From: Acidaminococcus hominis
GTDB taxonomy: Bacteria; Bacillota; Negativicutes; Acidaminococcales; Acidaminococcaceae
DNA: 48,942 nucleotides
Direction of reading: 5' to 3'
Assembly: GCF_900291475.1 (NCBI RefSeq)
Contig: NZ_OLMM01000005.1
Span: 931,135 to 980,076, forward strand
Numbering within the stretch: the first letter of the stretch is position 1; the number at the start of each line of letters is the position of its first letter. Shown here piece by piece: positions 1 to 48,942 of this stretch. The translations under genes and the position numbers were made by a program. The notes under the pieces were generated by a model that ran no database searches, was not told the origin of the DNA, and saw only the letters and a program-made list of their open reading frames with translations.

Positions 1-63
1 ATGAGCAAGAACAGCTTTGACAGCCTTTAATTTATCCTCTGCACTGACTTTCGATATAGACAT
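1..63 (-). CDS. IS3-type transposase OrfA, N-terminal fragment
   Basis: On the minus strand an ATG at 63 opens 21 codons that run off the left edge, reading MSISKVSAEDKLKAVKAVLA and one more residue. This resembles the first helix of IS3/IS150-type OrfA proteins, which begin a helix-turn-helix that binds the element's ends. An AAGGAG-like ribosome site lies just upstream on the minus strand (around 70-80). The element differs from the IS at the right edge, whose OrfA starts MSRTRRHF. With so few residues the family call is tentative. Confidence 0.45.
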   Translation of the reverse strand, partial: MSISKVSAEDKLKAVKAVLAH

Positions 64-559
64 TTTACATACTCTCCTTTCAACGAATCCAGGAGGTTTA
101 ACTATATGCCAGTCTACTTTATTCATAGCATACCAGCGTGGAGAAGGTGTCGCCGGGAGGCGACGGATGAGGTTTAAACCCCATATTTATGGCTACATTT
201 TAACAAACTTCCTCAGTCAGTCCTACGGACTGCCAGCCCCTACAACGTTTTGCGGCCGCATCCAAACAGCCCGACAAATTCTGCAAGTGGCTGTTTGGTC
301 AATAAGGCCCATGCGATAGCTGCCTGCAAAGCAAGTCCTTAGGACGCAGCTGCGCAGCTAGCAGCAAACCGCTCAGGGGCCAGTCTTAGGCCATACTGGC
401 CATGTGTAGAACGGGTATTGAGAAAGCATCATAGTACGTAGATGATTGCAATATCCATTTTTTACCCCTCACAGGTTGCCGTGGAACTCCCTGACCAATT
501 ATGGTAAAATAATAAGTCAGAGTCTAATTTGAGGAAACCTGTCATATAGGAGAATATTC
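64..559. repeat. Palindrome-rich intergenic region with REP-like hairpins
   Basis: No convincing gene lies here. Several short perfect stems are visible: GTCGCC/GGCGAC at 149-164 inside a GAGAAGGTG...GGATGAGGT frame, CAGTCC/GGACTG at 218-232, GTCC/GGAC near 336-346, and GGCCAGT/ACTGGCC at 378-401. The first resembles extragenic palindromes that recur in gut Firmicute genomes, as I recall them. The promoter of the next gene should lie near its 3' end (AT-rich TAAAATAATAA around 505-515), but no clear -35/-10 pair can be assigned. A GGAG ribosome site precedes the ATG at 560. Confidence 0.4.
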
Positions 560-3025
560 ATGGAAAGAAATGATATAGAATTACTGGCCCCGGCTGGCAC
601 CTGGGAAGCCTTGGAAGCTGCCGTTAACGCTGGCGCCAACGCCGTCTACCTGGGAGGCAGCAGCTTTGGTGCCCGGGCCTACGCCGACAACTTCGGTCCC
701 GACGAACTGAAGCGGGCCATGGAGTTTGCCCATCTGCACGGGGTGCGGATTTTTGTTACGGTAAATACCCTGGTGGACGACGAGGAAATGCCCGCCCTGG
801 GGGATTACCTGACCTTTTTGAGCAATATCGGTACCGACGGCATCATCGTCCAGGATATGGGCGTTATCCGGCTGGCCCGGAAAGTGGTGCCGGAGCTGCT
901 CCTTCACGCCAGCACCCAGATGACCGTTACCAATTCGGCCGGTGCTATTTTCACCTGCCACGCTGGCATGGTCCGGGCGGTGCCTGCCCGGGAAACCACC
1001 CTGAAGGAACTGAAGACCATCTGCGAAAAGACCCCGGGAGAGATTGAGACCTTTATGCACGGCGCCCTGTGCATCTGCTACTCCGGCCAGTGCCTGATGA
1101 GCAGCCTGATCGGGGGCCGCAGCGGCAACCGGGGCCGGTGTGCCCAGCCCTGCCGGCTGCCCTATACCCTGGTGGACAAACAGGGGGAGGACCTGCTGAG
1201 CCACGTAGATGCAGGCCATTACCTTTTGAGTCCCAAGGACCTGAATACCCTGGACGTGCTGCCCCAGCTCATTGAGGCAGGGGTGCGCTCCTTTAAGATT
1301 GAAGGCCGGATGAAGCGGCCGGAATACGTGGCAGTGGTTACGGATATTTACCGCCGGGCCATTGACAGCTACTTTGCCGGCAACTACCACGTGCCCGAGG
1401 AAGATCGGAAGAACATCGAACAGATTTTCAACCGGGACTTTACCACGGCCTACCTGGAAAAGAAGCCGGGCCGCACCATGATCAGCGACCGCCGGCCCAA
1501 CAACCGGGGCGTGCTTATTGGCCGGGTGGCTTCCCTGTCCAAGGACTTTGCTACGGGAACCATCAAGCTGGACAAGGACCTGCACCTGGGCGACGGCCTG
1601 GAGTTCTGGGTCAGCGTAGGGGGCCGGGTAGGGACCACGGTGGAAAAAATGAAATGCGGAGGCAAGGAAACGGCGGCGGCCCGGGCCGGCAGCCAGGTGA
1701 CCATCGCCGTACCCCGGGGCATCCGGTTAAACGACCGGGTGTTTCGGACCTATGATAACGAACTGATGCAGTACGCTGCCCAGTTCTTTGGCCCTGAGCA
1801 CAAGCACCGGCTGCCGGTAAGCGTACTGGTCACCGCCCATTTGGGCCAGCCCATGATCGTGACCATGACCGATGAGGACGGCAACCAGGGCTATGGCCAA
1901 ACGGAATTTATTGTGGAAAAGGCCCGGAAACACGCCCTGGACGAAGCCGCAGTCCGGAAACAGATTGACCGGTTGGGAACCACCGAGTTCTCCCTGGGCG
2001 AGCTGATTCTGGAAGTGGATGACGGGGTCATGGTGCCCATGAGTGAAATCAACGAAGCCCGGCGCCTGGCGGCAGAGCAGCTGACCCACAACCGGCTGGA
2101 GGCCTTCCTGCCCAGCCGGAAGAAGGTCACCTGGCAGAACGCCTGGCTGAAGGAGCGGGAAAACCATACCCTGCGCAAGCACAGCGAACTGGCGGTCCAT
2201 GTGGATACCCTGGAAAAGGCCAAGATTGCCCTGGATGCCGGCGCCGATGTGCTGATTCTGGGCGGGGACAGCTACAGCCTGCCCCTGCTCCGGGCCCAGG
2301 ACTACCAGACCGTGGCCGGCTGGGCCAAAACCAGGGGCAAGCAGTGGGTGGCCGCCACCTCCCGGATTGTCAGCGAAGGCCAGCTGGGCTACTTTGCCCA
2401 TGCGTTTAAGGAATGGAAAGAGTGGGGCGCGGACGGGTTCCTCCTGGCCAATAATGGTCTGGTGGAAATGGCCCGGGAAACCGGCGTTCCCCTGTGGGCC
2501 GATTACGGCCTGAATATCTTTAACAGCCAGAGCATCTTGTTCTGGCTGGAACAGGGCTTTGCCGGCGTCACCCTGTCACCGGAACTGACCCTTGCCCAGG
2601 TAGGGGGCCTGGTGCGGAAATCCCCGCTGCCGGTGGCCTGCCTGGCGGAAGGGGCCCTGGAAATGATGGTGTCCGAATACTGCGTCACCGGCAGTTTCCT
2701 GGGGCACCTGGACAAGGGCAGCTGCAGCTATCAGTGCAAGCAGCCCACCTACCTGGAAGACCGGAAGAAGGAACACTTCCCCCTGAAGCAGGACCAATAC
2801 GGCCGGATGCACGTGCTGAACGGCCATTTCCTGTCCATGCAGGCCCATGTAAAGGATATGGAAAAACTGGGCATTGCCCAACTGCGCCTGGACCTCCGGA
2901 GCTACACCCCGGAAGAAGTAGGAGTGACGGTAGCTACCTACCGGGGGCTTCTGGACGGGGAAAGCCGGGTGGAGGAGAATCCGCCCCATACCACCCGGGG
3001 ACATTATTTTAGAGGAGTCTTATAA
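560..3025 (+). CDS. U32 family peptidase, long form with DUF3656-type region
   Basis: An 821-residue protein of the peptidase U32 / collagenase-like family. The N-terminus (ELLAPAGTWEALEAAVNAGA) is the usual TIM-barrel start, and the Cys-rich stretch near residues 168-200 (HGALCICYSGQCLMSS, then CAQPCR) is the family signature thought to hold an Fe-S cluster. The C-terminal half repeats a barrel-like domain with more cysteines near 715-730 (CSYQCKQP). Length fits the long Firmicute form. E. coli RlhA, a relative, is needed for a 23S rRNA hydroxylation, so an rRNA-modification role is possible; the true substrate is unknown. Its stop overlaps the mutS2 start (TAATG), suggesting translational coupling. 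Confidence 0.9.
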   Translation: MERNDIELLAPAGTWEALEAAVNAGANAVYLGGSSFGARAYADNFGPDELKRAMEFAHLHGVRIFVTVNTLVDDEEMPALGDYLTFLSNIGTDGIIVQDMGVIRLARKVVPELLLHASTQMTVTNSAGAIFTCHAGMVRAVPARETTLKELKTICEKTPGEIETFMHGALCICYSGQCLMSSLIGGRSGNRGRCAQPCRLPYTLVDKQGEDLLSHVDAGHYLLSPKDLNTLDVLPQLIEAGVRSFKIEGRMKRPEYVAVVTDIYRRAIDSYFAGNYHVPEEDRKNIEQIFNRDFTTAYLEKKPGRTMISDRRPNNRGVLIGRVASLSKDFATGTIKLDKDLHLGDGLEFWVSVGGRVGTTVEKMKCGGKETAAARAGSQVTIAVPRGIRLNDRVFRTYDNELMQYAAQFFGPEHKHRLPVSVLVTAHLGQPMIVTMTDEDGNQGYGQTEFIVEKARKHALDEAAVRKQIDRLGTTEFSLGELILEVDDGVMVPMSEINEARRLAAEQLTHNRLEAFLPSRKKVTWQNAWLKERENHTLRKHSELAVHVDTLEKAKIALDAGADVLILGGDSYSLPLLRAQDYQTVAGWAKTRGKQWVAATSRIVSEGQLGYFAHAFKEWKEWGADGFLLANNGLVEMARETGVPLWADYGLNIFNSQSILFWLEQGFAGVTLSPELTLAQVGGLVRKSPLPVACLAEGALEMMVSEYCVTGSFLGHLDKGSCSYQCKQPTYLEDRKKEHFPLKQDQYGRMHVLNGHFLSMQAHVKDMEKLGIAQLRLDLRSYTPEEVGVTVATYRGLLDGESRVEENPPHTTRGHYFRGVL

Positions 3026-5400
3026 TGGCCAGATTTGCCGTAAATACACTGGAATTTGATAAAGTCAAAGAAATGCTGGCAAAGGAGGCCGGTACGTCCC
3101 TGGGACGGAAACTGGCCCTGGAGCTCCAAAGCTCCTCCAGCTTTGAAAAAGTGAAACTGGCCCAGGAAGAAACCGCCGAAGCCCTGCGGCTTTTGGAGGA
3201 AGGCCAGCGCCTGCCCCTAGGCGGCATGAGCGATATTACCGCCATGGTAAAGCGCACCCGGGTGGGGAGCATCCTGGAGCCGGAAGAATTCAAGGCCATT
3301 AACGATACCATTGAAGGGCTCCAGCACCTGAAAAAGTTTCTGGTGGAACTGGAGGACGACTACGCAGCCCTTCGGACCTACGGCCCGGAGCTGGGGGATT
3401 TCTCCCGGCTGATGAAGCAGTTAAACTCCGCTTTGGACGAAAAAGGGGATATCAAGGACAACGCCTCCGTGAAGCTGGCCGGCCTGCGCACCGGCATTCT
3501 GGTGGCCAAAAACCGGGTGAAGGATAAGTTAAATGCCATCCTCCACGACCCCAACAACCAGAAGTACTTCCAGGACGCCCTGGTTACCATGAGAGAGGAA
3601 CGGTACGTTATTCCCATCAAGCAGGAATACCGGCTGAACTTCCCCGGGGTGGTCCACGACCAGTCTTCCACCGGGGCCACCCTGTTCATCGAGCCTATGG
3701 CGGTGGTGAACCTGAACAACGACATCAAGAAGTACCACCTGGAGGAGCAGGCGGAAGTGGAACGGATTCTGCGGAACCTGACCAGCCACGTGGGGGCTGA
3801 GGCGGACAATATTCTGAGCTCCCTGGACGTAGCTGCCAAGGTGGACCTGATTTCCGCCAAGGCCAATATGGCCCAGCACCTCCACTGCTGCCGGCCTATG
3901 ATGGGTACGGCCCAGCGGGTGCGCATTACCAAGGGCTGCCATCCCCTTTTGGATCCCCAAAAGGTGGTGCCCCTGGACATTACTCTGGGGGACGGCTTTA
4001 CCACGCTTCTCATTACCGGCCCCAATACCGGCGGTAAGACGGTAGCCCTTAAAACCGTGGGGCTTTTTGCTCTGATGGCCCAAGCGGGGCTCTTTGTACC
4101 TGCTCAGGAAGCGGTGCTGCCGGTCTTTGGCGGGGTCTATGCGGACATTGGCGACGAGCAGAGCATCGAGCAGAGCCTGTCCACCTTCTCCGGCCATATG
4201 AAGAACATGATCAGTATCCTGGACGAGGTCCGGGAAGGGGACCTGGTGCTGGTGGACGAAGTGTGCGTGGGGACCGACCCCACCGAAGGTGCGGCCCTTG
4301 CCATGAGCATGATCCAGTACCTGTACGACAAGCACGTGCTCACCATTATGACCACCCACTACAGCGAACTGAAGACCTTTGCCTACGAACACGAGGGCAT
4401 GGAAAATGCCAGCGTGGAATTTGACCCGGAAACCCTGCGGCCTACCTACAAGCTGCTGATGGGCGTGCCGGGCAGCAGCAACGCCTTCTACATCAGCCAG
4501 CGGCTTGGCCTGCCCCAGGAAATCCTGGACCGGGCCAAAACCTTCATCGGGGAAGGGCACAGCAATATGGAACGGGTGCTCCAGAACCTGGAAGGGGAAC
4601 GCCGGGAATACGAAAGCCGGAAGGAAGAAATCGAAACCCTCCGCCGGGAAACGGAATACCTGCGCAACGAGCTGGTCCACCAGAAAAACGAGCTGGATAA
4701 GAGCAAGAACGCCATCCTGCGCAAGGCCCGGGAACAGGCCGACGAACTATACCGGAACGCCCGGAAGGAAAGCACGGCCATTCTGAAGGAACTCCGGGCC
4801 AACCAGAATATCGTGGAAACCACCAAGGTGGAAGAACTGGCGGAACTGTCCCGGAAAATCCTGAACAAGAACTTCTCCATTGACGGCAAACCGGTGCCGG
4901 AAGGTCAGGGGCTCACCAGCGGAAACGCCGCCGTGGGCAAGCACGTGTACGTGAAGAAGCTGGGCCAAAGCGGGGTCATCGCTGCCATTAACGGCAATGA
5001 GGTCACCGTCCGCATTGGCATTATGAAAATGAACGCCCGGATGAAGGACTGCCTGCTGCTGAAGGAAGAAAACCAGCCGGCCAAAACCTCCACCCATAAG
5101 ACCCTGCGCCGGACCACCAGCCAGAGCCATAACCTGTTTGTGAAGAAGGCCCAGGACGCCACGGTCCAGATTGATGTCCGGGGCAAAACCGTGGACGAGG
5201 CCATTCCCTATGTGGATAAGGCCATCGACGATGCGCTTCTGGCCGGCATGGAACGGTTCCGGCTGGTCCATGGCAAGGGCACGGGCATGCTGCGCAAGGG
5301 GCTTACTGAGTACCTGAACCAGCATCCCAACGTGAAGAAAACGGAAATCGCTCCCCAAAGCGAAGGCGGCTTCGGTGCCACCATTGTGTACGTGAAATAG
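3025..5400 (+). CDS. mutS2: Endonuclease MutS2 (RqcU-type)
   Basis: A 791-residue protein with full MutS2 architecture: helical clamp/lever region, ABC-type ATPase with Walker A GPNTGGKT near residue 332 and a Walker B region LVLVDEVCVGTDP near 410, a long coiled coil at about 515-600, and a C-terminal Smr domain near 715-791 carrying the LVHGKGTG motif. It lacks the mismatch-recognition domain of MutS. Family members suppress recombination or rescue collided ribosomes. It overlaps the upstream U32 gene by one base. The next gene is separated by its own promoter and T-box, so the U32-mutS2 operon ends here, although no clear terminator is seen. Confidence 0.95.
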   Translation: MARFAVNTLEFDKVKEMLAKEAGTSLGRKLALELQSSSSFEKVKLAQEETAEALRLLEEGQRLPLGGMSDITAMVKRTRVGSILEPEEFKAINDTIEGLQHLKKFLVELEDDYAALRTYGPELGDFSRLMKQLNSALDEKGDIKDNASVKLAGLRTGILVAKNRVKDKLNAILHDPNNQKYFQDALVTMREERYVIPIKQEYRLNFPGVVHDQSSTGATLFIEPMAVVNLNNDIKKYHLEEQAEVERILRNLTSHVGAEADNILSSLDVAAKVDLISAKANMAQHLHCCRPMMGTAQRVRITKGCHPLLDPQKVVPLDITLGDGFTTLLITGPNTGGKTVALKTVGLFALMAQAGLFVPAQEAVLPVFGGVYADIGDEQSIEQSLSTFSGHMKNMISILDEVREGDLVLVDEVCVGTDPTEGAALAMSMIQYLYDKHVLTIMTTHYSELKTFAYEHEGMENASVEFDPETLRPTYKLLMGVPGSSNAFYISQRLGLPQEILDRAKTFIGEGHSNMERVLQNLEGERREYESRKEEIETLRRETEYLRNELVHQKNELDKSKNAILRKAREQADELYRNARKESTAILKELRANQNIVETTKVEELAELSRKILNKNFSIDGKPVPEGQGLTSGNAAVGKHVYVKKLGQSGVIAAINGNEVTVRIGIMKMNARMKDCLLLKEENQPAKTSTHKTLRRTTSQSHNLFVKKAQDATVQIDVRGKTVDEAIPYVDKAIDDALLAGMERFRLVHGKGTGMLRKGLTEYLNQHPNVKKTEIAPQSEGGFGATIVYVK

Positions 5401-5426
5401 GGAGCTGTACAGAAACCAAAGAAATA

Positions 5427-5455
5427 TTGCGGTTCCTGCCCCGTCATGTTATAAT
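5427..5455 (+). promoter_or_regulatory. Sigma-A promoter of the pheST T-box transcript
   Basis: TTGCGG at 5427-5432 and TATAAT at 5450-5455 are separated by exactly 17 bp. A TGT just before the -10 makes it an extended -10. It lies directly upstream of the T-box leader. Confidence 0.75.
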
Positions 5456-5459
5456 ATAG

Positions 5460-6729
<1,270 letters not shown>

Positions 6730-6747
6730 ATAGGAGGCAAAGCGAAT

Positions 6748-9183
6748 ATGTTAGCATCGATCAATTGGTTAAAACAATATGTAGATATTACCCTCTCTCC
6801 TGAAGACCTGGCGGAGAAACTGACCCGGGCCGGCCTGGAAGTGGAGCAGGTCATTCACCTGGGCAAGGGCCTGGAAGGCGTTATTACCGGTAAGGTGGCC
6901 CAAATCGAGCGCCACCCCAACTCCGACCATTTGTGGGTGTGCCAGATGGCTCTGGGCCAGGGAGAACTGGTACAGATTCTCACTGGTGCCCAGAACGTGA
7001 AGCAGGGGAACCTGGTGCCGGTGGCGGTGGTAGGCTCCACGCTGCCCAAAGGCATGACACTCAAGAAAGCCAAAATGCGCGGCTTGGATTCTAACGGCAT
7101 GCTGTGCAGCGCCGAGGAACTGGGCATTGATGCCAAACTCCTGCTGCCTGAACAGCGGGAAGGCATTTTCATTCTGCCGGATACCACTCCCATCGGCGTG
7201 GACGTCAAGGACCTGCTGGGCCTTAACGACGTGGTGCTGGATATTGACCTGACCGCCAACCGGGGCGACTGCTTCAATATGCTGGGCCTGGCCCGGGAAA
7301 TTGGGGCACTCACCAAGGTACCCGTGCGGCTGCCCGAACTGTCCACCTTGGACGCTGCCGGCGGCAACGTGGCAGACCTGGGCAAGGTTTCCATCGAATG
7401 CCCGGACCTGTGCTCCCGGTTTGCCCTGCGTATGGTAAAGAACATCAAGGTTACCGAATCTCCGGAATGGATGCAGAAGGTGCTGCGGGCTGTGGGCATC
7501 CGTCCCATCAGCAATGTGGTGGACGTGACCAACTACGTGATGATGGAACTGGGCCAGCCCATGCATGCCTATGACTACGACCAGGTGAAGGACCATACCT
7601 GGATTGTCCGCCGGGCCAAGGAAGGGGAAACCCTGGTGACCTTGGACAGCCAGAAACGGGACCTGACCCCGGATATGATTGTTATCGCTGACCCGGAAAA
7701 GGCCATTGGCCTGGGCGGCGTAATGGGCGGTCTGGCTACGGAAGTGACGGACAAGACCGTGAACGTCATGCTGGAATCCGCCACCTTCCATGGTCCCACC
7801 ATCCGCCGCACCTCCAAAGCCCTGGGCCTGCGCAGTGAAGCCTCCCAGCGGTTTGAACGGGGCGTGGATACCATTACCGACCACGATGCCCTGAACCGGG
7901 CGGTGCACCTGTTGGAAGAAATGGGTGCCTGCCAGTCCGTGGCCGGCATTGTGGAAGCCTACCCGGTGGAAGTAAAACCGGTGGAAATCAAGGCTGTGCC
8001 CGCTGCCCTCCGGGGACGCATTGGCATGGACATTTCCGATGCCGAAATGGAAGAAATCCTCACCAACCTGAACTTTACCGTCAACAAGGAAGCTGACGGC
8101 TCCTGGCGGGTAATCGTGCCCACCTGGCGTAAGGACTGCACCTGTGATGCGGACCTGAGCGAAGAAGTGGCCCGGATGTACGGCTACGACCGGCTGCCCT
8201 CCACGCTGCCCCAGCTGGATATGGCAGGCGGCGGCCAGGCTCCTGTAGAAGACGTGAAGGACACCATGCGGGATTACCTCACCGACTGCGGCTTGAACGA
8301 AATCATGAGCTACACCTTTATCAACGCAAACTGCTTTGACAAGCTGGGCCTTCAGGCAGACGACGCCCGGCGCCAGGCAGTGCAGATTATGAACCCCATC
8401 AGCGATGACTTTAAGACCATGCGCACTACCATGGTGCCCAGCCTGCTGAACACCGCTGCCTACAACCAGGCCCGGCAGAACGACCGGATTGCCCTGTTTG
8501 AAGTGGGCCGGGTATTTATCCCCAAGGGCCTGCCCATTACGGAGCAACCGGAAGAAAAGACCCGCCTGTGCATTGCCCTGAGCGGCCGCCGGAACGAACT
8601 GAACTGGACGGAAAGCAAGGACAGCTTCGACTTCTTTGATCTGAAGGGCGTTTTTGAAGGCCTGATGGAAAAACTCCAGGTCACCGGCCTGACCTACCGG
8701 GCTGCCGATGAACCCTTCCTGCATCCTGGCAAGAGTGCCTACATTGTCTATAACGACAACGTCATCGGCTTTTTGGGTGCTGTCCATCCCCAGGTCCAGG
8801 AACGCTTTGGCCTCAGCAGCGAAACCTACGTACTGGAATGCGACGTCAACTGCCTGACCGAAGCCGCCAAACGGGTGCCCCAGTTCACCCATATTCCCCA
8901 GTTCCCCAACACCTCCCGGGATATTGCCGTAGTGGTGCCCCAGGAAGTATCCGCTGCCGACCTTCAGGAAGAAATCCGCAGCCAGGCAGGGCCGCTGCTC
9001 ACCAGCGTCAAACTGTTTGACGTGTACACCGGTAAACAGGTGAAGGAAGGGTGCAAGTCCGTAGCCTTTAGCCTGACCTTCCAGGACCTGAATAAGACCC
9101 TCCAGGACCAGGAAATCGATCCTATCATCAAGAAGGTAGTGGACCATGTCCAAACCACCTTCCAGGGCATTTTGAGAGACTAG
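6748..9183 (+). CDS. pheT: Phenylalanyl-tRNA synthetase beta subunit
   Basis: An 811-residue beta subunit of the heterotetrameric Phe-tRNA synthetase. In order: an EMAP/OB-type tRNA-binding domain (about 40-150, VITGKVAQIERHPNSDHLWVC), the B3/B4 editing region (VDVTNYVMMELGQPMHAYD, ASQRFERGVD), B5, the catalytic-like core, and a C-terminal FDX-ACB domain that holds the anticodon (FPNTSRDIAVVV onward). Length is normal. The start follows TAGGAGGCAAAGCGAAT. It is the last gene of the T-box operon; a promoter for tRNA genes follows. Confidence 0.97.
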   Translation: MLASINWLKQYVDITLSPEDLAEKLTRAGLEVEQVIHLGKGLEGVITGKVAQIERHPNSDHLWVCQMALGQGELVQILTGAQNVKQGNLVPVAVVGSTLPKGMTLKKAKMRGLDSNGMLCSAEELGIDAKLLLPEQREGIFILPDTTPIGVDVKDLLGLNDVVLDIDLTANRGDCFNMLGLAREIGALTKVPVRLPELSTLDAAGGNVADLGKVSIECPDLCSRFALRMVKNIKVTESPEWMQKVLRAVGIRPISNVVDVTNYVMMELGQPMHAYDYDQVKDHTWIVRRAKEGETLVTLDSQKRDLTPDMIVIADPEKAIGLGGVMGGLATEVTDKTVNVMLESATFHGPTIRRTSKALGLRSEASQRFERGVDTITDHDALNRAVHLLEEMGACQSVAGIVEAYPVEVKPVEIKAVPAALRGRIGMDISDAEMEEILTNLNFTVNKEADGSWRVIVPTWRKDCTCDADLSEEVARMYGYDRLPSTLPQLDMAGGGQAPVEDVKDTMRDYLTDCGLNEIMSYTFINANCFDKLGLQADDARRQAVQIMNPISDDFKTMRTTMVPSLLNTAAYNQARQNDRIALFEVGRVFIPKGLPITEQPEEKTRLCIALSGRRNELNWTESKDSFDFFDLKGVFEGLMEKLQVTGLTYRAADEPFLHPGKSAYIVYNDNVIGFLGAVHPQVQERFGLSSETYVLECDVNCLTEAAKRVPQFTHIPQFPNTSRDIAVVVPQEVSAADLQEEIRSQAGPLLTSVKLFDVYTGKQVKEGCKSVAFSLTFQDLNKTLQDQEIDPIIKKVVDHVQTTFQGILRD

Positions 9184-9257
9184 GGTACAGCAAAACTCAA
9201 TTGAAAAAGTGGCAGAAAAAAGGCAAGAAAAAAACTAAAAAAAATTTAATTTTTCTC

Positions 9258-9286
9258 TTGCCAAACCTGCCCAACTATGATAATAT
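9258..9286 (+). promoter_or_regulatory. Promoter of the tRNA-Asp/Gly/Trp operon
   Basis: TTGCCA at 9258-9263 is followed at 17 bp by TAATAT (9281-9286), or at 15 bp by GATAAT (9279-9284). It stands about 35 bp before the first tRNA. GGCAAGA (9222-9228) and TCTTGCC (9256-9262) form an inverted repeat around an A/T-rich loop that overlaps the -35. Confidence 0.5.
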
Positions 9287-9319
9287 ATACACCTGTCAGG
9301 GAACTGACAAAAAACAAAT

Positions 9320-9396
9320 GGCCCAGTAGTTCAGTTGGTTAGAATGCCGCCCTGTCACGGCGGAGATCGTCGGTTCGAGTCCGTCCTGGGTCGCCA
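9320..9396 (+). tRNA. tRNA-Asp (anticodon GTC)
   Basis: A 77-nt cloverleaf with a 7-bp acceptor stem (GGCCCAG/CTGGGTC, one G-U pair), anticodon GTC at 9354-9356, T-loop GGTTCGAGTCC and an encoded CCA at 9394-9396. First gene of a three-tRNA operon. Confidence 0.97.
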
Positions 9397-9398
9397 AT

Positions 9399-9473
9399 GC
9401 GGAAGTAGCTCAGTGGTAGAGCACCACCTTGCCAAGGTGGGGGTCGCGAGTTCGAATCTCGTTTTCCGCTCCA
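9399..9473 (+). tRNA. tRNA-Gly (anticodon GCC)
   Basis: A 75-nt cloverleaf starting GCGGAAG with anticodon GCC at 9431-9433, T-loop GAGTTCGAATCTC and encoded CCA at 9471-9473. Only two bases separate it from the preceding tRNA. Confidence 0.97.
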
Positions 9474-9474
9474 C

Positions 9475-9548
9475 AGGAGTATAGTTCAATGGTAGAGCTA
9501 CGGTCTCCAAAACCGTCGATCTGGGTTCGAATCCTAGTACTCCTGCCA
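9475..9548 (+). tRNA. tRNA-Trp (anticodon CCA), prophage integration site
   Basis: A 74-nt cloverleaf with acceptor stem AGGAGTA/TACTCCT, anticodon CCA at 9507-9509, T-loop GGGTTCGAATCCT and encoded CCA at 9546-9548. Its last 16 bases lie in the 18-bp attachment core, so the gene stays intact after integration. The same 18 bp recur at 47262-47279. Confidence 0.97.
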
Positions 9549-9550
9549 TT
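9533..9550. repeat. attL core
   Basis: CCTAGTACTCCTGCCATT, identical to attR at 47262-47279. The flanking bases differ at both ends (T...T here, G...A at attR), so the identity is exactly 18 bp. Confidence 0.93.
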
Positions 9551-9676
9551 TGATTTTACGAAACATGACGATACAAAGCGGTACATGGCAATAGCCAAAA
9601 CCCGCATGGAGCCTTGATTTTCAGGATTCTAACCTGTTGTCATGTATCACTAAATATCGTGTAAAGCACGGACGGA

Positions 9677-9710
9677 TTCCCTATATTTTCCCTATTTGGA
9701 AAATATAGGG
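9677..9710. promoter_or_regulatory. Integrase arm-type sites and hairpin near attL
   Basis: TTCCCTAT-N3-TTCCCTATTT at 9677-9697 recurs near attR at 47190-47210 with the same length and two differences in the spacer. An inverted ATAGGGAAT copy follows at about 9728-9736. This is the arrangement expected of arm-binding sites for a tyrosine integrase. The left copy also forms a 13-bp stem (9679-9691 with 9698-9710) followed by a T run, so it may also terminate the tRNA transcript. Confidence 0.6.
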
Positions 9711-9780
9711 ATATTTTTTTATAAAAAATAGGGAATCATGCCCTGTAGAGCAAGGTAGGACGCGGTTCTCCGGATTTCAA

Positions 9781-10917
9781 TCACTTTGCGGATGTGAGGG
9801 CATCCAGGGCCTTTACGGCGCTTTCTGCCATGTCTTCCGTCACATGGGTATAGATGGCCATGGTGGTAGTGGGATCATTATGTCCTACCCGCTGCATGAT
9901 TGCTTTCAGGGGAACACCCTGTTCCGCCAATAGGGAAATATGGGTGTGTCGAAAAATGTGAGTGGTCAGCTTTTTAGGGAAATGGATCCTCTTCAGGATG
10001 TGGTTCACAAAGGTAATATCCAGGGGGCCGCCTTCCCGGGTGGTGAAAATCCATTTTTCTCCGGCTTTGTCATGGGATGTAGGGTACCAGGCCCGCCGCC
10101 GCTTATTCTTCAGCATATAGTAGTCCAGGATTTCCCGGGACCGGGTATCCAGGGCCACGTGGCGGATGGAATAGACGTTTTTCGGGGTGCCCCGGACCGG
10201 CTGCTCTCCTTTCCCCAGGCCCCACTGGAGGGTTCCATTGACGTACAGGCTGTCCTTTTCATAGTCCTGATCCCGGAGGGCTGCCAGCTCCCCGAAACGG
10301 AGGCCTGTGAGGGCCTGCAGTTCGCAGGCGTCGGCCACCAGGGGCGAGATCTTCCGGAGTGCGGCCAGGACCTGCTTCAGTTCCACCCTGGACAGGAATT
10401 TTTCCCGCTGGTTCTCTACGGCTTGGATGCTTTTGGGCGGCCGTTTGATTTCCACCCGGTTCACCAGGTCCATGGAGTTAATGAGGCCCAGCTTGTAGGC
10501 ACGGTTCAGAGAGCCCCGCAGCATGGTCAGGACCTTCCCCGCATAAACTACGGAATTCTGCAGCACGATTTCATCCAGCATTTTCTGGATCATGGCCGGG
10601 GTCATCCTGCCCACCAGGGTGTCTTCCGGGAAATACCTGGCAATTTTGGCCCGGACCGTCACGTAATTCTTGAAGGTAGTGGCCTTTACGAAAGCTTTCT
10701 GGGCATCCATATAGGCGCCGATCAGATCAAACAGCAGGGTAGGTGCGTCGGCTTCCTGCTTTTCAGCGATCAGCTGCTGCAGCTTTTCCCTGGCAGCTTT
10801 CTGGGCAATCCGGGAATTGGACGGAAGGGTGACCGATACCTTGCGCCGCTTCCCGGTTAGCCGGTCCACATAAGTCTCCCGGTAAACAAAACCGTTTTTA
10901 TTCTTTTCAATCCACAT
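9781..10917 (-). CDS. int: Phage integrase, tyrosine recombinase
   Basis: A 378-residue site-specific recombinase that integrates and excises the prophage at tRNA-Trp. It has an Arm-type N-terminal domain (about 1-55), a SAM-like core-binding domain (about 60-165) and a C-terminal catalytic domain with visible catalytic residues: Arg207 (TGLRFGELAAL), Lys246, His320-x-x-Arg323 (HIFRHTH), His346 (VGHNDPTTT) and nucleophile Tyr356 (AIYTHV). All six expected residues are present, so it should be active. An AAAGGAG ribosome site precedes the ATG. It is transcribed toward attL, as usual for integrases next to their site. Confidence 0.96.
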   Translation of the reverse strand: MWIEKNKNGFVYRETYVDRLTGKRRKVSVTLPSNSRIAQKAAREKLQQLIAEKQEADAPTLLFDLIGAYMDAQKAFVKATTFKNYVTVRAKIARYFPEDTLVGRMTPAMIQKMLDEIVLQNSVVYAGKVLTMLRGSLNRAYKLGLINSMDLVNRVEIKRPPKSIQAVENQREKFLSRVELKQVLAALRKISPLVADACELQALTGLRFGELAALRDQDYEKDSLYVNGTLQWGLGKGEQPVRGTPKNVYSIRHVALDTRSREILDYYMLKNKRRRAWYPTSHDKAGEKWIFTTREGGPLDITFVNHILKRIHFPKKLTTHIFRHTHISLLAEQGVPLKAIMQRVGHNDPTTTMAIYTHVTEDMAESAVKALDALTSAK

Positions 10918-10965
10918 ACAAAGACTCCTTTTTAATGTAACCCCGCCAAACCGGCAGGGCTATTT

Positions 10966-11499
10966 CTAACCTACGAGCTTATAAATGGCGTAGCTAAATA
11001 AAATAATGGCGATTATCAGAATAACCAAAAGACAGCCTGTACTATTTTCGTTTGCAGTGCTTGACCGTACTCTTGTCATTTTTGAATTAGAATTGGCAGC
11101 TGGCTGCCCGCTGTCAATTCCAGAAGGGAGCACAAGCTCTGACGTCTTTAAATGTTTTGCATAATTAACAAGCCTAGGAATATAGTTCAACAATTTTTCG
11201 AAGGTGACGCCTTTGAACCAATAAATATCAATGTCATCCTGAGCTGAAGGCGTTATGACCTGTATAGTATGCCCAAAACGGGAGAATTTCACCCTTCCAA
11301 ACTGCATGTTTTTGTACTGCAGGTTCAAAGTGCCATCTTTGAACTTATGAACATGAAGAAGATTTCCACTAATACCTGCCTGATTTAATTGATGGGCAAG
11401 TTCATCGAAAAACAGTTCTTCGTGTCGGATAATATCGTCCTTTGTGTAAATTGCCTTACGAGCCTTTTTTTCATTAGAATCTTCCACTACATAAGCCAT
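10966..11499 (-). CDS. C-terminally membrane-anchored protein of the lysogeny region, unknown function
   Basis: A 177-residue protein starting MAYVVED after GTGAGG; an in-frame GTG four codons upstream is an alternative. The N-terminal 130 residues look soluble, with a helix around KDDIIRHEELFFDELAHQLN and an alternating beta-like stretch. A linker rich in Ser/Asn follows, then one strong C-terminal membrane segment (CLLVILIIAIILFSYAIYKL), giving a tail-anchored topology. It lies between repressor and integrase on the same strand, so it is probably expressed in the lysogen. Superinfection exclusion or another lysogenic-conversion role is possible, but there is no family match I recognise. The DNA is more AT-rich than its neighbours. 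Confidence 0.7.
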   Translation of the reverse strand: MAYVVEDSNEKKARKAIYTKDDIIRHEELFFDELAHQLNQAGISGNLLHVHKFKDGTLNLQYKNMQFGRVKFSRFGHTIQVITPSAQDDIDIYWFKGVTFEKLLNYIPRLVNYAKHLKTSELVLPSGIDSGQPAANSNSKMTRVRSSTANENSTGCLLVILIIAIILFSYAIYKLVG

Positions 11500-11583
11500 A
11501 CATTGCCTCACGACCTTATTATTTCAATTATTTTTTACAGTTAGGGCTTTCAACGGCCTCGAAAACCGGAAAGGCGATTTCCC

Positions 11584-12258
11584 TCAAAACTTTCTTCGCA
11601 GCTCTACCACCTTCCCCAAAATCTGGATGGGGAGGGATTCGATTTCCTTGCGGTTATAGAAGTGCGGGGTGTAAATGGCCACGTTGTGGCCGATAAGGGT
11701 CAGGCCTTCTGGGGATTCTTTGACTTCCTTCACAGTGGCCTCGTCCCCGTTGATCAGCACGATGGCAATTTCCCCGTTTTCGACTTCCGGCTGCTGGCGT
11801 ACAATGACCACATCTCCTTCGTGAAGGGTGGGCTCCATGGAACGGCCTTTTATCTCTAATGCAAAAAATTCCCCGGCACGGCCCATCTGCTCGGGAATTT
11901 CTTCGAAACCAGATATATCCGTAACGGCATTTATGGGAACTCCGGCCACAACTTTCCCCAGTACAGGTATGCGGTATCCCCCAGGGACTGGGACCATCAC
12001 GGAATCTTCTCCATGAGATGGGGGAAGGGTGTAGGTTATGGAAGAGGGCTCTGGATCATTCCAGCCCATAAGCACAGCGGGCGTTAATTTAAGGGCTTTT
12101 GCTAATGATACTATAACGTTCCGTCTCATATTTTCAATTTCTCCAGATTCCCATCTGGATACGGTGCCCTCACTAACGCCAACCTTTTCTGCTAGTTCTT
12201 TCATTGTCATACCTAATTCTAGTCTTTTTGCTTTAATGATGTCTTTTACTGGTTTCAC
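11584..12258 (-). CDS. Phage repressor, HTH plus S24 (LexA/CI-like) peptidase
   Basis: A 224-residue CI-type repressor. An XRE helix-turn-helix (about 7-62, MTMKELAEKVGVSEGTVSRWESG) is followed by a LexA-like autopeptidase: Ala105-Gly106 cleavage site in VVAGVP, catalytic Ser140 in KGRSMEPTLHEGD and Lys177 in EATVKEV. It should hold the prophage silent and be inactivated by RecA-stimulated self-cleavage on DNA damage. The start is GTG at 12258 with AAAGGAG about ten bases upstream. It faces the Cro-like gene across an operator region. Confidence 0.95.
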   Translation of the reverse strand: MKPVKDIIKAKRLELGMTMKELAEKVGVSEGTVSRWESGEIENMRRNVIVSLAKALKLTPAVLMGWNDPEPSSITYTLPPSHGEDSVMVPVPGGYRIPVLGKVVAGVPINAVTDISGFEEIPEQMGRAGEFFALEIKGRSMEPTLHEGDVVIVRQQPEVENGEIAIVLINGDEATVKEVKESPEGLTLIGHNVAIYTPHFYNRKEIESLPIQILGKVVELRRKF

Positions 12259-12288
12259 TCAAATCACACTCCTTTTACAGATAGTTAT

Positions 12289-12317
12289 ATTATATTGTTG
12301 CACTTGCGTTTTTGCAA
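12289..12317 (-). promoter_or_regulatory. Leftward promoter of the repressor operon
   Basis: On the minus strand TTGCAA (12317-12312) and TATAAT (12294-12289) are 17 bp apart. An operator-like half-palindrome overlaps the -35 (12303-12318), which suits repressor autoregulation. Confidence 0.7.
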
Positions 12318-12318
12318 T
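12303..12318. promoter_or_regulatory. Imperfect operator, left
   Basis: CTTGCGTTTTTGCAAT matches the CTTGCG-N4-CGCAAG consensus in its first half and four of six bases in the second. It lies on the leftward promoter. Confidence 0.45.
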
Positions 12319-12357
12319 AGTTGTAAACGAATTCGCAAAAAGACTTGCAGAAACGTA

Positions 12358-12386
12358 TTGCAAAAAAGAAAATGCTGTGGTATCAT
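12358..12386 (+). promoter_or_regulatory. Rightward early promoter
   Basis: TTGCAA at 12358-12363 and TATCAT at 12381-12386 are 17 bp apart. A perfect operator at 12390-12405 covers the expected start point, so repressor should block it. Confidence 0.65.
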
Positions 12387-12389
12387 AAT

Positions 12390-12405
12390 CTTGCGGAAAC
12401 GCAAG
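12390..12405. promoter_or_regulatory. Perfect operator palindrome, copy 1
   Basis: CTTGCGGAAACGCAAG is a perfect 6-bp inverted repeat with a GAAA spacer, at the start of the rightward transcript. Confidence 0.75.
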
Positions 12406-12425
12406 ATTAAAAGGGGGTGGATAGA

Positions 12426-12629
12426 ATGTTTGATAAGGCTCTTTTCAAGTATACCGTTGAAAAGAAACAGCAGACTCTAGAAAGTGTGGCTGCGCACATC
12501 GGGATTAATCCTGCGACTTTATACCGCAAAATGAGCGGTATTAGTGATTTTAATCGGAAAGAAATTCAAGAAATCAAGGAATTTCTGGTCTTGAGTGATG
12601 AAGAATCCAACAGTATTTTTTTTGCATAA
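12426..12629 (+). CDS. Cro-like small HTH regulator (DUF739-like)
   Basis: A 67-residue protein, first gene of the rightward operon, facing the repressor. Residues about 15-45 (QTLESVAAHIGINPATLYRKMSG) are a helix-turn-helix. The tail FNRKEIQEIKEFLVLSDEESNSIFF matches what I recall of DUF739 phage regulators. The ATG at 12426 follows a GGGGG-type ribosome site; the GTG at 12417 would overlap that site. It probably competes with the repressor for the CTTGCG operators that flank the gene. Confidence 0.75.
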   Translation: MFDKALFKYTVEKKQQTLESVAAHIGINPATLYRKMSGISDFNRKEIQEIKEFLVLSDEESNSIFFA

Positions 12630-12632
12630 TAA

Positions 12633-12648
12633 CTTGCGTAAACGCAAG
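12633..12648. promoter_or_regulatory. Perfect operator palindrome, copy 2
   Basis: CTTGCGTAAACGCAAG repeats the operator of 12390-12405 with one change in the spacer. It lies just after the Cro-like gene. Confidence 0.7.
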
Positions 12649-12664
12649 CTAACAAGGTGACAAC

Positions 12665-12820
12665 ATGCAGTATCGAGATCCAAATACCAACTATGTGTAT
12701 ATGATCTGGCCCCGCATTGTAAGCCGCCGGGAAAAATGGCGGGTGTTTTACAAATGCGCCTGTCACGGGCTCCGGGTGGTCCCTGGCACGGTGTGGCGGG
12801 ACCTGCTGGAGGAAGCGTAA
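12665..12820 (+). CDS. Small early phage protein, unknown
   Basis: A 51-residue basic protein (MQYRDPNTNYVYMIWPRIVS...) with an aromatic-rich start and a CAC motif (YKCACHG) near residue 32. An AAGGTG ribosome site stands eight bases upstream, and the stop is followed at once by the GGAGG of the next gene, which supports it as a real gene. No family recognised. Confidence 0.6.
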   Translation: MQYRDPNTNYVYMIWPRIVSRREKWRVFYKCACHGLRVVPGTVWRDLLEEA

Positions 12821-12834
12821 GGAGGAATCAGACA

Positions 12835-13176
12835 ATGATTAACACGGACTGCAGCATCTGCCCATTTGCGGACAAGTATCAGAGGCACCCACGAAGCGAA
12901 GGCGGTCTTGGGCTGTGCCCTAAAGTTGAAATTGGTTGGGCATCGGCAACCTGCAAGGCGTGCCATTTTACTGGCAAAGTCGGCAACTCGGGCGGTGCAA
13001 AGATTCGGAACTTCCGAACCTGCAAGCTGCTCCCCTATGAACCGATTGTACAGAACATCAAAGGGCACAAGAAAAACTGCCCATTCATGGAACAGGTAAT
13101 AAAGGAAAGAGCTCAGCCACAGTATCCGATCAGACGGGATGCCCAGACAGAGCTAGAGCTGGATGAAGATAATTAG
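12835..13176 (+). CDS. Cysteine-rich early phage protein, possibly zinc-binding
   Basis: A 113-residue protein starting at the ATG behind AAGGAGG. Paired cysteines are CSICPF (residues 6-9), then LGLCP, CKACHF, CKLL and KNCPF. The spacing suggests one or two zinc sites, as in small phage DNA-associated proteins. The C-terminus is acidic. No specific function can be assigned. Confidence 0.6.
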   Translation: MINTDCSICPFADKYQRHPRSEGGLGLCPKVEIGWASATCKACHFTGKVGNSGGAKIRNFRTCKLLPYEPIVQNIKGHKKNCPFMEQVIKERAQPQYPIRRDAQTELELDEDN

Positions 13177-13190
13177 AAAGGAGGCCCGTT

Positions 13191-13406
13191 ATGGAGGTCA
13201 AAGTAAAGCTGGCGGACGACGCGCCAGAATACGGGAAAGTCGCCACCATCTGCAAGCGGTTCAGCCTGGGCCAAACATCGGCCCGGAACCTGATCCATCA
13301 GATGCAGCGGGACAGAAAATGGAAAAAAGGCGTCATTGCCTACGGCAGGATGCTTCTAATCAATATCAGGATGTTTGAAGCATTCCTGATTTCGAAGAGC
13401 TACTAG
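13191..13406 (+). CDS. Putative excisionase/MerR-like small DNA-binding protein
   Basis: A 71-residue protein with a winged-helix-like layout: YGKVATICKRFSLGQTSARNLIHQM (HTH, about 14-38), then a basic hairpin and IRMFEAFLIS. Excisionase-like proteins in Firmicute phages have this size and pattern. AAAGGAGG stands seven bases upstream. It could control excision with the integrase, but it sits in the early operon rather than by int. Confidence 0.5.
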   Translation: MEVKVKLADDAPEYGKVATICKRFSLGQTSARNLIHQMQRDRKWKKGVIAYGRMLLINIRMFEAFLISKSY

Positions 13407-13419
13407 GGGAGGTGGGAAA

Positions 13420-13872
13420 ATGGACGCCATGATGATAAACGACATCCTGAACAACCTCCGGTACCGCCGGATCATCCTAGGGAAGACCTGCACCAAAGTG
13501 GGAATCCAGGCCGGTCACTGCGGGTCCTGGCTCTCCCAGGTGGAAAATGGCAGCATCCAAACGGTAAAAGAAAAGGACCTGGAAAAAATCTGCCAGGCCC
13601 TGGATACCAACCTGGAAGAAATGAGCAAGCACAGGGACCTTATTACCAGGATCACCAGAAAGGAAGCAGCCTTTGGGCTCAGAAACCTGGAAAAGATCCG
13701 GAAGCGGCACAAGAAAACGGTGGAGGAGTTCAACCGTCAATTGGGCCTGTGCGATGGCCGGTTGCGGCAGGTGCTGAGAGGCTACAACCAATTCGGGGTT
13801 CTAACCTGGCTGAAAATCGCGGACAAGCTGGACATCCCACTGGCAACATTGATCGGGAGGGAGACGAAATGA
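13420..13872 (+). CDS. Tandem HTH (XRE-like) regulator, phage early gene
   Basis: A 150-residue protein that appears to hold two helix-turn-helix units: about 8-68 (LRYRRIILGKTCTKVGIQAG...SWLSQVENG...LEKICQALDTNLEEM) and about 88-146 (LEKIRKRHKKTVEEFNRQLG...RLRQVLRGYNQFGVLTWLKIADKLDIPLATL). Each repeats the XRE order of HTH followed by a 'C/ADKL-x-IPL' helix. A DNA-binding regulatory role is inferred. It overlaps the next gene (ATGA). Confidence 0.6.
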   Translation: MDAMMINDILNNLRYRRIILGKTCTKVGIQAGHCGSWLSQVENGSIQTVKEKDLEKICQALDTNLEEMSKHRDLITRITRKEAAFGLRNLEKIRKRHKKTVEEFNRQLGLCDGRLRQVLRGYNQFGVLTWLKIADKLDIPLATLIGRETK

Positions 13873-14084
13873 GGAAAGAACCGAAAAAAGCACCGCTTCC
13901 GGTGCTGATGATCCTGCTGCCCTTTGTGGCGGCAATGACTCTGTGGGACCTGGCCGGCTGGCTGGTGGCCGTCATTTGGGACGGGGTACAGCGCCTGGGG
14001 CCCCGGTTCCAGGGTTTTGTCCTGGGCATGTGGGCAGGCATGGCCCTGTTCCTGTTTGCGGCTACCATGGCCGCGTTTGGCTGA
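13869..14084 (+). CDS. Small two-helix membrane protein
   Basis: A 71-residue protein starting at the ATGA overlap. Two hydrophobic segments are visible, VLMILLPFVAAMTLWDLAGW (about 12-31) and VLGMWAGMALFLFAATMAAF (about 51-70), with a short basic N-terminus. Function unknown. Confidence 0.6.
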   Translation: MRKEPKKAPLPVLMILLPFVAAMTLWDLAGWLVAVIWDGVQRLGPRFQGFVLGMWAGMALFLFAATMAAFG

Positions 14085-14104
14085 TTAAAAAGGGAGGATT
14101 TGAA

Positions 14105-14470
14105 ATGAAATACTATTCCATTGACCAAGAAACGGCAAGACTGGCGAACGAACTGAAGGATAGAGCCAGGGAAAAGGATTACACACTGCTGCTGTACCTG
14201 GGGAACTGCCCGTTGGATAGCGATGAAATGGAGAAAATGCAACCGGTAGATAGCATTATCACATCGAATGGGAGCAGGGATTCCATTACTTTCGGGGTTA
14301 TCTTCCTGCTGCAGCAGATTATCCATGCTTTCCAGAACGCCGCCGAAAATAAGGCCGCCGGGTGGCTGTTAGTGGCAGCTTTTTCAGCGGCCGTTACAAG
14401 ATTCGGTCTTGATCCGGATTTTGGCCCGGACCATGTAGATAAAGACAATACAGATAAATACGATGCCTAG
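14105..14470 (+). CDS. Phage early protein, unknown
   Basis: A 121-residue protein starting MKYYSIDQETARLANEL after GGGAGGATTTG. The first half looks soluble and helical; the middle (ITFGVIFLLQQIIHAF and AGWLLVAAFSAAVTRFGL) is hydrophobic; the end is acidic. It might be membrane-associated. No family recognised. Confidence 0.55.
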   Translation: MKYYSIDQETARLANELKDRAREKDYTLLLYLGNCPLDSDEMEKMQPVDSIITSNGSRDSITFGVIFLLQQIIHAFQNAAENKAAGWLLVAAFSAAVTRFGLDPDFGPDHVDKDNTDKYDA

Positions 14471-14479
14471 GAGGCTGCC

Positions 14480-14863
14480 ATGGGTGAGATTTGGCAAACC
14501 ATGCAGTGGATCGACGAAGAACGAAACCGTAAATGGCACGGGGCCAAAGAGGTTTACCTGAACAGGCCATTTGTTACCGGATATTTTCCTCCGGCAAAAA
14601 AGGACCTGGCAAGAGAAAATAAAACCACCGTCTTACAAGCTGAGTCCCGAACTGAAAAAAAGTCTGGCTCGAGCAAGCTAAATCAGGAATCAGAAAAGGA
14701 ACTGGAAAAGAAGCTGGTCCAACTGGAAGCTGACTTCCTGGATGACTCACCGGAAGCAGAGACCAGACGGCAGAAGATGCGGGAAGATTGGACGGCCCGG
14801 CTGGAGGCCAGAAAGAAAAAGCTGGAAGCCGCCCTGGCAATCCTGCCAAAGAAAGCCTTGTGA
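14480..14863 (+). CDS. Phage protein with C-terminal coiled coil, upstream of recombinase
   Basis: A 127-residue, highly charged protein. The N-terminal 45 residues contain WQTMQWIDEERNRKWHG and a proline/aromatic stretch; residues about 70-120 form a Glu/Lys/Arg-rich coiled coil. It lies just before the ERF annealing gene. The position recalls accessory recombination proteins, but nothing in the sequence proves it. Confidence 0.5.
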   Translation: MGEIWQTMQWIDEERNRKWHGAKEVYLNRPFVTGYFPPAKKDLARENKTTVLQAESRTEKKSGSSKLNQESEKELEKKLVQLEADFLDDSPEAETRRQKMREDWTARLEARKKKLEAALAILPKKAL

Positions 14864-14882
14864 CGAAAGGAAAGGGAAGATC

Positions 14883-15779
14883 ATGAGTGACGAAGTAATC
14901 AAACAACCGGATCCGTTGGAGCTGATCGAGATCGTACCCGGATACCGGGAAACCAGAAGCACGAAGCACCTGGACAAAGCCCTCCAGGTGTTTCACCAAA
15001 GCATCAAGAATAAGGGTCTGAAGAAGTCCTGCGAGGCCAGGGTGAAAACCCGGACCGGCGTGGAATTTTCCTACTGGTATGTGGCGTTCTCTGACCTGCT
15101 AAATTCCATTGAGGAATCTCTATTGGAAGCAGGCCTGGAACTGAAACAACCGCCGATCCAGGCAGGAAACACCGCTTTTGGAGTGCTGACCATCCTGAGC
15201 CACCCGGAAAGCGGGGAAAAGATCGTGTCCGGTCCATTCCTTCTGAACAACGAAAAAGGAGGGATAACTGGGGCCGGGGCGGCCTGCACCTCTGCCAGCC
15301 GGTACAGTGTTACTCGTCTCCTGGGGATTGCCCTGGACGATGATGAAGATGGGCAACAAAGCCAGGGAAGCAGCTACACTCAGGGGCAGGGATACAGCAG
15401 CCGGCAGAAACCGGCAGCCGGACAGCAGGCCCAGGGGAAGAAGTACGAATGGAACCATCCGTTCCCACAGCCCGGGTTCATCAAGGACCATCCTAACCCC
15501 AACCAGGTCAAAATCCTGGAAACCATGTGCGAAAAAGTCAAGAAGTACCCGTCCAATGTGGCCAGCCAGTTCGGGGCTGCTGATTTTGCCAGCATGGGCT
15601 TCAAACAGTACCGGGACGCCTATGCTGCCATTGGGGATGAAATGATCAAAAAAGGCTGGACCAATGTGAACGGGATCTGGCGGGAAAAGCAACCGGCGCC
15701 TGCTCCTGCTCCCAATAGCCCCATGGATCAGTTCGGTGACCCGGAACAGCCAATCTTTGACGAAGAAGTACCGTTTTGA
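14883..15779 (+). CDS. ERF-family single-strand annealing protein
   Basis: A 298-residue recombinase. Residues about 30-160 (KALQVFHQSIKNKGLKKSCEARVKTRTGVEFSYWYVAFSDLLNSIEESL, then GVLTILSHPESGEKI and GAGAACTSASRYSVTRLLGIALDDDEDG) fit the ERF/Sak superfamily, which anneals complementary single strands during phage recombination and replication. A Gln/Ser-rich linker leads to a C-terminal domain (about 210-285). The ATG is at 14883 with GGAAAGGGAAG upstream. No paired exonuclease is evident next to it. Confidence 0.85.
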   Translation: MSDEVIKQPDPLELIEIVPGYRETRSTKHLDKALQVFHQSIKNKGLKKSCEARVKTRTGVEFSYWYVAFSDLLNSIEESLLEAGLELKQPPIQAGNTAFGVLTILSHPESGEKIVSGPFLLNNEKGGITGAGAACTSASRYSVTRLLGIALDDDEDGQQSQGSSYTQGQGYSSRQKPAAGQQAQGKKYEWNHPFPQPGFIKDHPNPNQVKILETMCEKVKKYPSNVASQFGAADFASMGFKQYRDAYAAIGDEMIKKGWTNVNGIWREKQPAPAPAPNSPMDQFGDPEQPIFDEEVPF

Positions 15780-15810
15780 TGGAAAACTTTAAGGAAAGGG
15801 GGTGATTTCT

Positions 15811-16572
15811 TTGCAGCCAAATTGGATTTATGAGATCAACGCATTTTACAACTGGGCAGAAACAACTGAAATCAAGCCGGACGCCATCTCGCTTTGGCAC
15901 GCCTTGATGTTCACGGCGAACAAGGCTCACTGGAAGAGCCGGTTCAATGCTTCTGCCAGCTTACTGTGCGCAAGATCGGGCTTATCTAAATCGTCTTTTC
16001 AGCGGGCGAGGAATGCGCTGTCACAGATGGGCAGAATCAAGTTCTATTCTCGTAAAGGGAACCAGAGCGCTGTATACGAAATCATCTTCTTCAGCGATAA
16101 CGGTGTGGTTCAATATGAACCACAAAGTGAATCACAATTGGACCACAAACCATTTGTGACCCAATATGAACCACAAAGTGAACCACAATCCGAACCACAA
16201 TCCGAACCACAACCTGGGCACATACTTAAACATAAACAAGAAATAAACAAAACAACGACTACTGTTTCGTTGTCGTCCTCTGAAGGGATGAAAGAAACGT
16301 GCGAGCTGTTCGAGAAGAACGTCCATCCTTTCAGCGGACTGGTGGAAAGGGATATGCTCTGCGACTTGGTAGAGACTTACGGATCTGCCTGGGTCCAGGG
16401 CGCTATCCGGGAGGCTATCCGTCAGGGAGCCCTGCGGCTGAGCTATATTACCGGGATCCTGAAGTCCTGGAAGGCTAAAGGCGGTCCGATCATGCAGCGG
16501 AAGCCGGCAAGGGAAAAGACCCTGACGGCGGCAGAGAGGGAAGATCTCATACGGGAGGGATTCGAGCTATGA
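15811..16572 (+). CDS. Phage replication initiator (DnaD/winged-helix type)
   Basis: A 253-residue protein with an N-terminal winged helix (IYEINAFYNWAETTEIKPDAISLWHALM, LCARSGLSKSSFQRARNALSQMG) and a C-terminal DnaD-like domain (VERDMLCDLVETYGSAWVQGAIREAIRQG...YITGILKSWKAKG). The middle is a Glu-Pro-Gln-Ser repeat that is also a DNA repeat array. Family members bind the phage origin and recruit helicase loader, here the next gene. The TTG at 15811 has the best spacing from AAGGAAAGGGGG; a GTG at 15802 is in frame but too close to it. Confidence 0.82.
   Translation: MQPNWIYEINAFYNWAETTEIKPDAISLWHALMFTANKAHWKSRFNASASLLCARSGLSKSSFQRARNALSQMGRIKFYSRKGNQSAVYEIIFFSDNGVVQYEPQSESQLDHKPFVTQYEPQSEPQSEPQSEPQPGHILKHKQEINKTTTTVSLSSSEGMKETCELFEKNVHPFSGLVERDMLCDLVETYGSAWVQGAIREAIRQGALRLSYITGILKSWKAKGGPIMQRKPAREKTLTAAEREDLIREGFEL
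16111..16270 (+). promoter_or_regulatory. Candidate phage replication origin inside the initiator gene
   Basis: CAATATGAACCACAAAGTGA occurs at 16111-16130 and 16162-16181. A run of 12-bp units GAACCACAA(TCC/AGT) follows to about 16212, then an AT-rich stretch (16218-16256). Iterons followed by an AT-rich zone within the initiator gene is the layout of the lambda O origin. The repeat also encodes QSEPQSEPQ, so a purely protein explanation is possible. Confidence 0.5.
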
Positions 16573-17429
16573 ACGAAGTCAAGGATTACCTCGAAAAACT
16601 GGCCGGGCACAGAGTTACGCCCAGGCCATGGGACTACACGGACAGCGATGGCTGCCTGGTATGCGGGAAGTGCCACCAGCGCCGGGAAACGCTGATCCAA
16701 TGGCTGGCCGACGACGAAGGCAAGCGGGAAACCCGGAAGGTGGCCGTCATGTGCGATTGTGAGAAGCAGCAGGCGGACCGGGAAAAGCTGGAAAACCAAC
16801 GGAAGCAGCAGAGCTACCGGATCAGCCAGCTCCAGAGCTATGGCTTTTCTCCGGCCCAGCTGGAAGGGCTGACCTTCCAGCACTGCGACTGGCAGGGAGA
16901 ACATACCCGGCTGGCCTGGAACTATTTCCAGCATTTTGACGAAATGAAGGCGGCCGGGGCCGGGCTGCTTTTCTACGGCAATGTGGGGACCGGGAAGACT
17001 TTCTTGGCCGGCTGCATTACCAATGCCCTTCAGGCCCAGCACCGGACAGCTTTCATGACTACATTCGCACGGCTGGACCGGGAGCTGTCCAACTGGGCCA
17101 CCAAAGACGACAAAACGGCAGCCCTGGATCGGATCACGGGCTGCGAACTGCTGGTGATCGATGACCTGGGCATTGAGCAGAAGAACCCCCGGATCCTGGA
17201 AACAGAATTCCAGGTGATCGACGCACGGGCCAGGGTCAAAAAGCCGATGATCATCACCACTAATCTGTCCCCGGCGGATTTTGGGGCAGAAGGCTGGGGA
17301 TACCGGCGGATCTATGACCGGATCATCGGGAGCTGTAAGCCGGTATGCTTCAGCGGTAAAAGCCGCCGCCGGCGGTCTCAGGAAAAGGACAGATGGGCCC
17401 GGATCGACAAGCTGCTGCAGGAGGGATGA
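16569..17429 (+). CDS. DnaC/IstB-like helicase loader ATPase
   Basis: A 286-residue AAA+ protein: Walker A GNVGTGKT at 137-144, Walker B LLVIDDLG near 195, sensor region ITTNLSP near 232 and a basic C-terminus. The N-terminus has a Cys cluster (CLVCGKC at 29-35, CDC near 62-64) that may bind zinc. It should load the replicative helicase at the phage origin with the upstream initiator, whose stop it overlaps (ATGA). No phage helicase is present, so the host DnaB would be used. Confidence 0.9.
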   Translation: MNEVKDYLEKLAGHRVTPRPWDYTDSDGCLVCGKCHQRRETLIQWLADDEGKRETRKVAVMCDCEKQQADREKLENQRKQQSYRISQLQSYGFSPAQLEGLTFQHCDWQGEHTRLAWNYFQHFDEMKAAGAGLLFYGNVGTGKTFLAGCITNALQAQHRTAFMTTFARLDRELSNWATKDDKTAALDRITGCELLVIDDLGIEQKNPRILETEFQVIDARARVKKPMIITTNLSPADFGAEGWGYRRIYDRIIGSCKPVCFSGKSRRRRSQEKDRWARIDKLLQEG

Positions 17430-17434
17430 AAAGG

Positions 17435-17602
17435 ATGGCAAAGAAAACTGATGACAAGCAGCGGAAGCTGAAACGGTGTGCTGCCTGCCCCTGGGCCAGG
17501 CCCCGGGAGTATGCTCCATACCCCAGGCTGTGGGACTACATGACCTGCAGCAGGGCGGGGGAGAAAATTGCGGCAGTGGGATTTTGTCCGTTGATACAGT
17601 AA
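17435..17602 (+). CDS. Small cysteine-containing phage protein
   Basis: A 55-residue basic protein MAKKTDDKQRKLKRCAACPW... with Cys at CAAC, TC and FC that could form a zinc site. The ATG at 17435 has GGAGGG nine bases upstream; an ATG at 17426 overlaps the previous stop and is too near that site. Function unknown. Confidence 0.55.
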   Translation: MAKKTDDKQRKLKRCAACPWARPREYAPYPRLWDYMTCSRAGEKIAAVGFCPLIQ

Positions 17603-17618
17603 GGGGAGGAATGAAAAT

Positions 17619-17990
17619 ATGAGAGCGATAAATCGGGTTTTAAGGGACCTTTTAAAGCTATCGGCAGCAAATCCTACTCTGCCAATCGTGGCCATGGTCC
17701 GAAGCGAAGTTGTAGATGGGGAAGATTACGGATGCTGGGCCGGTATGGTCGTGGGAGCGGAAATTGAAGAACTATGGACATGTTGGGAATATGACGGCAG
17801 GACCTGGACGCGAGAAGAAGCTGAAGATGATCTGGCTGATTTCATGGAGAGCATTGGCCAAACCGAAGAAGTCGAGAAGATACAATCTCTTCCTGATGGG
17901 CCGCTGTTTGAACGAGCTGCCATGAAGTTCATTGCCGGACTACCCTGGGAAAAAGCGATTGTGCTGTTTGTTGATACGCTTGAGAGCTAA
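17619..17990 (+). CDS. Hypothetical phage protein
   Basis: A 123-residue acidic protein behind AGGGGAGG. It starts MRAINRVLRDLLKLSAANPTLP and contains a beta-like middle (VVDGEDYGCWAGMVVGAEIEELW) and helical C-terminus. Phage genomes carry similar small proteins near recombination genes, but I cannot name a family. Confidence 0.55.
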   Translation: MRAINRVLRDLLKLSAANPTLPIVAMVRSEVVDGEDYGCWAGMVVGAEIEELWTCWEYDGRTWTREEAEDDLADFMESIGQTEEVEKIQSLPDGPLFERAAMKFIAGLPWEKAIVLFVDTLES

Positions 17991-18012
17991 TCAAAGAGGA
18001 GGGACTTTAGCC

Positions 18013-18417
18013 ATGACAAGAACAGCATGCTTCCGGATTGAGGGGCGGCTTCCGTGTATGAACGACATCATCAACGTGGCCAGGACCAACCGGTACGGCA
18101 GCGCGAAGCTGAAGAAGGATACCCAGGAACAACTGGAATGGGTTATGAAGGCCACCCTGGCCAAAGATAACCGCCTGGGGATGCAGTTCCCTGGCCATGT
18201 GGTGGTTGAGGTCCAGTTCTTTGAGGACTATGGCCGGAACCACAGAAGGGATGACGACAACGTCATTGGAGGCGGCTGCAAGTTCATCCTGGATGCCATG
18301 CAGGAAATCGGGCTGATCAAGAACGACAGCCCGAAATACTGCCACCTGAAGGCAGAACGGTTTACGGATTTCGATGGAAATCCGCACATCCTGGTGAAGG
18401 TGACAGAAGACCGATGA
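18013..18417 (+). CDS. RusA-like Holliday junction resolvase
   Basis: A 134-residue protein. The central RRDDDNVIGGGCKFILDAMQ and following LIKNDSPKYC match the acidic catalytic pattern of RusA (R-D-x-D-N ... D-x-L/M ... x-D-D/S), which resolves Holliday junctions made during phage recombination. Length fits. The ATG at 18013 follows GAGGAGGG. It overlaps the next gene's upstream start candidate. Confidence 0.85.
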   Translation: MTRTACFRIEGRLPCMNDIINVARTNRYGSAKLKKDTQEQLEWVMKATLAKDNRLGMQFPGHVVVEVQFFEDYGRNHRRDDDNVIGGGCKFILDAMQEIGLIKNDSPKYCHLKAERFTDFDGNPHILVKVTEDR

Positions 18418-18431
18418 AAGAAGGGAAGCCC

Positions 18432-18938
18432 ATGTATTACAATTCGTACGAACAGGAAGTTTACCGGTACCTGAAAAACTACATCGACTGGGGGCAATAC
18501 AAGGCCAGCCTGGAAAAGGAAGTTGCAGAACTGGAAACCAAACTGGCCATTGTCCCAGGTCCCAAGGGCACCCGGTTTGGATACAACGGGGGTGGGTCCG
18601 GCGGCTGGCACAAGGACAGCGAAGAGGAAACAGCCACCCTGCAGCGGGAAGAAGACTATACAGATCTGGAAGCCAAAAGGAAAGATCTGGAAGTCCTGGC
18701 TGACCGGCTGGGCCGGATTGACAGAGCCCTGCAGGAGCTGCCCTCTATGGATCAGACAATCATCATGCAGCGGACGGTATACGGCAGGACCTGGATCGAA
18801 ATCGCCCACATGGTCCACATGGATGAAAAGACCTGCAGGGACCGGTTCAACCGGAAGCTGCTGCGGCGGCTGGCCATCCAGGTGTGCGGGCCTAAGGCAG
18901 ACCCGGCCAACCGGCGCCGGAAATTCATCCTGCTGTAA
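18432..18938 (+). CDS. ArpU/sigma-like late transcription regulator
   Basis: A 168-residue protein with a coiled-coil N-terminus (about 10-40), a Gly-rich loop, and a C-terminal sigma-region-4-like helix-turn-helix: SMDQTIIMQRTVYGRTWIEIAHMVHMDEKTCRDRFNRKLLRRL. DUF1492/ArpU proteins at this place, last before the packaging genes, control late transcription. The ATG at 18432 has AAGGGA at good spacing; an ATG at 18414 overlapping rusA (ATGA) is an alternative giving 174 residues. A structured leader follows directly. Confidence 0.75.
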   Translation: MYYNSYEQEVYRYLKNYIDWGQYKASLEKEVAELETKLAIVPGPKGTRFGYNGGGSGGWHKDSEEETATLQREEDYTDLEAKRKDLEVLADRLGRIDRALQELPSMDQTIIMQRTVYGRTWIEIAHMVHMDEKTCRDRFNRKLLRRLAIQVCGPKADPANRRRKFILL

Positions 18939-19002
18939 TAAGAGATAGATTGAAAATTCCGAAAACCCACCCGTTTTTCACCCGTCTTTTGGCGTTTTTC
19001 CG

Positions 19003-19011
19003 TGATATACT
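19003..19011 (+). promoter_or_regulatory. Candidate late promoter, extended -10
   Basis: TGATATACT at 19003-19011 is a TGn extended -10 (TATACT). There is no good -35, as expected for a promoter that needs an activator such as the ArpU-like protein just upstream. Confidence 0.45.
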
Positions 19012-19108
19012 GGTATCGTGGTGAAAAGGAGATGACCTCCGCCTCTTCACACAGCTCATTTCAATCTTCCCTTACGAAATGAAAGCATGAGAGATACCCA
19101 GAGTCAAG
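19012..19108 (+). other. Structured late leader RNA candidate
   Basis: Between the candidate promoter and the terminator the transcript would fold: GTGAA...AGGAG / CCTCC...TTCAC at about 19020-19051 and CATTTC/GAAATG at about 19058-19082. No open frame fits. It could be a terminated short RNA or an antitermination leader. Confidence 0.35.
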
Positions 19109-19152
19109 AAAAAACGCCAGCAGATCTTGAAATCTGCCCAGGCGTTTTTTCT
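19109..19152 (+). terminator. Intrinsic terminator at the head of the late region
   Basis: AAAAAACGCC (19109-19118) pairs with GGCGTTTTTT (19141-19150), enclosing a smaller CAGAT/ATCTG stem. It stands right before the ParB-like gene, so late transcripts must pass it. Confidence 0.8.
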
Positions 19153-19172
19153 TTTGCCGGAAAGGAATGGCC

Positions 19173-20228
19173 ATGGAAATTATTGAAAAGCCCATTGGAA
19201 GCATAACCCCATATGAAAAGAACCCAAGGGACAATGATGCAGCAGTGGAATACGTGGCCAATTCTATCCGGGATTTCGGGTTCAAAGTGCCAATTGTTGT
19301 TGACAGAGATGGGGTCATAGTGGCCGGGCACACCCGGTTAAAAGCGGCCAAACGGCTGCACCTGAAGACTGTGCCATGTATTGTGGCGAATGATCTGAGC
19401 CCGGAAAAGATTAAGGCTTTCAGGCTGGCAGACAATAAGGTTGGGGAAATGGCTACATGGAATCCGGATCTGTTACTGGGAGAACTAAAAGACCTGGTGG
19501 ATCTGGATTACCCTATGGATCAGTTCGGATTTGATCTGACAGGGCTGGATGTTGCCATGGACCCAGAAGACAATGAAGAGCAAGAAGAAAAAGAAAACGA
19601 ACGGGAACGGACCATGGACGCATATAACCTCCATGACTATGATCCTGGGCGTACAGCAGGGTTTTACCAGATGCCCCTGATCCAGTCATGTAAAGGGATT
19701 CCCACAGAGCTGATAGGGTTCAACTATATGCTGACGACTGAGCCACGGCCTGGGCTGGGAATCCATTTCTATGTGGACGATTACCAGTTTGAACGGGTAT
19801 GGAACCAGCCCCAGGAGTACTGCGAAAAGCTGGCAGCCTTTGATTATGTGCTGACACCCGACTTTTCCCTTTATCTGGATATGCCCATAGCCATGAAGAT
19901 CTGGAATGTGTACCGGTCCCGGCTGATCGGGCAGATTCTCCAGGATATGCAGGTAAAGGTAATCCCTACACTGTCCTGGGCGGAAGATGCCAGCTTTCAA
20001 TTCTGCTTTGATGGGATTGAACCCGGCGGCACGGTTTCTGTTTCCACTATCGGGGTGAAACGGGACAAGGAATCCATGGAAGTATGGAAAACTGGGATGG
20101 ATGAAGCCATGAAGCGGCTGAAACCATCGGCCATTGTGGTATACGGTGGGGATATCGGTTATAAATTCCCGTGCAAGGCAATTTATTTTGAAAATGCTGT
20201 TACGGAGAAGATGAAGAGTGGGCGGTAG
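19173..20228 (+). CDS. ParB-like N-domain fused to DUF4417
   Basis: A 351-residue two-domain protein. Residues about 1-125 are a ParB/Srx-like domain (IGSITPYEKNPRDND, VVDRDGVIVAGHTRLKAAKRL, CIVANDLSPEKIKAFRLADNK). A charged Glu-rich linker leads to about 150-345, a DUF4417-type domain found in phages and plasmids. ParB-like domains near terminase genes can be DNA-binding CTPases or nucleases; which applies here is unknown. The ATG at 19173 fits AAAGG better than the one at 19167. Confidence 0.8.
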   Translation: MEIIEKPIGSITPYEKNPRDNDAAVEYVANSIRDFGFKVPIVVDRDGVIVAGHTRLKAAKRLHLKTVPCIVANDLSPEKIKAFRLADNKVGEMATWNPDLLLGELKDLVDLDYPMDQFGFDLTGLDVAMDPEDNEEQEEKENERERTMDAYNLHDYDPGRTAGFYQMPLIQSCKGIPTELIGFNYMLTTEPRPGLGIHFYVDDYQFERVWNQPQEYCEKLAAFDYVLTPDFSLYLDMPIAMKIWNVYRSRLIGQILQDMQVKVIPTLSWAEDASFQFCFDGIEPGGTVSVSTIGVKRDKESMEVWKTGMDEAMKRLKPSAIVVYGGDIGYKFPCKAIYFENAVTEKMKSGR

Positions 20229-20655
20229 AGGAGCCAGCAGCGGAATAAGTACCCAAAAAATAAAGTATGGGAAGGAATACCATACCATACGGGAGAAAGA
20301 TGCTAATGGGAAAATGCATTTTCTCAAGATTGGAAATATCAAATTCATACTTCAAAATAAAGATGGCTCGGCCAAAACACCCATGGAAACCATGACTAAA
20401 GGGCGTGTTTACGTTTTGGTAGTAAATAAGAAAACAGGCGCAAAACTCAAGAGTATTACTTACTATGACAATAGCCTTAAAAGGTCAAAACAGATTGATT
20501 TGGATCATCCACATCAGGGAGAGAATCCACATACGCATTTAGGGTACATACATGATGAATATGGAACACGGAAGCTAACTATGAAAGAGAAAAGGCTGGT
20601 TGCCTTTGCACAGAAAACGTGGGATAATTGGATTGCGAAGCATGGCGTAGGGTGA
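20218..20655 (+). CDS. GGRGASSG-motif protein, possible virion-associated effector
   Basis: A 145-residue protein starting with GTG (MGGRGASSGIST) and overlapping the previous gene. The body is basic and beta-rich, then has a His-rich patch DHPHQGENPHTHLGY (about 97-111) that could bind metal. The N-terminal GGRGASSG motif returns inside the next gene and, as I recall, in many Firmicute phage proteins made next to terminase or head genes. The DNA is more AT-rich than the neighbours. An intrinsic terminator follows it. Function unknown. Confidence 0.6.
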   Translation: MGGRGASSGISTQKIKYGKEYHTIREKDANGKMHFLKIGNIKFILQNKDGSAKTPMETMTKGRVYVLVVNKKTGAKLKSITYYDNSLKRSKQIDLDHPHQGENPHTHLGYIHDEYGTRKLTMKEKRLVAFAQKTWDNWIAKHGVG

Positions 20656-20704
20656 GCGCGCCTTGATAGAGGAGGCTCCGGTTGAAATCCGGATACTTCG
20701 CATG

Positions 20705-20735
20705 AAGCAGAATCGGAAACGGTTCTGCTTTTTTA
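20705..20735 (+). terminator. Intrinsic terminator after the GGRGASSG gene
   Basis: AAGCAGAA and TTCTGCTT pair around a GAAA-containing loop, followed by a T run. It lies between two genes read in the same direction. Confidence 0.8.
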
Positions 20736-20757
20736 TTGCCAGAATAGGGGGGAGTGC

Positions 20758-21552
20758 ATGGATAGCAATACTTTCCAGCTGAAAATGCTGGGGAAGTCTC
20801 TGGTAATGGTAACCGACCAAGATATTGTTTTCCGGCGCAAGCATGGGAGGTGGGCCCTGTGGAACAGCGAAACAGAAGAGGAAAAGGTATTCCAGGATAC
20901 CGAAAGCCTGCTGGATTACACCATTGGTGGAAAGAAGATAGGCGATATCCTGGACGAAAAAGAAGATTTCTCCATCCCCCTTGAAGGAGGGAGAGGCGCT
21001 TCTGGCAGCAGCGGTATGAAATCTTTTAAATTCGGGCATGCCAGTGGTGGGGGAGGAGGGCACAATAAGTCGGATTTACCCGCAAGAGTCAATGTAAGAG
21101 TAAAAGTGAAAACGCCAGAGAATGCCATAAAAACATTCATGAATCGGGCCGCATTGCGGCCCGAAAGAGAACATTCTGTCACCATAGACCGGATGGGCTT
21201 TGCCAACAGTTACACCCATGGTGGAAGTTCTTCTGTCAGCCTGGGACGGATCCGAAAAGGGGATTTGGCTGTGCATAATCATCCCAGCGGTGGGTCTTTC
21301 TCTGACACGGATCTGATTACAGCGTCCCAGCAAACTGGCCTGCGTGGTATTGTGGCGACCTATGACAAGGGAATGTTTGGCGGACAAGGGTACCGGCTTA
21401 TAACCAAAGGAACCCATTTTAAAGCAGAGGCATTTGCGAAAGCAGTCAAGACGGCTTCCATGCGGGGCAAGGACTATGATGACGCGGTAGACCGTTGGCT
21501 GTCCAGAAACCAGAAAAAGTATGGGTACAAATTCAAAAACATAAAGGTGTGA
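20758..21552 (+). CDS. JAMM/RadC-like (MPN) domain phage protein
   Basis: A 264-residue protein of modular build. The N-terminal 70 residues are a compact unknown domain; GGRGASGSSG (77-86) and a Gly-rich linker follow. The C-terminal part carries H173-N-H175-P-S-G...S182-x-x-D185, the metal-binding signature of JAMM/MPN folds (RadC, JAB peptidases). In RadC-type proteins the catalytic function is uncertain; in JAB enzymes it is isopeptidase activity. AGGGGGGAG stands before the ATG, and terminators lie on both sides. Confidence 0.7.
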   Translation: MDSNTFQLKMLGKSLVMVTDQDIVFRRKHGRWALWNSETEEEKVFQDTESLLDYTIGGKKIGDILDEKEDFSIPLEGGRGASGSSGMKSFKFGHASGGGGGHNKSDLPARVNVRVKVKTPENAIKTFMNRAALRPEREHSVTIDRMGFANSYTHGGSSSVSLGRIRKGDLAVHNHPSGGSFSDTDLITASQQTGLRGIVATYDKGMFGGQGYRLITKGTHFKAEAFAKAVKTASMRGKDYDDAVDRWLSRNQKKYGYKFKNIKV

Positions 21553-21573
21553 CAGCGGCTGCTGTCTTTTTTT
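21551..21573 (+). terminator. Intrinsic terminator before the terminase
   Basis: GACAGC (21551-21556) and GCTGTC (21561-21566) form a perfect stem with a GGCT loop and seven T residues. It overlaps the stop codon of the JAMM-like gene, only 32 bp before the terminase start. Confidence 0.85.
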
Positions 21574-21604
21574 ATTGGATTTTTCAACAGGATAGTGGGA
21601 GACG

Positions 21605-23182
21605 ATGAATGATGAAAACTTAGTCCCTAACAATCAACGAACACCGAGTGAACGCCGAGAAAATGCAAGAAAAGCCGGACAAGCTTCCGGGCGTAAACGC
21701 CGGGCATTAAAGACGTGGAAAGAGCTTACCAGGGAAGTACTGAGTATGCCAATGAAGCCAGGCAAAGTTGACAAAAAAATCAAAAGCCTGGCAGAAGCCA
21801 AAGAGAAAAACTTGCGGGTCCAGGACGCCATGATTTTGGCACAGACGGTCCAGGCCATGAAAGGAGATACCAAAGCATTTGGCATGCTGGCTGAGCTTTC
21901 TGGGCTCTTTGATATGGAAGCCCCTACCCAGCAGCCGCTGACCGTACCAGATGATACAAACTTGATCATACCGGCTTTTGATGGGCTGAGCGCTGATATT
22001 AAACGGCATTTGCACACCCATTACTGGCTGAAGGGCGGCCGCGGCAGCACAAAGTCTTCTTTTATATCTTTGCAGATTCCAAAGCTAATGATTGCCCATC
22101 CTGATGTGCACGCGGTTGTGCTGCGAAAGGTTGGGAACACCTTGAAGAATTCCGTTTACCAGCAAATTGAATGGGCCATTGAAGAACTGGGGCTGATGGA
22201 TGAATTCAGTTTCAAAAGATCCCCCATGGAAATTACCTTGAACCGGACAGGACAGAAAATCCTGTTTTTCGGGGTGGATGACAAGGCAAAACTGAAATCC
22301 CTGAAAATGCCCTTTGGTTATGTCGGGGTGCTCTGGTATGAAGAACTGGATCAGTTCGCCGGCATGGCGGAAATCCGGAACATCAACCAGTCCCTACTGC
22401 GGGGCGGCCCGGCCACCTGGTGCTTCTATTCATTTAACCCACCAAAGAGCCGGGACAACTGGGTGAATGTGGAGCAGCTGACAGACAGATCAGATCGGCT
22501 GGTGAGCAGCAGCAATTACCTTTTGGTCCCCCATGATTGGCTGGGCGAACAGTTTTTCATAGAAGCAGAAGCCCTGAAAGAGCAGAGACCGGACCTGTAT
22601 GCCCATGAATACCTGGGAGAAGTGACGGGCACAGGGGGCGATGTGTTCGGCAATGTGGCAGACCTGGAAATGACGGATGAAATGATCAACAACCAGTTCG
22701 ACAATATCCGGGATGGGATTGATTTTGGTTTTGCCATTGATCCCTTTGCCTACACAAAAATGCATTATGATCCGAAAAAGCACGATCTGTACATTTTCGA
22801 TGAGGTCTACGGCGTCCAGATATCCAATGAAAAAGCCTATGAGCTGGTGAAAGACCGGATCGGAAACCGATATGTCAACGCTGACAGCGCGGAACCCAAA
22901 AGTATTGCCCGGCTGTGTGATCTGGGGCTGCGGTGCTTACCGGTCAAGAAAGGCCCGGACAGCCGGGACTTTGCTATTAAATGGCTTTCAGATCTGGCCC
23001 ATATATATATCGACAAACGCCGCTGCCCCAACACTTACCGGGAATTCGTGGGGTATGAATTTGCCCAGGACAAAGATGGAAATTTCATCAGCCAGTACCC
23101 AAAGGCCAATGATCATACCATCGACAGTGTACGGTATGCGCTGCGGCAGGATATGGATGGGGCCACTTATTCTTTTGATTGA
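21605..23182 (+). CDS. Terminase large subunit with fused small-subunit-like N-terminus
   Basis: A 525-residue packaging motor. Residues about 135-525 are a PBSX-type large terminase: Walker A GGRGSTKS (144-151), Walker B region VLWYEELDQF and a C-terminal RNase H-like nuclease with acidic residues in GIDFGFAIDPFA, NADSAEPKS and ANDHTIDSVRYAL. The first 115 residues (SERRENARKAGQASGRKRRALKTWKELTREVLSM...) resemble small terminase/DUF5681 proteins, and no separate small subunit gene precedes it. I infer a TerS-TerL fusion. The ATG at 21605 follows GGGAGACG. Confidence 0.92.
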   Translation: MNDENLVPNNQRTPSERRENARKAGQASGRKRRALKTWKELTREVLSMPMKPGKVDKKIKSLAEAKEKNLRVQDAMILAQTVQAMKGDTKAFGMLAELSGLFDMEAPTQQPLTVPDDTNLIIPAFDGLSADIKRHLHTHYWLKGGRGSTKSSFISLQIPKLMIAHPDVHAVVLRKVGNTLKNSVYQQIEWAIEELGLMDEFSFKRSPMEITLNRTGQKILFFGVDDKAKLKSLKMPFGYVGVLWYEELDQFAGMAEIRNINQSLLRGGPATWCFYSFNPPKSRDNWVNVEQLTDRSDRLVSSSNYLLVPHDWLGEQFFIEAEALKEQRPDLYAHEYLGEVTGTGGDVFGNVADLEMTDEMINNQFDNIRDGIDFGFAIDPFAYTKMHYDPKKHDLYIFDEVYGVQISNEKAYELVKDRIGNRYVNADSAEPKSIARLCDLGLRCLPVKKGPDSRDFAIKWLSDLAHIYIDKRRCPNTYREFVGYEFAQDKDGNFISQYPKANDHTIDSVRYALRQDMDGATYSFD

Positions 23183-23192
23183 TGGAGGACAA

Positions 23193-24653
23193 ATGTTTCT
23201 CAATAATTTTATCGGGATGCTGCTGAAGGCTGGAAGCCGGCAGAACATGACAACCAAACAGTTTCTGGAGAAAGAAATCTACTACTGGATCAACAGCCCG
23301 GAACGCCGGCTGCAGCTTACAGGAGACGCCTATTACCGTCAGGAACAGGCTATTGAGCATAAGCAGCGTACGGTGATCGGAGAAAATGGGGCTGTGACTA
23401 CGGTACATAATTTGCCCAACAATCGCCTGGCTGACAACCGCTATGCGTTCCTGGTGGATCAAAAAGCCAATTATCTGCTGGCCAAACCAGTAGATGCCAG
23501 GGCGGGCAACGAAGCCGCCCAGGATATGGTTAATGATATTTTTGGTTCCAGGTTCCGCCGAACCCTGCGGGCTGTGGGGAAAGATGCCTTGAATTGCGGA
23601 ATTTCCTATTTGTTCCCCTATGTGGACAGTGCCGGGGAGCTGGCATTCAAGCGTTTCCATGGCTATGAAATCCTTCCTTTCTGGAAAGATCAGGATCATA
23701 CCGCCCTGGATGCTTTTTTGCGGATGTACCCCCAGGAAGTCTATGAAGGACAAACCAAAAAAATCGTGCAGCGGGTTGAATGGTACACCCTGGATGGGGT
23801 GCAGAAGTTCATTTATGAGGCTGGAAGCCTGAAACCAGAAAGTACAGATATTTTCCCCTATGTTGTGATCAACAGCGGGGAAGGGGAACCGGTAGAAACA
23901 AAATCTTTCAACTGGAGCCGCATCCCATTGATCCCGTTCAAGCTGAACAGTGAGGAAATCCCCCTGATCAAGCGGGTAAAATCACTGCAGGATGCTTTGA
24001 ATGTCATGTACAGTGGCTACATGGACAATATGCAGGAAGACCCACGGAATGCCATTTTGGTGCTGCACAACTACGACGGCCAGAATATGGCTGAATTCCG
24101 GCGGAACCTGGCTACTTATGGCGGTGTAAAGGTCCGGGACCCGGGCGGTGTGGATGTGCTGGCCGTACCGGTGAATTCGGAGAATTACCAGGCCATCATC
24201 AACCTGTTGAAACGGGCTATCATCGAAAACGGCCGGGGTCTGGATACAAAGGATGACCGGCTGACAGCAGGAAGCCCCAATATGATGAATATCAGATCCA
24301 TGTATACGGATCTGGATCTGGACGCTGATGACATGGAACTGGAATTCCAGGCCAGCATGGCGGATCTCATGTGGTTTGTGAATACTTTTAATTCGGCCCT
24401 GGGACGCCCTGTAACAGACGTCCAGTTCATTTTTAACCGGGATACCATGGTCAATGAATCTGAAGTGATTAATGACTGCCGTGCCAGCGTGGGAATCATC
24501 AGCCAGGAGACTATTATTGCCAATCATCCCTGGGTCAAAGACAGCAAGAAAGAACTGGAACAAGTCCAGCAGGAACAGGCGCAACAGATGGCTGCCATGG
24601 ACCCCTATGGAGGGAATGAAGGATGGAGCAAAAACAACGGGACCCACGGTTGA
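23193..24653 (+). CDS. Portal protein, SPP1 gp6-like
   Basis: A 486-residue protein matching SPP1-type portals: an N-terminal wing (KQFLEKEIYYWINSPERRLQLTGDAYYRQEQAIEHKQRTVI), the NNRLADNRYAFLVDQKANYLLAKP motif typical of the family, and a C-terminal Gln-rich helix. It forms the dodecamer ring through which DNA passes. The ATG at 23193 follows ATGGAGGAC; the frame is open upstream into the terminase but that part is a shadow. It overlaps the minor head gene by 31 bases. Confidence 0.93.
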   Translation: MFLNNFIGMLLKAGSRQNMTTKQFLEKEIYYWINSPERRLQLTGDAYYRQEQAIEHKQRTVIGENGAVTTVHNLPNNRLADNRYAFLVDQKANYLLAKPVDARAGNEAAQDMVNDIFGSRFRRTLRAVGKDALNCGISYLFPYVDSAGELAFKRFHGYEILPFWKDQDHTALDAFLRMYPQEVYEGQTKKIVQRVEWYTLDGVQKFIYEAGSLKPESTDIFPYVVINSGEGEPVETKSFNWSRIPLIPFKLNSEEIPLIKRVKSLQDALNVMYSGYMDNMQEDPRNAILVLHNYDGQNMAEFRRNLATYGGVKVRDPGGVDVLAVPVNSENYQAIINLLKRAIIENGRGLDTKDDRLTAGSPNMMNIRSMYTDLDLDADDMELEFQASMADLMWFVNTFNSALGRPVTDVQFIFNRDTMVNESEVINDCRASVGIISQETIIANHPWVKDSKKELEQVQQEQAQQMAAMDPYGGNEGWSKNNGTHG

Positions 24654-25810
24654 CAAAAAATGCAAAATACTGGTGGAAGAAACGGGCTACGGCTGTAGAA
24701 GAAGCCCAGTACCAGGACGAAATGAACTTGGCACGGGATATGCAGCGAGCCCTGGATTATGCCTATACCAGCATAGAAAAAGAAATCTATGCATTGTATG
24801 GAAAATATGCCGAAAACAACCAGATGACCCTTGCAGAAGCCCGAAAGTATTTGACAGATGCAGAACGGGAAGAGTTCCGTCATATCCTGCAGCAATATAT
24901 TGATATGGCCAGAAACAATTCTGACGGCCGTTTTGACAAGCTTTTAGACGCTTTGAGTACCAGGGCAAGGGTCAGCCGCCTGGAAGCCCTCCAGGCCCGT
25001 TCTGCCCTTTATATCCGGGAAGCCTATGGTGGTATGGATAGCGCCATGCTAAGCAAGCTGGAAAACCTGATTACAGATACCAGCATGCGGACGGCCTACG
25101 ACATTCAGACTGCGAAAGCCTACTATGAGCCTTTTGCCCAGGTGGACAAAAAATCCATAGACCGGGTCCTGGCTAAACCCTGGGCCCCGGATGGCAAGAC
25201 CTTTTCAGACCGGCTATGGACGAACCAGAAAGATTTGATTAATACAGTACAGGATGAAATGGTAAAAGGGTTTACCAGCGGTGTAGACCCTGCTGCCATG
25301 ACCAAAAGCCTGATAAGCCAGTTCGGGGTTGCCAAATATGCGGCCCAGAGGCTGGCTGTAACGGAAGGCGCTTATTTTGCCAGTTTGGCAGCAGGAGATA
25401 CTTACAAAGAGTATGATGTGGAGAAATACCAGATCCTGGCTACCCTGGATGATAAGACTTGCGATATATGTGCCAGTCTGGACGGGGAAATTCATGATAT
25501 GAAGGACTACCGCCCAGGAGACACAGCCCCACCATTCCATCCAAACTGCCGGACAACCACCATACCCTATATCGAAAATAATGTGCTGAAGGGGAAAGAT
25601 AAACGAGCTGCCCGGGATATGGAAACTGGAAAAACGGTCCTGGTAGATGGAGAACTGACTTATCCGGAATGGAAAAAGCGATTTGTGGAAGTCCCCCAGC
25701 AGAAAGGCGGAATTGACACCGGCGGCCACGAAGGAAACGGGGTGGATGTGGATGTTTCTGGAAGTGACACTGGCTATACTGGTGAAAAAGTTGTCCAGAG
25801 GAAAAAATAA
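24623..25810 (+). CDS. Minor head protein, SPP1 gp7 / Mu F-like
   Basis: A 395-residue head morphogenesis protein. The C-terminal DDKTCDICASLDGEIHDMKDY...PPFHPNCRTTTIPY is the Mu F/SPP1 gp7 signature (C-x2-C ... HPNCR) that likely binds metal. The N-terminal two thirds are helical. It acts with the portal in procapsid assembly and early DNA ejection. The last 50 residues form a Gly/Val/Asp-rich tail. It overlaps the portal gene. Confidence 0.92.
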   Translation: MEQKQRDPRLTKNAKYWWKKRATAVEEAQYQDEMNLARDMQRALDYAYTSIEKEIYALYGKYAENNQMTLAEARKYLTDAEREEFRHILQQYIDMARNNSDGRFDKLLDALSTRARVSRLEALQARSALYIREAYGGMDSAMLSKLENLITDTSMRTAYDIQTAKAYYEPFAQVDKKSIDRVLAKPWAPDGKTFSDRLWTNQKDLINTVQDEMVKGFTSGVDPAAMTKSLISQFGVAKYAAQRLAVTEGAYFASLAAGDTYKEYDVEKYQILATLDDKTCDICASLDGEIHDMKDYRPGDTAPPFHPNCRTTTIPYIENNVLKGKDKRAARDMETGKTVLVDGELTYPEWKKRFVEVPQQKGGIDTGGHEGNGVDVDVSGSDTGYTGEKVVQRKK

Positions 25811-25938
25811 TATTGAATTTAGCAGACCAGTAAGGCCTGTTTTTTTATTGCCTTTTTGGTATTGCAGGCGGAAAAGAACAAGACCGGCGGCGTGGGCGCT
25901 GACCACGAAAACAAGCGAACTGAGAAAGGACGAATACC

Positions 25939-26550
25939 ATGAACAATGAACAGCTGAAATCTTTAGGCCTGAGTGATGATGTCATCCAGCAGATCCTGGA
26001 TGACCAGGGTAAGAACTTTGTGCCGAAATCCCGTTTCAATGAGGTGAACGAGGGAAAAAAGGCACTGGAAGCCCAAATGACTGAACGGGACGCCCAAATG
26101 AAGGACCTGGAGACGAAAGCCAAAGGGAATGACGAATTGCAAAAGCAGATCCAGAGCTTGCAGGAAGCTAATAAGAAGCAGAAAGAAGCCTATGATGGGC
26201 AGATCCACCAGATGAAAGTGAATAATGCCCTCTCTGCTGCCTTAGTGGCTGCTCACGCCAAAAACGTGGACGCTGTTAAGGCCATGCTGCATATGGACAA
26301 GTACGAACTGGCAGAAGACGGTTCCATCAAGGGCATGGCTGATGCCATTTCCAAAGTCAAGACGGAAAATGCCTGGGCTTTTGATGATAAGCCGGCAGCC
26401 GGGGGAAATAAGCCTACCATTAAGCTGGGCGGCTTCCAACCGGGTGAAGGGGCAGATGGCAGCGGGAAAGGCGACCATGTAGCTTCTGACAGCGAAATCA
26501 TCTGGAATGCCATGCACGGCCGATTCCCTGCAATGAGTAAGGAGGAATAA
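25939..26550 (+). CDS. Capsid scaffolding protein (gp20/DUF4355-like)
   Basis: A 203-residue protein: short N-terminal helix (LKSLGLSDDVIQQILDD), long coiled coil (about 35-95), then a segment VNNALSAALVAAHAKNVDAVKAML and a Gly/Asp-rich tail. This is the usual minor structural GP20-type scaffold, placed directly before the major capsid gene. It would direct procapsid assembly and leave before DNA packaging. Confidence 0.9.
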   Translation: MNNEQLKSLGLSDDVIQQILDDQGKNFVPKSRFNEVNEGKKALEAQMTERDAQMKDLETKAKGNDELQKQIQSLQEANKKQKEAYDGQIHQMKVNNALSAALVAAHAKNVDAVKAMLHMDKYELAEDGSIKGMADAISKVKTENAWAFDDKPAAGGNKPTIKLGGFQPGEGADGSGKGDHVASDSEIIWNAMHGRFPAMSKEE

Positions 26551-26551
26551 C

Positions 26552-27460
26552 ATGCCGAACGCTTTTGAAAAAACTCAAATTTTCCAGACGCTGCTGGATC
26601 AGCAGATTACCCAGGAAGCCACTTCCAACTTTCTGGAAGCCAATGCCGGCCAGGTCATTTACAACGGCGGCGATACCGTAAAGATCCCGACGATCACTAC
26701 GGACGGTCTGAGCGACTACGACCGACAGACTGGTTACCCCAGCGGCGCTGTTACCCTGGCCTACGAAACCATGAAAATGACCCAGGACCGGGCCCAGAGC
26801 TTTAATATCGACGCCATGGATGTGAATGAAACCAATTATATGGTGAATGTGGGCAATATCATGGGAGTATTTCAGAGAGAAAAGGTAATCCCTGAAATTG
26901 ATCTATATCGGTGGAACCAGATTTTCCTGGCTACGGAAGGAGCAAAACATTCCACGGCGAAATCCCTGACCAAAGATATTATCCTGGACGAACTCCAGGC
27001 AGACATTACGGCGGTGGAAGATAAAGCTGGGACCCGAAACGGCCTTGTAATTGTGATGAATATCAACACTGCTTCCCTGCTGAACAGTGCCCTAGACAAA
27101 AAACTGGACCCTGTTACTTTCACTTCCGGAGAAATCCACACGGAAGTAAAAGGACTGGATGGAATCCCCATCATTAAGGTCTCCAGTACCCGTATGAATA
27201 CGAAAGTAACCAAGGACACCAGCACGAAGGCACTGAAAGCTGCCGGCGCTGCTATTAACTGGCTGATTTTCCCCCAGTTTGCTCCCATTGCTGTGTCCAA
27301 AACGGATACGGTCCGGATCTTCAGTCCTAACGGAGAAGCCGGCTATCCTGCATACCAGGGTGCCAATGCCTGGCATGTAGACTACCGGAAGTTCCATGAT
27401 ATTTGGATCCCCAAGAACCGACTGGACGCCTTCTATGCCCATGTTGACCCTGCAGCCTGA
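26552..27460 (+). CDS. Major capsid protein
   Basis: A 302-residue protein placed between scaffold and head-tail connectors. An N-terminal arm (EKTQIFQTLLDQQITQEATSNFLEANAGQVIYNGGDTVKIPTI) and the central E-loop-like and spine regions fit an HK97-fold coat protein of the type seen in Firmicute PBSX/Mu-like phages. GGAGG stands eight bases before the ATG, the strongest ribosome site in this part, suiting high expression. Confidence 0.9.
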   Translation: MPNAFEKTQIFQTLLDQQITQEATSNFLEANAGQVIYNGGDTVKIPTITTDGLSDYDRQTGYPSGAVTLAYETMKMTQDRAQSFNIDAMDVNETNYMVNVGNIMGVFQREKVIPEIDLYRWNQIFLATEGAKHSTAKSLTKDIILDELQADITAVEDKAGTRNGLVIVMNINTASLLNSALDKKLDPVTFTSGEIHTEVKGLDGIPIIKVSSTRMNTKVTKDTSTKALKAAGAAINWLIFPQFAPIAVSKTDTVRIFSPNGEAGYPAYQGANAWHVDYRKFHDIWIPKNRLDAFYAHVDPAA

Positions 27461-27476
27461 CGGAAGGGTGATGTAA

Positions 27477-27851
27477 ATGGACAATAAACCAACGGCAGCT
27501 GACTGTGGGACCTACATCACGGCTTTGACCGGATACCAGCCTACGGCGGAAGACGGCGTACTGCTGGGCATCCTGCTGGATACAGAAGAACAGCTGATCC
27601 TGAACGAAACTGCCCAGGATTCGCTGCCTTCTGCCCTGTATGGCACCCTGCGGGATGCTGCCTGCAGTCGTTTTCTGATGACAAAGAAGGAAACGGTGCT
27701 GGGCAGCGACAGCCTCCAGGTGGTCAAAAGCATTTCTGAAGGAGATGTATCTGTCTCCCTGGATGGATCCACTGCGGAAGCTCGATTGGATGCTCTGATC
27801 CAGGAACTGGCAAAGGAGGACCTGTCATGTTTCCGAAAATTGCGGTGGTGA
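27477..27851 (+). CDS. Head-tail connector, adaptor (gp6/gp15-like)
   Basis: A 124-residue helical protein. The pattern of residues 1-75 (AADCGTYITALTGYQPTAEDGVLLGILLDTEEQLIL...LYGTLRDAACSRFLM) is that of SPP1 gp15/HK97 gp6 adaptors, which bind the portal and extend the neck. It follows the capsid gene and overlaps the next by 25 bases. Confidence 0.85.
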   Translation: MDNKPTAADCGTYITALTGYQPTAEDGVLLGILLDTEEQLILNETAQDSLPSALYGTLRDAACSRFLMTKKETVLGSDSLQVVKSISEGDVSVSLDGSTAEARLDALIQELAKEDLSCFRKLRW

Positions 27852-28198
27852 AAAAAGCTGTACAGAGCCTCTATGATGCCACAGCGACAGTTTCCACCTG
27901 GAAGAAAGAAAAGAATGCCAGCAATATTACCAGGGAAAAGCTGCAGCAACTGGGAGAAACCCGCTGCCGTGTGGTTTATCGGTCTGTGCCAGCAGCCCAG
28001 GGGAATGATACGGCTGACCTGCTGCCCGTTGAGATATCCATGAACTACGATGCTGAAACATTGACTATCCCCCCAGGAAGCCGGATCCATATTAAATGGG
28101 ATGATGGCAGAGAAGAAGACTTCCAGAATTCTTCTTTTCCGGCCGTCTATTCCCATCATGGGTCCGTCCAGCTGGAAAGAGTGGGGAGACGGCCATGA
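27827..28198 (+). CDS. Head closure / minor capsid protein
   Basis: A 123-residue mostly beta protein (ETRCRVVYRS...AETLTIPPGSRIHIKWDDG...YSHHGSVQLERVGRRP). Gene order and the TIPPGS-type motif fit head-closure 'minor capsid' proteins that plug the neck under the adaptor. It overlaps both neighbours, so translation is coupled. Confidence 0.75.
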   Translation: MFPKIAVVKKAVQSLYDATATVSTWKKEKNASNITREKLQQLGETRCRVVYRSVPAAQGNDTADLLPVEISMNYDAETLTIPPGSRIHIKWDDGREEDFQNSSFPAVYSHHGSVQLERVGRRP

Positions 28199-28596
28199 GC
28201 GTAAAAGTGGATGTATCCGGTTTTGCAAAGTACCGGGCCAGCCTGGGCAATGCAAAAGTGGAACAGCATATCCAGGGGGCCTTGAAAGAAACAGTCATAA
28301 CCGCGTTGGGAGCCACAAAGAAGGCTACACCTGTAATTACGGGTACCCTGCGCCGGGAATGGAAGGTGACTCCCGTCATGAAAGAGGGAACGGCCTATGT
28401 GGCCTCTCTCTACAATGACACAAAATACGCCCCCTATGTGGAATACGGGCACCGGACCAATCGAAAAGATGGCTCCCATGGATGGGTGGAAGGACAGTAC
28501 ATGATGACCAATGCCTGCAAGCAGGTACAGGCAGAGACTGGTAAAATCGGCAAGAAGCACATCCAGGCCATGCTGGCAGAAATGGGGATGAAATGA
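28195..28596 (+). CDS. HK97 gp10-like tail-completion protein
   Basis: A 133-residue protein with the HK97 gp10 family pattern: ALKETVITALGATKKATPVITGTLRREWKV...APYVEYGHR, where 'ATPVxTGxLRxSW ... YVEYG' is the family hallmark. These proteins complete the neck or tail top. ATGA overlaps at both ends. Confidence 0.9.
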   Translation: MSVKVDVSGFAKYRASLGNAKVEQHIQGALKETVITALGATKKATPVITGTLRREWKVTPVMKEGTAYVASLYNDTKYAPYVEYGHRTNRKDGSHGWVEGQYMMTNACKQVQAETGKIGKKHIQAMLAEMGMK

Positions 28597-29006
28597 CCAA
28601 CCAGACTGTGATCAACGCCATAGCCCTGGCCCTGGAGCCCCTGCAGGCTACTGTGTATGTGACGGAAGCCAAACAGGATATCCGGGACGGGGATATTATA
28701 GTCATGGCCACGGGCACCATGAGCAGCCGGCTGACAGCCTGGCGCTACAGCGTGGGTTATTCCTTTGACGTGGTTTATCTGTCAGAAGACAAGGAAAAGG
28801 CCCTGGCTGTGGCTGATGACCTATTCGAGCTTTTGGAAGAAATCAATACTGACGACGGCCGGATCCGCGGATCCGGCTTTTCCTATCACTGGGCAGACGG
28901 TGCTCTGCATTTTCTTGTGACCTATCAGGTGCTCCTGACCAGGGCACAGGAACAAGGGCCTATGATGAAACATCTGACCATCAATGGAGGGATCAAAAAT
29001 GGATGA
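28593..29006 (+). CDS. Tail terminator-like protein
   Basis: A 137-residue alpha/beta protein (NAIALALEPLQATVYVTEAKQDIRDGDIIVMATG...FDVVYLSEDKEKALAVADDLFELLEEI...FHYHW-type strand...LVTYQVLL). Its place between gp10-like and sheath genes and its length fit tail terminators, which stop tube growth and join head to tail. It overlaps both neighbours. Confidence 0.78.
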   Translation: MTNQTVINAIALALEPLQATVYVTEAKQDIRDGDIIVMATGTMSSRLTAWRYSVGYSFDVVYLSEDKEKALAVADDLFELLEEINTDDGRIRGSGFSYHWADGALHFLVTYQVLLTRAQEQGPMMKHLTINGGIKNG

Positions 29007-29172
29007 AATGGCAATGGGCGGCCCTTCTTTTACAAAAGAGCTGCTGCTGCAGAGTAAAAAGTATGAAGGTTATGTGGATATCCTGGAAGCACTCCTGGAT
29101 GACGACAAGCTTTATACCAGCGAAGAGGTGGATTCTCTGATCTCCACCTTTATGAAAAGGAGCGTGAACTGA
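28999..29172 (+). CDS. Small phage structural-region protein
   Basis: A 57-residue acidic helical protein (MDEMAMGGPSFTKELLLQ...). The ATG at 28999 follows TGGAGGGATC, and its stop overlaps the sheath start (TGATGA). Short proteins in this slot are common in PBSX-like phages; their role is unknown. Confidence 0.6.
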   Translation: MDEMAMGGPSFTKELLLQSKKYEGYVDILEALLDDDKLYTSEEVDSLISTFMKRSVN

Positions 29173-30488
29173 TGAGCTACGGCGGTGGTACTTTCCTTGT
29201 GCAGAATAAAGTCCTGCCAGGTACTTATATCAACTTTGTCAGTGTAGCCAAGGCCTCTTCTGAGCTGTCTGACCGGGGTTATGCGGCCCTGGGGCTGGAA
29301 CTTGACTGGGGCCCGGACAAGCAGGTCTTTACTGTAGAACAGGAAGACTTTCAGACCGACGCCCAGAAGTATTTCGGGTACGACTATACGGATCAGAAAA
29401 TGAAAGGGCTGAGAGATTTGTTCCTGAACCTGAAGACGCTGTACTGTTACCGGCTGAACAGCGGCGGGGCAAAGGCCCTGTCTGATTTCTGTGAAGCCAA
29501 ATACAGCGGGATTTGTGGGAACAAGATCATGATTACGATTTCCGCCAATGTGGATGATACGGCAAAGTTTGACGTATGCACCTATTTTGACGGGGACCTG
29601 AAAGACCGGCAGACCGGGGTTAAGACCCTGGCCGACCTGGACGACAACGACTATGTAAGGTGGATTGATACAGCCAATATTGCGGTGACCGCTGGCACAT
29701 ACCTGTCCGGTGGGACCAATGGCACAGCGGCTACCGGATCCACCCATAGCGATTTTCTGGCACAGCTGGAATCTTATTCTTTTAATATCCTGGGATGCCT
29801 GTCTACGGATGATACGATCAAGAGCCTGTATCTGTCCTATACCAAACGGATGAGGGACGATGTGGGGGCCAAATTCCAGTGCATCGGCTATAACAAATCC
29901 GGGGACTATGAAGGGTGGATCAACTGTACTACAGGGGTAAAGGATGCGGACTTCCCGGAATCAGCCCTGATTTACTGGCTGGTAGGGGCAGAAGCTTCCT
30001 GCCAGGTAAATCGAACCGTGGGGAATAAAGAATATGATGGGGAATTTATTCCGATTGTCAAAACCAAGCAAACGGATCTGAAAAACCAGATTTTAAATGG
30101 GGAACTTTGCTTCCATCAGGCAAATGGCAGTGAATTTTATGTGCTGAAGGATATCAACAGCCTGACTAGTTTCACAAAGGCTAAAAATAAGAACTTCAGG
30201 CTGAACCAGGTCATGCGCGTCCTGGATCAGTGGGGTAATGATATTGCCGTCCTTTTTGGAAAGTATTATATGGACAAGGAACAGAACCTGGCTCCCGGCC
30301 GGACCAACTTCTGGAATGACATTGTGGACTATTCTCAGAAGCTGGAAGGGATTGGGGCCATTGATACCTTTGATACTGACAGCTTAAAAGTGGAGCAGGG
30401 AGAAGAAAAGGAATCTGTGGCGGTTACTGTGACCATCGATCCTGCAGTGGCCATGGAAAAATGTTATATGTACTGCTATGTAGCCTAA
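29172..30488 (+). CDS. Tail sheath protein, XkdK-like
   Basis: A 438-residue contractile tail sheath. The start (YGGGTFLVQNKVLPGTYINFVSVA) and later GLRDLFLNLKTLYCYRLNSGG, with a C-terminal stretch VAVTVTIDPAVAMEKCYMYCYV, match the PBSX XkdK family. Its presence makes the phage a myovirus. Next comes the tube gene, in the standard sheath-tube order. Confidence 0.93.
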   Translation: MSYGGGTFLVQNKVLPGTYINFVSVAKASSELSDRGYAALGLELDWGPDKQVFTVEQEDFQTDAQKYFGYDYTDQKMKGLRDLFLNLKTLYCYRLNSGGAKALSDFCEAKYSGICGNKIMITISANVDDTAKFDVCTYFDGDLKDRQTGVKTLADLDDNDYVRWIDTANIAVTAGTYLSGGTNGTAATGSTHSDFLAQLESYSFNILGCLSTDDTIKSLYLSYTKRMRDDVGAKFQCIGYNKSGDYEGWINCTTGVKDADFPESALIYWLVGAEASCQVNRTVGNKEYDGEFIPIVKTKQTDLKNQILNGELCFHQANGSEFYVLKDINSLTSFTKAKNKNFRLNQVMRVLDQWGNDIAVLFGKYYMDKEQNLAPGRTNFWNDIVDYSQKLEGIGAIDTFDTDSLKVEQGEEKESVAVTVTIDPAVAMEKCYMYCYVA

Positions 30489-30504
30489 GAGGGGGTGAAG
30501 TACA

Positions 30505-30978
30505 ATGGCTAAACTGATGAACGCCAAAGATGCGGTATGGGCTGGTATGGGGTCCGTTTACATTACCCTGGACAATAACAGGATCTGCCTGATCCAGGCA
30601 GTGCATGTAACGGCCAAATACAAGAAGGACAAGAAAAAAGTCAATATTATGGGAACAACGGTAGTCGGAAACAAGGGCGGCAGCCTGACGTATTCCGGCA
30701 GCCTGAGCCAGTATTACAACACGTCCCTTTTTCGGAAGTATTTAAAACGGTACCAGGACACAGGAGAAGATTTCTACTTTGATGTAATTCTGACCAACGA
30801 AGACAAGACGTCTGCGGCCGGGAAACAAACTGTAATTTTGAAAAACTGCAACTTTGATGATGGTACAATCGCTGAACTGCAGGCAGGCGGGGACGTTCTC
30901 GTGGAAGAGTCCAATTTTACGTATGAACGATTTGAAATGCCGGATGAATTTGCCACTCTGGACGGCATGAAGGCATAA
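30505..30978 (+). CDS. Tail tube protein, XkdM-like
   Basis: A 157-residue tube protein: MNAKDAVWAGMGSVYITLDNNRICLIQAVHVTAKYKKDKKKVNIMGTT is the typical XkdM start, and DEDFYFDVILTNEDKTS-type strands follow. It forms hexameric rings inside the sheath. GGGGGTG precedes the ATG. Confidence 0.92.
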   Translation: MAKLMNAKDAVWAGMGSVYITLDNNRICLIQAVHVTAKYKKDKKKVNIMGTTVVGNKGGSLTYSGSLSQYYNTSLFRKYLKRYQDTGEDFYFDVILTNEDKTSAAGKQTVILKNCNFDDGTIAELQAGGDVLVEESNFTYERFEMPDEFATLDGMKA

Positions 30979-30991
30979 GGAGGAAGAAAGT

Positions 30992-31390
30992 ATGGCACTT
31001 GATGTATCTATGTTTCTGGCTAGTAAAGCAGTTCCTGTCAAGGAAACCACATATGTGGTTTCTGACCGGTTCGTCGATGCAGAAGGGAAACCAATTCCGT
31101 GGGTGCTGCGGCCCGTGTCCAGTGCAAAGGACAAGGAACTGAAACAGGCCTGCACGAACAACGGCCACTTTGACAACGGAAAATATGCTGAAATGCTTAC
31201 GGCTGAATCTGTGGTAGAACCCAATCTGGCAGATGCTACACTGCAGGACAGTTACCATGTTTACGGGAAGACTGAACTCCTGGAACAGATGCTTTATGCG
31301 GGGGAAATGAACAAGCTGCAGCTGAAGGCCCTGGCCATTAATGGCATGGCCACCCCGCTGGACGAACTTGTGGCCGAAGCAAAAAACTGA
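30992..31390 (+). CDS. Tail assembly chaperone, short form (XkdN-like, gpG analogue)
   Basis: A 132-residue protein located between tube and tape-measure genes, where lambda G-type chaperones stand. It starts MALDVSMFLASKAVPVKETTYVVSDRF. The last sense codons are GCA AAA AAC followed by TGA, that is a slippery A-AAA-AAC heptamer (31381-31387) directly before the stop. A minor fraction of ribosomes should slip back one base and add the 61-residue extension given separately. The chaperone coats the tape measure during tail assembly. Confidence 0.85.
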   Translation: MALDVSMFLASKAVPVKETTYVVSDRFVDAEGKPIPWVLRPVSSAKDKELKQACTNNGHFDNGKYAEMLTAESVVEPNLADATLQDSYHVYGKTELLEQMLYAGEMNKLQLKALAINGMATPLDELVAEAKN

Positions 31391-31572
31391 TCAGGGAGGG
31401 AGAAGGAGATTTTGCTTTTATGCACTATGCGCTGCAAAAGCTCCATATCCTTCCCAGCCAATTTGCGGCCATGAGCCGGGGCGAAAAGGCCCTGGTAATT
31501 GCGTCTATTGATTTAAGGGCGAAAGCGGAAAAGAAACAGCTGGATGATTTGGAGGCGGGACGGAATGGATAG
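31381..31572 (+). CDS. Frameshift extension of the tail assembly chaperone (gpGT analogue)
   Basis: In the -1 frame after A-AAA-AAC the reading continues LIREGEGDFAFMHYALQKLH and on to TAG at 31570-31572, 61 residues beyond the slip. The fusion would be about 193 residues (30992-31572). The extension is too short and lacks a well-spaced start of its own (the ATG at 31420 has its ribosome site 13 bases away), so frameshifting is the best reading. Lambda G/GT and PBSX relatives work this way. It overlaps the tape-measure start. Confidence 0.8.
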   Translation, partial: KKLIREGEGDFAFMHYALQKLHILPSQFAAMSRGEKALVIASIDLRAKAEKKQLDDLEAGRNG

Positions 31573-33382
31573 TCAGCAAGTCAATACGAGGTTTACGGCT
31601 ACCGATGAAGTCAGCCCGGTCCTGAAGGCTATCGGCAGCAGTGTGGAGAATCTGAATTCTGGCCTGGGGATGCTGAACCGGGCCGGCAGCCTGGTAGGCA
31701 TGACATTGGGCATTACCAGCGTGGCAGCTCTGGGAACGGCTGCGGTCCAGACAATGGACAAAGCGGTAGCCGTCTATACGGGGCTCCAGCAGCAGGAAAT
31801 CAAACTGCAGACCATTATGCACCAGCGTATGGCCGCCAACCAGCAGATGATCGACAGTATCCATGGGGTTATGACTGCCCAGACCCAATTGGGGGTTGTG
31901 GGCGGTGGCGCCCAGCGGGCAGGGGCCCAGCAGCTGGCTACATTCCTGACCCAGGCAGACAGCCTGAAAGTGCTGATCCCGGCCATGAACAACCTGGCCG
32001 TGCAGCAGGCAGGAGTCAATGTCACCAGTGAGCATATGGTAGGCCTGGGGAATCTGATGGGTAAGGTCATGCAGGGGCAGACGGCTGCCCTGACCCGCTG
32101 CGGGATTACCTTCTCTGATGCAGAAGCTCAGGTTCTGAAGTACGGGAACGAAACCGAACGGGCTGCTATGCTGGCCCAGGTCATAACCAACAATGTGGGA
32201 AAGATGAACGAAGTATTCGGACAGACCCCAGAAGGCCGCCGGGCCCAGGCGGTAAATCGCCTGGCAGGGGCCTGGGCCAATCTGGGAGCCAGGATCTCAG
32301 GGGTGAAAGCCATTATGGAGGCCGGGTTCGCCAATATGCAGGCGGACGTCCTGGCCAAAGTCACTGACGGTCTGGCATTGGCTTTTTATACAGTCGGCTA
32401 TGCTGTCTATTATGGTGTGGATGCCTTGGTGTGGTTTGGGGAAACGATTCTGCAGGTAGCGGAAAACCTGGGCCCATTCCTGGGGCTCATGGCCTTATGG
32501 TATGCAACCTATGAAGCTTGCATCATGGTTGGTACAGCGTACACGGCTGTCATGAAGGGTATGGCCCTGGCAGAAGCAGCCCATGCAGCTGTTTCGAAGG
32601 TGGGGGCTGCTATTATGGCCGTGAAACGCGACCTTGTAGTGGCATACACCGTCGCCATGGTTGGACTGCACAGTAAGACCCTTATGGCTACCATAGCTCA
32701 GACCATATTCAACGGAACCCTGCTGGCCTGCCCTGCCGTTTGGGTTGCCACGATACTGACCATCTTGATTGGTGTGATCATTGCTCTGGCTGCCCGGATG
32801 GGCACCCTGAAAGATGTGGTAAAAAGTGTATGGCATGGCATTGTGGATATTATCACCAGTGCCATCAATATCATCATCGATGGTATCAATGTATTCATCG
32901 GAGCCATGAACAAAGCGGCCAGCCTGGGCAACAAGCTGTTCCATTGGGATATCAACCCCATCAGCAAAGTGCAGCATGTCAGCAGCCAGGGAATCAAAGA
33001 CGCTGGAGACCGGTTCATCGACAACCCCAGCGAATTCATCAAAGGAATGATTCCCAAGCTTCCTGTCCCTCAGGGACCGGCGGGCATTCCCGCGGCAGGC
33101 ACCGAAAACCTGGGCAATATCAAGGACGGTGTAGGCAAGATTGCCGATAACACAGCCCGGATCGCGGACAAGATCGATATGACGGATAAAGAAATCCAAG
33201 AACTGCGGGATATGGCGGAGAAGAATACCATGGTATCCTGGCAGGAACAGCATGTGACCATCCAGGTCAGCAATGAAAACCATCTGTCCAACCAGGTGGA
33301 CGTGGACGGAATGACGTCCAGCGTGATCGAAGGGCTCAGAAGGGCTCTGGATGTAACCCAGGAAGGAGCCGTGGTGTACTGA
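31565..33382 (+). CDS. Tape measure protein
   Basis: A 605-residue protein whose length sets the tail length. It has a helical N-terminal half (SSVENLNSGLGMLNRAGSLVGM..., then GQTAALTRCGITFSDAEAQVLKYGNETERAAML), long hydrophobic segments (about 275-445, including ILTILIGVIIALAARMG) that may enter the membrane on DNA delivery, and a Pro/Gly-rich C-terminus. The 'GITFSDAEAQVLKYGNETERAA' stretch is typical of phage tape measures. A 605-residue measure predicts a fairly short tail. GGAGGCGG precedes the ATG at 31565. Confidence 0.9.
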   Translation: MDSQQVNTRFTATDEVSPVLKAIGSSVENLNSGLGMLNRAGSLVGMTLGITSVAALGTAAVQTMDKAVAVYTGLQQQEIKLQTIMHQRMAANQQMIDSIHGVMTAQTQLGVVGGGAQRAGAQQLATFLTQADSLKVLIPAMNNLAVQQAGVNVTSEHMVGLGNLMGKVMQGQTAALTRCGITFSDAEAQVLKYGNETERAAMLAQVITNNVGKMNEVFGQTPEGRRAQAVNRLAGAWANLGARISGVKAIMEAGFANMQADVLAKVTDGLALAFYTVGYAVYYGVDALVWFGETILQVAENLGPFLGLMALWYATYEACIMVGTAYTAVMKGMALAEAAHAAVSKVGAAIMAVKRDLVVAYTVAMVGLHSKTLMATIAQTIFNGTLLACPAVWVATILTILIGVIIALAARMGTLKDVVKSVWHGIVDIITSAINIIIDGINVFIGAMNKAASLGNKLFHWDINPISKVQHVSSQGIKDAGDRFIDNPSEFIKGMIPKLPVPQGPAGIPAAGTENLGNIKDGVGKIADNTARIADKIDMTDKEIQELRDMAEKNTMVSWQEQHVTIQVSNENHLSNQVDVDGMTSSVIEGLRRALDVTQEGAVVY

Positions 33383-34137
33383 TGTATTACATGTTCATGG
33401 GTACCATGCAGGTCCCGATACCACCAGCCACCCTGCGGACCCGGATCCGGAATAGGAACCGGACCATCTCCCTGGTGAACCGGGGCGAAATCAACATCCT
33501 GAAGGCCACGGGGCTGACGGAGATTACTTTCAAGATGCTGCTGCCTAATGCCAACTACCCGTTCAACCAATCCATAATGGGGAAAGGATTGCATGCAGCA
33601 TTTTATATTGATCAGCTGGAAAAAATGAAGCTGGCCAGTGATCCGTTCCAGTTCATCATAGTCCGGATGACAGACGGTGGAGAACTGCTGAATATGACCA
33701 ACCTGAAGTGCACTCTGGAAGATTACAGCCTGGATGAAGATGCCCGGGAAGGGTATGACTTTTACGCCAATGTGCTGCTGAAGGAATACCGGGAATGGGG
33801 TGCCAAAAAGATCGATATCAAGACCAATGCCAACGGGGAAAAAGTGGGAACGGCAGAGACTACACGGTCTACTACAGGGAAGGGAAAAGTCCCTGACAGT
33901 GTGGTAGCCAAAGAGGGGGATACTTTGCAGACCATCTGCAAGAGAGTCCTGGGGCCTATGGCCATGAATGCGGCCATGGGGCTGCCGTTCATTAAGAAAC
34001 TGAACAAGATTGCCATACCGGCTGTTCTGACGGCCGGGCAGGTAATCAAAATGAAGAACCCACAGTATGAGGTATCTACCAAGAAGTATCTGACAGGCAC
34101 CAGTGGAGGGTTTATTAACAATGGCAGCAAGCAGTGA
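33382..34137 (+). CDS. Baseplate/tail protein with LysM-like C-terminus (XkdP-like)
   Basis: A 251-residue protein. The N-terminal two thirds (VPIPPATLRTRIRNRNRTISLVNRGEINILKATGLTEITFKMLLPN) match XkdP/gp53-type tail proteins, and residues about 180-235 (VVAKEGDTLQTICKRVLG...IAIPAVLTAGQVIKMKNP) resemble a LysM unit. It joins the tube to the baseplate hub. One-base overlap with the tape measure (TGATG). Confidence 0.82.
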   Translation: MYYMFMGTMQVPIPPATLRTRIRNRNRTISLVNRGEINILKATGLTEITFKMLLPNANYPFNQSIMGKGLHAAFYIDQLEKMKLASDPFQFIIVRMTDGGELLNMTNLKCTLEDYSLDEDAREGYDFYANVLLKEYREWGAKKIDIKTNANGEKVGTAETTRSTTGKGKVPDSVVAKEGDTLQTICKRVLGPMAMNAAMGLPFIKKLNKIAIPAVLTAGQVIKMKNPQYEVSTKKYLTGTSGGFINNGSKQ

Positions 34138-36130
34138 TTCCTATGCAGGGGCAGTTTCTCAACAGAACCATCCTACCATAACCTACCAGATGATCATATC
34201 AAACAGCAGCTCAGAAGCTTATGAAGTGGAGCCCCTGGACGGCGTACAGCTGACCCGGGGCCGCCGGCTGATTCCTGCCTGTTTGACTTTCAAGGTCCCC
34301 ATGGACAATGTTCTAAAGTTCCAGGAAGGGGCAACCGTCACTTTTAAAGTCAATGACACCATGGTGTTCAAAGGATTCGTATTCGAGAGATCCAGGGATA
34401 AAGAGAACGTAATTTCTGTCCGCTGTTATGATCAAATGCGGTATTTGAAGAATAAGGACTGTTTGGTATATAAAAACAAGACAGCCACAGAAGTTCTGAA
34501 GATGCTGTGCTCTGACTATGGTTTGAAGACCGATGACAGCAAGAATCTGGCTGACACGGGCCTAAAAATCAGCCATGTGGAGGACAACAAGACTTTGGCT
34601 GATATGATCAACTATACCCTGGCCATGACGGAAATCTACGGAAAAGGTCATCCCATCTATGAGTGCTATGATGACGCCGGAAAAATCTGTTTAAAAAGTA
34701 TCACCAGCCCGGATATGACACTTGACTGTTTGCTGGATGGGGATGTGATGGAAAATTATTCTTACACATCCAGCATTGATAAAGAAACATACGACATGGT
34801 GAAAATCGTCCGGGAAGCCCCTGGGGAAGCCGGGAAAGCCCTGGTTAAGACTGGGGAAGCCAAAGACCAGAAGCACATAGACCAATGGGGGCGTCTGCAG
34901 TTCCTTATGCGGCCGGATGCCAATGAAACCAATCCTGTGGAAGCAGCAAAACGGTTTCTTACCCTGCATGACTGCAGGAGTGAAGAAATCAAGCTGAAGA
35001 ATGTTATTGGTGATGTACGGGTCCGAGGAGGCTCCCGTGTGTACGTCAATATGAAATTTGACGATTTGACGGTTTCCTCCTACCTTGTAGTGGATGCAGT
35101 TACCCATCATTTTGAAGAAAATTGGCATGGAATGGACCTGGACCTGATTTACTACGAACGGGCCGGGGACTATAAAGTTACCTATGACAACGACGCAGCG
35201 GTTTTGGAGAAAATCAAGGAAGCTGAAGCATCCAAACAAGGTGGCAAACGATATTCGGGAAGCGGCAGCTGGAGCAATACGGAAGCCGGAGCTTACAGCA
35301 AAATGAAGAGCCTGGGAGCTACAGATGCCCAGGCTGCTGGTGTTATGGGAAATATCCAGGCCGAAGACTCTGGGTATGATCCATCCATTACTAATGACAG
35401 CGGGCACAAAGGTCTGTTCCAACTGGATACGAACCGATGGGGCCGGTATGAAGAGTGGTGCAGCAGGAATGGACTGGATCCGGAAGTCAATGATAACCAG
35501 ATTGAATACGTTACCACAGTTGAAAATGGCAATCTGTTTCAGCAAATGCCCCAAGATGACCCCAAGGCTGCAGCCAAATGGTTCAATGACAATGTGGAGA
35601 TTTCCGGAGAAAGCGGCGACGACCGGGCTGACAATGCGTCCAATTATTACCATGCCATGCAGCGTGGTACCCTTACCACTGTGACACCATCCTACCCGGA
35701 AGTTTACAGCGACGGGGGATATGTGGGCGGTGCCAATCCCAAACTGGTGGATGCAGGGATTGATGCAGTGGTCACCAATGGAAATAACTATTTCGGGGAA
35801 AATGGTTGTGTGCGGGCTACTACGGCCCTGGGAAGCTACTACAATACAGATCTGAAGGATGCCTATGACAGCGGCGTCCAAAGTGTTGCAGGCCTGGAAA
35901 CCTTCATGGAAAAGAGAGGATATCAGGTGGAAACCTTCAATGGATATGCCAATAAGGGGGATATCTTGATCTATGGAGATGATGACCATGCAGTAGTATC
36001 TGATGGGGTAGGCGGTTGTTACAGCAATGCTACGTCTGCAGATTATCACATGGTGTACTGCAATGCCAATTATGCCTATGCAGACAATGAGGCTCCCACG
36101 AAAATCATCCGCATGAGCAATAAGAGTTAG
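34121..36130 (+). CDS. Baseplate hub with tail lysozyme and NlpC/P60-like domains (XkdQ-type)
   Basis: A 669-residue multidomain protein. Residues about 1-370 are an XkdQ/gp27-like hub (TYQMIISNSSSEAYEVEPLDGVQLTRGRRLIPACLTFKV, with GSRVYVNMKFDDLTVSSYLVVDAVTH). About 390-520 fit the phage tail lysozyme fold (SNTEAGAYSKMKSLGATDAQ, GNIQAEDSGYDPSITNDSGHKGLFQ). About 540-660 look like a papain-like NlpC/P60 or CHAP peptidase with Cys in NGCVRATTALG and His in GDDDHAVVSD. The two enzymes would cut both the glycan and peptide parts of the cell wall during injection. ATG 34121; GGAGG stands 12 bases upstream. Confidence 0.87.
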   Translation: MAASSDSYAGAVSQQNHPTITYQMIISNSSSEAYEVEPLDGVQLTRGRRLIPACLTFKVPMDNVLKFQEGATVTFKVNDTMVFKGFVFERSRDKENVISVRCYDQMRYLKNKDCLVYKNKTATEVLKMLCSDYGLKTDDSKNLADTGLKISHVEDNKTLADMINYTLAMTEIYGKGHPIYECYDDAGKICLKSITSPDMTLDCLLDGDVMENYSYTSSIDKETYDMVKIVREAPGEAGKALVKTGEAKDQKHIDQWGRLQFLMRPDANETNPVEAAKRFLTLHDCRSEEIKLKNVIGDVRVRGGSRVYVNMKFDDLTVSSYLVVDAVTHHFEENWHGMDLDLIYYERAGDYKVTYDNDAAVLEKIKEAEASKQGGKRYSGSGSWSNTEAGAYSKMKSLGATDAQAAGVMGNIQAEDSGYDPSITNDSGHKGLFQLDTNRWGRYEEWCSRNGLDPEVNDNQIEYVTTVENGNLFQQMPQDDPKAAAKWFNDNVEISGESGDDRADNASNYYHAMQRGTLTTVTPSYPEVYSDGGYVGGANPKLVDAGIDAVVTNGNNYFGENGCVRATTALGSYYNTDLKDAYDSGVQSVAGLETFMEKRGYQVETFNGYANKGDILIYGDDDHAVVSDGVGGCYSNATSADYHMVYCNANYAYADNEAPTKIIRMSNKS

Positions 36131-36138
36131 GAGTAGTT

Positions 36139-36549
36139 ATGCCGAATGAATATTTCAAATTGCTGCAGCTTATTAAACAGGCTGCGGTGGAAGCTGTCAA
36201 AGCCGGGGTAACAGCCAATGTGGTATTTGGGACTGTCATATCGACGTCCCCCATGGTCATACAGCTGGAATCAAAGCTGCAGATTCCAGAAGAAAACCTA
36301 AGCCTGACCAAAAACACCAGCTTATGGTCCGTCGATATGACGGTGGATCATCAGACGGAAGACGCCCAGGGTGGCAGCGGGGAAGCCCGCTATGAAAGCC
36401 ACCATCACGGATACAAGGGAACCAAAACCTTCCTAGTGCACAATGAACTAAAAATGGGTGATAAGGTGATCTTGATCCGCTGTGAGGGCGGTCAGCGGTT
36501 TGTGGTTCTGGACCGGGTCTACAATCCGAACAGGGGGTGTAAAGGATAA
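36139..36549 (+). CDS. Baseplate protein, DUF2577-like (XkdR-type)
   Basis: A 136-residue protein of the DUF2577 type: LLQLIKQAAVEAVKAGVTANVVFGTVISTSPMVIQLESKLQIPEENL, then a 'KMGDKVILIRCEGGQRFVVLDRV' OB-fold-like end. It belongs to the PBSX baseplate cluster. One-base overlap with the next gene. Confidence 0.88.
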   Translation: MPNEYFKLLQLIKQAAVEAVKAGVTANVVFGTVISTSPMVIQLESKLQIPEENLSLTKNTSLWSVDMTVDHQTEDAQGGSGEARYESHHHGYKGTKTFLVHNELKMGDKVILIRCEGGQRFVVLDRVYNPNRGCKG

Positions 36550-36977
36550 TGGCTGAATCTGTGCTGCCTTCCGGGGCAGCAGATATTGATAATGTCACGA
36601 TTGAAAGTACTGCGGCCCAACCCAGCTTGACCTACCGGTTAGATTATGAAAATACGGGCCAGGTTGCCGGGAAGTGTGATGAATTGGAGGCCATGAAACA
36701 GGCCATTTACAAAATCATCAACACGGAAAGATATCAGTATCTGATTTATTCCTGGAACTATGGGATAGAGCTGCAGGATCTGATTGGTCAGCCCATTCCC
36801 TATGTTTATGCAGAACTGCAGCGCCGGATTACAGAGGCCCTGGAACAGGATGACCGAATCCTGGATGTGACGAATTTCAATTTTTCCCATAATGATGAAG
36901 ATGTGGTGGTGACCTTGGAGGTTTCTACCATTTACGGGAAAACTACTGTTGAAAAGGTGGTGGCAGGGATTGTTTGA
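36549..36977 (+). CDS. Baseplate protein, DUF2634 (XkdS-like)
   Basis: A 142-residue wedge protein: TYRLDYENTGQVAGKCDELEAMKQAIYKIINTERYQYLIYSWNYGIELQDLIGQPIPYVYAELQRRITEAL is the DUF2634/gp25-like pattern. It connects hub and wedge. It overlaps the baseplate J gene. Confidence 0.92.
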   Translation: MAESVLPSGAADIDNVTIESTAAQPSLTYRLDYENTGQVAGKCDELEAMKQAIYKIINTERYQYLIYSWNYGIELQDLIGQPIPYVYAELQRRITEALEQDDRILDVTNFNFSHNDEDVVVTLEVSTIYGKTTVEKVVAGIV

Positions 36978-38052
36978 GGAACAGACTGCAAAGGTCATTG
37001 AAAAAAGGATGCTGAACAATGTGTCCGATTTGTACGACAAAAGAGAGGGCAGCATTATCTATGATGCTACGGCCCCGGCAGCGGTAGAACTGGCAGAGGC
37101 TTATCTCATGGCCAATGCCATCCTGCAGGAAACCTTTGCCACAACGGCCAGCCGGAAGTATTTGATCATGCGGGCAGCAGAATTTAATATCAAGCCCAAA
37201 GAAGCTACATTTGCAGTAGTAAAAGGGCAGTTCAACCAGGCGGTTGATATCGGGACGCGGTTCAATTCGAACGGCGTCTCTTTTACTGTAACGTCTCTGC
37301 TGGATGATACAGCTCACACCTATAAACTGACCTGCGAAACAGCTGGCACGGCTGGAAACTACAGCAGTGGGAATATTACTCCAGTCAGCACGGTCCCTGG
37401 ACTTACTTCTGCAATGATAACAGGGGTAATCGTACCTGGCCAGGATGAAGAAGACACAGAGGCCTTTCGGGAAAGGTACTTTGAAGCATTGAAATCCAAT
37501 GCCTATGGTGGAAATGGGGCAGACTACCGGGAAAAAGTGACAGCTTTGTCCGGCGTGGGCGGTGTCAAAGTGTACCGTTGCTGGAATGGTGGAGGTACCG
37601 TGAAATGCGTAGTGCTGGACAGTGAATACAATATTCCGGCAGCGGATTTTGTGGCTGATCTGCAAAAGCAGATTGACCCGCCAAATGAGCCCGGAATGGG
37701 GTATGGCATAGCCCCTATCGGTCATACGGTTACGGTGGCAGCCTCAACAGGTACATCAATCGCTGTAACGGCTAAGGTGACTACGGCCACAGGGACGGCC
37801 CTGGCTGACATCAAGGAGGCAATTACAGGCACCATTGGATCTTATTTATTATCTTTGCGGCAGGCGTGGTGCCAACAGACGGAAAAGGAAATGGTATCTG
37901 TTCGGCCGTCAGCTATCATGGTAAAAGCCCTGGCCGTGGCTGGAGTAGCAGATATTACTGATATCAAGGTGAATGGACAAACTACAAAGCTGGATCTTCC
38001 AACAGACGCGGTTCCTCTTCTGGGGACAGTGACTTTGACTGAGGGGGCCTGA
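36970..38052 (+). CDS. Baseplate J-like protein (XkdT)
   Basis: A 360-residue wedge protein: MFEEQTAKVIEKRMLNNVSDLYDKREGSIIYDATAPAAVELAEAY is the typical XkdT start, and AFRERYFEALKSNAYGGNGADYREKVTALSGVGGVKVYR is the baseplate J core. The TTG at 36970 gives this conserved start; a TTG at 36949 would add seven residues. It overlaps DUF2634. Confidence 0.93.
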   Translation: MFEEQTAKVIEKRMLNNVSDLYDKREGSIIYDATAPAAVELAEAYLMANAILQETFATTASRKYLIMRAAEFNIKPKEATFAVVKGQFNQAVDIGTRFNSNGVSFTVTSLLDDTAHTYKLTCETAGTAGNYSSGNITPVSTVPGLTSAMITGVIVPGQDEEDTEAFRERYFEALKSNAYGGNGADYREKVTALSGVGGVKVYRCWNGGGTVKCVVLDSEYNIPAADFVADLQKQIDPPNEPGMGYGIAPIGHTVTVAASTGTSIAVTAKVTTATGTALADIKEAITGTIGSYLLSLRQAWCQQTEKEMVSVRPSAIMVKALAVAGVADITDIKVNGQTTKLDLPTDAVPLLGTVTLTEGA

Positions 38053-38056
38053 CGGA

Positions 38057-38923
38057 ATGGCTACATTATCTGGCAACACCATTATCATCCAGCAAAAAGA
38101 AGAGGCCACAGTCCCTGTAATAATCAAAGATTCTTCCGGTAAGGTTTATATACCGAAAAGTTCCGACGCCCTGGTGCTGACTGTAAAAGAGTCTAGCAGC
38201 CGCCCAAATGCCATTATCCAAAAGCCAGTTGTTGATGGGCTGGTCCATTTCACGGCTCTGGACACAAACATATCAGCTGGGTATTACGTCTATGATATTC
38301 AAATGACCGGAAAGGACGGATTTACCAGCACCATTGTTACGCCTACTTCTTTCGTGGTGAACGAGCAGGGCAGTCTGTCGCGGAAAATAGATATCCGCAA
38401 CTATCTTCCACCCGTCACCCGGGATTCCAAAGACGTACAGGCTCTGTGCGTGGCGGAAAACGTGGAGTTCGAAAACCTATGGGACAGCCTGGTAAATATC
38501 CTGTATAACCAGTACATTGCCCTGGCTACGGAATATGGGCTGACTCAATGGGAAAAGATTTTCGGGATTACGCCGGCGGCCACGGACAGATGGACGGACC
38601 GACGTTTCCGGGTGCAAACCTATTTAAAAGGGCAAAGACCTTATACGGATGAAAAGCTGGAAGCTTTGCTGGATGATCTTTGTGGACCGGGTGGCTACAT
38701 CCTAGAAAGAGACTATGCCCATTATAAACTGACTTGCAAGCTGAACCTGGGCGTGAAATCCCAGCTGGACAATGCTGCAGCCATGCTGGAACGGATCGTA
38801 CCTATGAACATCGGCTTGACCGTAACCCTAAATTATAACCGGCATATGGATTTGAAACAGAAATTCACCCATGGAGACATGCGGGCGATTAGCCATAAAT
38901 CTTTAAGAGAGGATGTGCTGTAA
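38057..38923 (+). CDS. XkdU/DUF2313 baseplate protein with N-terminal BppU-like domain
   Basis: A 288-residue protein. Residues about 105-288 fit DUF2313 (YmfQ/XkdU, Mu gp48): IDIRNYLPPVTRDSKDVQALCVAENVEFENLWDSLVNILYNQYI...YGLTQWEKIFGI. The first 100 residues (TIIIQQKEEATVPVIIKDSSGKVYIPKSSDALVLTVKE...GYYVYDIQMTGKDG) are a beta-sandwich like baseplate upper proteins, an unusual addition. A similar domain stands alone at 39608. Confidence 0.83.
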   Translation: MATLSGNTIIIQQKEEATVPVIIKDSSGKVYIPKSSDALVLTVKESSSRPNAIIQKPVVDGLVHFTALDTNISAGYYVYDIQMTGKDGFTSTIVTPTSFVVNEQGSLSRKIDIRNYLPPVTRDSKDVQALCVAENVEFENLWDSLVNILYNQYIALATEYGLTQWEKIFGITPAATDRWTDRRFRVQTYLKGQRPYTDEKLEALLDDLCGPGGYILERDYAHYKLTCKLNLGVKSQLDNAAAMLERIVPMNIGLTVTLNYNRHMDLKQKFTHGDMRAISHKSLREDVL

Positions 38924-39606
38924 TGGCCAATTTGACCAAAAACTATTCCCTGGAAAAGCCGCTTCAGACAGAAACCTATGATGTGGATGTTTTCAACCGA
39001 AACTGGGACAAACTGGATGAAATCATTAAATCGCTGGAACAGAAATTTATGCCCAGGATAGGGGATGTAATCGTCACCCTCTCTGGGACTAACCCGGCAG
39101 AGCAATATAGCGGGACTACCTGGGAACTGATGGAAGAAGGCCTGTATGTTCGGGCAGCCGGAGACGGATTCCCAGCTGGGGAAATTTCGGGATCCAACGA
39201 TATTACATTGGTTAAGGAGAATCTGCCGGCTCATGATCATACAGCTAAGATTGGGAAAGCTGGAAAACATCCCCACAACGGCAGCGTAGGAACCACCGAT
39301 CTGTCCGGGAACTTTCGAAGCAGATCCAACGTATCCTACGGGAAAGGCGCTGACAGCGCCATCGGGCCTGTTTCTACCAATGGTACTTTTTCAGTCCTCC
39401 AAAGTGGCTTACGGTCTGAAGGAAACCAGAGCGACAACAATACGGAATACATTGTCCATTTCAACGGGAATCACAATCATTCTTTGACCATCTCTGAAGA
39501 TGGTGAACATGATCATCCTATAACCATAGGAAGCACGGGCGAGGGGAAGCCATTCTCTGTGACTCCCAGAGCGCGGAACTTCTTTTTCTGGGTCAGGACG
39601 GCGTGA
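38923..39606 (+). CDS. Tail fibre/collar protein, likely receptor-binding
   Basis: A 227-residue protein. The N-terminus (KNYSLEKPLQTETYDVDVFNRNWDKLDEIIKSLEQKF) is a tail-attachment helix of the kind found in many Firmicute fibres. The rest is a collar-like domain: MPRIGDVIVTLSGTNPAEQYSGTTWELMEEG...RAAGDG and a His/Gly-rich end (PAHDHTAKIG, NGNHNHSLTISEDGEHDH) as in trimeric fibre tips that bind metal along the axis. Confidence 0.8.
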   Translation: MANLTKNYSLEKPLQTETYDVDVFNRNWDKLDEIIKSLEQKFMPRIGDVIVTLSGTNPAEQYSGTTWELMEEGLYVRAAGDGFPAGEISGSNDITLVKENLPAHDHTAKIGKAGKHPHNGSVGTTDLSGNFRSRSNVSYGKGADSAIGPVSTNGTFSVLQSGLRSEGNQSDNNTEYIVHFNGNHNHSLTISEDGEHDHPITIGSTGEGKPFSVTPRARNFFFWVRTA

Positions 39607-39607
39607 C

Positions 39608-39931
39608 ATGTACAGGGTCGACTTGAACACGAATGATATCACGATTACCAGGGGAGACAGTGCTGTCATTAAGCTGGCATTGGACAACAGCGACGGCACC
39701 CCATTTCAGTCCGGACCTAATGCCCAAGTGGAATTTCAGTGCTGCCAGGGCAGCAAAATCCTATTTCAAAGGAAAGTAAGGCAGGGAATCGTAACTTTGG
39801 TCCCGCCGGATACCAATGGACTAGCATATGGCATATACAACTATAAGGTTGTCGTGATTCAAAGTGATGGTAAACAGATCCCTGCTGTGAATGGGGCTAA
39901 ATTTATTGTGGAAGACGAGGTGACCTTTTAA
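39608..39931 (+). CDS. BppU-like beta-sandwich baseplate protein
   Basis: A 107-residue protein: DLNTNDITITRGDSAVIKLALDNSDGTPF...YGIYNYKVVVIQSDGKQIPAVNGAKFIVEDEV. This is the stand-alone form of the fold seen at the N-terminus of the 38057 protein, and occurs beside fibres in Firmicute phages. It overlaps the fibre start by one base. Confidence 0.72.
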   Translation: MYRVDLNTNDITITRGDSAVIKLALDNSDGTPFQSGPNAQVEFQCCQGSKILFQRKVRQGIVTLVPPDTNGLAYGIYNYKVVVIQSDGKQIPAVNGAKFIVEDEVTF

Positions 39932-40902
39932 TGAGTGATGCAATCAACGGGACTCTGAGCACAACGTTTGTGGACGCCCCGGACGATGTATATACGGCCA
40001 AAACATATGCTACGGCGGCAATCAACGCTGCAACTGCGGCCAGCAAATCGGCAGGAGCTACTTCTGCCAGTGAAAAGGCAGCGGCAACTAGCGCCAGTGC
40101 AGCGGCTGCCAGCGCCAGTGCGGCCAAAGCATCCGAGACGACAGCCACGAACAAGGCCTCTGCAGCGGCGTCCAGTGCGTCCGCGGCAAAAACTAGTGAA
40201 ACCAATGCGGCCAGCAGTGCCAGTGCGGCCAGTGCCAGCAAAGACGCCGCGGCTACATCAGCCAGCAATGCTGCATCCAGCGCTGATGCCATTGCAAAAA
40301 AGTGGGGAACGCTGGCTGCTGTGGCAACCTCTGGCAGTTATAAGGATTTAGGGGATAAGCCAACAATCCCATCAAAAACGTCTCAATTAACCAATGACAG
40401 CCGTTATGTGGCTACGGATACTGAAGGAAATGTTACCTTATCTGGCACTTTGACGGCCACCAAAGTTTACAATGCAGTCTATAATGACTATGCAGAATTT
40501 TTCCCAAGGGCTAGGGGTGCCATTACGGAAACGGGAGATATTATTGCCTGTGATGATTCCAGTACCAGGGAACAGTACGTCAAGGCTACTAATCAGAGCA
40601 AATGCATAGTAGGTGTTCAAACTGAAGAATTTGCACAAATCATTGGTGGTCTACAGGTACCGGACGGAATGGATATTCTGGATTACAATCTCCCTTACTA
40701 TATTCCGATAGCCCTGGCTGGCCGTGTCCATGTGAAATATGTGGGGAAGGCGATAGTAGGAACTAAAGTCGTAGTATCTTCTGCCCCTGGGGTTGGCCGT
40801 GCCTGGCAGGAAGGGGATCCAGATGACCAAGTGGTAGGGGTTATTGTCCAGCCGGATACCCTTGAAAGCCAGAGATTGGTGAAAATCAAAGTAAGGAGAT
40901 AG
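39931..40902 (+). CDS. Tail fibre with Ala/Ser repeats and peptidase G2-like end
   Basis: A 323-residue fibre. Residues about 28-130 are an Ala/Ser/Thr coiled coil (repeats such as AASASAAKASETTATNKAS) like the phage fibre-2 repeats of lambda Stf. After KKWGTLAAVATSGSYKDLGDKPTIPSKTSQL the C-terminal part has YNDYAEFFPRARGAITETGDIIACD, the pattern of peptidase G2-type self-cleaving chaperone domains. It stands just before the radical SAM gene (2-bp gap), so fibre and modification genes are translated together. Confidence 0.82.
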   Translation: MSDAINGTLSTTFVDAPDDVYTAKTYATAAINAATAASKSAGATSASEKAAATSASAAAASASAAKASETTATNKASAAASSASAAKTSETNAASSASAASASKDAAATSASNAASSADAIAKKWGTLAAVATSGSYKDLGDKPTIPSKTSQLTNDSRYVATDTEGNVTLSGTLTATKVYNAVYNDYAEFFPRARGAITETGDIIACDDSSTREQYVKATNQSKCIVGVQTEEFAQIIGGLQVPDGMDILDYNLPYYIPIALAGRVHVKYVGKAIVGTKVVVSSAPGVGRAWQEGDPDDQVVGVIVQPDTLESQRLVKIKVRR

Positions 40903-40904
40903 TT

Positions 40905-42017
40905 ATGGGGAATTTTTTAAGAAGAGAGATAGGGACGATTTTCATTATGCTGGGAAATTCCTGTAATATGCACTGCAAATATTGTCTTCAGCACCCTTTG
41001 GTGGAGCGTGGGTTAACTGGACACATCAATCCAGATATTTATCCTTTTATAGAGCAGGTGGCAGAAGAGAACGGCCCTGATCATCCTTTGTGGCTACATT
41101 TTTTTGGCGGTGAACCGTTAATTTATTTTTCCGCAATACAAGAAATAGTATCCAAAACGAAATGGTTAAAAAATGTTCGGTTCAGTACTATTACAAATGG
41201 GAAAGCTATCACTCAGGAAATGGTGGATTTTTTTAATGAGAATGATTTTCATGTGGCTGTCTCCTGGGATGGAAAAAACGTACGAGATACCCGGGGCTAT
41301 GATGTTTTTGCTCCAGGGAGCCGGACCCGAGAATTGCTGTTCCAGTTGGATACATTGAATGTGTGTGCGGTACTTTCATCCATGACTTATCCCCAGGATT
41401 GCTGTGACGCTTTTCAGTCTTTGAGTAAGGATTATTTTGATATCCACGGATATCCTCTAACTTTTGGATTTGATCCCATCCTTGATACTGGACTGGGGGA
41501 TAAAAGCTTGGTGGATATGGACTTCGACCGGGTAAGCCAGGAAGTAGCAGTCATAACAGAACGATACATGAAGTTCCGAACAGAGGGCGCTGAAATGAAA
41601 ATAGCAGAGCGGGCTTTTATGGAACCTATTTTCAGCAACCTGCAAAGAGTAAACCAACCAGAAAAGAAAATATGGAACCGACAGTACTGCCCTTGTGGGA
41701 ACGGATACAATATTTTGAACATGGATTTGGCTGGAAACTTATACCATTGTCACAATGTGAGCCAGAAAAGCGGTAGTATTTACACTCCGTATTTTCAATA
41801 TTTGAATGAAGTATTAAAGCATGAGACTACATTCAGCAGGCGAGAAAAGTGCATGAAATGTCCAGCCATGTTGTACTGCAGAGGTGGCTGTAAGCTGGTT
41901 CAGAATAAGGATATGGAAAGCGGGATGTGCAGGCTTCGAAAGGCTATTTTCCAACCGGTACTGGATGCAGCTATTGCCTATGGGAAAAAGGTCATGGGAG
42001 GCAAAGATGGGTGCTAA
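40905..42017 (+). CDS. Radical SAM/SPASM peptide maturase 1, prophage-encoded
   Basis: A 370-residue radical SAM enzyme. The SAM-cluster motif is C20-x3-C24-x2-C27 (SCNMHCKYC), followed by the FFGGEPLIYF SAM-binding motif. A full SPASM domain closes it: C-x-G...GNLYHC (G-x4-C), CMKCPAMLYCRGGC (C-x2-C-x5-C-x3-C) and a final GMC, enough for two auxiliary clusters. SPASM enzymes modify RiPP precursors. It begins the cassette, with AAGGAG upstream, and the first cysteine-rich gene starts 11 bases before its stop. The DNA is visibly more AT-rich than the tail genes. Confidence 0.92.
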   Translation: MGNFLRREIGTIFIMLGNSCNMHCKYCLQHPLVERGLTGHINPDIYPFIEQVAEENGPDHPLWLHFFGGEPLIYFSAIQEIVSKTKWLKNVRFSTITNGKAITQEMVDFFNENDFHVAVSWDGKNVRDTRGYDVFAPGSRTRELLFQLDTLNVCAVLSSMTYPQDCCDAFQSLSKDYFDIHGYPLTFGFDPILDTGLGDKSLVDMDFDRVSQEVAVITERYMKFRTEGAEMKIAERAFMEPIFSNLQRVNQPEKKIWNRQYCPCGNGYNILNMDLAGNLYHCHNVSQKSGSIYTPYFQYLNEVLKHETTFSRREKCMKCPAMLYCRGGCKLVQNKDMESGMCRLRKAIFQPVLDAAIAYGKKVMGGKDGC

Positions 42018-42288
42018 TGGGACTATTACGAAAACGTCCTGGACAACAGTGGCCAAAGAGGAAAAAGTTGTTGTATCCCATATCAGTGAGATTCAGGCTG
42101 CTATTGCCAAACTGGAAGGATACGCAAAAAATGTGGATAATTGTGGCTTTACCAATTACTGCCAAACCTGTCAGAGCGTAACCTGCCAAAGCGTCACTTG
42201 CCAGGGCTGCCAAGGCTGTCAGCGCTGCCAAAGCTGCCAAAGAAACTGTAGTAATTGTTCCGACTGCGACCATGGAGACGATAGCTGA
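42007..42288 (+). CDS. Cysteine-rich CQ-repeat protein 1, candidate SPASM substrate and tail-tip protein
   Basis: A 93-residue protein. The N-terminal part holds TKTSWTTVAKEEKVVVSHIS and then EIQAAIAKLE, which follows the tail-fibre attachment pattern (kTxW...aSxLxxIxxAIxxLE). The C-terminal 45 residues have 12 Cys, eight in CQ dipeptides, with a duplicated SVTCQ unit and CQGCQGCQRCQSCQ, ending in acidic DHGDDS. GGAGG stands five bases before the ATG. No signal peptide or transporter motif is seen. The paralogue follows at once. Substrate role is inferred from the neighbouring maturases. Confidence 0.85.
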   Translation: MGANGTITKTSWTTVAKEEKVVVSHISEIQAAIAKLEGYAKNVDNCGFTNYCQTCQSVTCQSVTCQGCQGCQRCQSCQRNCSNCSDCDHGDDS

Positions 42289-42593
42289 TGGAAAAGGGAG
42301 ATATTATTCTAAAAAAGACTATGACAGATGCCCAGAGTGCTGTGGTGAATGTGGCGACAGGTATGAAGAAAACGGACCAGCTAAATGGACTGGCTGCGGC
42401 TGCCTATTCAAATATCACCGCATCTGACTTGCAAGCTATTGAAACCGCCATCAATAACCTGGAAACCAGTGCGAGCGGAAACTGCTGCCAGAGCAATTGT
42501 TGCCAAACTTGCCAAACGAGCAGGTGCCAAACTTCCAGATGTCAATCCTGCCAGAGCTGCCAGTCCCAGAGTTGCCAGTCACAATGCAAATGA
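42288..42593 (+). CDS. Cysteine-rich CQ-repeat protein 2, candidate SPASM substrate and tail-tip protein
   Basis: A 101-residue paralogue of the previous protein. The helix SNITASDLQAIETAINNLE is nearly the textbook fibre attachment motif ('ITAxDLNxIExAI'). The tail of about 38 residues has 11 Cys: two CC pairs, a duplicated TSRCQ unit and CQSCQSCQSQSCQSQC. The start codon overlaps the stop of protein 1 (TGATG), giving equal expression. It aligns with protein 1 as S-x-[IL]-x2-I-x2-AI-x2-LE before the Cys region. Confidence 0.85.
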   Translation: MEKGDIILKKTMTDAQSAVVNVATGMKKTDQLNGLAAAAYSNITASDLQAIETAINNLETSASGNCCQSNCCQTCQTSRCQTSRCQSCQSCQSQSCQSQCK

Positions 42594-42602
42594 GGAGGAA
42601 CG

Positions 42603-43019
42603 ATGATCATCAATGGTAAAGTCTTGACAAATCAAGGGCCAGTCCCCATAGAAAATGTAAAAGTCGGGGATATGGTCATTAACTTGAACAACAGGCCAGA
42701 TGAAGTTTTGACTATTGAAGAACAAACAGCTCAGGAGATCCTACGATTTAAGGATAATCCCGGGCTTTTGGTTTCTAAGGACACCGTAATTGCTACACGG
42801 TATGGGAAACTGGAAGGAAAGAGCGTTACAAAGCCTACCAGGGCTTGTATGCTTTATCAGGCCGAAGCTCCATGTTATTGGGATACCGTCACGCCTGACA
42901 AAGCGGAACAAACTATGAAGGGGTATGTTATTACTCTGAAAAATGGCCACGGAATTTTTGTGAATGGTTATGGAATTTGTAACCAGGAGGAAACCCATGC
43001 TGAAAGTACTGTGGAATGA
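42603..43019 (+). CDS. Degenerate Hint (intein/hedgehog-like) domain protein
   Basis: A 138-residue protein that reads like one Hint fold: GKVLTNQGPVPIENVKVGDMVINLNNR (block A), LLVSKDTVIATRYGKLEG (block B position) and GYVITLKNGHGIFVNGYGICN (blocks F/G). The residues needed for splicing are absent: Met stands where the nucleophilic Cys/Ser should be, the block B His is replaced, and the usual terminal HN is CN. So it is probably a non-catalytic Hint fold or a decayed one. GGAGG precedes the ATG. It overlaps the next gene by 23 bases. Confidence 0.6.
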   Translation: MIINGKVLTNQGPVPIENVKVGDMVINLNNRPDEVLTIEEQTAQEILRFKDNPGLLVSKDTVIATRYGKLEGKSVTKPTRACMLYQAEAPCYWDTVTPDKAEQTMKGYVITLKNGHGIFVNGYGICNQEETHAESTVE

Positions 43020-43839
43020 AGATGCTCAGGTGCCTAGAGACAGAGGCAGCCTGAAGCTGTCCTTTGACGGGATGTATGTCAAAGCAGAAATCCTTGATAA
43101 CACTGGCAATCTCTTAGGCTTTGATGTGGTTAGGGCTTTGCGCTCCTATGCGTCCTATGTACTGGTACATAAAGAGTATGGAACCGTGAAGGCCTTCCGG
43201 AAAATTCATAAGAGTGACTACAAATTTCTGGATCTAAGTCGATTGGGTGTTGATATCCGAATGGATTTTGCTGATATCATCCAATTATATAGCGACTATG
43301 CTGTTCTGCAAATTGATACGGGCATCATCAGCCCAACTAAACAGGATATAGTCGTGAGGGTCTTCCGTGTTCATAAAGATGAAATTCAGGTGGATGCTGT
43401 CGGTGGGTATGAATTTGCCCCATATTCCAGCAAGGCACTGGAAACGGGTGATCATCCCCGTTTCCATTTGTGGGACAGCTATGCACTTGAAGTGAATGGC
43501 AGGATGCTGAAAGCCAATAGAAAAGGATTGGTTATGGATGGAGATTTCGTTACCCCTATTGAGAGCCCATCCGATCATCCTGACTATATTGACTTGGTGA
43601 TCCATAAATATCAGGGCAACTTTGATGGGGATGCGCTTACCCGTGAGGAAGACTGTGAAGAAGTCATGATACAAAGTAGCGCCGGCTTGCTGAATGCCAC
43701 CAGGGTACGGCTGGATCATGGTATGGCAAAAGTCAGACTGTATCCTTTTGGATTTACTGGAGAAATCAAGATAAAGCTCGGACGGCGCTGGTATGAAGTA
43801 TGGAATGAGTATAACTTGATTCTGGGGGCGAGTCAATGA
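42997..43839 (+). CDS. Cassette protein of unknown function, beta-rich
   Basis: A 280-residue protein with AGGAGG seven bases before the ATG at 42997. Alternating hydrophobic residues suggest mainly beta structure; there is no membrane segment, signal peptide or known catalytic motif. Features: FDGMYVKAEILDNTGNLLGFDVVRALRSYASYVLVHKEYG at the start and GFTGEIKIKLGRRWYEVWNEYNLIL at the end. It overlaps maturase 2 by four bases, so it probably works with the maturases or is a structural partner of the Cys-rich proteins. No family recognised. Confidence 0.7.
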   Translation: MLKVLWNEDAQVPRDRGSLKLSFDGMYVKAEILDNTGNLLGFDVVRALRSYASYVLVHKEYGTVKAFRKIHKSDYKFLDLSRLGVDIRMDFADIIQLYSDYAVLQIDTGIISPTKQDIVVRVFRVHKDEIQVDAVGGYEFAPYSSKALETGDHPRFHLWDSYALEVNGRMLKANRKGLVMDGDFVTPIESPSDHPDYIDLVIHKYQGNFDGDALTREEDCEEVMIQSSAGLLNATRVRLDHGMAKVRLYPFGFTGEIKIKLGRRWYEVWNEYNLILGASQ

Positions 43840-44816
43840 AACAGGTGACGATTTATTTGGGCAGCCACTGCAATCTTCAATGTCCTTACTGCCATAGACA
43901 GGCGGGCGCCGATGAACAGAAAGGGCTTCCGGCAGATTTTTTTGCGCGGCTGCAGGCATTACAGAAAGACGGGCCCCTAAAGGTAAAATTCATGGGAGGA
44001 GAACCTACACTATATTTTTCTACGGTCCAAAAAGTCGTACAAACGGTCCCCAAAGCACATTTTGCGATTGCTACCAACGGAGTGGATTTAGATAAATACC
44101 TGCCATACTTCAGGCAGCATGACTTTTTGTTGTGCCTAAGTTATGACGGCGCTCCCCTTGATGTGAGGGGTCATGACCCTCTTAGTCACTTGCTGGATTA
44201 TCCTAAACTGGCAATCTCTACAACGATATACCACGGGAATACAGACTTTAGAGCAATTCTCCAACGGTTCGCTGAAAAAGAAAAAGTTATTGGCCGTCCT
44301 CTGGGCTTTTTCCCCCATATTGTCCATCATACAGCCCAGGACAATGCCCCCTATGCATTGACCCATGAGGATTACCAACTAATTCTAAGACAATGGAAGG
44401 AACTGATTTTAGAGCTACTAGATGGATATAACAAGGACATTATCAATTGGGCTTTGGTGCCTCTTTTTCGAGGACTCTTTGAGCGGTTGGAAGCAAATTA
44501 TCAATATGGCGAGACCTATTGTGTGCATAGAGGCTTAGAAAAGGTAGGCCCTGATGGGAAGCCGGTCAGCTGCTTATATATCAGAGACTTACATCTGACA
44601 AGCAGATGGCTGGAAGAACAGGCGGCACTGATTGATTATATGTTTCCTAAATGCAGAAAATGCCCCGTGTATGGAATGTGTGGTGGAGGCTGTCACAAAA
44701 GCTTGGATCATGAGCTTGAATGTGGTTTTTATTTCGACCTCTATTCCTGGTTTCAGAACCTGGCAGACAAGAAATCCGTCATTTGGAGGCTGGGAGATGC
44801 GATTGATCAATTGTAA
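43836..44816 (+). CDS. Radical SAM/SPASM peptide maturase 2, prophage-encoded
   Basis: A 326-residue radical SAM enzyme, start overlapping the previous stop (ATGA). Motifs: C12-x3-C16-x2-C19 (HCNLQCPYC), KFMGGEPTLYF, and a SPASM end with YCVHRGLEK...GKPVSC (G-x4-C), CRKCPVYGMCGGGC (C-x2-C-x5-C-x3-C) and ELEC. It is clearly related to maturase 1 in plan but much diverged and shorter, so two steps or two substrates are likely. The next cassette gene starts 20 bases before its stop. Confidence 0.9.
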   Translation: MKQVTIYLGSHCNLQCPYCHRQAGADEQKGLPADFFARLQALQKDGPLKVKFMGGEPTLYFSTVQKVVQTVPKAHFAIATNGVDLDKYLPYFRQHDFLLCLSYDGAPLDVRGHDPLSHLLDYPKLAISTTIYHGNTDFRAILQRFAEKEKVIGRPLGFFPHIVHHTAQDNAPYALTHEDYQLILRQWKELILELLDGYNKDIINWALVPLFRGLFERLEANYQYGETYCVHRGLEKVGPDGKPVSCLYIRDLHLTSRWLEEQAALIDYMFPKCRKCPVYGMCGGGCHKSLDHELECGFYFDLYSWFQNLADKKSVIWRLGDAIDQL

Positions 44817-45480
44817 AATTGTGATATTTCCCAATGCTATTCCTCGGTGTAAGGGGGAAAAACTGACTGTTGACCTGTTGCCAGATGGGGCCGGACTGGC
44901 TATTGATTATTGTGGAGAAAAACACCAAATCAGATTTGATGCTTTGGAAAGCCAAACATCTACCATATATGTGGTTGGCCAGTCAGGAAGTATGGTTTTA
45001 TTTAACTTCCGGGAATTGCTTACGGTATTTGGTATGACGCCTACACAATTTCTTGCAGCATTTCATCTTCGTGGCTTCATACAGATTGATAAAACCAGGA
45101 GGGGTGTGTTCACTAAAATCTTCTGCTTTAAGGGGTGCCGGGATCCGGACAGCACTGTAACGGATTGGCGCCGATATGATCATGAAAAGAATGAGGACCT
45201 TCATTACGTAGACCGAAAATATTCCTGGGCATTCATACCATATCGTATCCGAAAAGAAAATGACCGCCTATTGATAACAGGCCGTCTGTGGCAATCAAAA
45301 CTGTGGAAGGATGAACCCTTATACTTTAATCATGGGGGACAGGCTGTACGGTTGAATCCTGGGGTAAATCATATAGATCTGGTTTATGTTCCAGGGGAAC
45401 AGGCCTATGTGGGAAATATTCGGTCCAGGTATGTGGGCAGAATGATAGACTTGGGAGCGAAAAAGTGGACGAAATTCTAA
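44797..45480 (+). CDS. Cassette protein of unknown function, C-terminal member
   Basis: A 227-residue protein starting MRLINCKIVIFPNAIPRCKGEK; GGAGG stands eight bases before the ATG at 44797 and the start lies inside maturase 2. The frame is open further upstream but those codons shadow the maturase. Beta-rich N-terminus, a helix FNFRELLTVFGMTPTQFLAAFHL in the middle, and a basic, aromatic C-terminus (GRMIDLGAKKWTKF). No known motif. Its last bases overlap the first lysis-side gene, tying the cassette to the late operon. Confidence 0.68.
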   Translation: MRLINCKIVIFPNAIPRCKGEKLTVDLLPDGAGLAIDYCGEKHQIRFDALESQTSTIYVVGQSGSMVLFNFRELLTVFGMTPTQFLAAFHLRGFIQIDKTRRGVFTKIFCFKGCRDPDSTVTDWRRYDHEKNEDLHYVDRKYSWAFIPYRIRKENDRLLITGRLWQSKLWKDEPLYFNHGGQAVRLNPGVNHIDLVYVPGEQAYVGNIRSRYVGRMIDLGAKKWTKF

Positions 45481-45788
45481 AATTTTTCATTGAAGCGATT
45501 GTGCCGGCCGTGGGCGGGTATCTTTGGGGGCAATGCCGCACTTATAGAGACAAGAAGAAGGCGGCGGCAGAGGAAGACCGGCTAATCAAAAAGGGACTGC
45601 AAAGTCTTTTGAGATATGAAATGCTGCAGGCTTATCAGGCTCATATCATGATGGGATATGCTGCACCTGATGATAAAGGGTCTTTTGAGGCTATGCATGC
45701 ATCTTATGCCGGCCTGGGTAAAAATGGAGTCATGGACAAAATTTATCAGGAGTTTATGGCATTGCCAGATATCGAAGTGAGAAAATGA
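45465..45788 (+). CDS. Phage lysis-module protein, possible holin-associated
   Basis: A 107-residue protein with a GTG start (GGGAG seven bases upstream). One N-terminal hydrophobic helix (ILKFFIEAIVPAVGGYLWG) is followed by charged residues and a soluble end KGLQSLLRYEMLQAYQAHIMMGY...YAGLGKNGVMDKIYQEFMALP. This layout is frequent just before holin and endolysin genes in Firmicute phages, usually left unnamed. Confidence 0.68.
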   Translation: MDEILKFFIEAIVPAVGGYLWGQCRTYRDKKKAAAEEDRLIKKGLQSLLRYEMLQAYQAHIMMGYAAPDDKGSFEAMHASYAGLGKNGVMDKIYQEFMALPDIEVRK

Positions 45789-46150
45789 CCATTTTACAGC
45801 ATGTTCAAAAAGCATTGCGAAAGGTGGACCGTATGAGCGTTCGAGGACTTCCTCGGGCGCTTATTTTATTGCTGATCTCCCTGGTGCTGCTGATTTTCTT
45901 TTTATACGTTGCCGGCTGGGTTTACCTTTGGAGAGCCCAGGGCAAGGTGGACCTGCCTGCCCTGAAAGAGTTGCTGGTAACCATGACTGGCATGCAATTT
46001 TTAGCAGGGTTCGGTATGCTGATCAAATGCCTGTATGACAGAGACAAGGATGGGGTACCGGATCCTTTTGAGGAGGGACAATCTAATGTTACGAGAAATC
46101 CAGTTTCAAAGATCCAAACAGAAAATGTTCGCGATGAACGAAAAGTATGA
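45785..46150 (+). CDS. Holin candidate
   Basis: A 121-residue protein with one strong membrane segment (LILLLISLVLLIFFLYVAGWVYLW, about 26-49), a second weaker one (MTGMQFLAGFGMLIKCLYD, about 68-86) and a charged C-terminus. It stands directly before the L,D-transpeptidase-like gene, as holins precede lysins. ATGA overlap with the previous gene. Confidence 0.6.
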   Translation: MTILQHVQKALRKVDRMSVRGLPRALILLLISLVLLIFFLYVAGWVYLWRAQGKVDLPALKELLVTMTGMQFLAGFGMLIKCLYDRDKDGVPDPFEEGQSNVTRNPVSKIQTENVRDERKV

Positions 46151-46493
46151 AGTCATTGGGGAATGGGATTGCCACGATGACTTTATCCCTGGATACAATG
46201 CTGAAGGTGATCCTCGGGGCAGCTTACCAGATGGTACTTACTATCATGTATCTGCTGAAATTACCAATGGGGCTTACGGCCCCGCATACGGAAATTTCTA
46301 TATTTCTTCCGGGGATCCCCGCGGCAGAGACATCCATGGTGGCGGCAGCGATCTTGATGATTCCTATGCAGACTACCAGGGCTGGGAACCTACGTATGGA
46401 TGCCTGAGGATGCAGAATGCAGATGGCGTGGAGCTGGCGGAAATGATTATCGAAGCCGGCAACGATGCAATTTTAACCGTTGTTGAAGAATAA
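46086..46493 (+). CDS. L,D-transpeptidase (YkuD)-like protein in the endolysin position
   Basis: A 135-residue protein. H84-G-G-G...T103-Y-G-C106-L-R108 fits the catalytic His...[ST]-x-G-C-x-R pattern of YkuD L,D-transpeptidases, with the usual [NA]D following. The YkuD fold is shorter than a host enzyme and has no signal peptide or LysM. In phages such domains can cut or edit peptidoglycan crosslinks, so it may serve as the lysin. ATG 46086 follows GAGGAGGG, inside the holin gene. Confidence 0.75.
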   Translation: MLREIQFQRSKQKMFAMNEKYEVIGEWDCHDDFIPGYNAEGDPRGSLPDGTYYHVSAEITNGAYGPAYGNFYISSGDPRGRDIHGGGSDLDDSYADYQGWEPTYGCLRMQNADGVELAEMIIEAGNDAILTVVEE

Positions 46494-46522
46494 AAATACA
46501 AAACTTCGATATACGCATTATT

Positions 46523-46597
46523 TTGAGATATGAGCGGATTTTTCATGTTGTGCATTAGTTTATATGTGTAACAACCAGAAAACACTTCATATCTCAA
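46523..46597. repeat. 11-bp perfect inverted repeat before the last prophage gene
   Basis: TTGAGATATGA (46523-46533) and TCATATCTCAA (46587-46597) are 53 bp apart in a non-coding 120-bp gap. They could be operator halves or a long stem; no U-run follows, so a terminator is unlikely. Confidence 0.6.
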
Positions 46598-46613
46598 TTT
46601 AGGAGGCGATTTT

Positions 46614-47186
46614 TTGGAGCCGGAAATGAAAAAACGGGCTGTTGTGGCTGTAATCGGCCTCTGCATTTTAGCCCTATGGTTTGGAGTGCTTTTTGCATGG
46701 CAAAAAGAGAAAAGTGAGAAAAAACCGAAAATAATCGAAGCGACGGAGCTGCAGGATCCGGAGAAAGTGCAGAAAAATCTTACTGTCAGGCCAGATTCTG
46801 CAAAGGAAATTACTCGAGAGATTTATCATATTCAGTCCAGTGGAAAAGGACCAGATGTCACTTACTATATTTCAGCACCAGATATCCAAACCGCAGCGAA
46901 AGAAACTGCATCTGCCATCGAAAAGAAAAGTGATGCATTGCCTAAAGCCGCCACTGAGAAAAGTGATCGAACAGTCATTTCACCTGATAAAGAGCGGCAG
47001 AAGGTAGACGTCTATAAAATCAACCTGGCAAAGAATCATAAAATCAAAGTGGGGGCTATGACCGCAGGTGGAAAAGCATATGTAGGTGCTGGTTACCAGG
47101 CTGGCAGATGGACAGGTATGGTCTATACCCGTACCGGAAAAAAGGTTGAGGCCGGCAGCTTATCCTATTCTGTTGCAGAGTGGTAA
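46614..47186 (+). CDS. Membrane-anchored protein beside attR, putative lysogenic-conversion gene
   Basis: A 190-residue protein with a TTG start and AGGAGG seven bases upstream. MEPEMKKRAVVAVIGLCILALWFGVLFAWQ is a basic start plus one membrane helix. A charged spacer of about 100 residues follows, then a compact end KVDVYKINLAKNHKIKVGAMTAGGKAYVGAGYQAGRWTGMVY. Last gene before attR, separated by a gap and an inverted repeat, so it may be expressed independently as a moron. A spanin-like role in lysis is also possible; nothing decides it. Confidence 0.65.
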   Translation: MEPEMKKRAVVAVIGLCILALWFGVLFAWQKEKSEKKPKIIEATELQDPEKVQKNLTVRPDSAKEITREIYHIQSSGKGPDVTYYISAPDIQTAAKETASAIEKKSDALPKAATEKSDRTVISPDKERQKVDVYKINLAKNHKIKVGAMTAGGKAYVGAGYQAGRWTGMVYTRTGKKVEAGSLSYSVAEW

Positions 47187-47189
47187 CCG

Positions 47190-47210
47190 TTCCCTATTCT
47201 TTCCCTATTT
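47190..47210. promoter_or_regulatory. Integrase arm-type sites near attR
   Basis: TTCCCTAT-N3-TTCCCTATTT, the same 21-bp layout as 9677-9697 with two changes in the spacer, 51 bp inside attR. Confidence 0.6.
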
Positions 47211-47261
47211 CAGGCATGGTGACGAATAGAGTAAGTCGTTATGCGCTTCTAACTAACATAG

Positions 47262-47279
47262 CCTAGTACTCCTGCCATT
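47262..47279. repeat. attR core
   Basis: CCTAGTACTCCTGCCATT, identical to 9533-9550. It holds only the last 16 bases of tRNA-Trp, so no second tRNA exists here. Confidence 0.93.
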
Positions 47280-47338
47280 AGAATTGAACGATTTGGCAGC
47301 TGGCCAAATCAAAGATATAGTGCTTTAGAAAAAAGCGA

Positions 47339-47370
47339 AACCCCATCTGCTTGCAGATGGGGTTGTTTTT
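47339..47370 (+). terminator. Intrinsic terminator downstream of attR
   Basis: AACCCCATCTGC and GCAGATGGGGTT form a perfect 12-bp stem with a TT loop, followed by GTTTTTT. It was probably the original terminator of the tRNA operon before integration. Confidence 0.85.
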
Positions 47371-47421
47371 TGCGTGTGGGGAATGGGGGGGATTAAGGAG
47401 CTGCACAAGGTGCCATGCTTT

Positions 47422-47522
47422 TTGCGGCGCTGGCGCCGCAATTGCCTTCTCCTTAACAGTGTGCTGCTTGGCGCGCACTGTTAAGGGGAAGGAAAAGACC
47501 CGCTCTGGCCGCAGAGCGGGTC
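47422..47522. repeat. Cluster of hairpins after attR
   Basis: Three strong stems are visible: TTGCGGCG/CGCCGCAA at 47422-47441, CCTTAACAGTG/CACTGTTAAGG near 47451-47485 and GACCCGCTCT/AGAGCGGGTC at 47497-47522. There is no long frame. They may be extragenic repeats. Confidence 0.5.
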
Positions 47523-47526
47523 TAGG

Positions 47527-47667
47527 ATGGGGCTCACCCGGGACTGTTGGCAGACTGAGTCCGCACTGCCAGCAAATGGAAAAATAGAAAAAGCCCTTCA
47601 GATAGCGGCGAATGTAATTACAATCTTGACCGGATTAATTACGATAATCGCTTATCTGAAAGGCTAA
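47527..47667 (+). CDS. Possible small hydrophobic peptide
   Basis: A 46-codon frame ends in IEKALQIAANVITILTGLIT and IIAYLKG, a short hydrophobic helix with a basic end like type I toxins or holin relics. AGCCCTTCAGATA (47592-47604) and TATCTGAAAGGCT (47653-47665) form a 13-bp stem with one mismatch within the gene. The start (ATG 47527) has only a weak ribosome site, so coding is uncertain. Confidence 0.25.
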   Translation: MGLTRDCWQTESALPANGKIEKALQIAANVITILTGLITIIAYLKG

Positions 47668-47729
47668 CACAGAGCAAGGGACAGGGCACTGCCCTTCCCC
47701 TTCTTCATTTTCATTATAGTATTAGGAAC

Positions 47730-47757
47730 GAAAAAAGCTACCTGTTTTTTTAGGTAG
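47730..47757 (-). terminator. Intrinsic terminator, minus strand
   Basis: On the minus strand CTACCT and AGGTAG pair around an A-rich loop and are followed by CTTTTTT. The transcript that ends here would come from the right, where no minus-strand gene is seen. Confidence 0.5.
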
Positions 47758-48000
47758 TGCTGGCTGGTCCTTAGCGAGGAATTTCCTGCGCAGGCTGAAC
47801 TAGCACAGTTGATGCAGATCTACTGAGAAAATGTTGACATATACAGAATTGGTTAATAAGTACCAATGAACCGGGGAAATAATGTATAATAAAAGTGGAA
47901 AATGGAATTATTCTGAAAGAATTATAGGAAATAAGGTAGTTTATAATGGAACTATGAATTAAGACAACTTCGAAACTATTTCTTAATGTGAATCTCGTGG

Positions 48001-48011
48001 TATACTGGAGG
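48001..48011 (+). promoter_or_regulatory. IS3 transposase -10 and ribosome site
   Basis: TGGTATACT (47998-48006) is an extended -10; no good -35 is seen. GGAGG (48007-48011) and AAGGAG (48024-48029) serve two stacked ATG codons (48018 and 48039). Confidence 0.4.
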
Positions 48012-48038
48012 CGATCAATGAAAAAGGAGATAATCATC

Positions 48039-48386
48039 ATGTCACGCACGCGCCGTCATTTCACGTCGAAATTCAAATCCGATCTCGTCATCGAGCTGCT
48101 CAAGGGTGAGAAAGACCTCAACACGCTGGCGGCTGAGAACGAAATCCTGCCGAACCTCTTGCGGAACTGGAAGAACGAGTTTCTCAGCAAGGCAAGCATC
48201 ATATTCGATGATTCCAGAGAGGACAACCTCAATCAAAAACTCGAGACCGAGCGGAAGGAGAAAGCCTCCTATGCCCGCAAAGTTGGCCAACTCACCATGC
48301 AGGTGGATTGGTTGAAAAAAAAATCTGAGGAAATTCTTGGACCGGACTACGAGAAACAGTATTCTCCAAAACCTTTCGAGGAGTGA
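48039..48386 (+). CDS. IS3 family transposase OrfA
   Basis: A 115-residue DNA-binding subunit: HTH RRHFTSKFKSDLVIELLKGEKDLNTLAAENEILPNLLRNWKNEF followed by a leucine-zipper-like helix (LTMQVDWLKKKSEEIL). MSRTRRHFTSKF is the usual start; the ATG at 48018 would add seven residues. A run of nine A (48315-48323) near the end is a possible frameshift site. OrfB follows directly. The left inverted repeat should lie between about 47940 and 48000 but cannot be fixed without the right end. Confidence 0.9.
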   Translation: MSRTRRHFTSKFKSDLVIELLKGEKDLNTLAAENEILPNLLRNWKNEFLSKASIIFDDSREDNLNQKLETERKEKASYARKVGQLTMQVDWLKKKSEEILGPDYEKQYSPKPFEE

Positions 48387-48942
48387 GTGCAAGGAGCTTT
48401 CCCTTCGGAAAGCAGCAAAGCTGCTCGGCGTCAACCGCACAAGCCAATACTACCACCCCAAAGAGAACACTCCATCAGATGAAGAGCTGGAATGCAAGCG
48501 CATCATCGATCGTTTCCACACGGACAATCCTGCCTGGGGCGCAAGGCAGCTGGCCTCGCAGCTGCAGCGCCTCGGGCATCAGGCCGGACGACGCAAGACA
48601 GCTCGCTATATGCGCGAGATGGGCATCGACGTCATCTATCCGAAGATGAACCTTTCCAAGCGGCAGCAACAAGCGCAGGTGATGCCCTACCTGCTGAAGC
48701 ATGTGGATATTCAGCAGCCTAACCAGGCATGGTCCATCGACATCACCTACATTCCCCTGGAGCACGGTTTCGTTTATCTGACAGCCATCATCGACTGGTA
48801 CAGCCGCTGCATTGTTGGCTGGGAGGTGGACGATACCCTGGACACCCGGATGGTCATTGCCGCCGTAAGGAAGGCGCTCCGTATAGCAAAGCCGCAGATT
48901 CTCAACTCCGACCAAGGATGCCAGTTCACCAGCAAGGAGTAC
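48383..48942 (+). CDS. IS3 family transposase OrfB, 5' frame disturbed, cut by window end
   Basis: From 48388 on, one open frame reads KELSLRKAAKLLGVNRTSQY, then an HTH_21-like region and the rve catalytic core: first Asp in WSIDITYIPLEHG, second in LNSDQGCQFTSKEY. The third acidic residue lies beyond the window. This frame is +1 to OrfA, not the canonical -1. A GTG at 48383 overlapping the OrfA stop would join it if one A were added in GCAAGGAG, so I suspect a one-base deletion that inactivates this copy, or a sequencing error. Confidence 0.85.

Follow-up and report, generated by a model that had tools for sequence, protein, structure and literature searches.

The window, meaning the whole stretch of 48,942 nucleotides analysed here, contains a prophage of the contractile-tail type from the genus Acidaminococcus, and this prophage holds a seven-gene cassette flanked by a tail fibre gene and putative lysis genes. 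The features discussed below are as follows:

39931..40902, + strand: tail fibre gene immediately upstream of the cassette (PHROGs tail-fibre matches)
40905..42017, + strand: rSAM1, radical SAM/SPASM maturase of 370 aa (phrog_1802, 4.5e-33)
42007..42288, + strand: Cys-rich protein 1, 93 aa with 12 Cys, proposed substrate with a CQ-repeat tail
42288..42593, + strand: Cys-rich protein 2, 101 aa with 11 Cys, proposed substrate with a CQ-repeat tail
42603..43019, + strand: stand-alone Hint-like protein of 138 aa (Pfam Hint_2 below cut-off; structure-profile matches)
42997..43839, + strand: fifth gene, companion protein, predicted to be mostly beta (start ATG at 42997; alignment and structure model)
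43836..44816, + strand: rSAM2, radical SAM/SPASM maturase of 326 aa, the second in the cassette (PF04055, 1.2e-8, over cut-off; phrog_1802, 2.7e-23)
44797..45480, + strand: seventh gene, beta-rich, 227 aa, kept in 20 of 21 cassettes, no role assigned
45465..45788, + strand: first gene past the cassette (phrog_4105, function unknown)

The ORF coordinates confirmed the original prediction of seven tightly packed genes running in the same direction, with neighbours overlapping by 1-23 bases or spaced by 9 bases. The tail fibre ends at 40902 and the first ORF past the cassette starts at 45465. Sheath, tape measure, baseplate and fibre genes lie upstream in the window, placing the cassette inside a phage tail block, and tape-measure or tail matches were also obtained for 7 of the 9 proteins tested from sister loci. 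The cassette had further been placed between fibre and lysis genes. While PHROGs supported the fibre side of this claim, the identity of the lysis side was left without a match at 1e-3 for the two downstream ORFs tested. The holin/lysis labels of the downstream genes are our presumption, as are those of the integrase and repressor, and we refer to the lysis genes as putative because that label is presumptive and rests on synteny. Of 8 sister loci, 6 have a relative of the ORF at 45785-46150 on their downstream side. A terminator scan returned 17 terminator-like sites vs 7.8 expected from shuffles; those inside the cassette were weak and all within genes, leaving the predicted lack of terminators plausible, albeit unproven.

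The CxxxCxxC motif and seven SPASM cysteines were invariant in 9-member alignments of both rSAM1 and rSAM2, bearing out the claim that both maturases carry complete motifs. Family libraries returned nothing more specific than 'radical SAM' for these enzymes. The top NCBIfam model was the PapB ranthipeptide maturase for rSAM1 (1.8e-32) and rSAM2 (6e-14), in each case below cut-off, and the same model ranked first for 6 of the 8 other maturases tested. Like the PapA/PapB ranthipeptides (freyrasin; NF047865), the proposed system combines a SPASM radical SAM enzyme with a Cys-rich core and Asp beside Cys. In contrast to that family, the window enzymes failed the PapB equivalog model by a wide margin (NF047865, 340 bits; rSAM1 112.9 and rSAM2 52 bits), so the reaction may differ. 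In addition, the CxxxCxxC motif of rSAM1 starts at residue 20, leaving no space for an N-terminal recognition domain, and the proposed substrate is the end of a phage tail protein with no ABC exporter seen, whereas that of PapB is a free peptide.

The nearest solved structure to rSAM1 by sequence profile was 5wgg (5.1e-28), which we take to be CteB. This match and a Cys-rich substrate are shared with the SCIFF maturases, but the SCIFF model failed its threshold (TIGR03974, 75.1 of 425 bits), and SCIFF carries six Cys in 45 residues, as opposed to 11 in the last 45 residues of the window proteins, which lie in a phage tail context. Sulfatase maturases were also close (4k36, 7.6e-18, by structure profile; TIGR03942 in NCBIfam). 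The QHNDH maturase QhpD is a radical enzyme whose Cys-to-Asp/Glu crosslinks are made in a structural subunit of a protein and not in a natural product. It offers a parallel in acting on such a subunit, but its substrate belongs to a bacterial enzyme, not a virion, and has no repeats; its model gave 87 of 453 bits (TIGR03906). The CXXX-repeat radical SAM model TIGR04115 was absent from the best 25 of the 58 and 60 models for the window enzymes. A search of named phages with rSAM1 and rSAM2 gave matches of ~20-29% over most or half of their length, and two gut contigs matched in the rSAM search (L054 and L055) contained mostly bacterial genes.

Cys-rich protein 1 consists of a Cys-free N-terminal region followed by a CQ-repeat tail with the end NCSNCSDCDHGDDS, and each of the two Cys-rich proteins has 11 Cys within its last 45 residues, arranged in CQx/CQxx repeats. 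Neither these proteins nor the products of the fifth and seventh genes had a significant family match in the family libraries. The description of the Cys-rich proteins as tail-fibre-like consequently lacks homology support, although the relatives of these proteins and tail-region proteins from sister phages have a C-terminal signature in common. Two sister cassettes are without the small Cys-rich genes, and there tail-region proteins carry the Cys tails (for example NCNCDCDCDCDCGDDS). A conserved GTYTLxxLLQxLVNxSHTH-like stretch precedes the tail in the sister phages, and other phage groups have different sequences at this position. Cys tails elsewhere are mostly Cys-Asn/Cys-Asp alternations, to which the window adds Cys-Gln repeats; we know of no precedent for CQ repeats, the main type in the window's Cys-rich proteins. 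A division of labour, one enzyme for CQ and the other for C[ND], was considered and abandoned, since C[ND]-only tails also occur with two enzymes (L038 and L053). A single rSAM gene was present in the available stretches of L040 and Achromobacter phage 2-1, and maturase count does not follow repeat type.

The cassette recurs. In the 21 fifth-gene loci fetched, rSAM1, the Hint-like gene and rSAM2 were always present and the seventh gene was missing from one only; these loci include this phage's own record (L180) and several near-identical ones, the order differs in L193, and L189 is cut off ahead of the seventh gene. Pattern matching recognised a Cys-tail ORF in 20 of the 21, and in the remaining one it was recognised by eye. 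The nearest long upstream ORF was a relative of the window fibre in 18 of 20 loci tested, and it is the C-terminal part of the fibre that travels with the cassette. No ABC-transporter-like ORF was detected by a motif test in the 21 stretches. The original prediction had noted no exporter gene in the cassette, and the outcome that would have counted against it, cassettes lying mainly away from phage tail loci and beside transporters, did not materialise in the loci tested.

A forward scan of viral contigs for Cys tails yielded at least 120 stretches, and the 115 loci new to the scan were counted. Among the matches listed, an rSAM gene was present in 66 of the 80 loci whose C[ND] repeat was C-terminal and in 3 of the 35 other loci, all three carrying the same S74 fibre. 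Ser-pattern controls had an rSAM gene in 1/120; this control was not fibre-matched, a C-terminal Ser repeat occurring in only 9/120, and some of the tested loci contributed to the seed of the enzyme HMM. For the clustering, strand and downstream counts, four loci in which an S74 domain follows the repeat (L082, L110, L128 and L146) were added by hand to the C-terminal 80. Among the matches listed, the rSAM gene was on the same strand as the tailed gene in 69/69 loci and downstream of it in 68, and in 16 of these 68 no more than 50 bases separated the maturase start from the end of the tailed gene. Where at least 2.5 kb of downstream sequence was available, 61 of 64 listed loci had an rSAM gene, and the tailed ORFs of the other three were only 21-53 aa long. 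The 84 tailed proteins among the listed matches fell into 22 clusters, 17 of them with rSAM.

The reverse scan, from maturase to tail, gave at least 600 stretches, of which 583 were confirmed and the best 80 used. Eleven of the 80 were excluded for having less than 4 kb upstream (3 of them tailed). Of the 69 loci retained from the best 80 of 583, 61 had a tailed ORF upstream, 2 more had a tail with Hint (63/69), and 6 had no recognisable tail; Ser-control windows gave 0/98. PHROGs assigned 9 of 19 tailed proteins tested to tail or tail-fibre families, some on the strength of collagen-like repeats, and left 10 without a tail assignment, two of which matched a head-decoration family. Genes resembling 2OG oxygenases adjoin some maturases. 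The system is present in the cultured phages JWF, whose maturase is annotated as a sulfatase maturase, and 2-1. One tailed protein of G004 used as a query had no match in the phage collection. A bacterial-phylum search for the repeat matched 3/398 genomes; in four 3-kb stretches from this search the repeat did not lie at the end of a fibre and radical SAM ORFs were not seen, which gives no evidence of a chromosomal version in those stretches.

The Hint-like protein scored below cut-off with Pfam Hint_2 (2.4e-4), and profile matches to 2lwy (6.1e-5) and the gp41-1 intein (2.7e-4) supported the Hint fold. The catalytic N-terminal Cys is missing at the Hint start in this protein and 8 relatives, whereas the fused Hint of Achromobacter phages retains it. 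In some phages, Peptidase_S74 (from residue 130) or Hint (from residue 306) lies immediately behind the Cys tail, and cleavage by such a self-cleaving domain would expose the tail. The cassette shares a Hint-fold protein with these phages but encodes it as a separate gene without the catalytic Cys. A Providencia phage has a similar Hint-ended protein with neither a Cys tail nor an annotated radical SAM gene in the stretch, indicating that Hint ends exist apart from the system.

With moderate confidence, and on profile comparison alone, the fifth gene appears remotely similar to a gene that some unrelated phages carry between the tailed fibre gene and the rSAM gene. Because the first profile test used proteins chosen by a pattern resembling the expected answer, it was repeated unselected. 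Of the 43 sequences in the repeat, some of them radical SAM proteins, 5 scored 33-79% (one, from L114, being of the window's own family) and the rest scored at most 19%; shuffled copies scored at most 3%. The model of the fifth protein (pLDDT 78.9) has a putative C-terminal Ig-like domain at residues 156-280 (intimin, GH2-type Ig; Z ~8.5, borderline per the tool's note). The seventh protein was modelled at pLDDT 85.6, and its fold search gave no match at E 0.001 or better.

Taken together, these findings make it probable that the cassette is a phage-encoded maturation system for tail-fibre tips, in which SPASM enzymes modify, most likely by thioether crosslinking, fibre C-termini or small tip proteins. 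The linkage of tails and maturases was observed in both directions and in unrelated as well as sister phages with Cys-tailed fibres, supporting the earlier idea of a virion-linked, RiPP-like system tied to the tail; the chemistry, presence in virions, hardening and function are inferred from sequence. No mass spectrometry or virion data exist for this explanation, and the window's Cys-rich proteins are without fibre homology, both of which count against it. Other weak points are the shortfall from the PapB cut-off, the mainly CQ-type repeats, the mismatch between maturase count and repeat type, the maturase loci without a recognisable tail, the tailed proteins without a tail assignment and the partial seeding of the enzyme HMM from tested loci. 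The enzymes would recognise the stretch ahead of the Cys tail, abstract side-chain hydrogens by radical chemistry, and join cysteine sulfur to carbons of neighbouring Asn/Asp, perhaps Gln. The accessible portions of two reports provide precedent: PapB links Cys to Asp across zero to six intervening residues (PMC9413430), and NxxcA contains a Cys-Asn thioether (PMC8326336). The product, formed during assembly, would be a compact thioether-crosslinked cap at the free C-terminus, where the fibre ends distally. In this phage the two small proteins carrying the tail would attach to the fibre or tail tip, and self-cleavage would expose the tail where a Peptidase_S74 chaperone or Hint domain follows. 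A likely use would be contact with the receptor or penetration of the envelope by a tip that is rigid and redox-stable.

The same substrates might undergo another chemistry, with Cys oxidation, epimerisation or C-C links replacing thioethers. Sulfatase maturases, which oxidise Cys, are near by both searches above, and the JWF enzyme is annotated as one; modification of every other residue also fits the strict two-residue alternation, and alternating Cys-Asn could become an alternating L/D strand. We nevertheless consider this unlikely, if worth keeping in mind, since the top matches are thioether maturases (PapB, and presumably CteB) and the Asn/Asp beside Cys are known thioether acceptors. 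Alternatively, the tails may bind a metal or iron-sulfur cluster in the fibre tip while the radical enzyme has a different target close by. The CxC/CxxC spacing is typical of metal sites and metal-binding fibre tips are known, the HxH iron sites of T4 gp37 being one, but the reciprocal pairing of tail and maturase in both search directions, and their close spacing in 16/68 listed loci, render this improbable.

We likewise see very little room for prophage cargo in the form of a secreted RiPP bacteriocin or lysis-time toxin. Small Cys-rich proteins with SPASM enzymes do look like RiPP clusters, and several rSAM RiPPs are antimicrobial; however, the 21 stretches lack ABC-transporter-like ORFs by motif, the cassette lies behind the fibre in loci tested, and other phages fuse the tails to large tail fibres. 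Finally, the enzymes could be auxiliary or host-takeover functions merely stored in a variable host-recognition region near the fibres, as the 2OG oxygenase-like genes beside some maturases might suggest. According to the part of PMC7029224 available, two pelagimyophages differ here by radical SAM cassettes in the tail-fibre region, with no substrate, tail motif or function proposed in that part. Storage of this kind is hardly credible given that the Cys tail itself predicts rSAM and that Ser-pattern contigs, albeit not fibre-matched, rarely carry it.

A radical SAM system for tail proteins was not found described in the open-access literature (subscription journals and preprints lay outside the search), nor in the accessible portions of PMC9959647, PMC3899368, PMC7029224, PMC10783043, PMC9413430 and PMC8326336. 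It is conceivable, though we would not yet rely on it, that a class of tailed phages (gut Negativicutes prophages, Achromobacter phages and uncultured environmental phages) bears a covalent polycyclic fibre-tip cap that dedicated radical enzymes build on Cys-Asn tails. Such a cap may link fibre chains, or may form a strand, thioether-bonded or of alternating chirality, able to insert into the host envelope or lock onto it.

Antibiotics, signals and enzyme cofactors are known settings of radical SAM peptide chemistry, and to our knowledge no radical-enzyme machinery devoted to virion proteins has been recognised before. If the proposed maturation system is real, a dedicated radical system, widespread and directed at virus particles, would start a new chapter in the study of how virions mature. 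It would explain the radical SAM, and some 2OG oxygenase-like, genes found beside phage tail fibres, and would provide many genetically encoded crosslinking enzymes whose natural substrates are fused to proteins. Since the system is present in the cultured phages JWF and 2-1, the proposal is testable now, and host recognition by many uncultured phages would become testable in turn.

The prophage in the window carries genes matched by PHROGs families for terminase, major head protein, contractile-tail sheath, tape measure, baseplate and fibre. From reading the sequence, we take further ORFs to be integrase-like and repressor-like, and an ORF just downstream of the prophage (47988-48386) presumably encodes an IS3-type transposase subunit. 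The original prediction placed seven tightly overlapping genes behind the fibre, and these were indeed found in a single direction between the fibre gene (end at 40902) and an ORF at 45465, with overlaps of 1-23 bases or a 9-base gap between neighbors. The SPASM domains described as complete are present in both radical SAM enzymes, rSAM1 (40905-42017) and rSAM2 (43836-44816). Cys-rich 1 (93 residues, 12 cysteines) and Cys-rich 2 (101 residues, 11 cysteines) each have 11 cysteines within the last 45 residues, mostly as CQ repeats. Another gene encodes a stand-alone Hint-fold protein, and the fifth and seventh genes matched no known family in the family libraries.

In a family-level search of 59 genomes, seven besides this one had relatives of rSAM1 at 40-62% identity, and one of the seven had two. 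Using the fifth gene, found in 9 of 380 genomes of the class (this one included), as bait, we fetched 21 loci (7 from bacterial genomes and 14 from viral contigs), of which one is the record of the window phage itself and several are near-identical. rSAM1, the Hint-like gene, the fifth gene and rSAM2 are present in all 21, with rSAM2 split over two ORFs in L191 and rSAM1 standing last in L193; the seventh gene is present in 20, the L189 stretch ending before its position. Co-occurrence with tail fibres, suggested earlier as a check, was borne out: a relative of the window fibre was the nearest long upstream ORF in 18 of 20 loci tested, abutting rSAM1 17 times and lying 620 bases off once. The most distant locus (G302, L324) has a protein with a Cys-rich C-terminal tail, the fifth gene, rSAM2, the seventh gene and, as second enzyme, one like rSAM1. 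In the window phage the tape measure is 612 residues long and a sheath gene is present; tape measures of the sister loci span 911-1186 residues and are mostly best matched by a different PHROG. Given these differences, transfer of the cassette and the fibre end between different phages is probable, the sisters' tail type not being established.

Two sister cassettes, in genomes G035 and G012, are without the small Cys-rich genes. Tail-region proteins just upstream of the cassette end in NCNCDCDCDCDCGDDS and NCNCDCDCGDDSGGP in G035, and one ends in NCNCDCNCDCGDDTGS in G012; small Cys-rich proteins elsewhere have a signature of this kind at their end, CNCDCNCNCSDDS. It is also found in other sister phages on a tail-region ORF of 207-327 residues, after a conserved stretch like GTYTLRRILQELVNRSHT. 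Since signatures of one kind end both tail-region and small Cys-rich proteins, the Cys tail is, judged by sequence, a portable C-terminal element borne by fibres or by small separate proteins.

Viral contigs were scanned for DNA coding C[ND] repeats, with S[ND] repeats as the control. Among the matches listed, a radical SAM ORF was found in 69 of 115 Cys-repeat loci, compared to 1 of 120 serine loci, and in 66 of the 80 listed loci with a C-terminal repeat versus 3 of the 35 others. These three exceptions are one fibre seen three times, with an S74 self-cleaving chaperone after the repeat. The control was not fibre-matched (the repeat was C-terminal in only 9 of 120 loci, none of these 9 with a radical SAM enzyme), and part of the loci tested had served to seed the enzyme HMM. 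In the listed loci, the enzyme was on the same strand as the repeat in 69 of 69, downstream in 68 and within 2.5 kb in 62. The 80 C-terminal cases, together with four S74 cases added by hand, gave 84 tailed proteins from the matches listed; with at least 2.5 kb of downstream sequence, 61 of 64 had a radical SAM enzyme, and the three without, ORFs of 21-53 residues, look like chance. The 84 form 22 sequence clusters, 17 with an enzyme and cluster 0 alone having 36 members; they are therefore not one phage counted repeatedly. In one viral locus (L064), a 79-residue tailed protein with the end HTHIFFDDYSTACNCNCNCNCTRGIL is followed downstream by four radical SAM ORFs.

One family is made up of ten tail-linked enzymes; most have 444-488 residues, their identity to the first member is 34-64%, and the seven SPASM cysteines are invariant. 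A profile of this family gave at least 600 matches in viral contigs; 583 were confirmed and the best 80 analyzed. Among these best 80 of 583, 69 loci had 4 kb upstream: 61 carried an ORF on the same strand that ends in a CxCxC tail, in two more a Hint-like 'CFPLDT' start comes after the tail, and six (L361, L368, L375, L376, L386 and L408) had no recognizable Cys tail within that distance. No CxCxC-tailed ORF was found on either strand of 98 serine-control windows. On the opposite strand, 6 of the 69 loci had a tailed ORF; five of these are nearly identical at their ends and are apparently antisense readings. Many of the best 80 are closely related to the query, so the 69 loci do not amount to 69 independent cases.

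Comparison of 19 tailed proteins with PHROGs assigned nine to tail or tail-fibre families, some of these matches depending on collagen-like repeats, and two to a head-decoration family (1.3e-9 and 1.2e-4), with no informative match for eight. Within the phage collection and at the limits used, Achromobacter phages 2-1 and JWF were the only named phages to match the large enzyme family. Their fibre reads NCNCDCNCS or NCNCDCNCNCS and then directly CFPAGT, with which a Hint domain begins; Pfam places Hint at residue 306, immediately behind the Cys tail. Two genes on from the fibre comes the radical SAM gene, and a lytic enzyme lies shortly beyond it. In viral locus L082, Peptidase_S74 likewise begins (residue 130, Pfam) immediately behind the Cys tail. 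Cleavage at the Hint or S74 start, itself inferred, would place the Cys tail at the mature C-terminus. Providencia phage PSTNGR1 (L323) has a tail-region protein with a Hint-like end and no Cys tail, and no radical SAM gene is annotated near it.

The product of the fifth gene consists mainly of beta structure and has an Ig-like domain at its C-terminus (Z about 8.5); the tool warns that such a match may reflect nothing more than a common arrangement. Similar ends occur in unrelated phages on proteins encoded between the tailed fibre and the enzyme (group profile 95.7%). These were chosen by pattern; in an unselected repeat, 5 of 43 scored 33-79% and, leaving out the window's own family, none of the others exceeded 19%. 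From these profile comparisons, a shared fifth-gene-like companion is likely for some phages and is not shown for all. In some environmental phages, 2OG-Fe(II) oxygenase-like genes separate the tailed fibre from the radical SAM gene; PF13759 matched below cut-off in three of four tested:
L063, 4836-5552, 2OG-Fe(II) oxygenase-like, PF13759 below cut-off
L127, 3837-4478, 2OG-Fe(II) oxygenase-like, PF13759 below cut-off
L058, 4609-5304, 2OG-Fe(II) oxygenase-like, PF13759 below cut-off
Their products could hydroxylate Asn or Asp of the tail. In L111 and L081, the gene after the tailed fibre presumably resembles a QueC-type enzyme; in L111, aminotransferase-like and transporter-like genes also precede the radical SAM gene.

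PapB was the best NCBIfam model for rSAM1, rSAM2 and six of eight other maturases, always far below cut-off, and by profile the solved structure closest to rSAM1 is 5wgg, which we take to be the SCIFF maturase CteB. Membership tests place the system outside both the PapB-type RiPP systems and SCIFF, although it probably works like them. Among known enzymes of this type, PapB joins Cys to Asp and tolerates zero to six intervening residues (PMC9413430), and NxxcA joins Cys to Asn (PMC8326336). Because Cys adjoins Asn or Asp in every C[ND] repeat, analogy with these enzymes suggests thioether links in the tails. For CQ repeats, as in the window, we know of no precedent.

In the open-access literature, no account of radical enzymes that act on phage tail proteins was found. 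The nearest remark, in PMC7029224, is that radical SAM cassettes distinguish the host-recognition regions of two pelagimyophages. Taken together, the link in phages between Cys-tailed proteins, often tail fibres, and SPASM radical enzymes is well supported, and the most economical reading is that these enzymes modify the Cys tails, with thioether chemistry and a function at the tip being inferences. In the literature that could be searched, neither the substrate class nor the context nor the likely purpose has been described, and for this reason we rate the system, within that scope, as new in kind.
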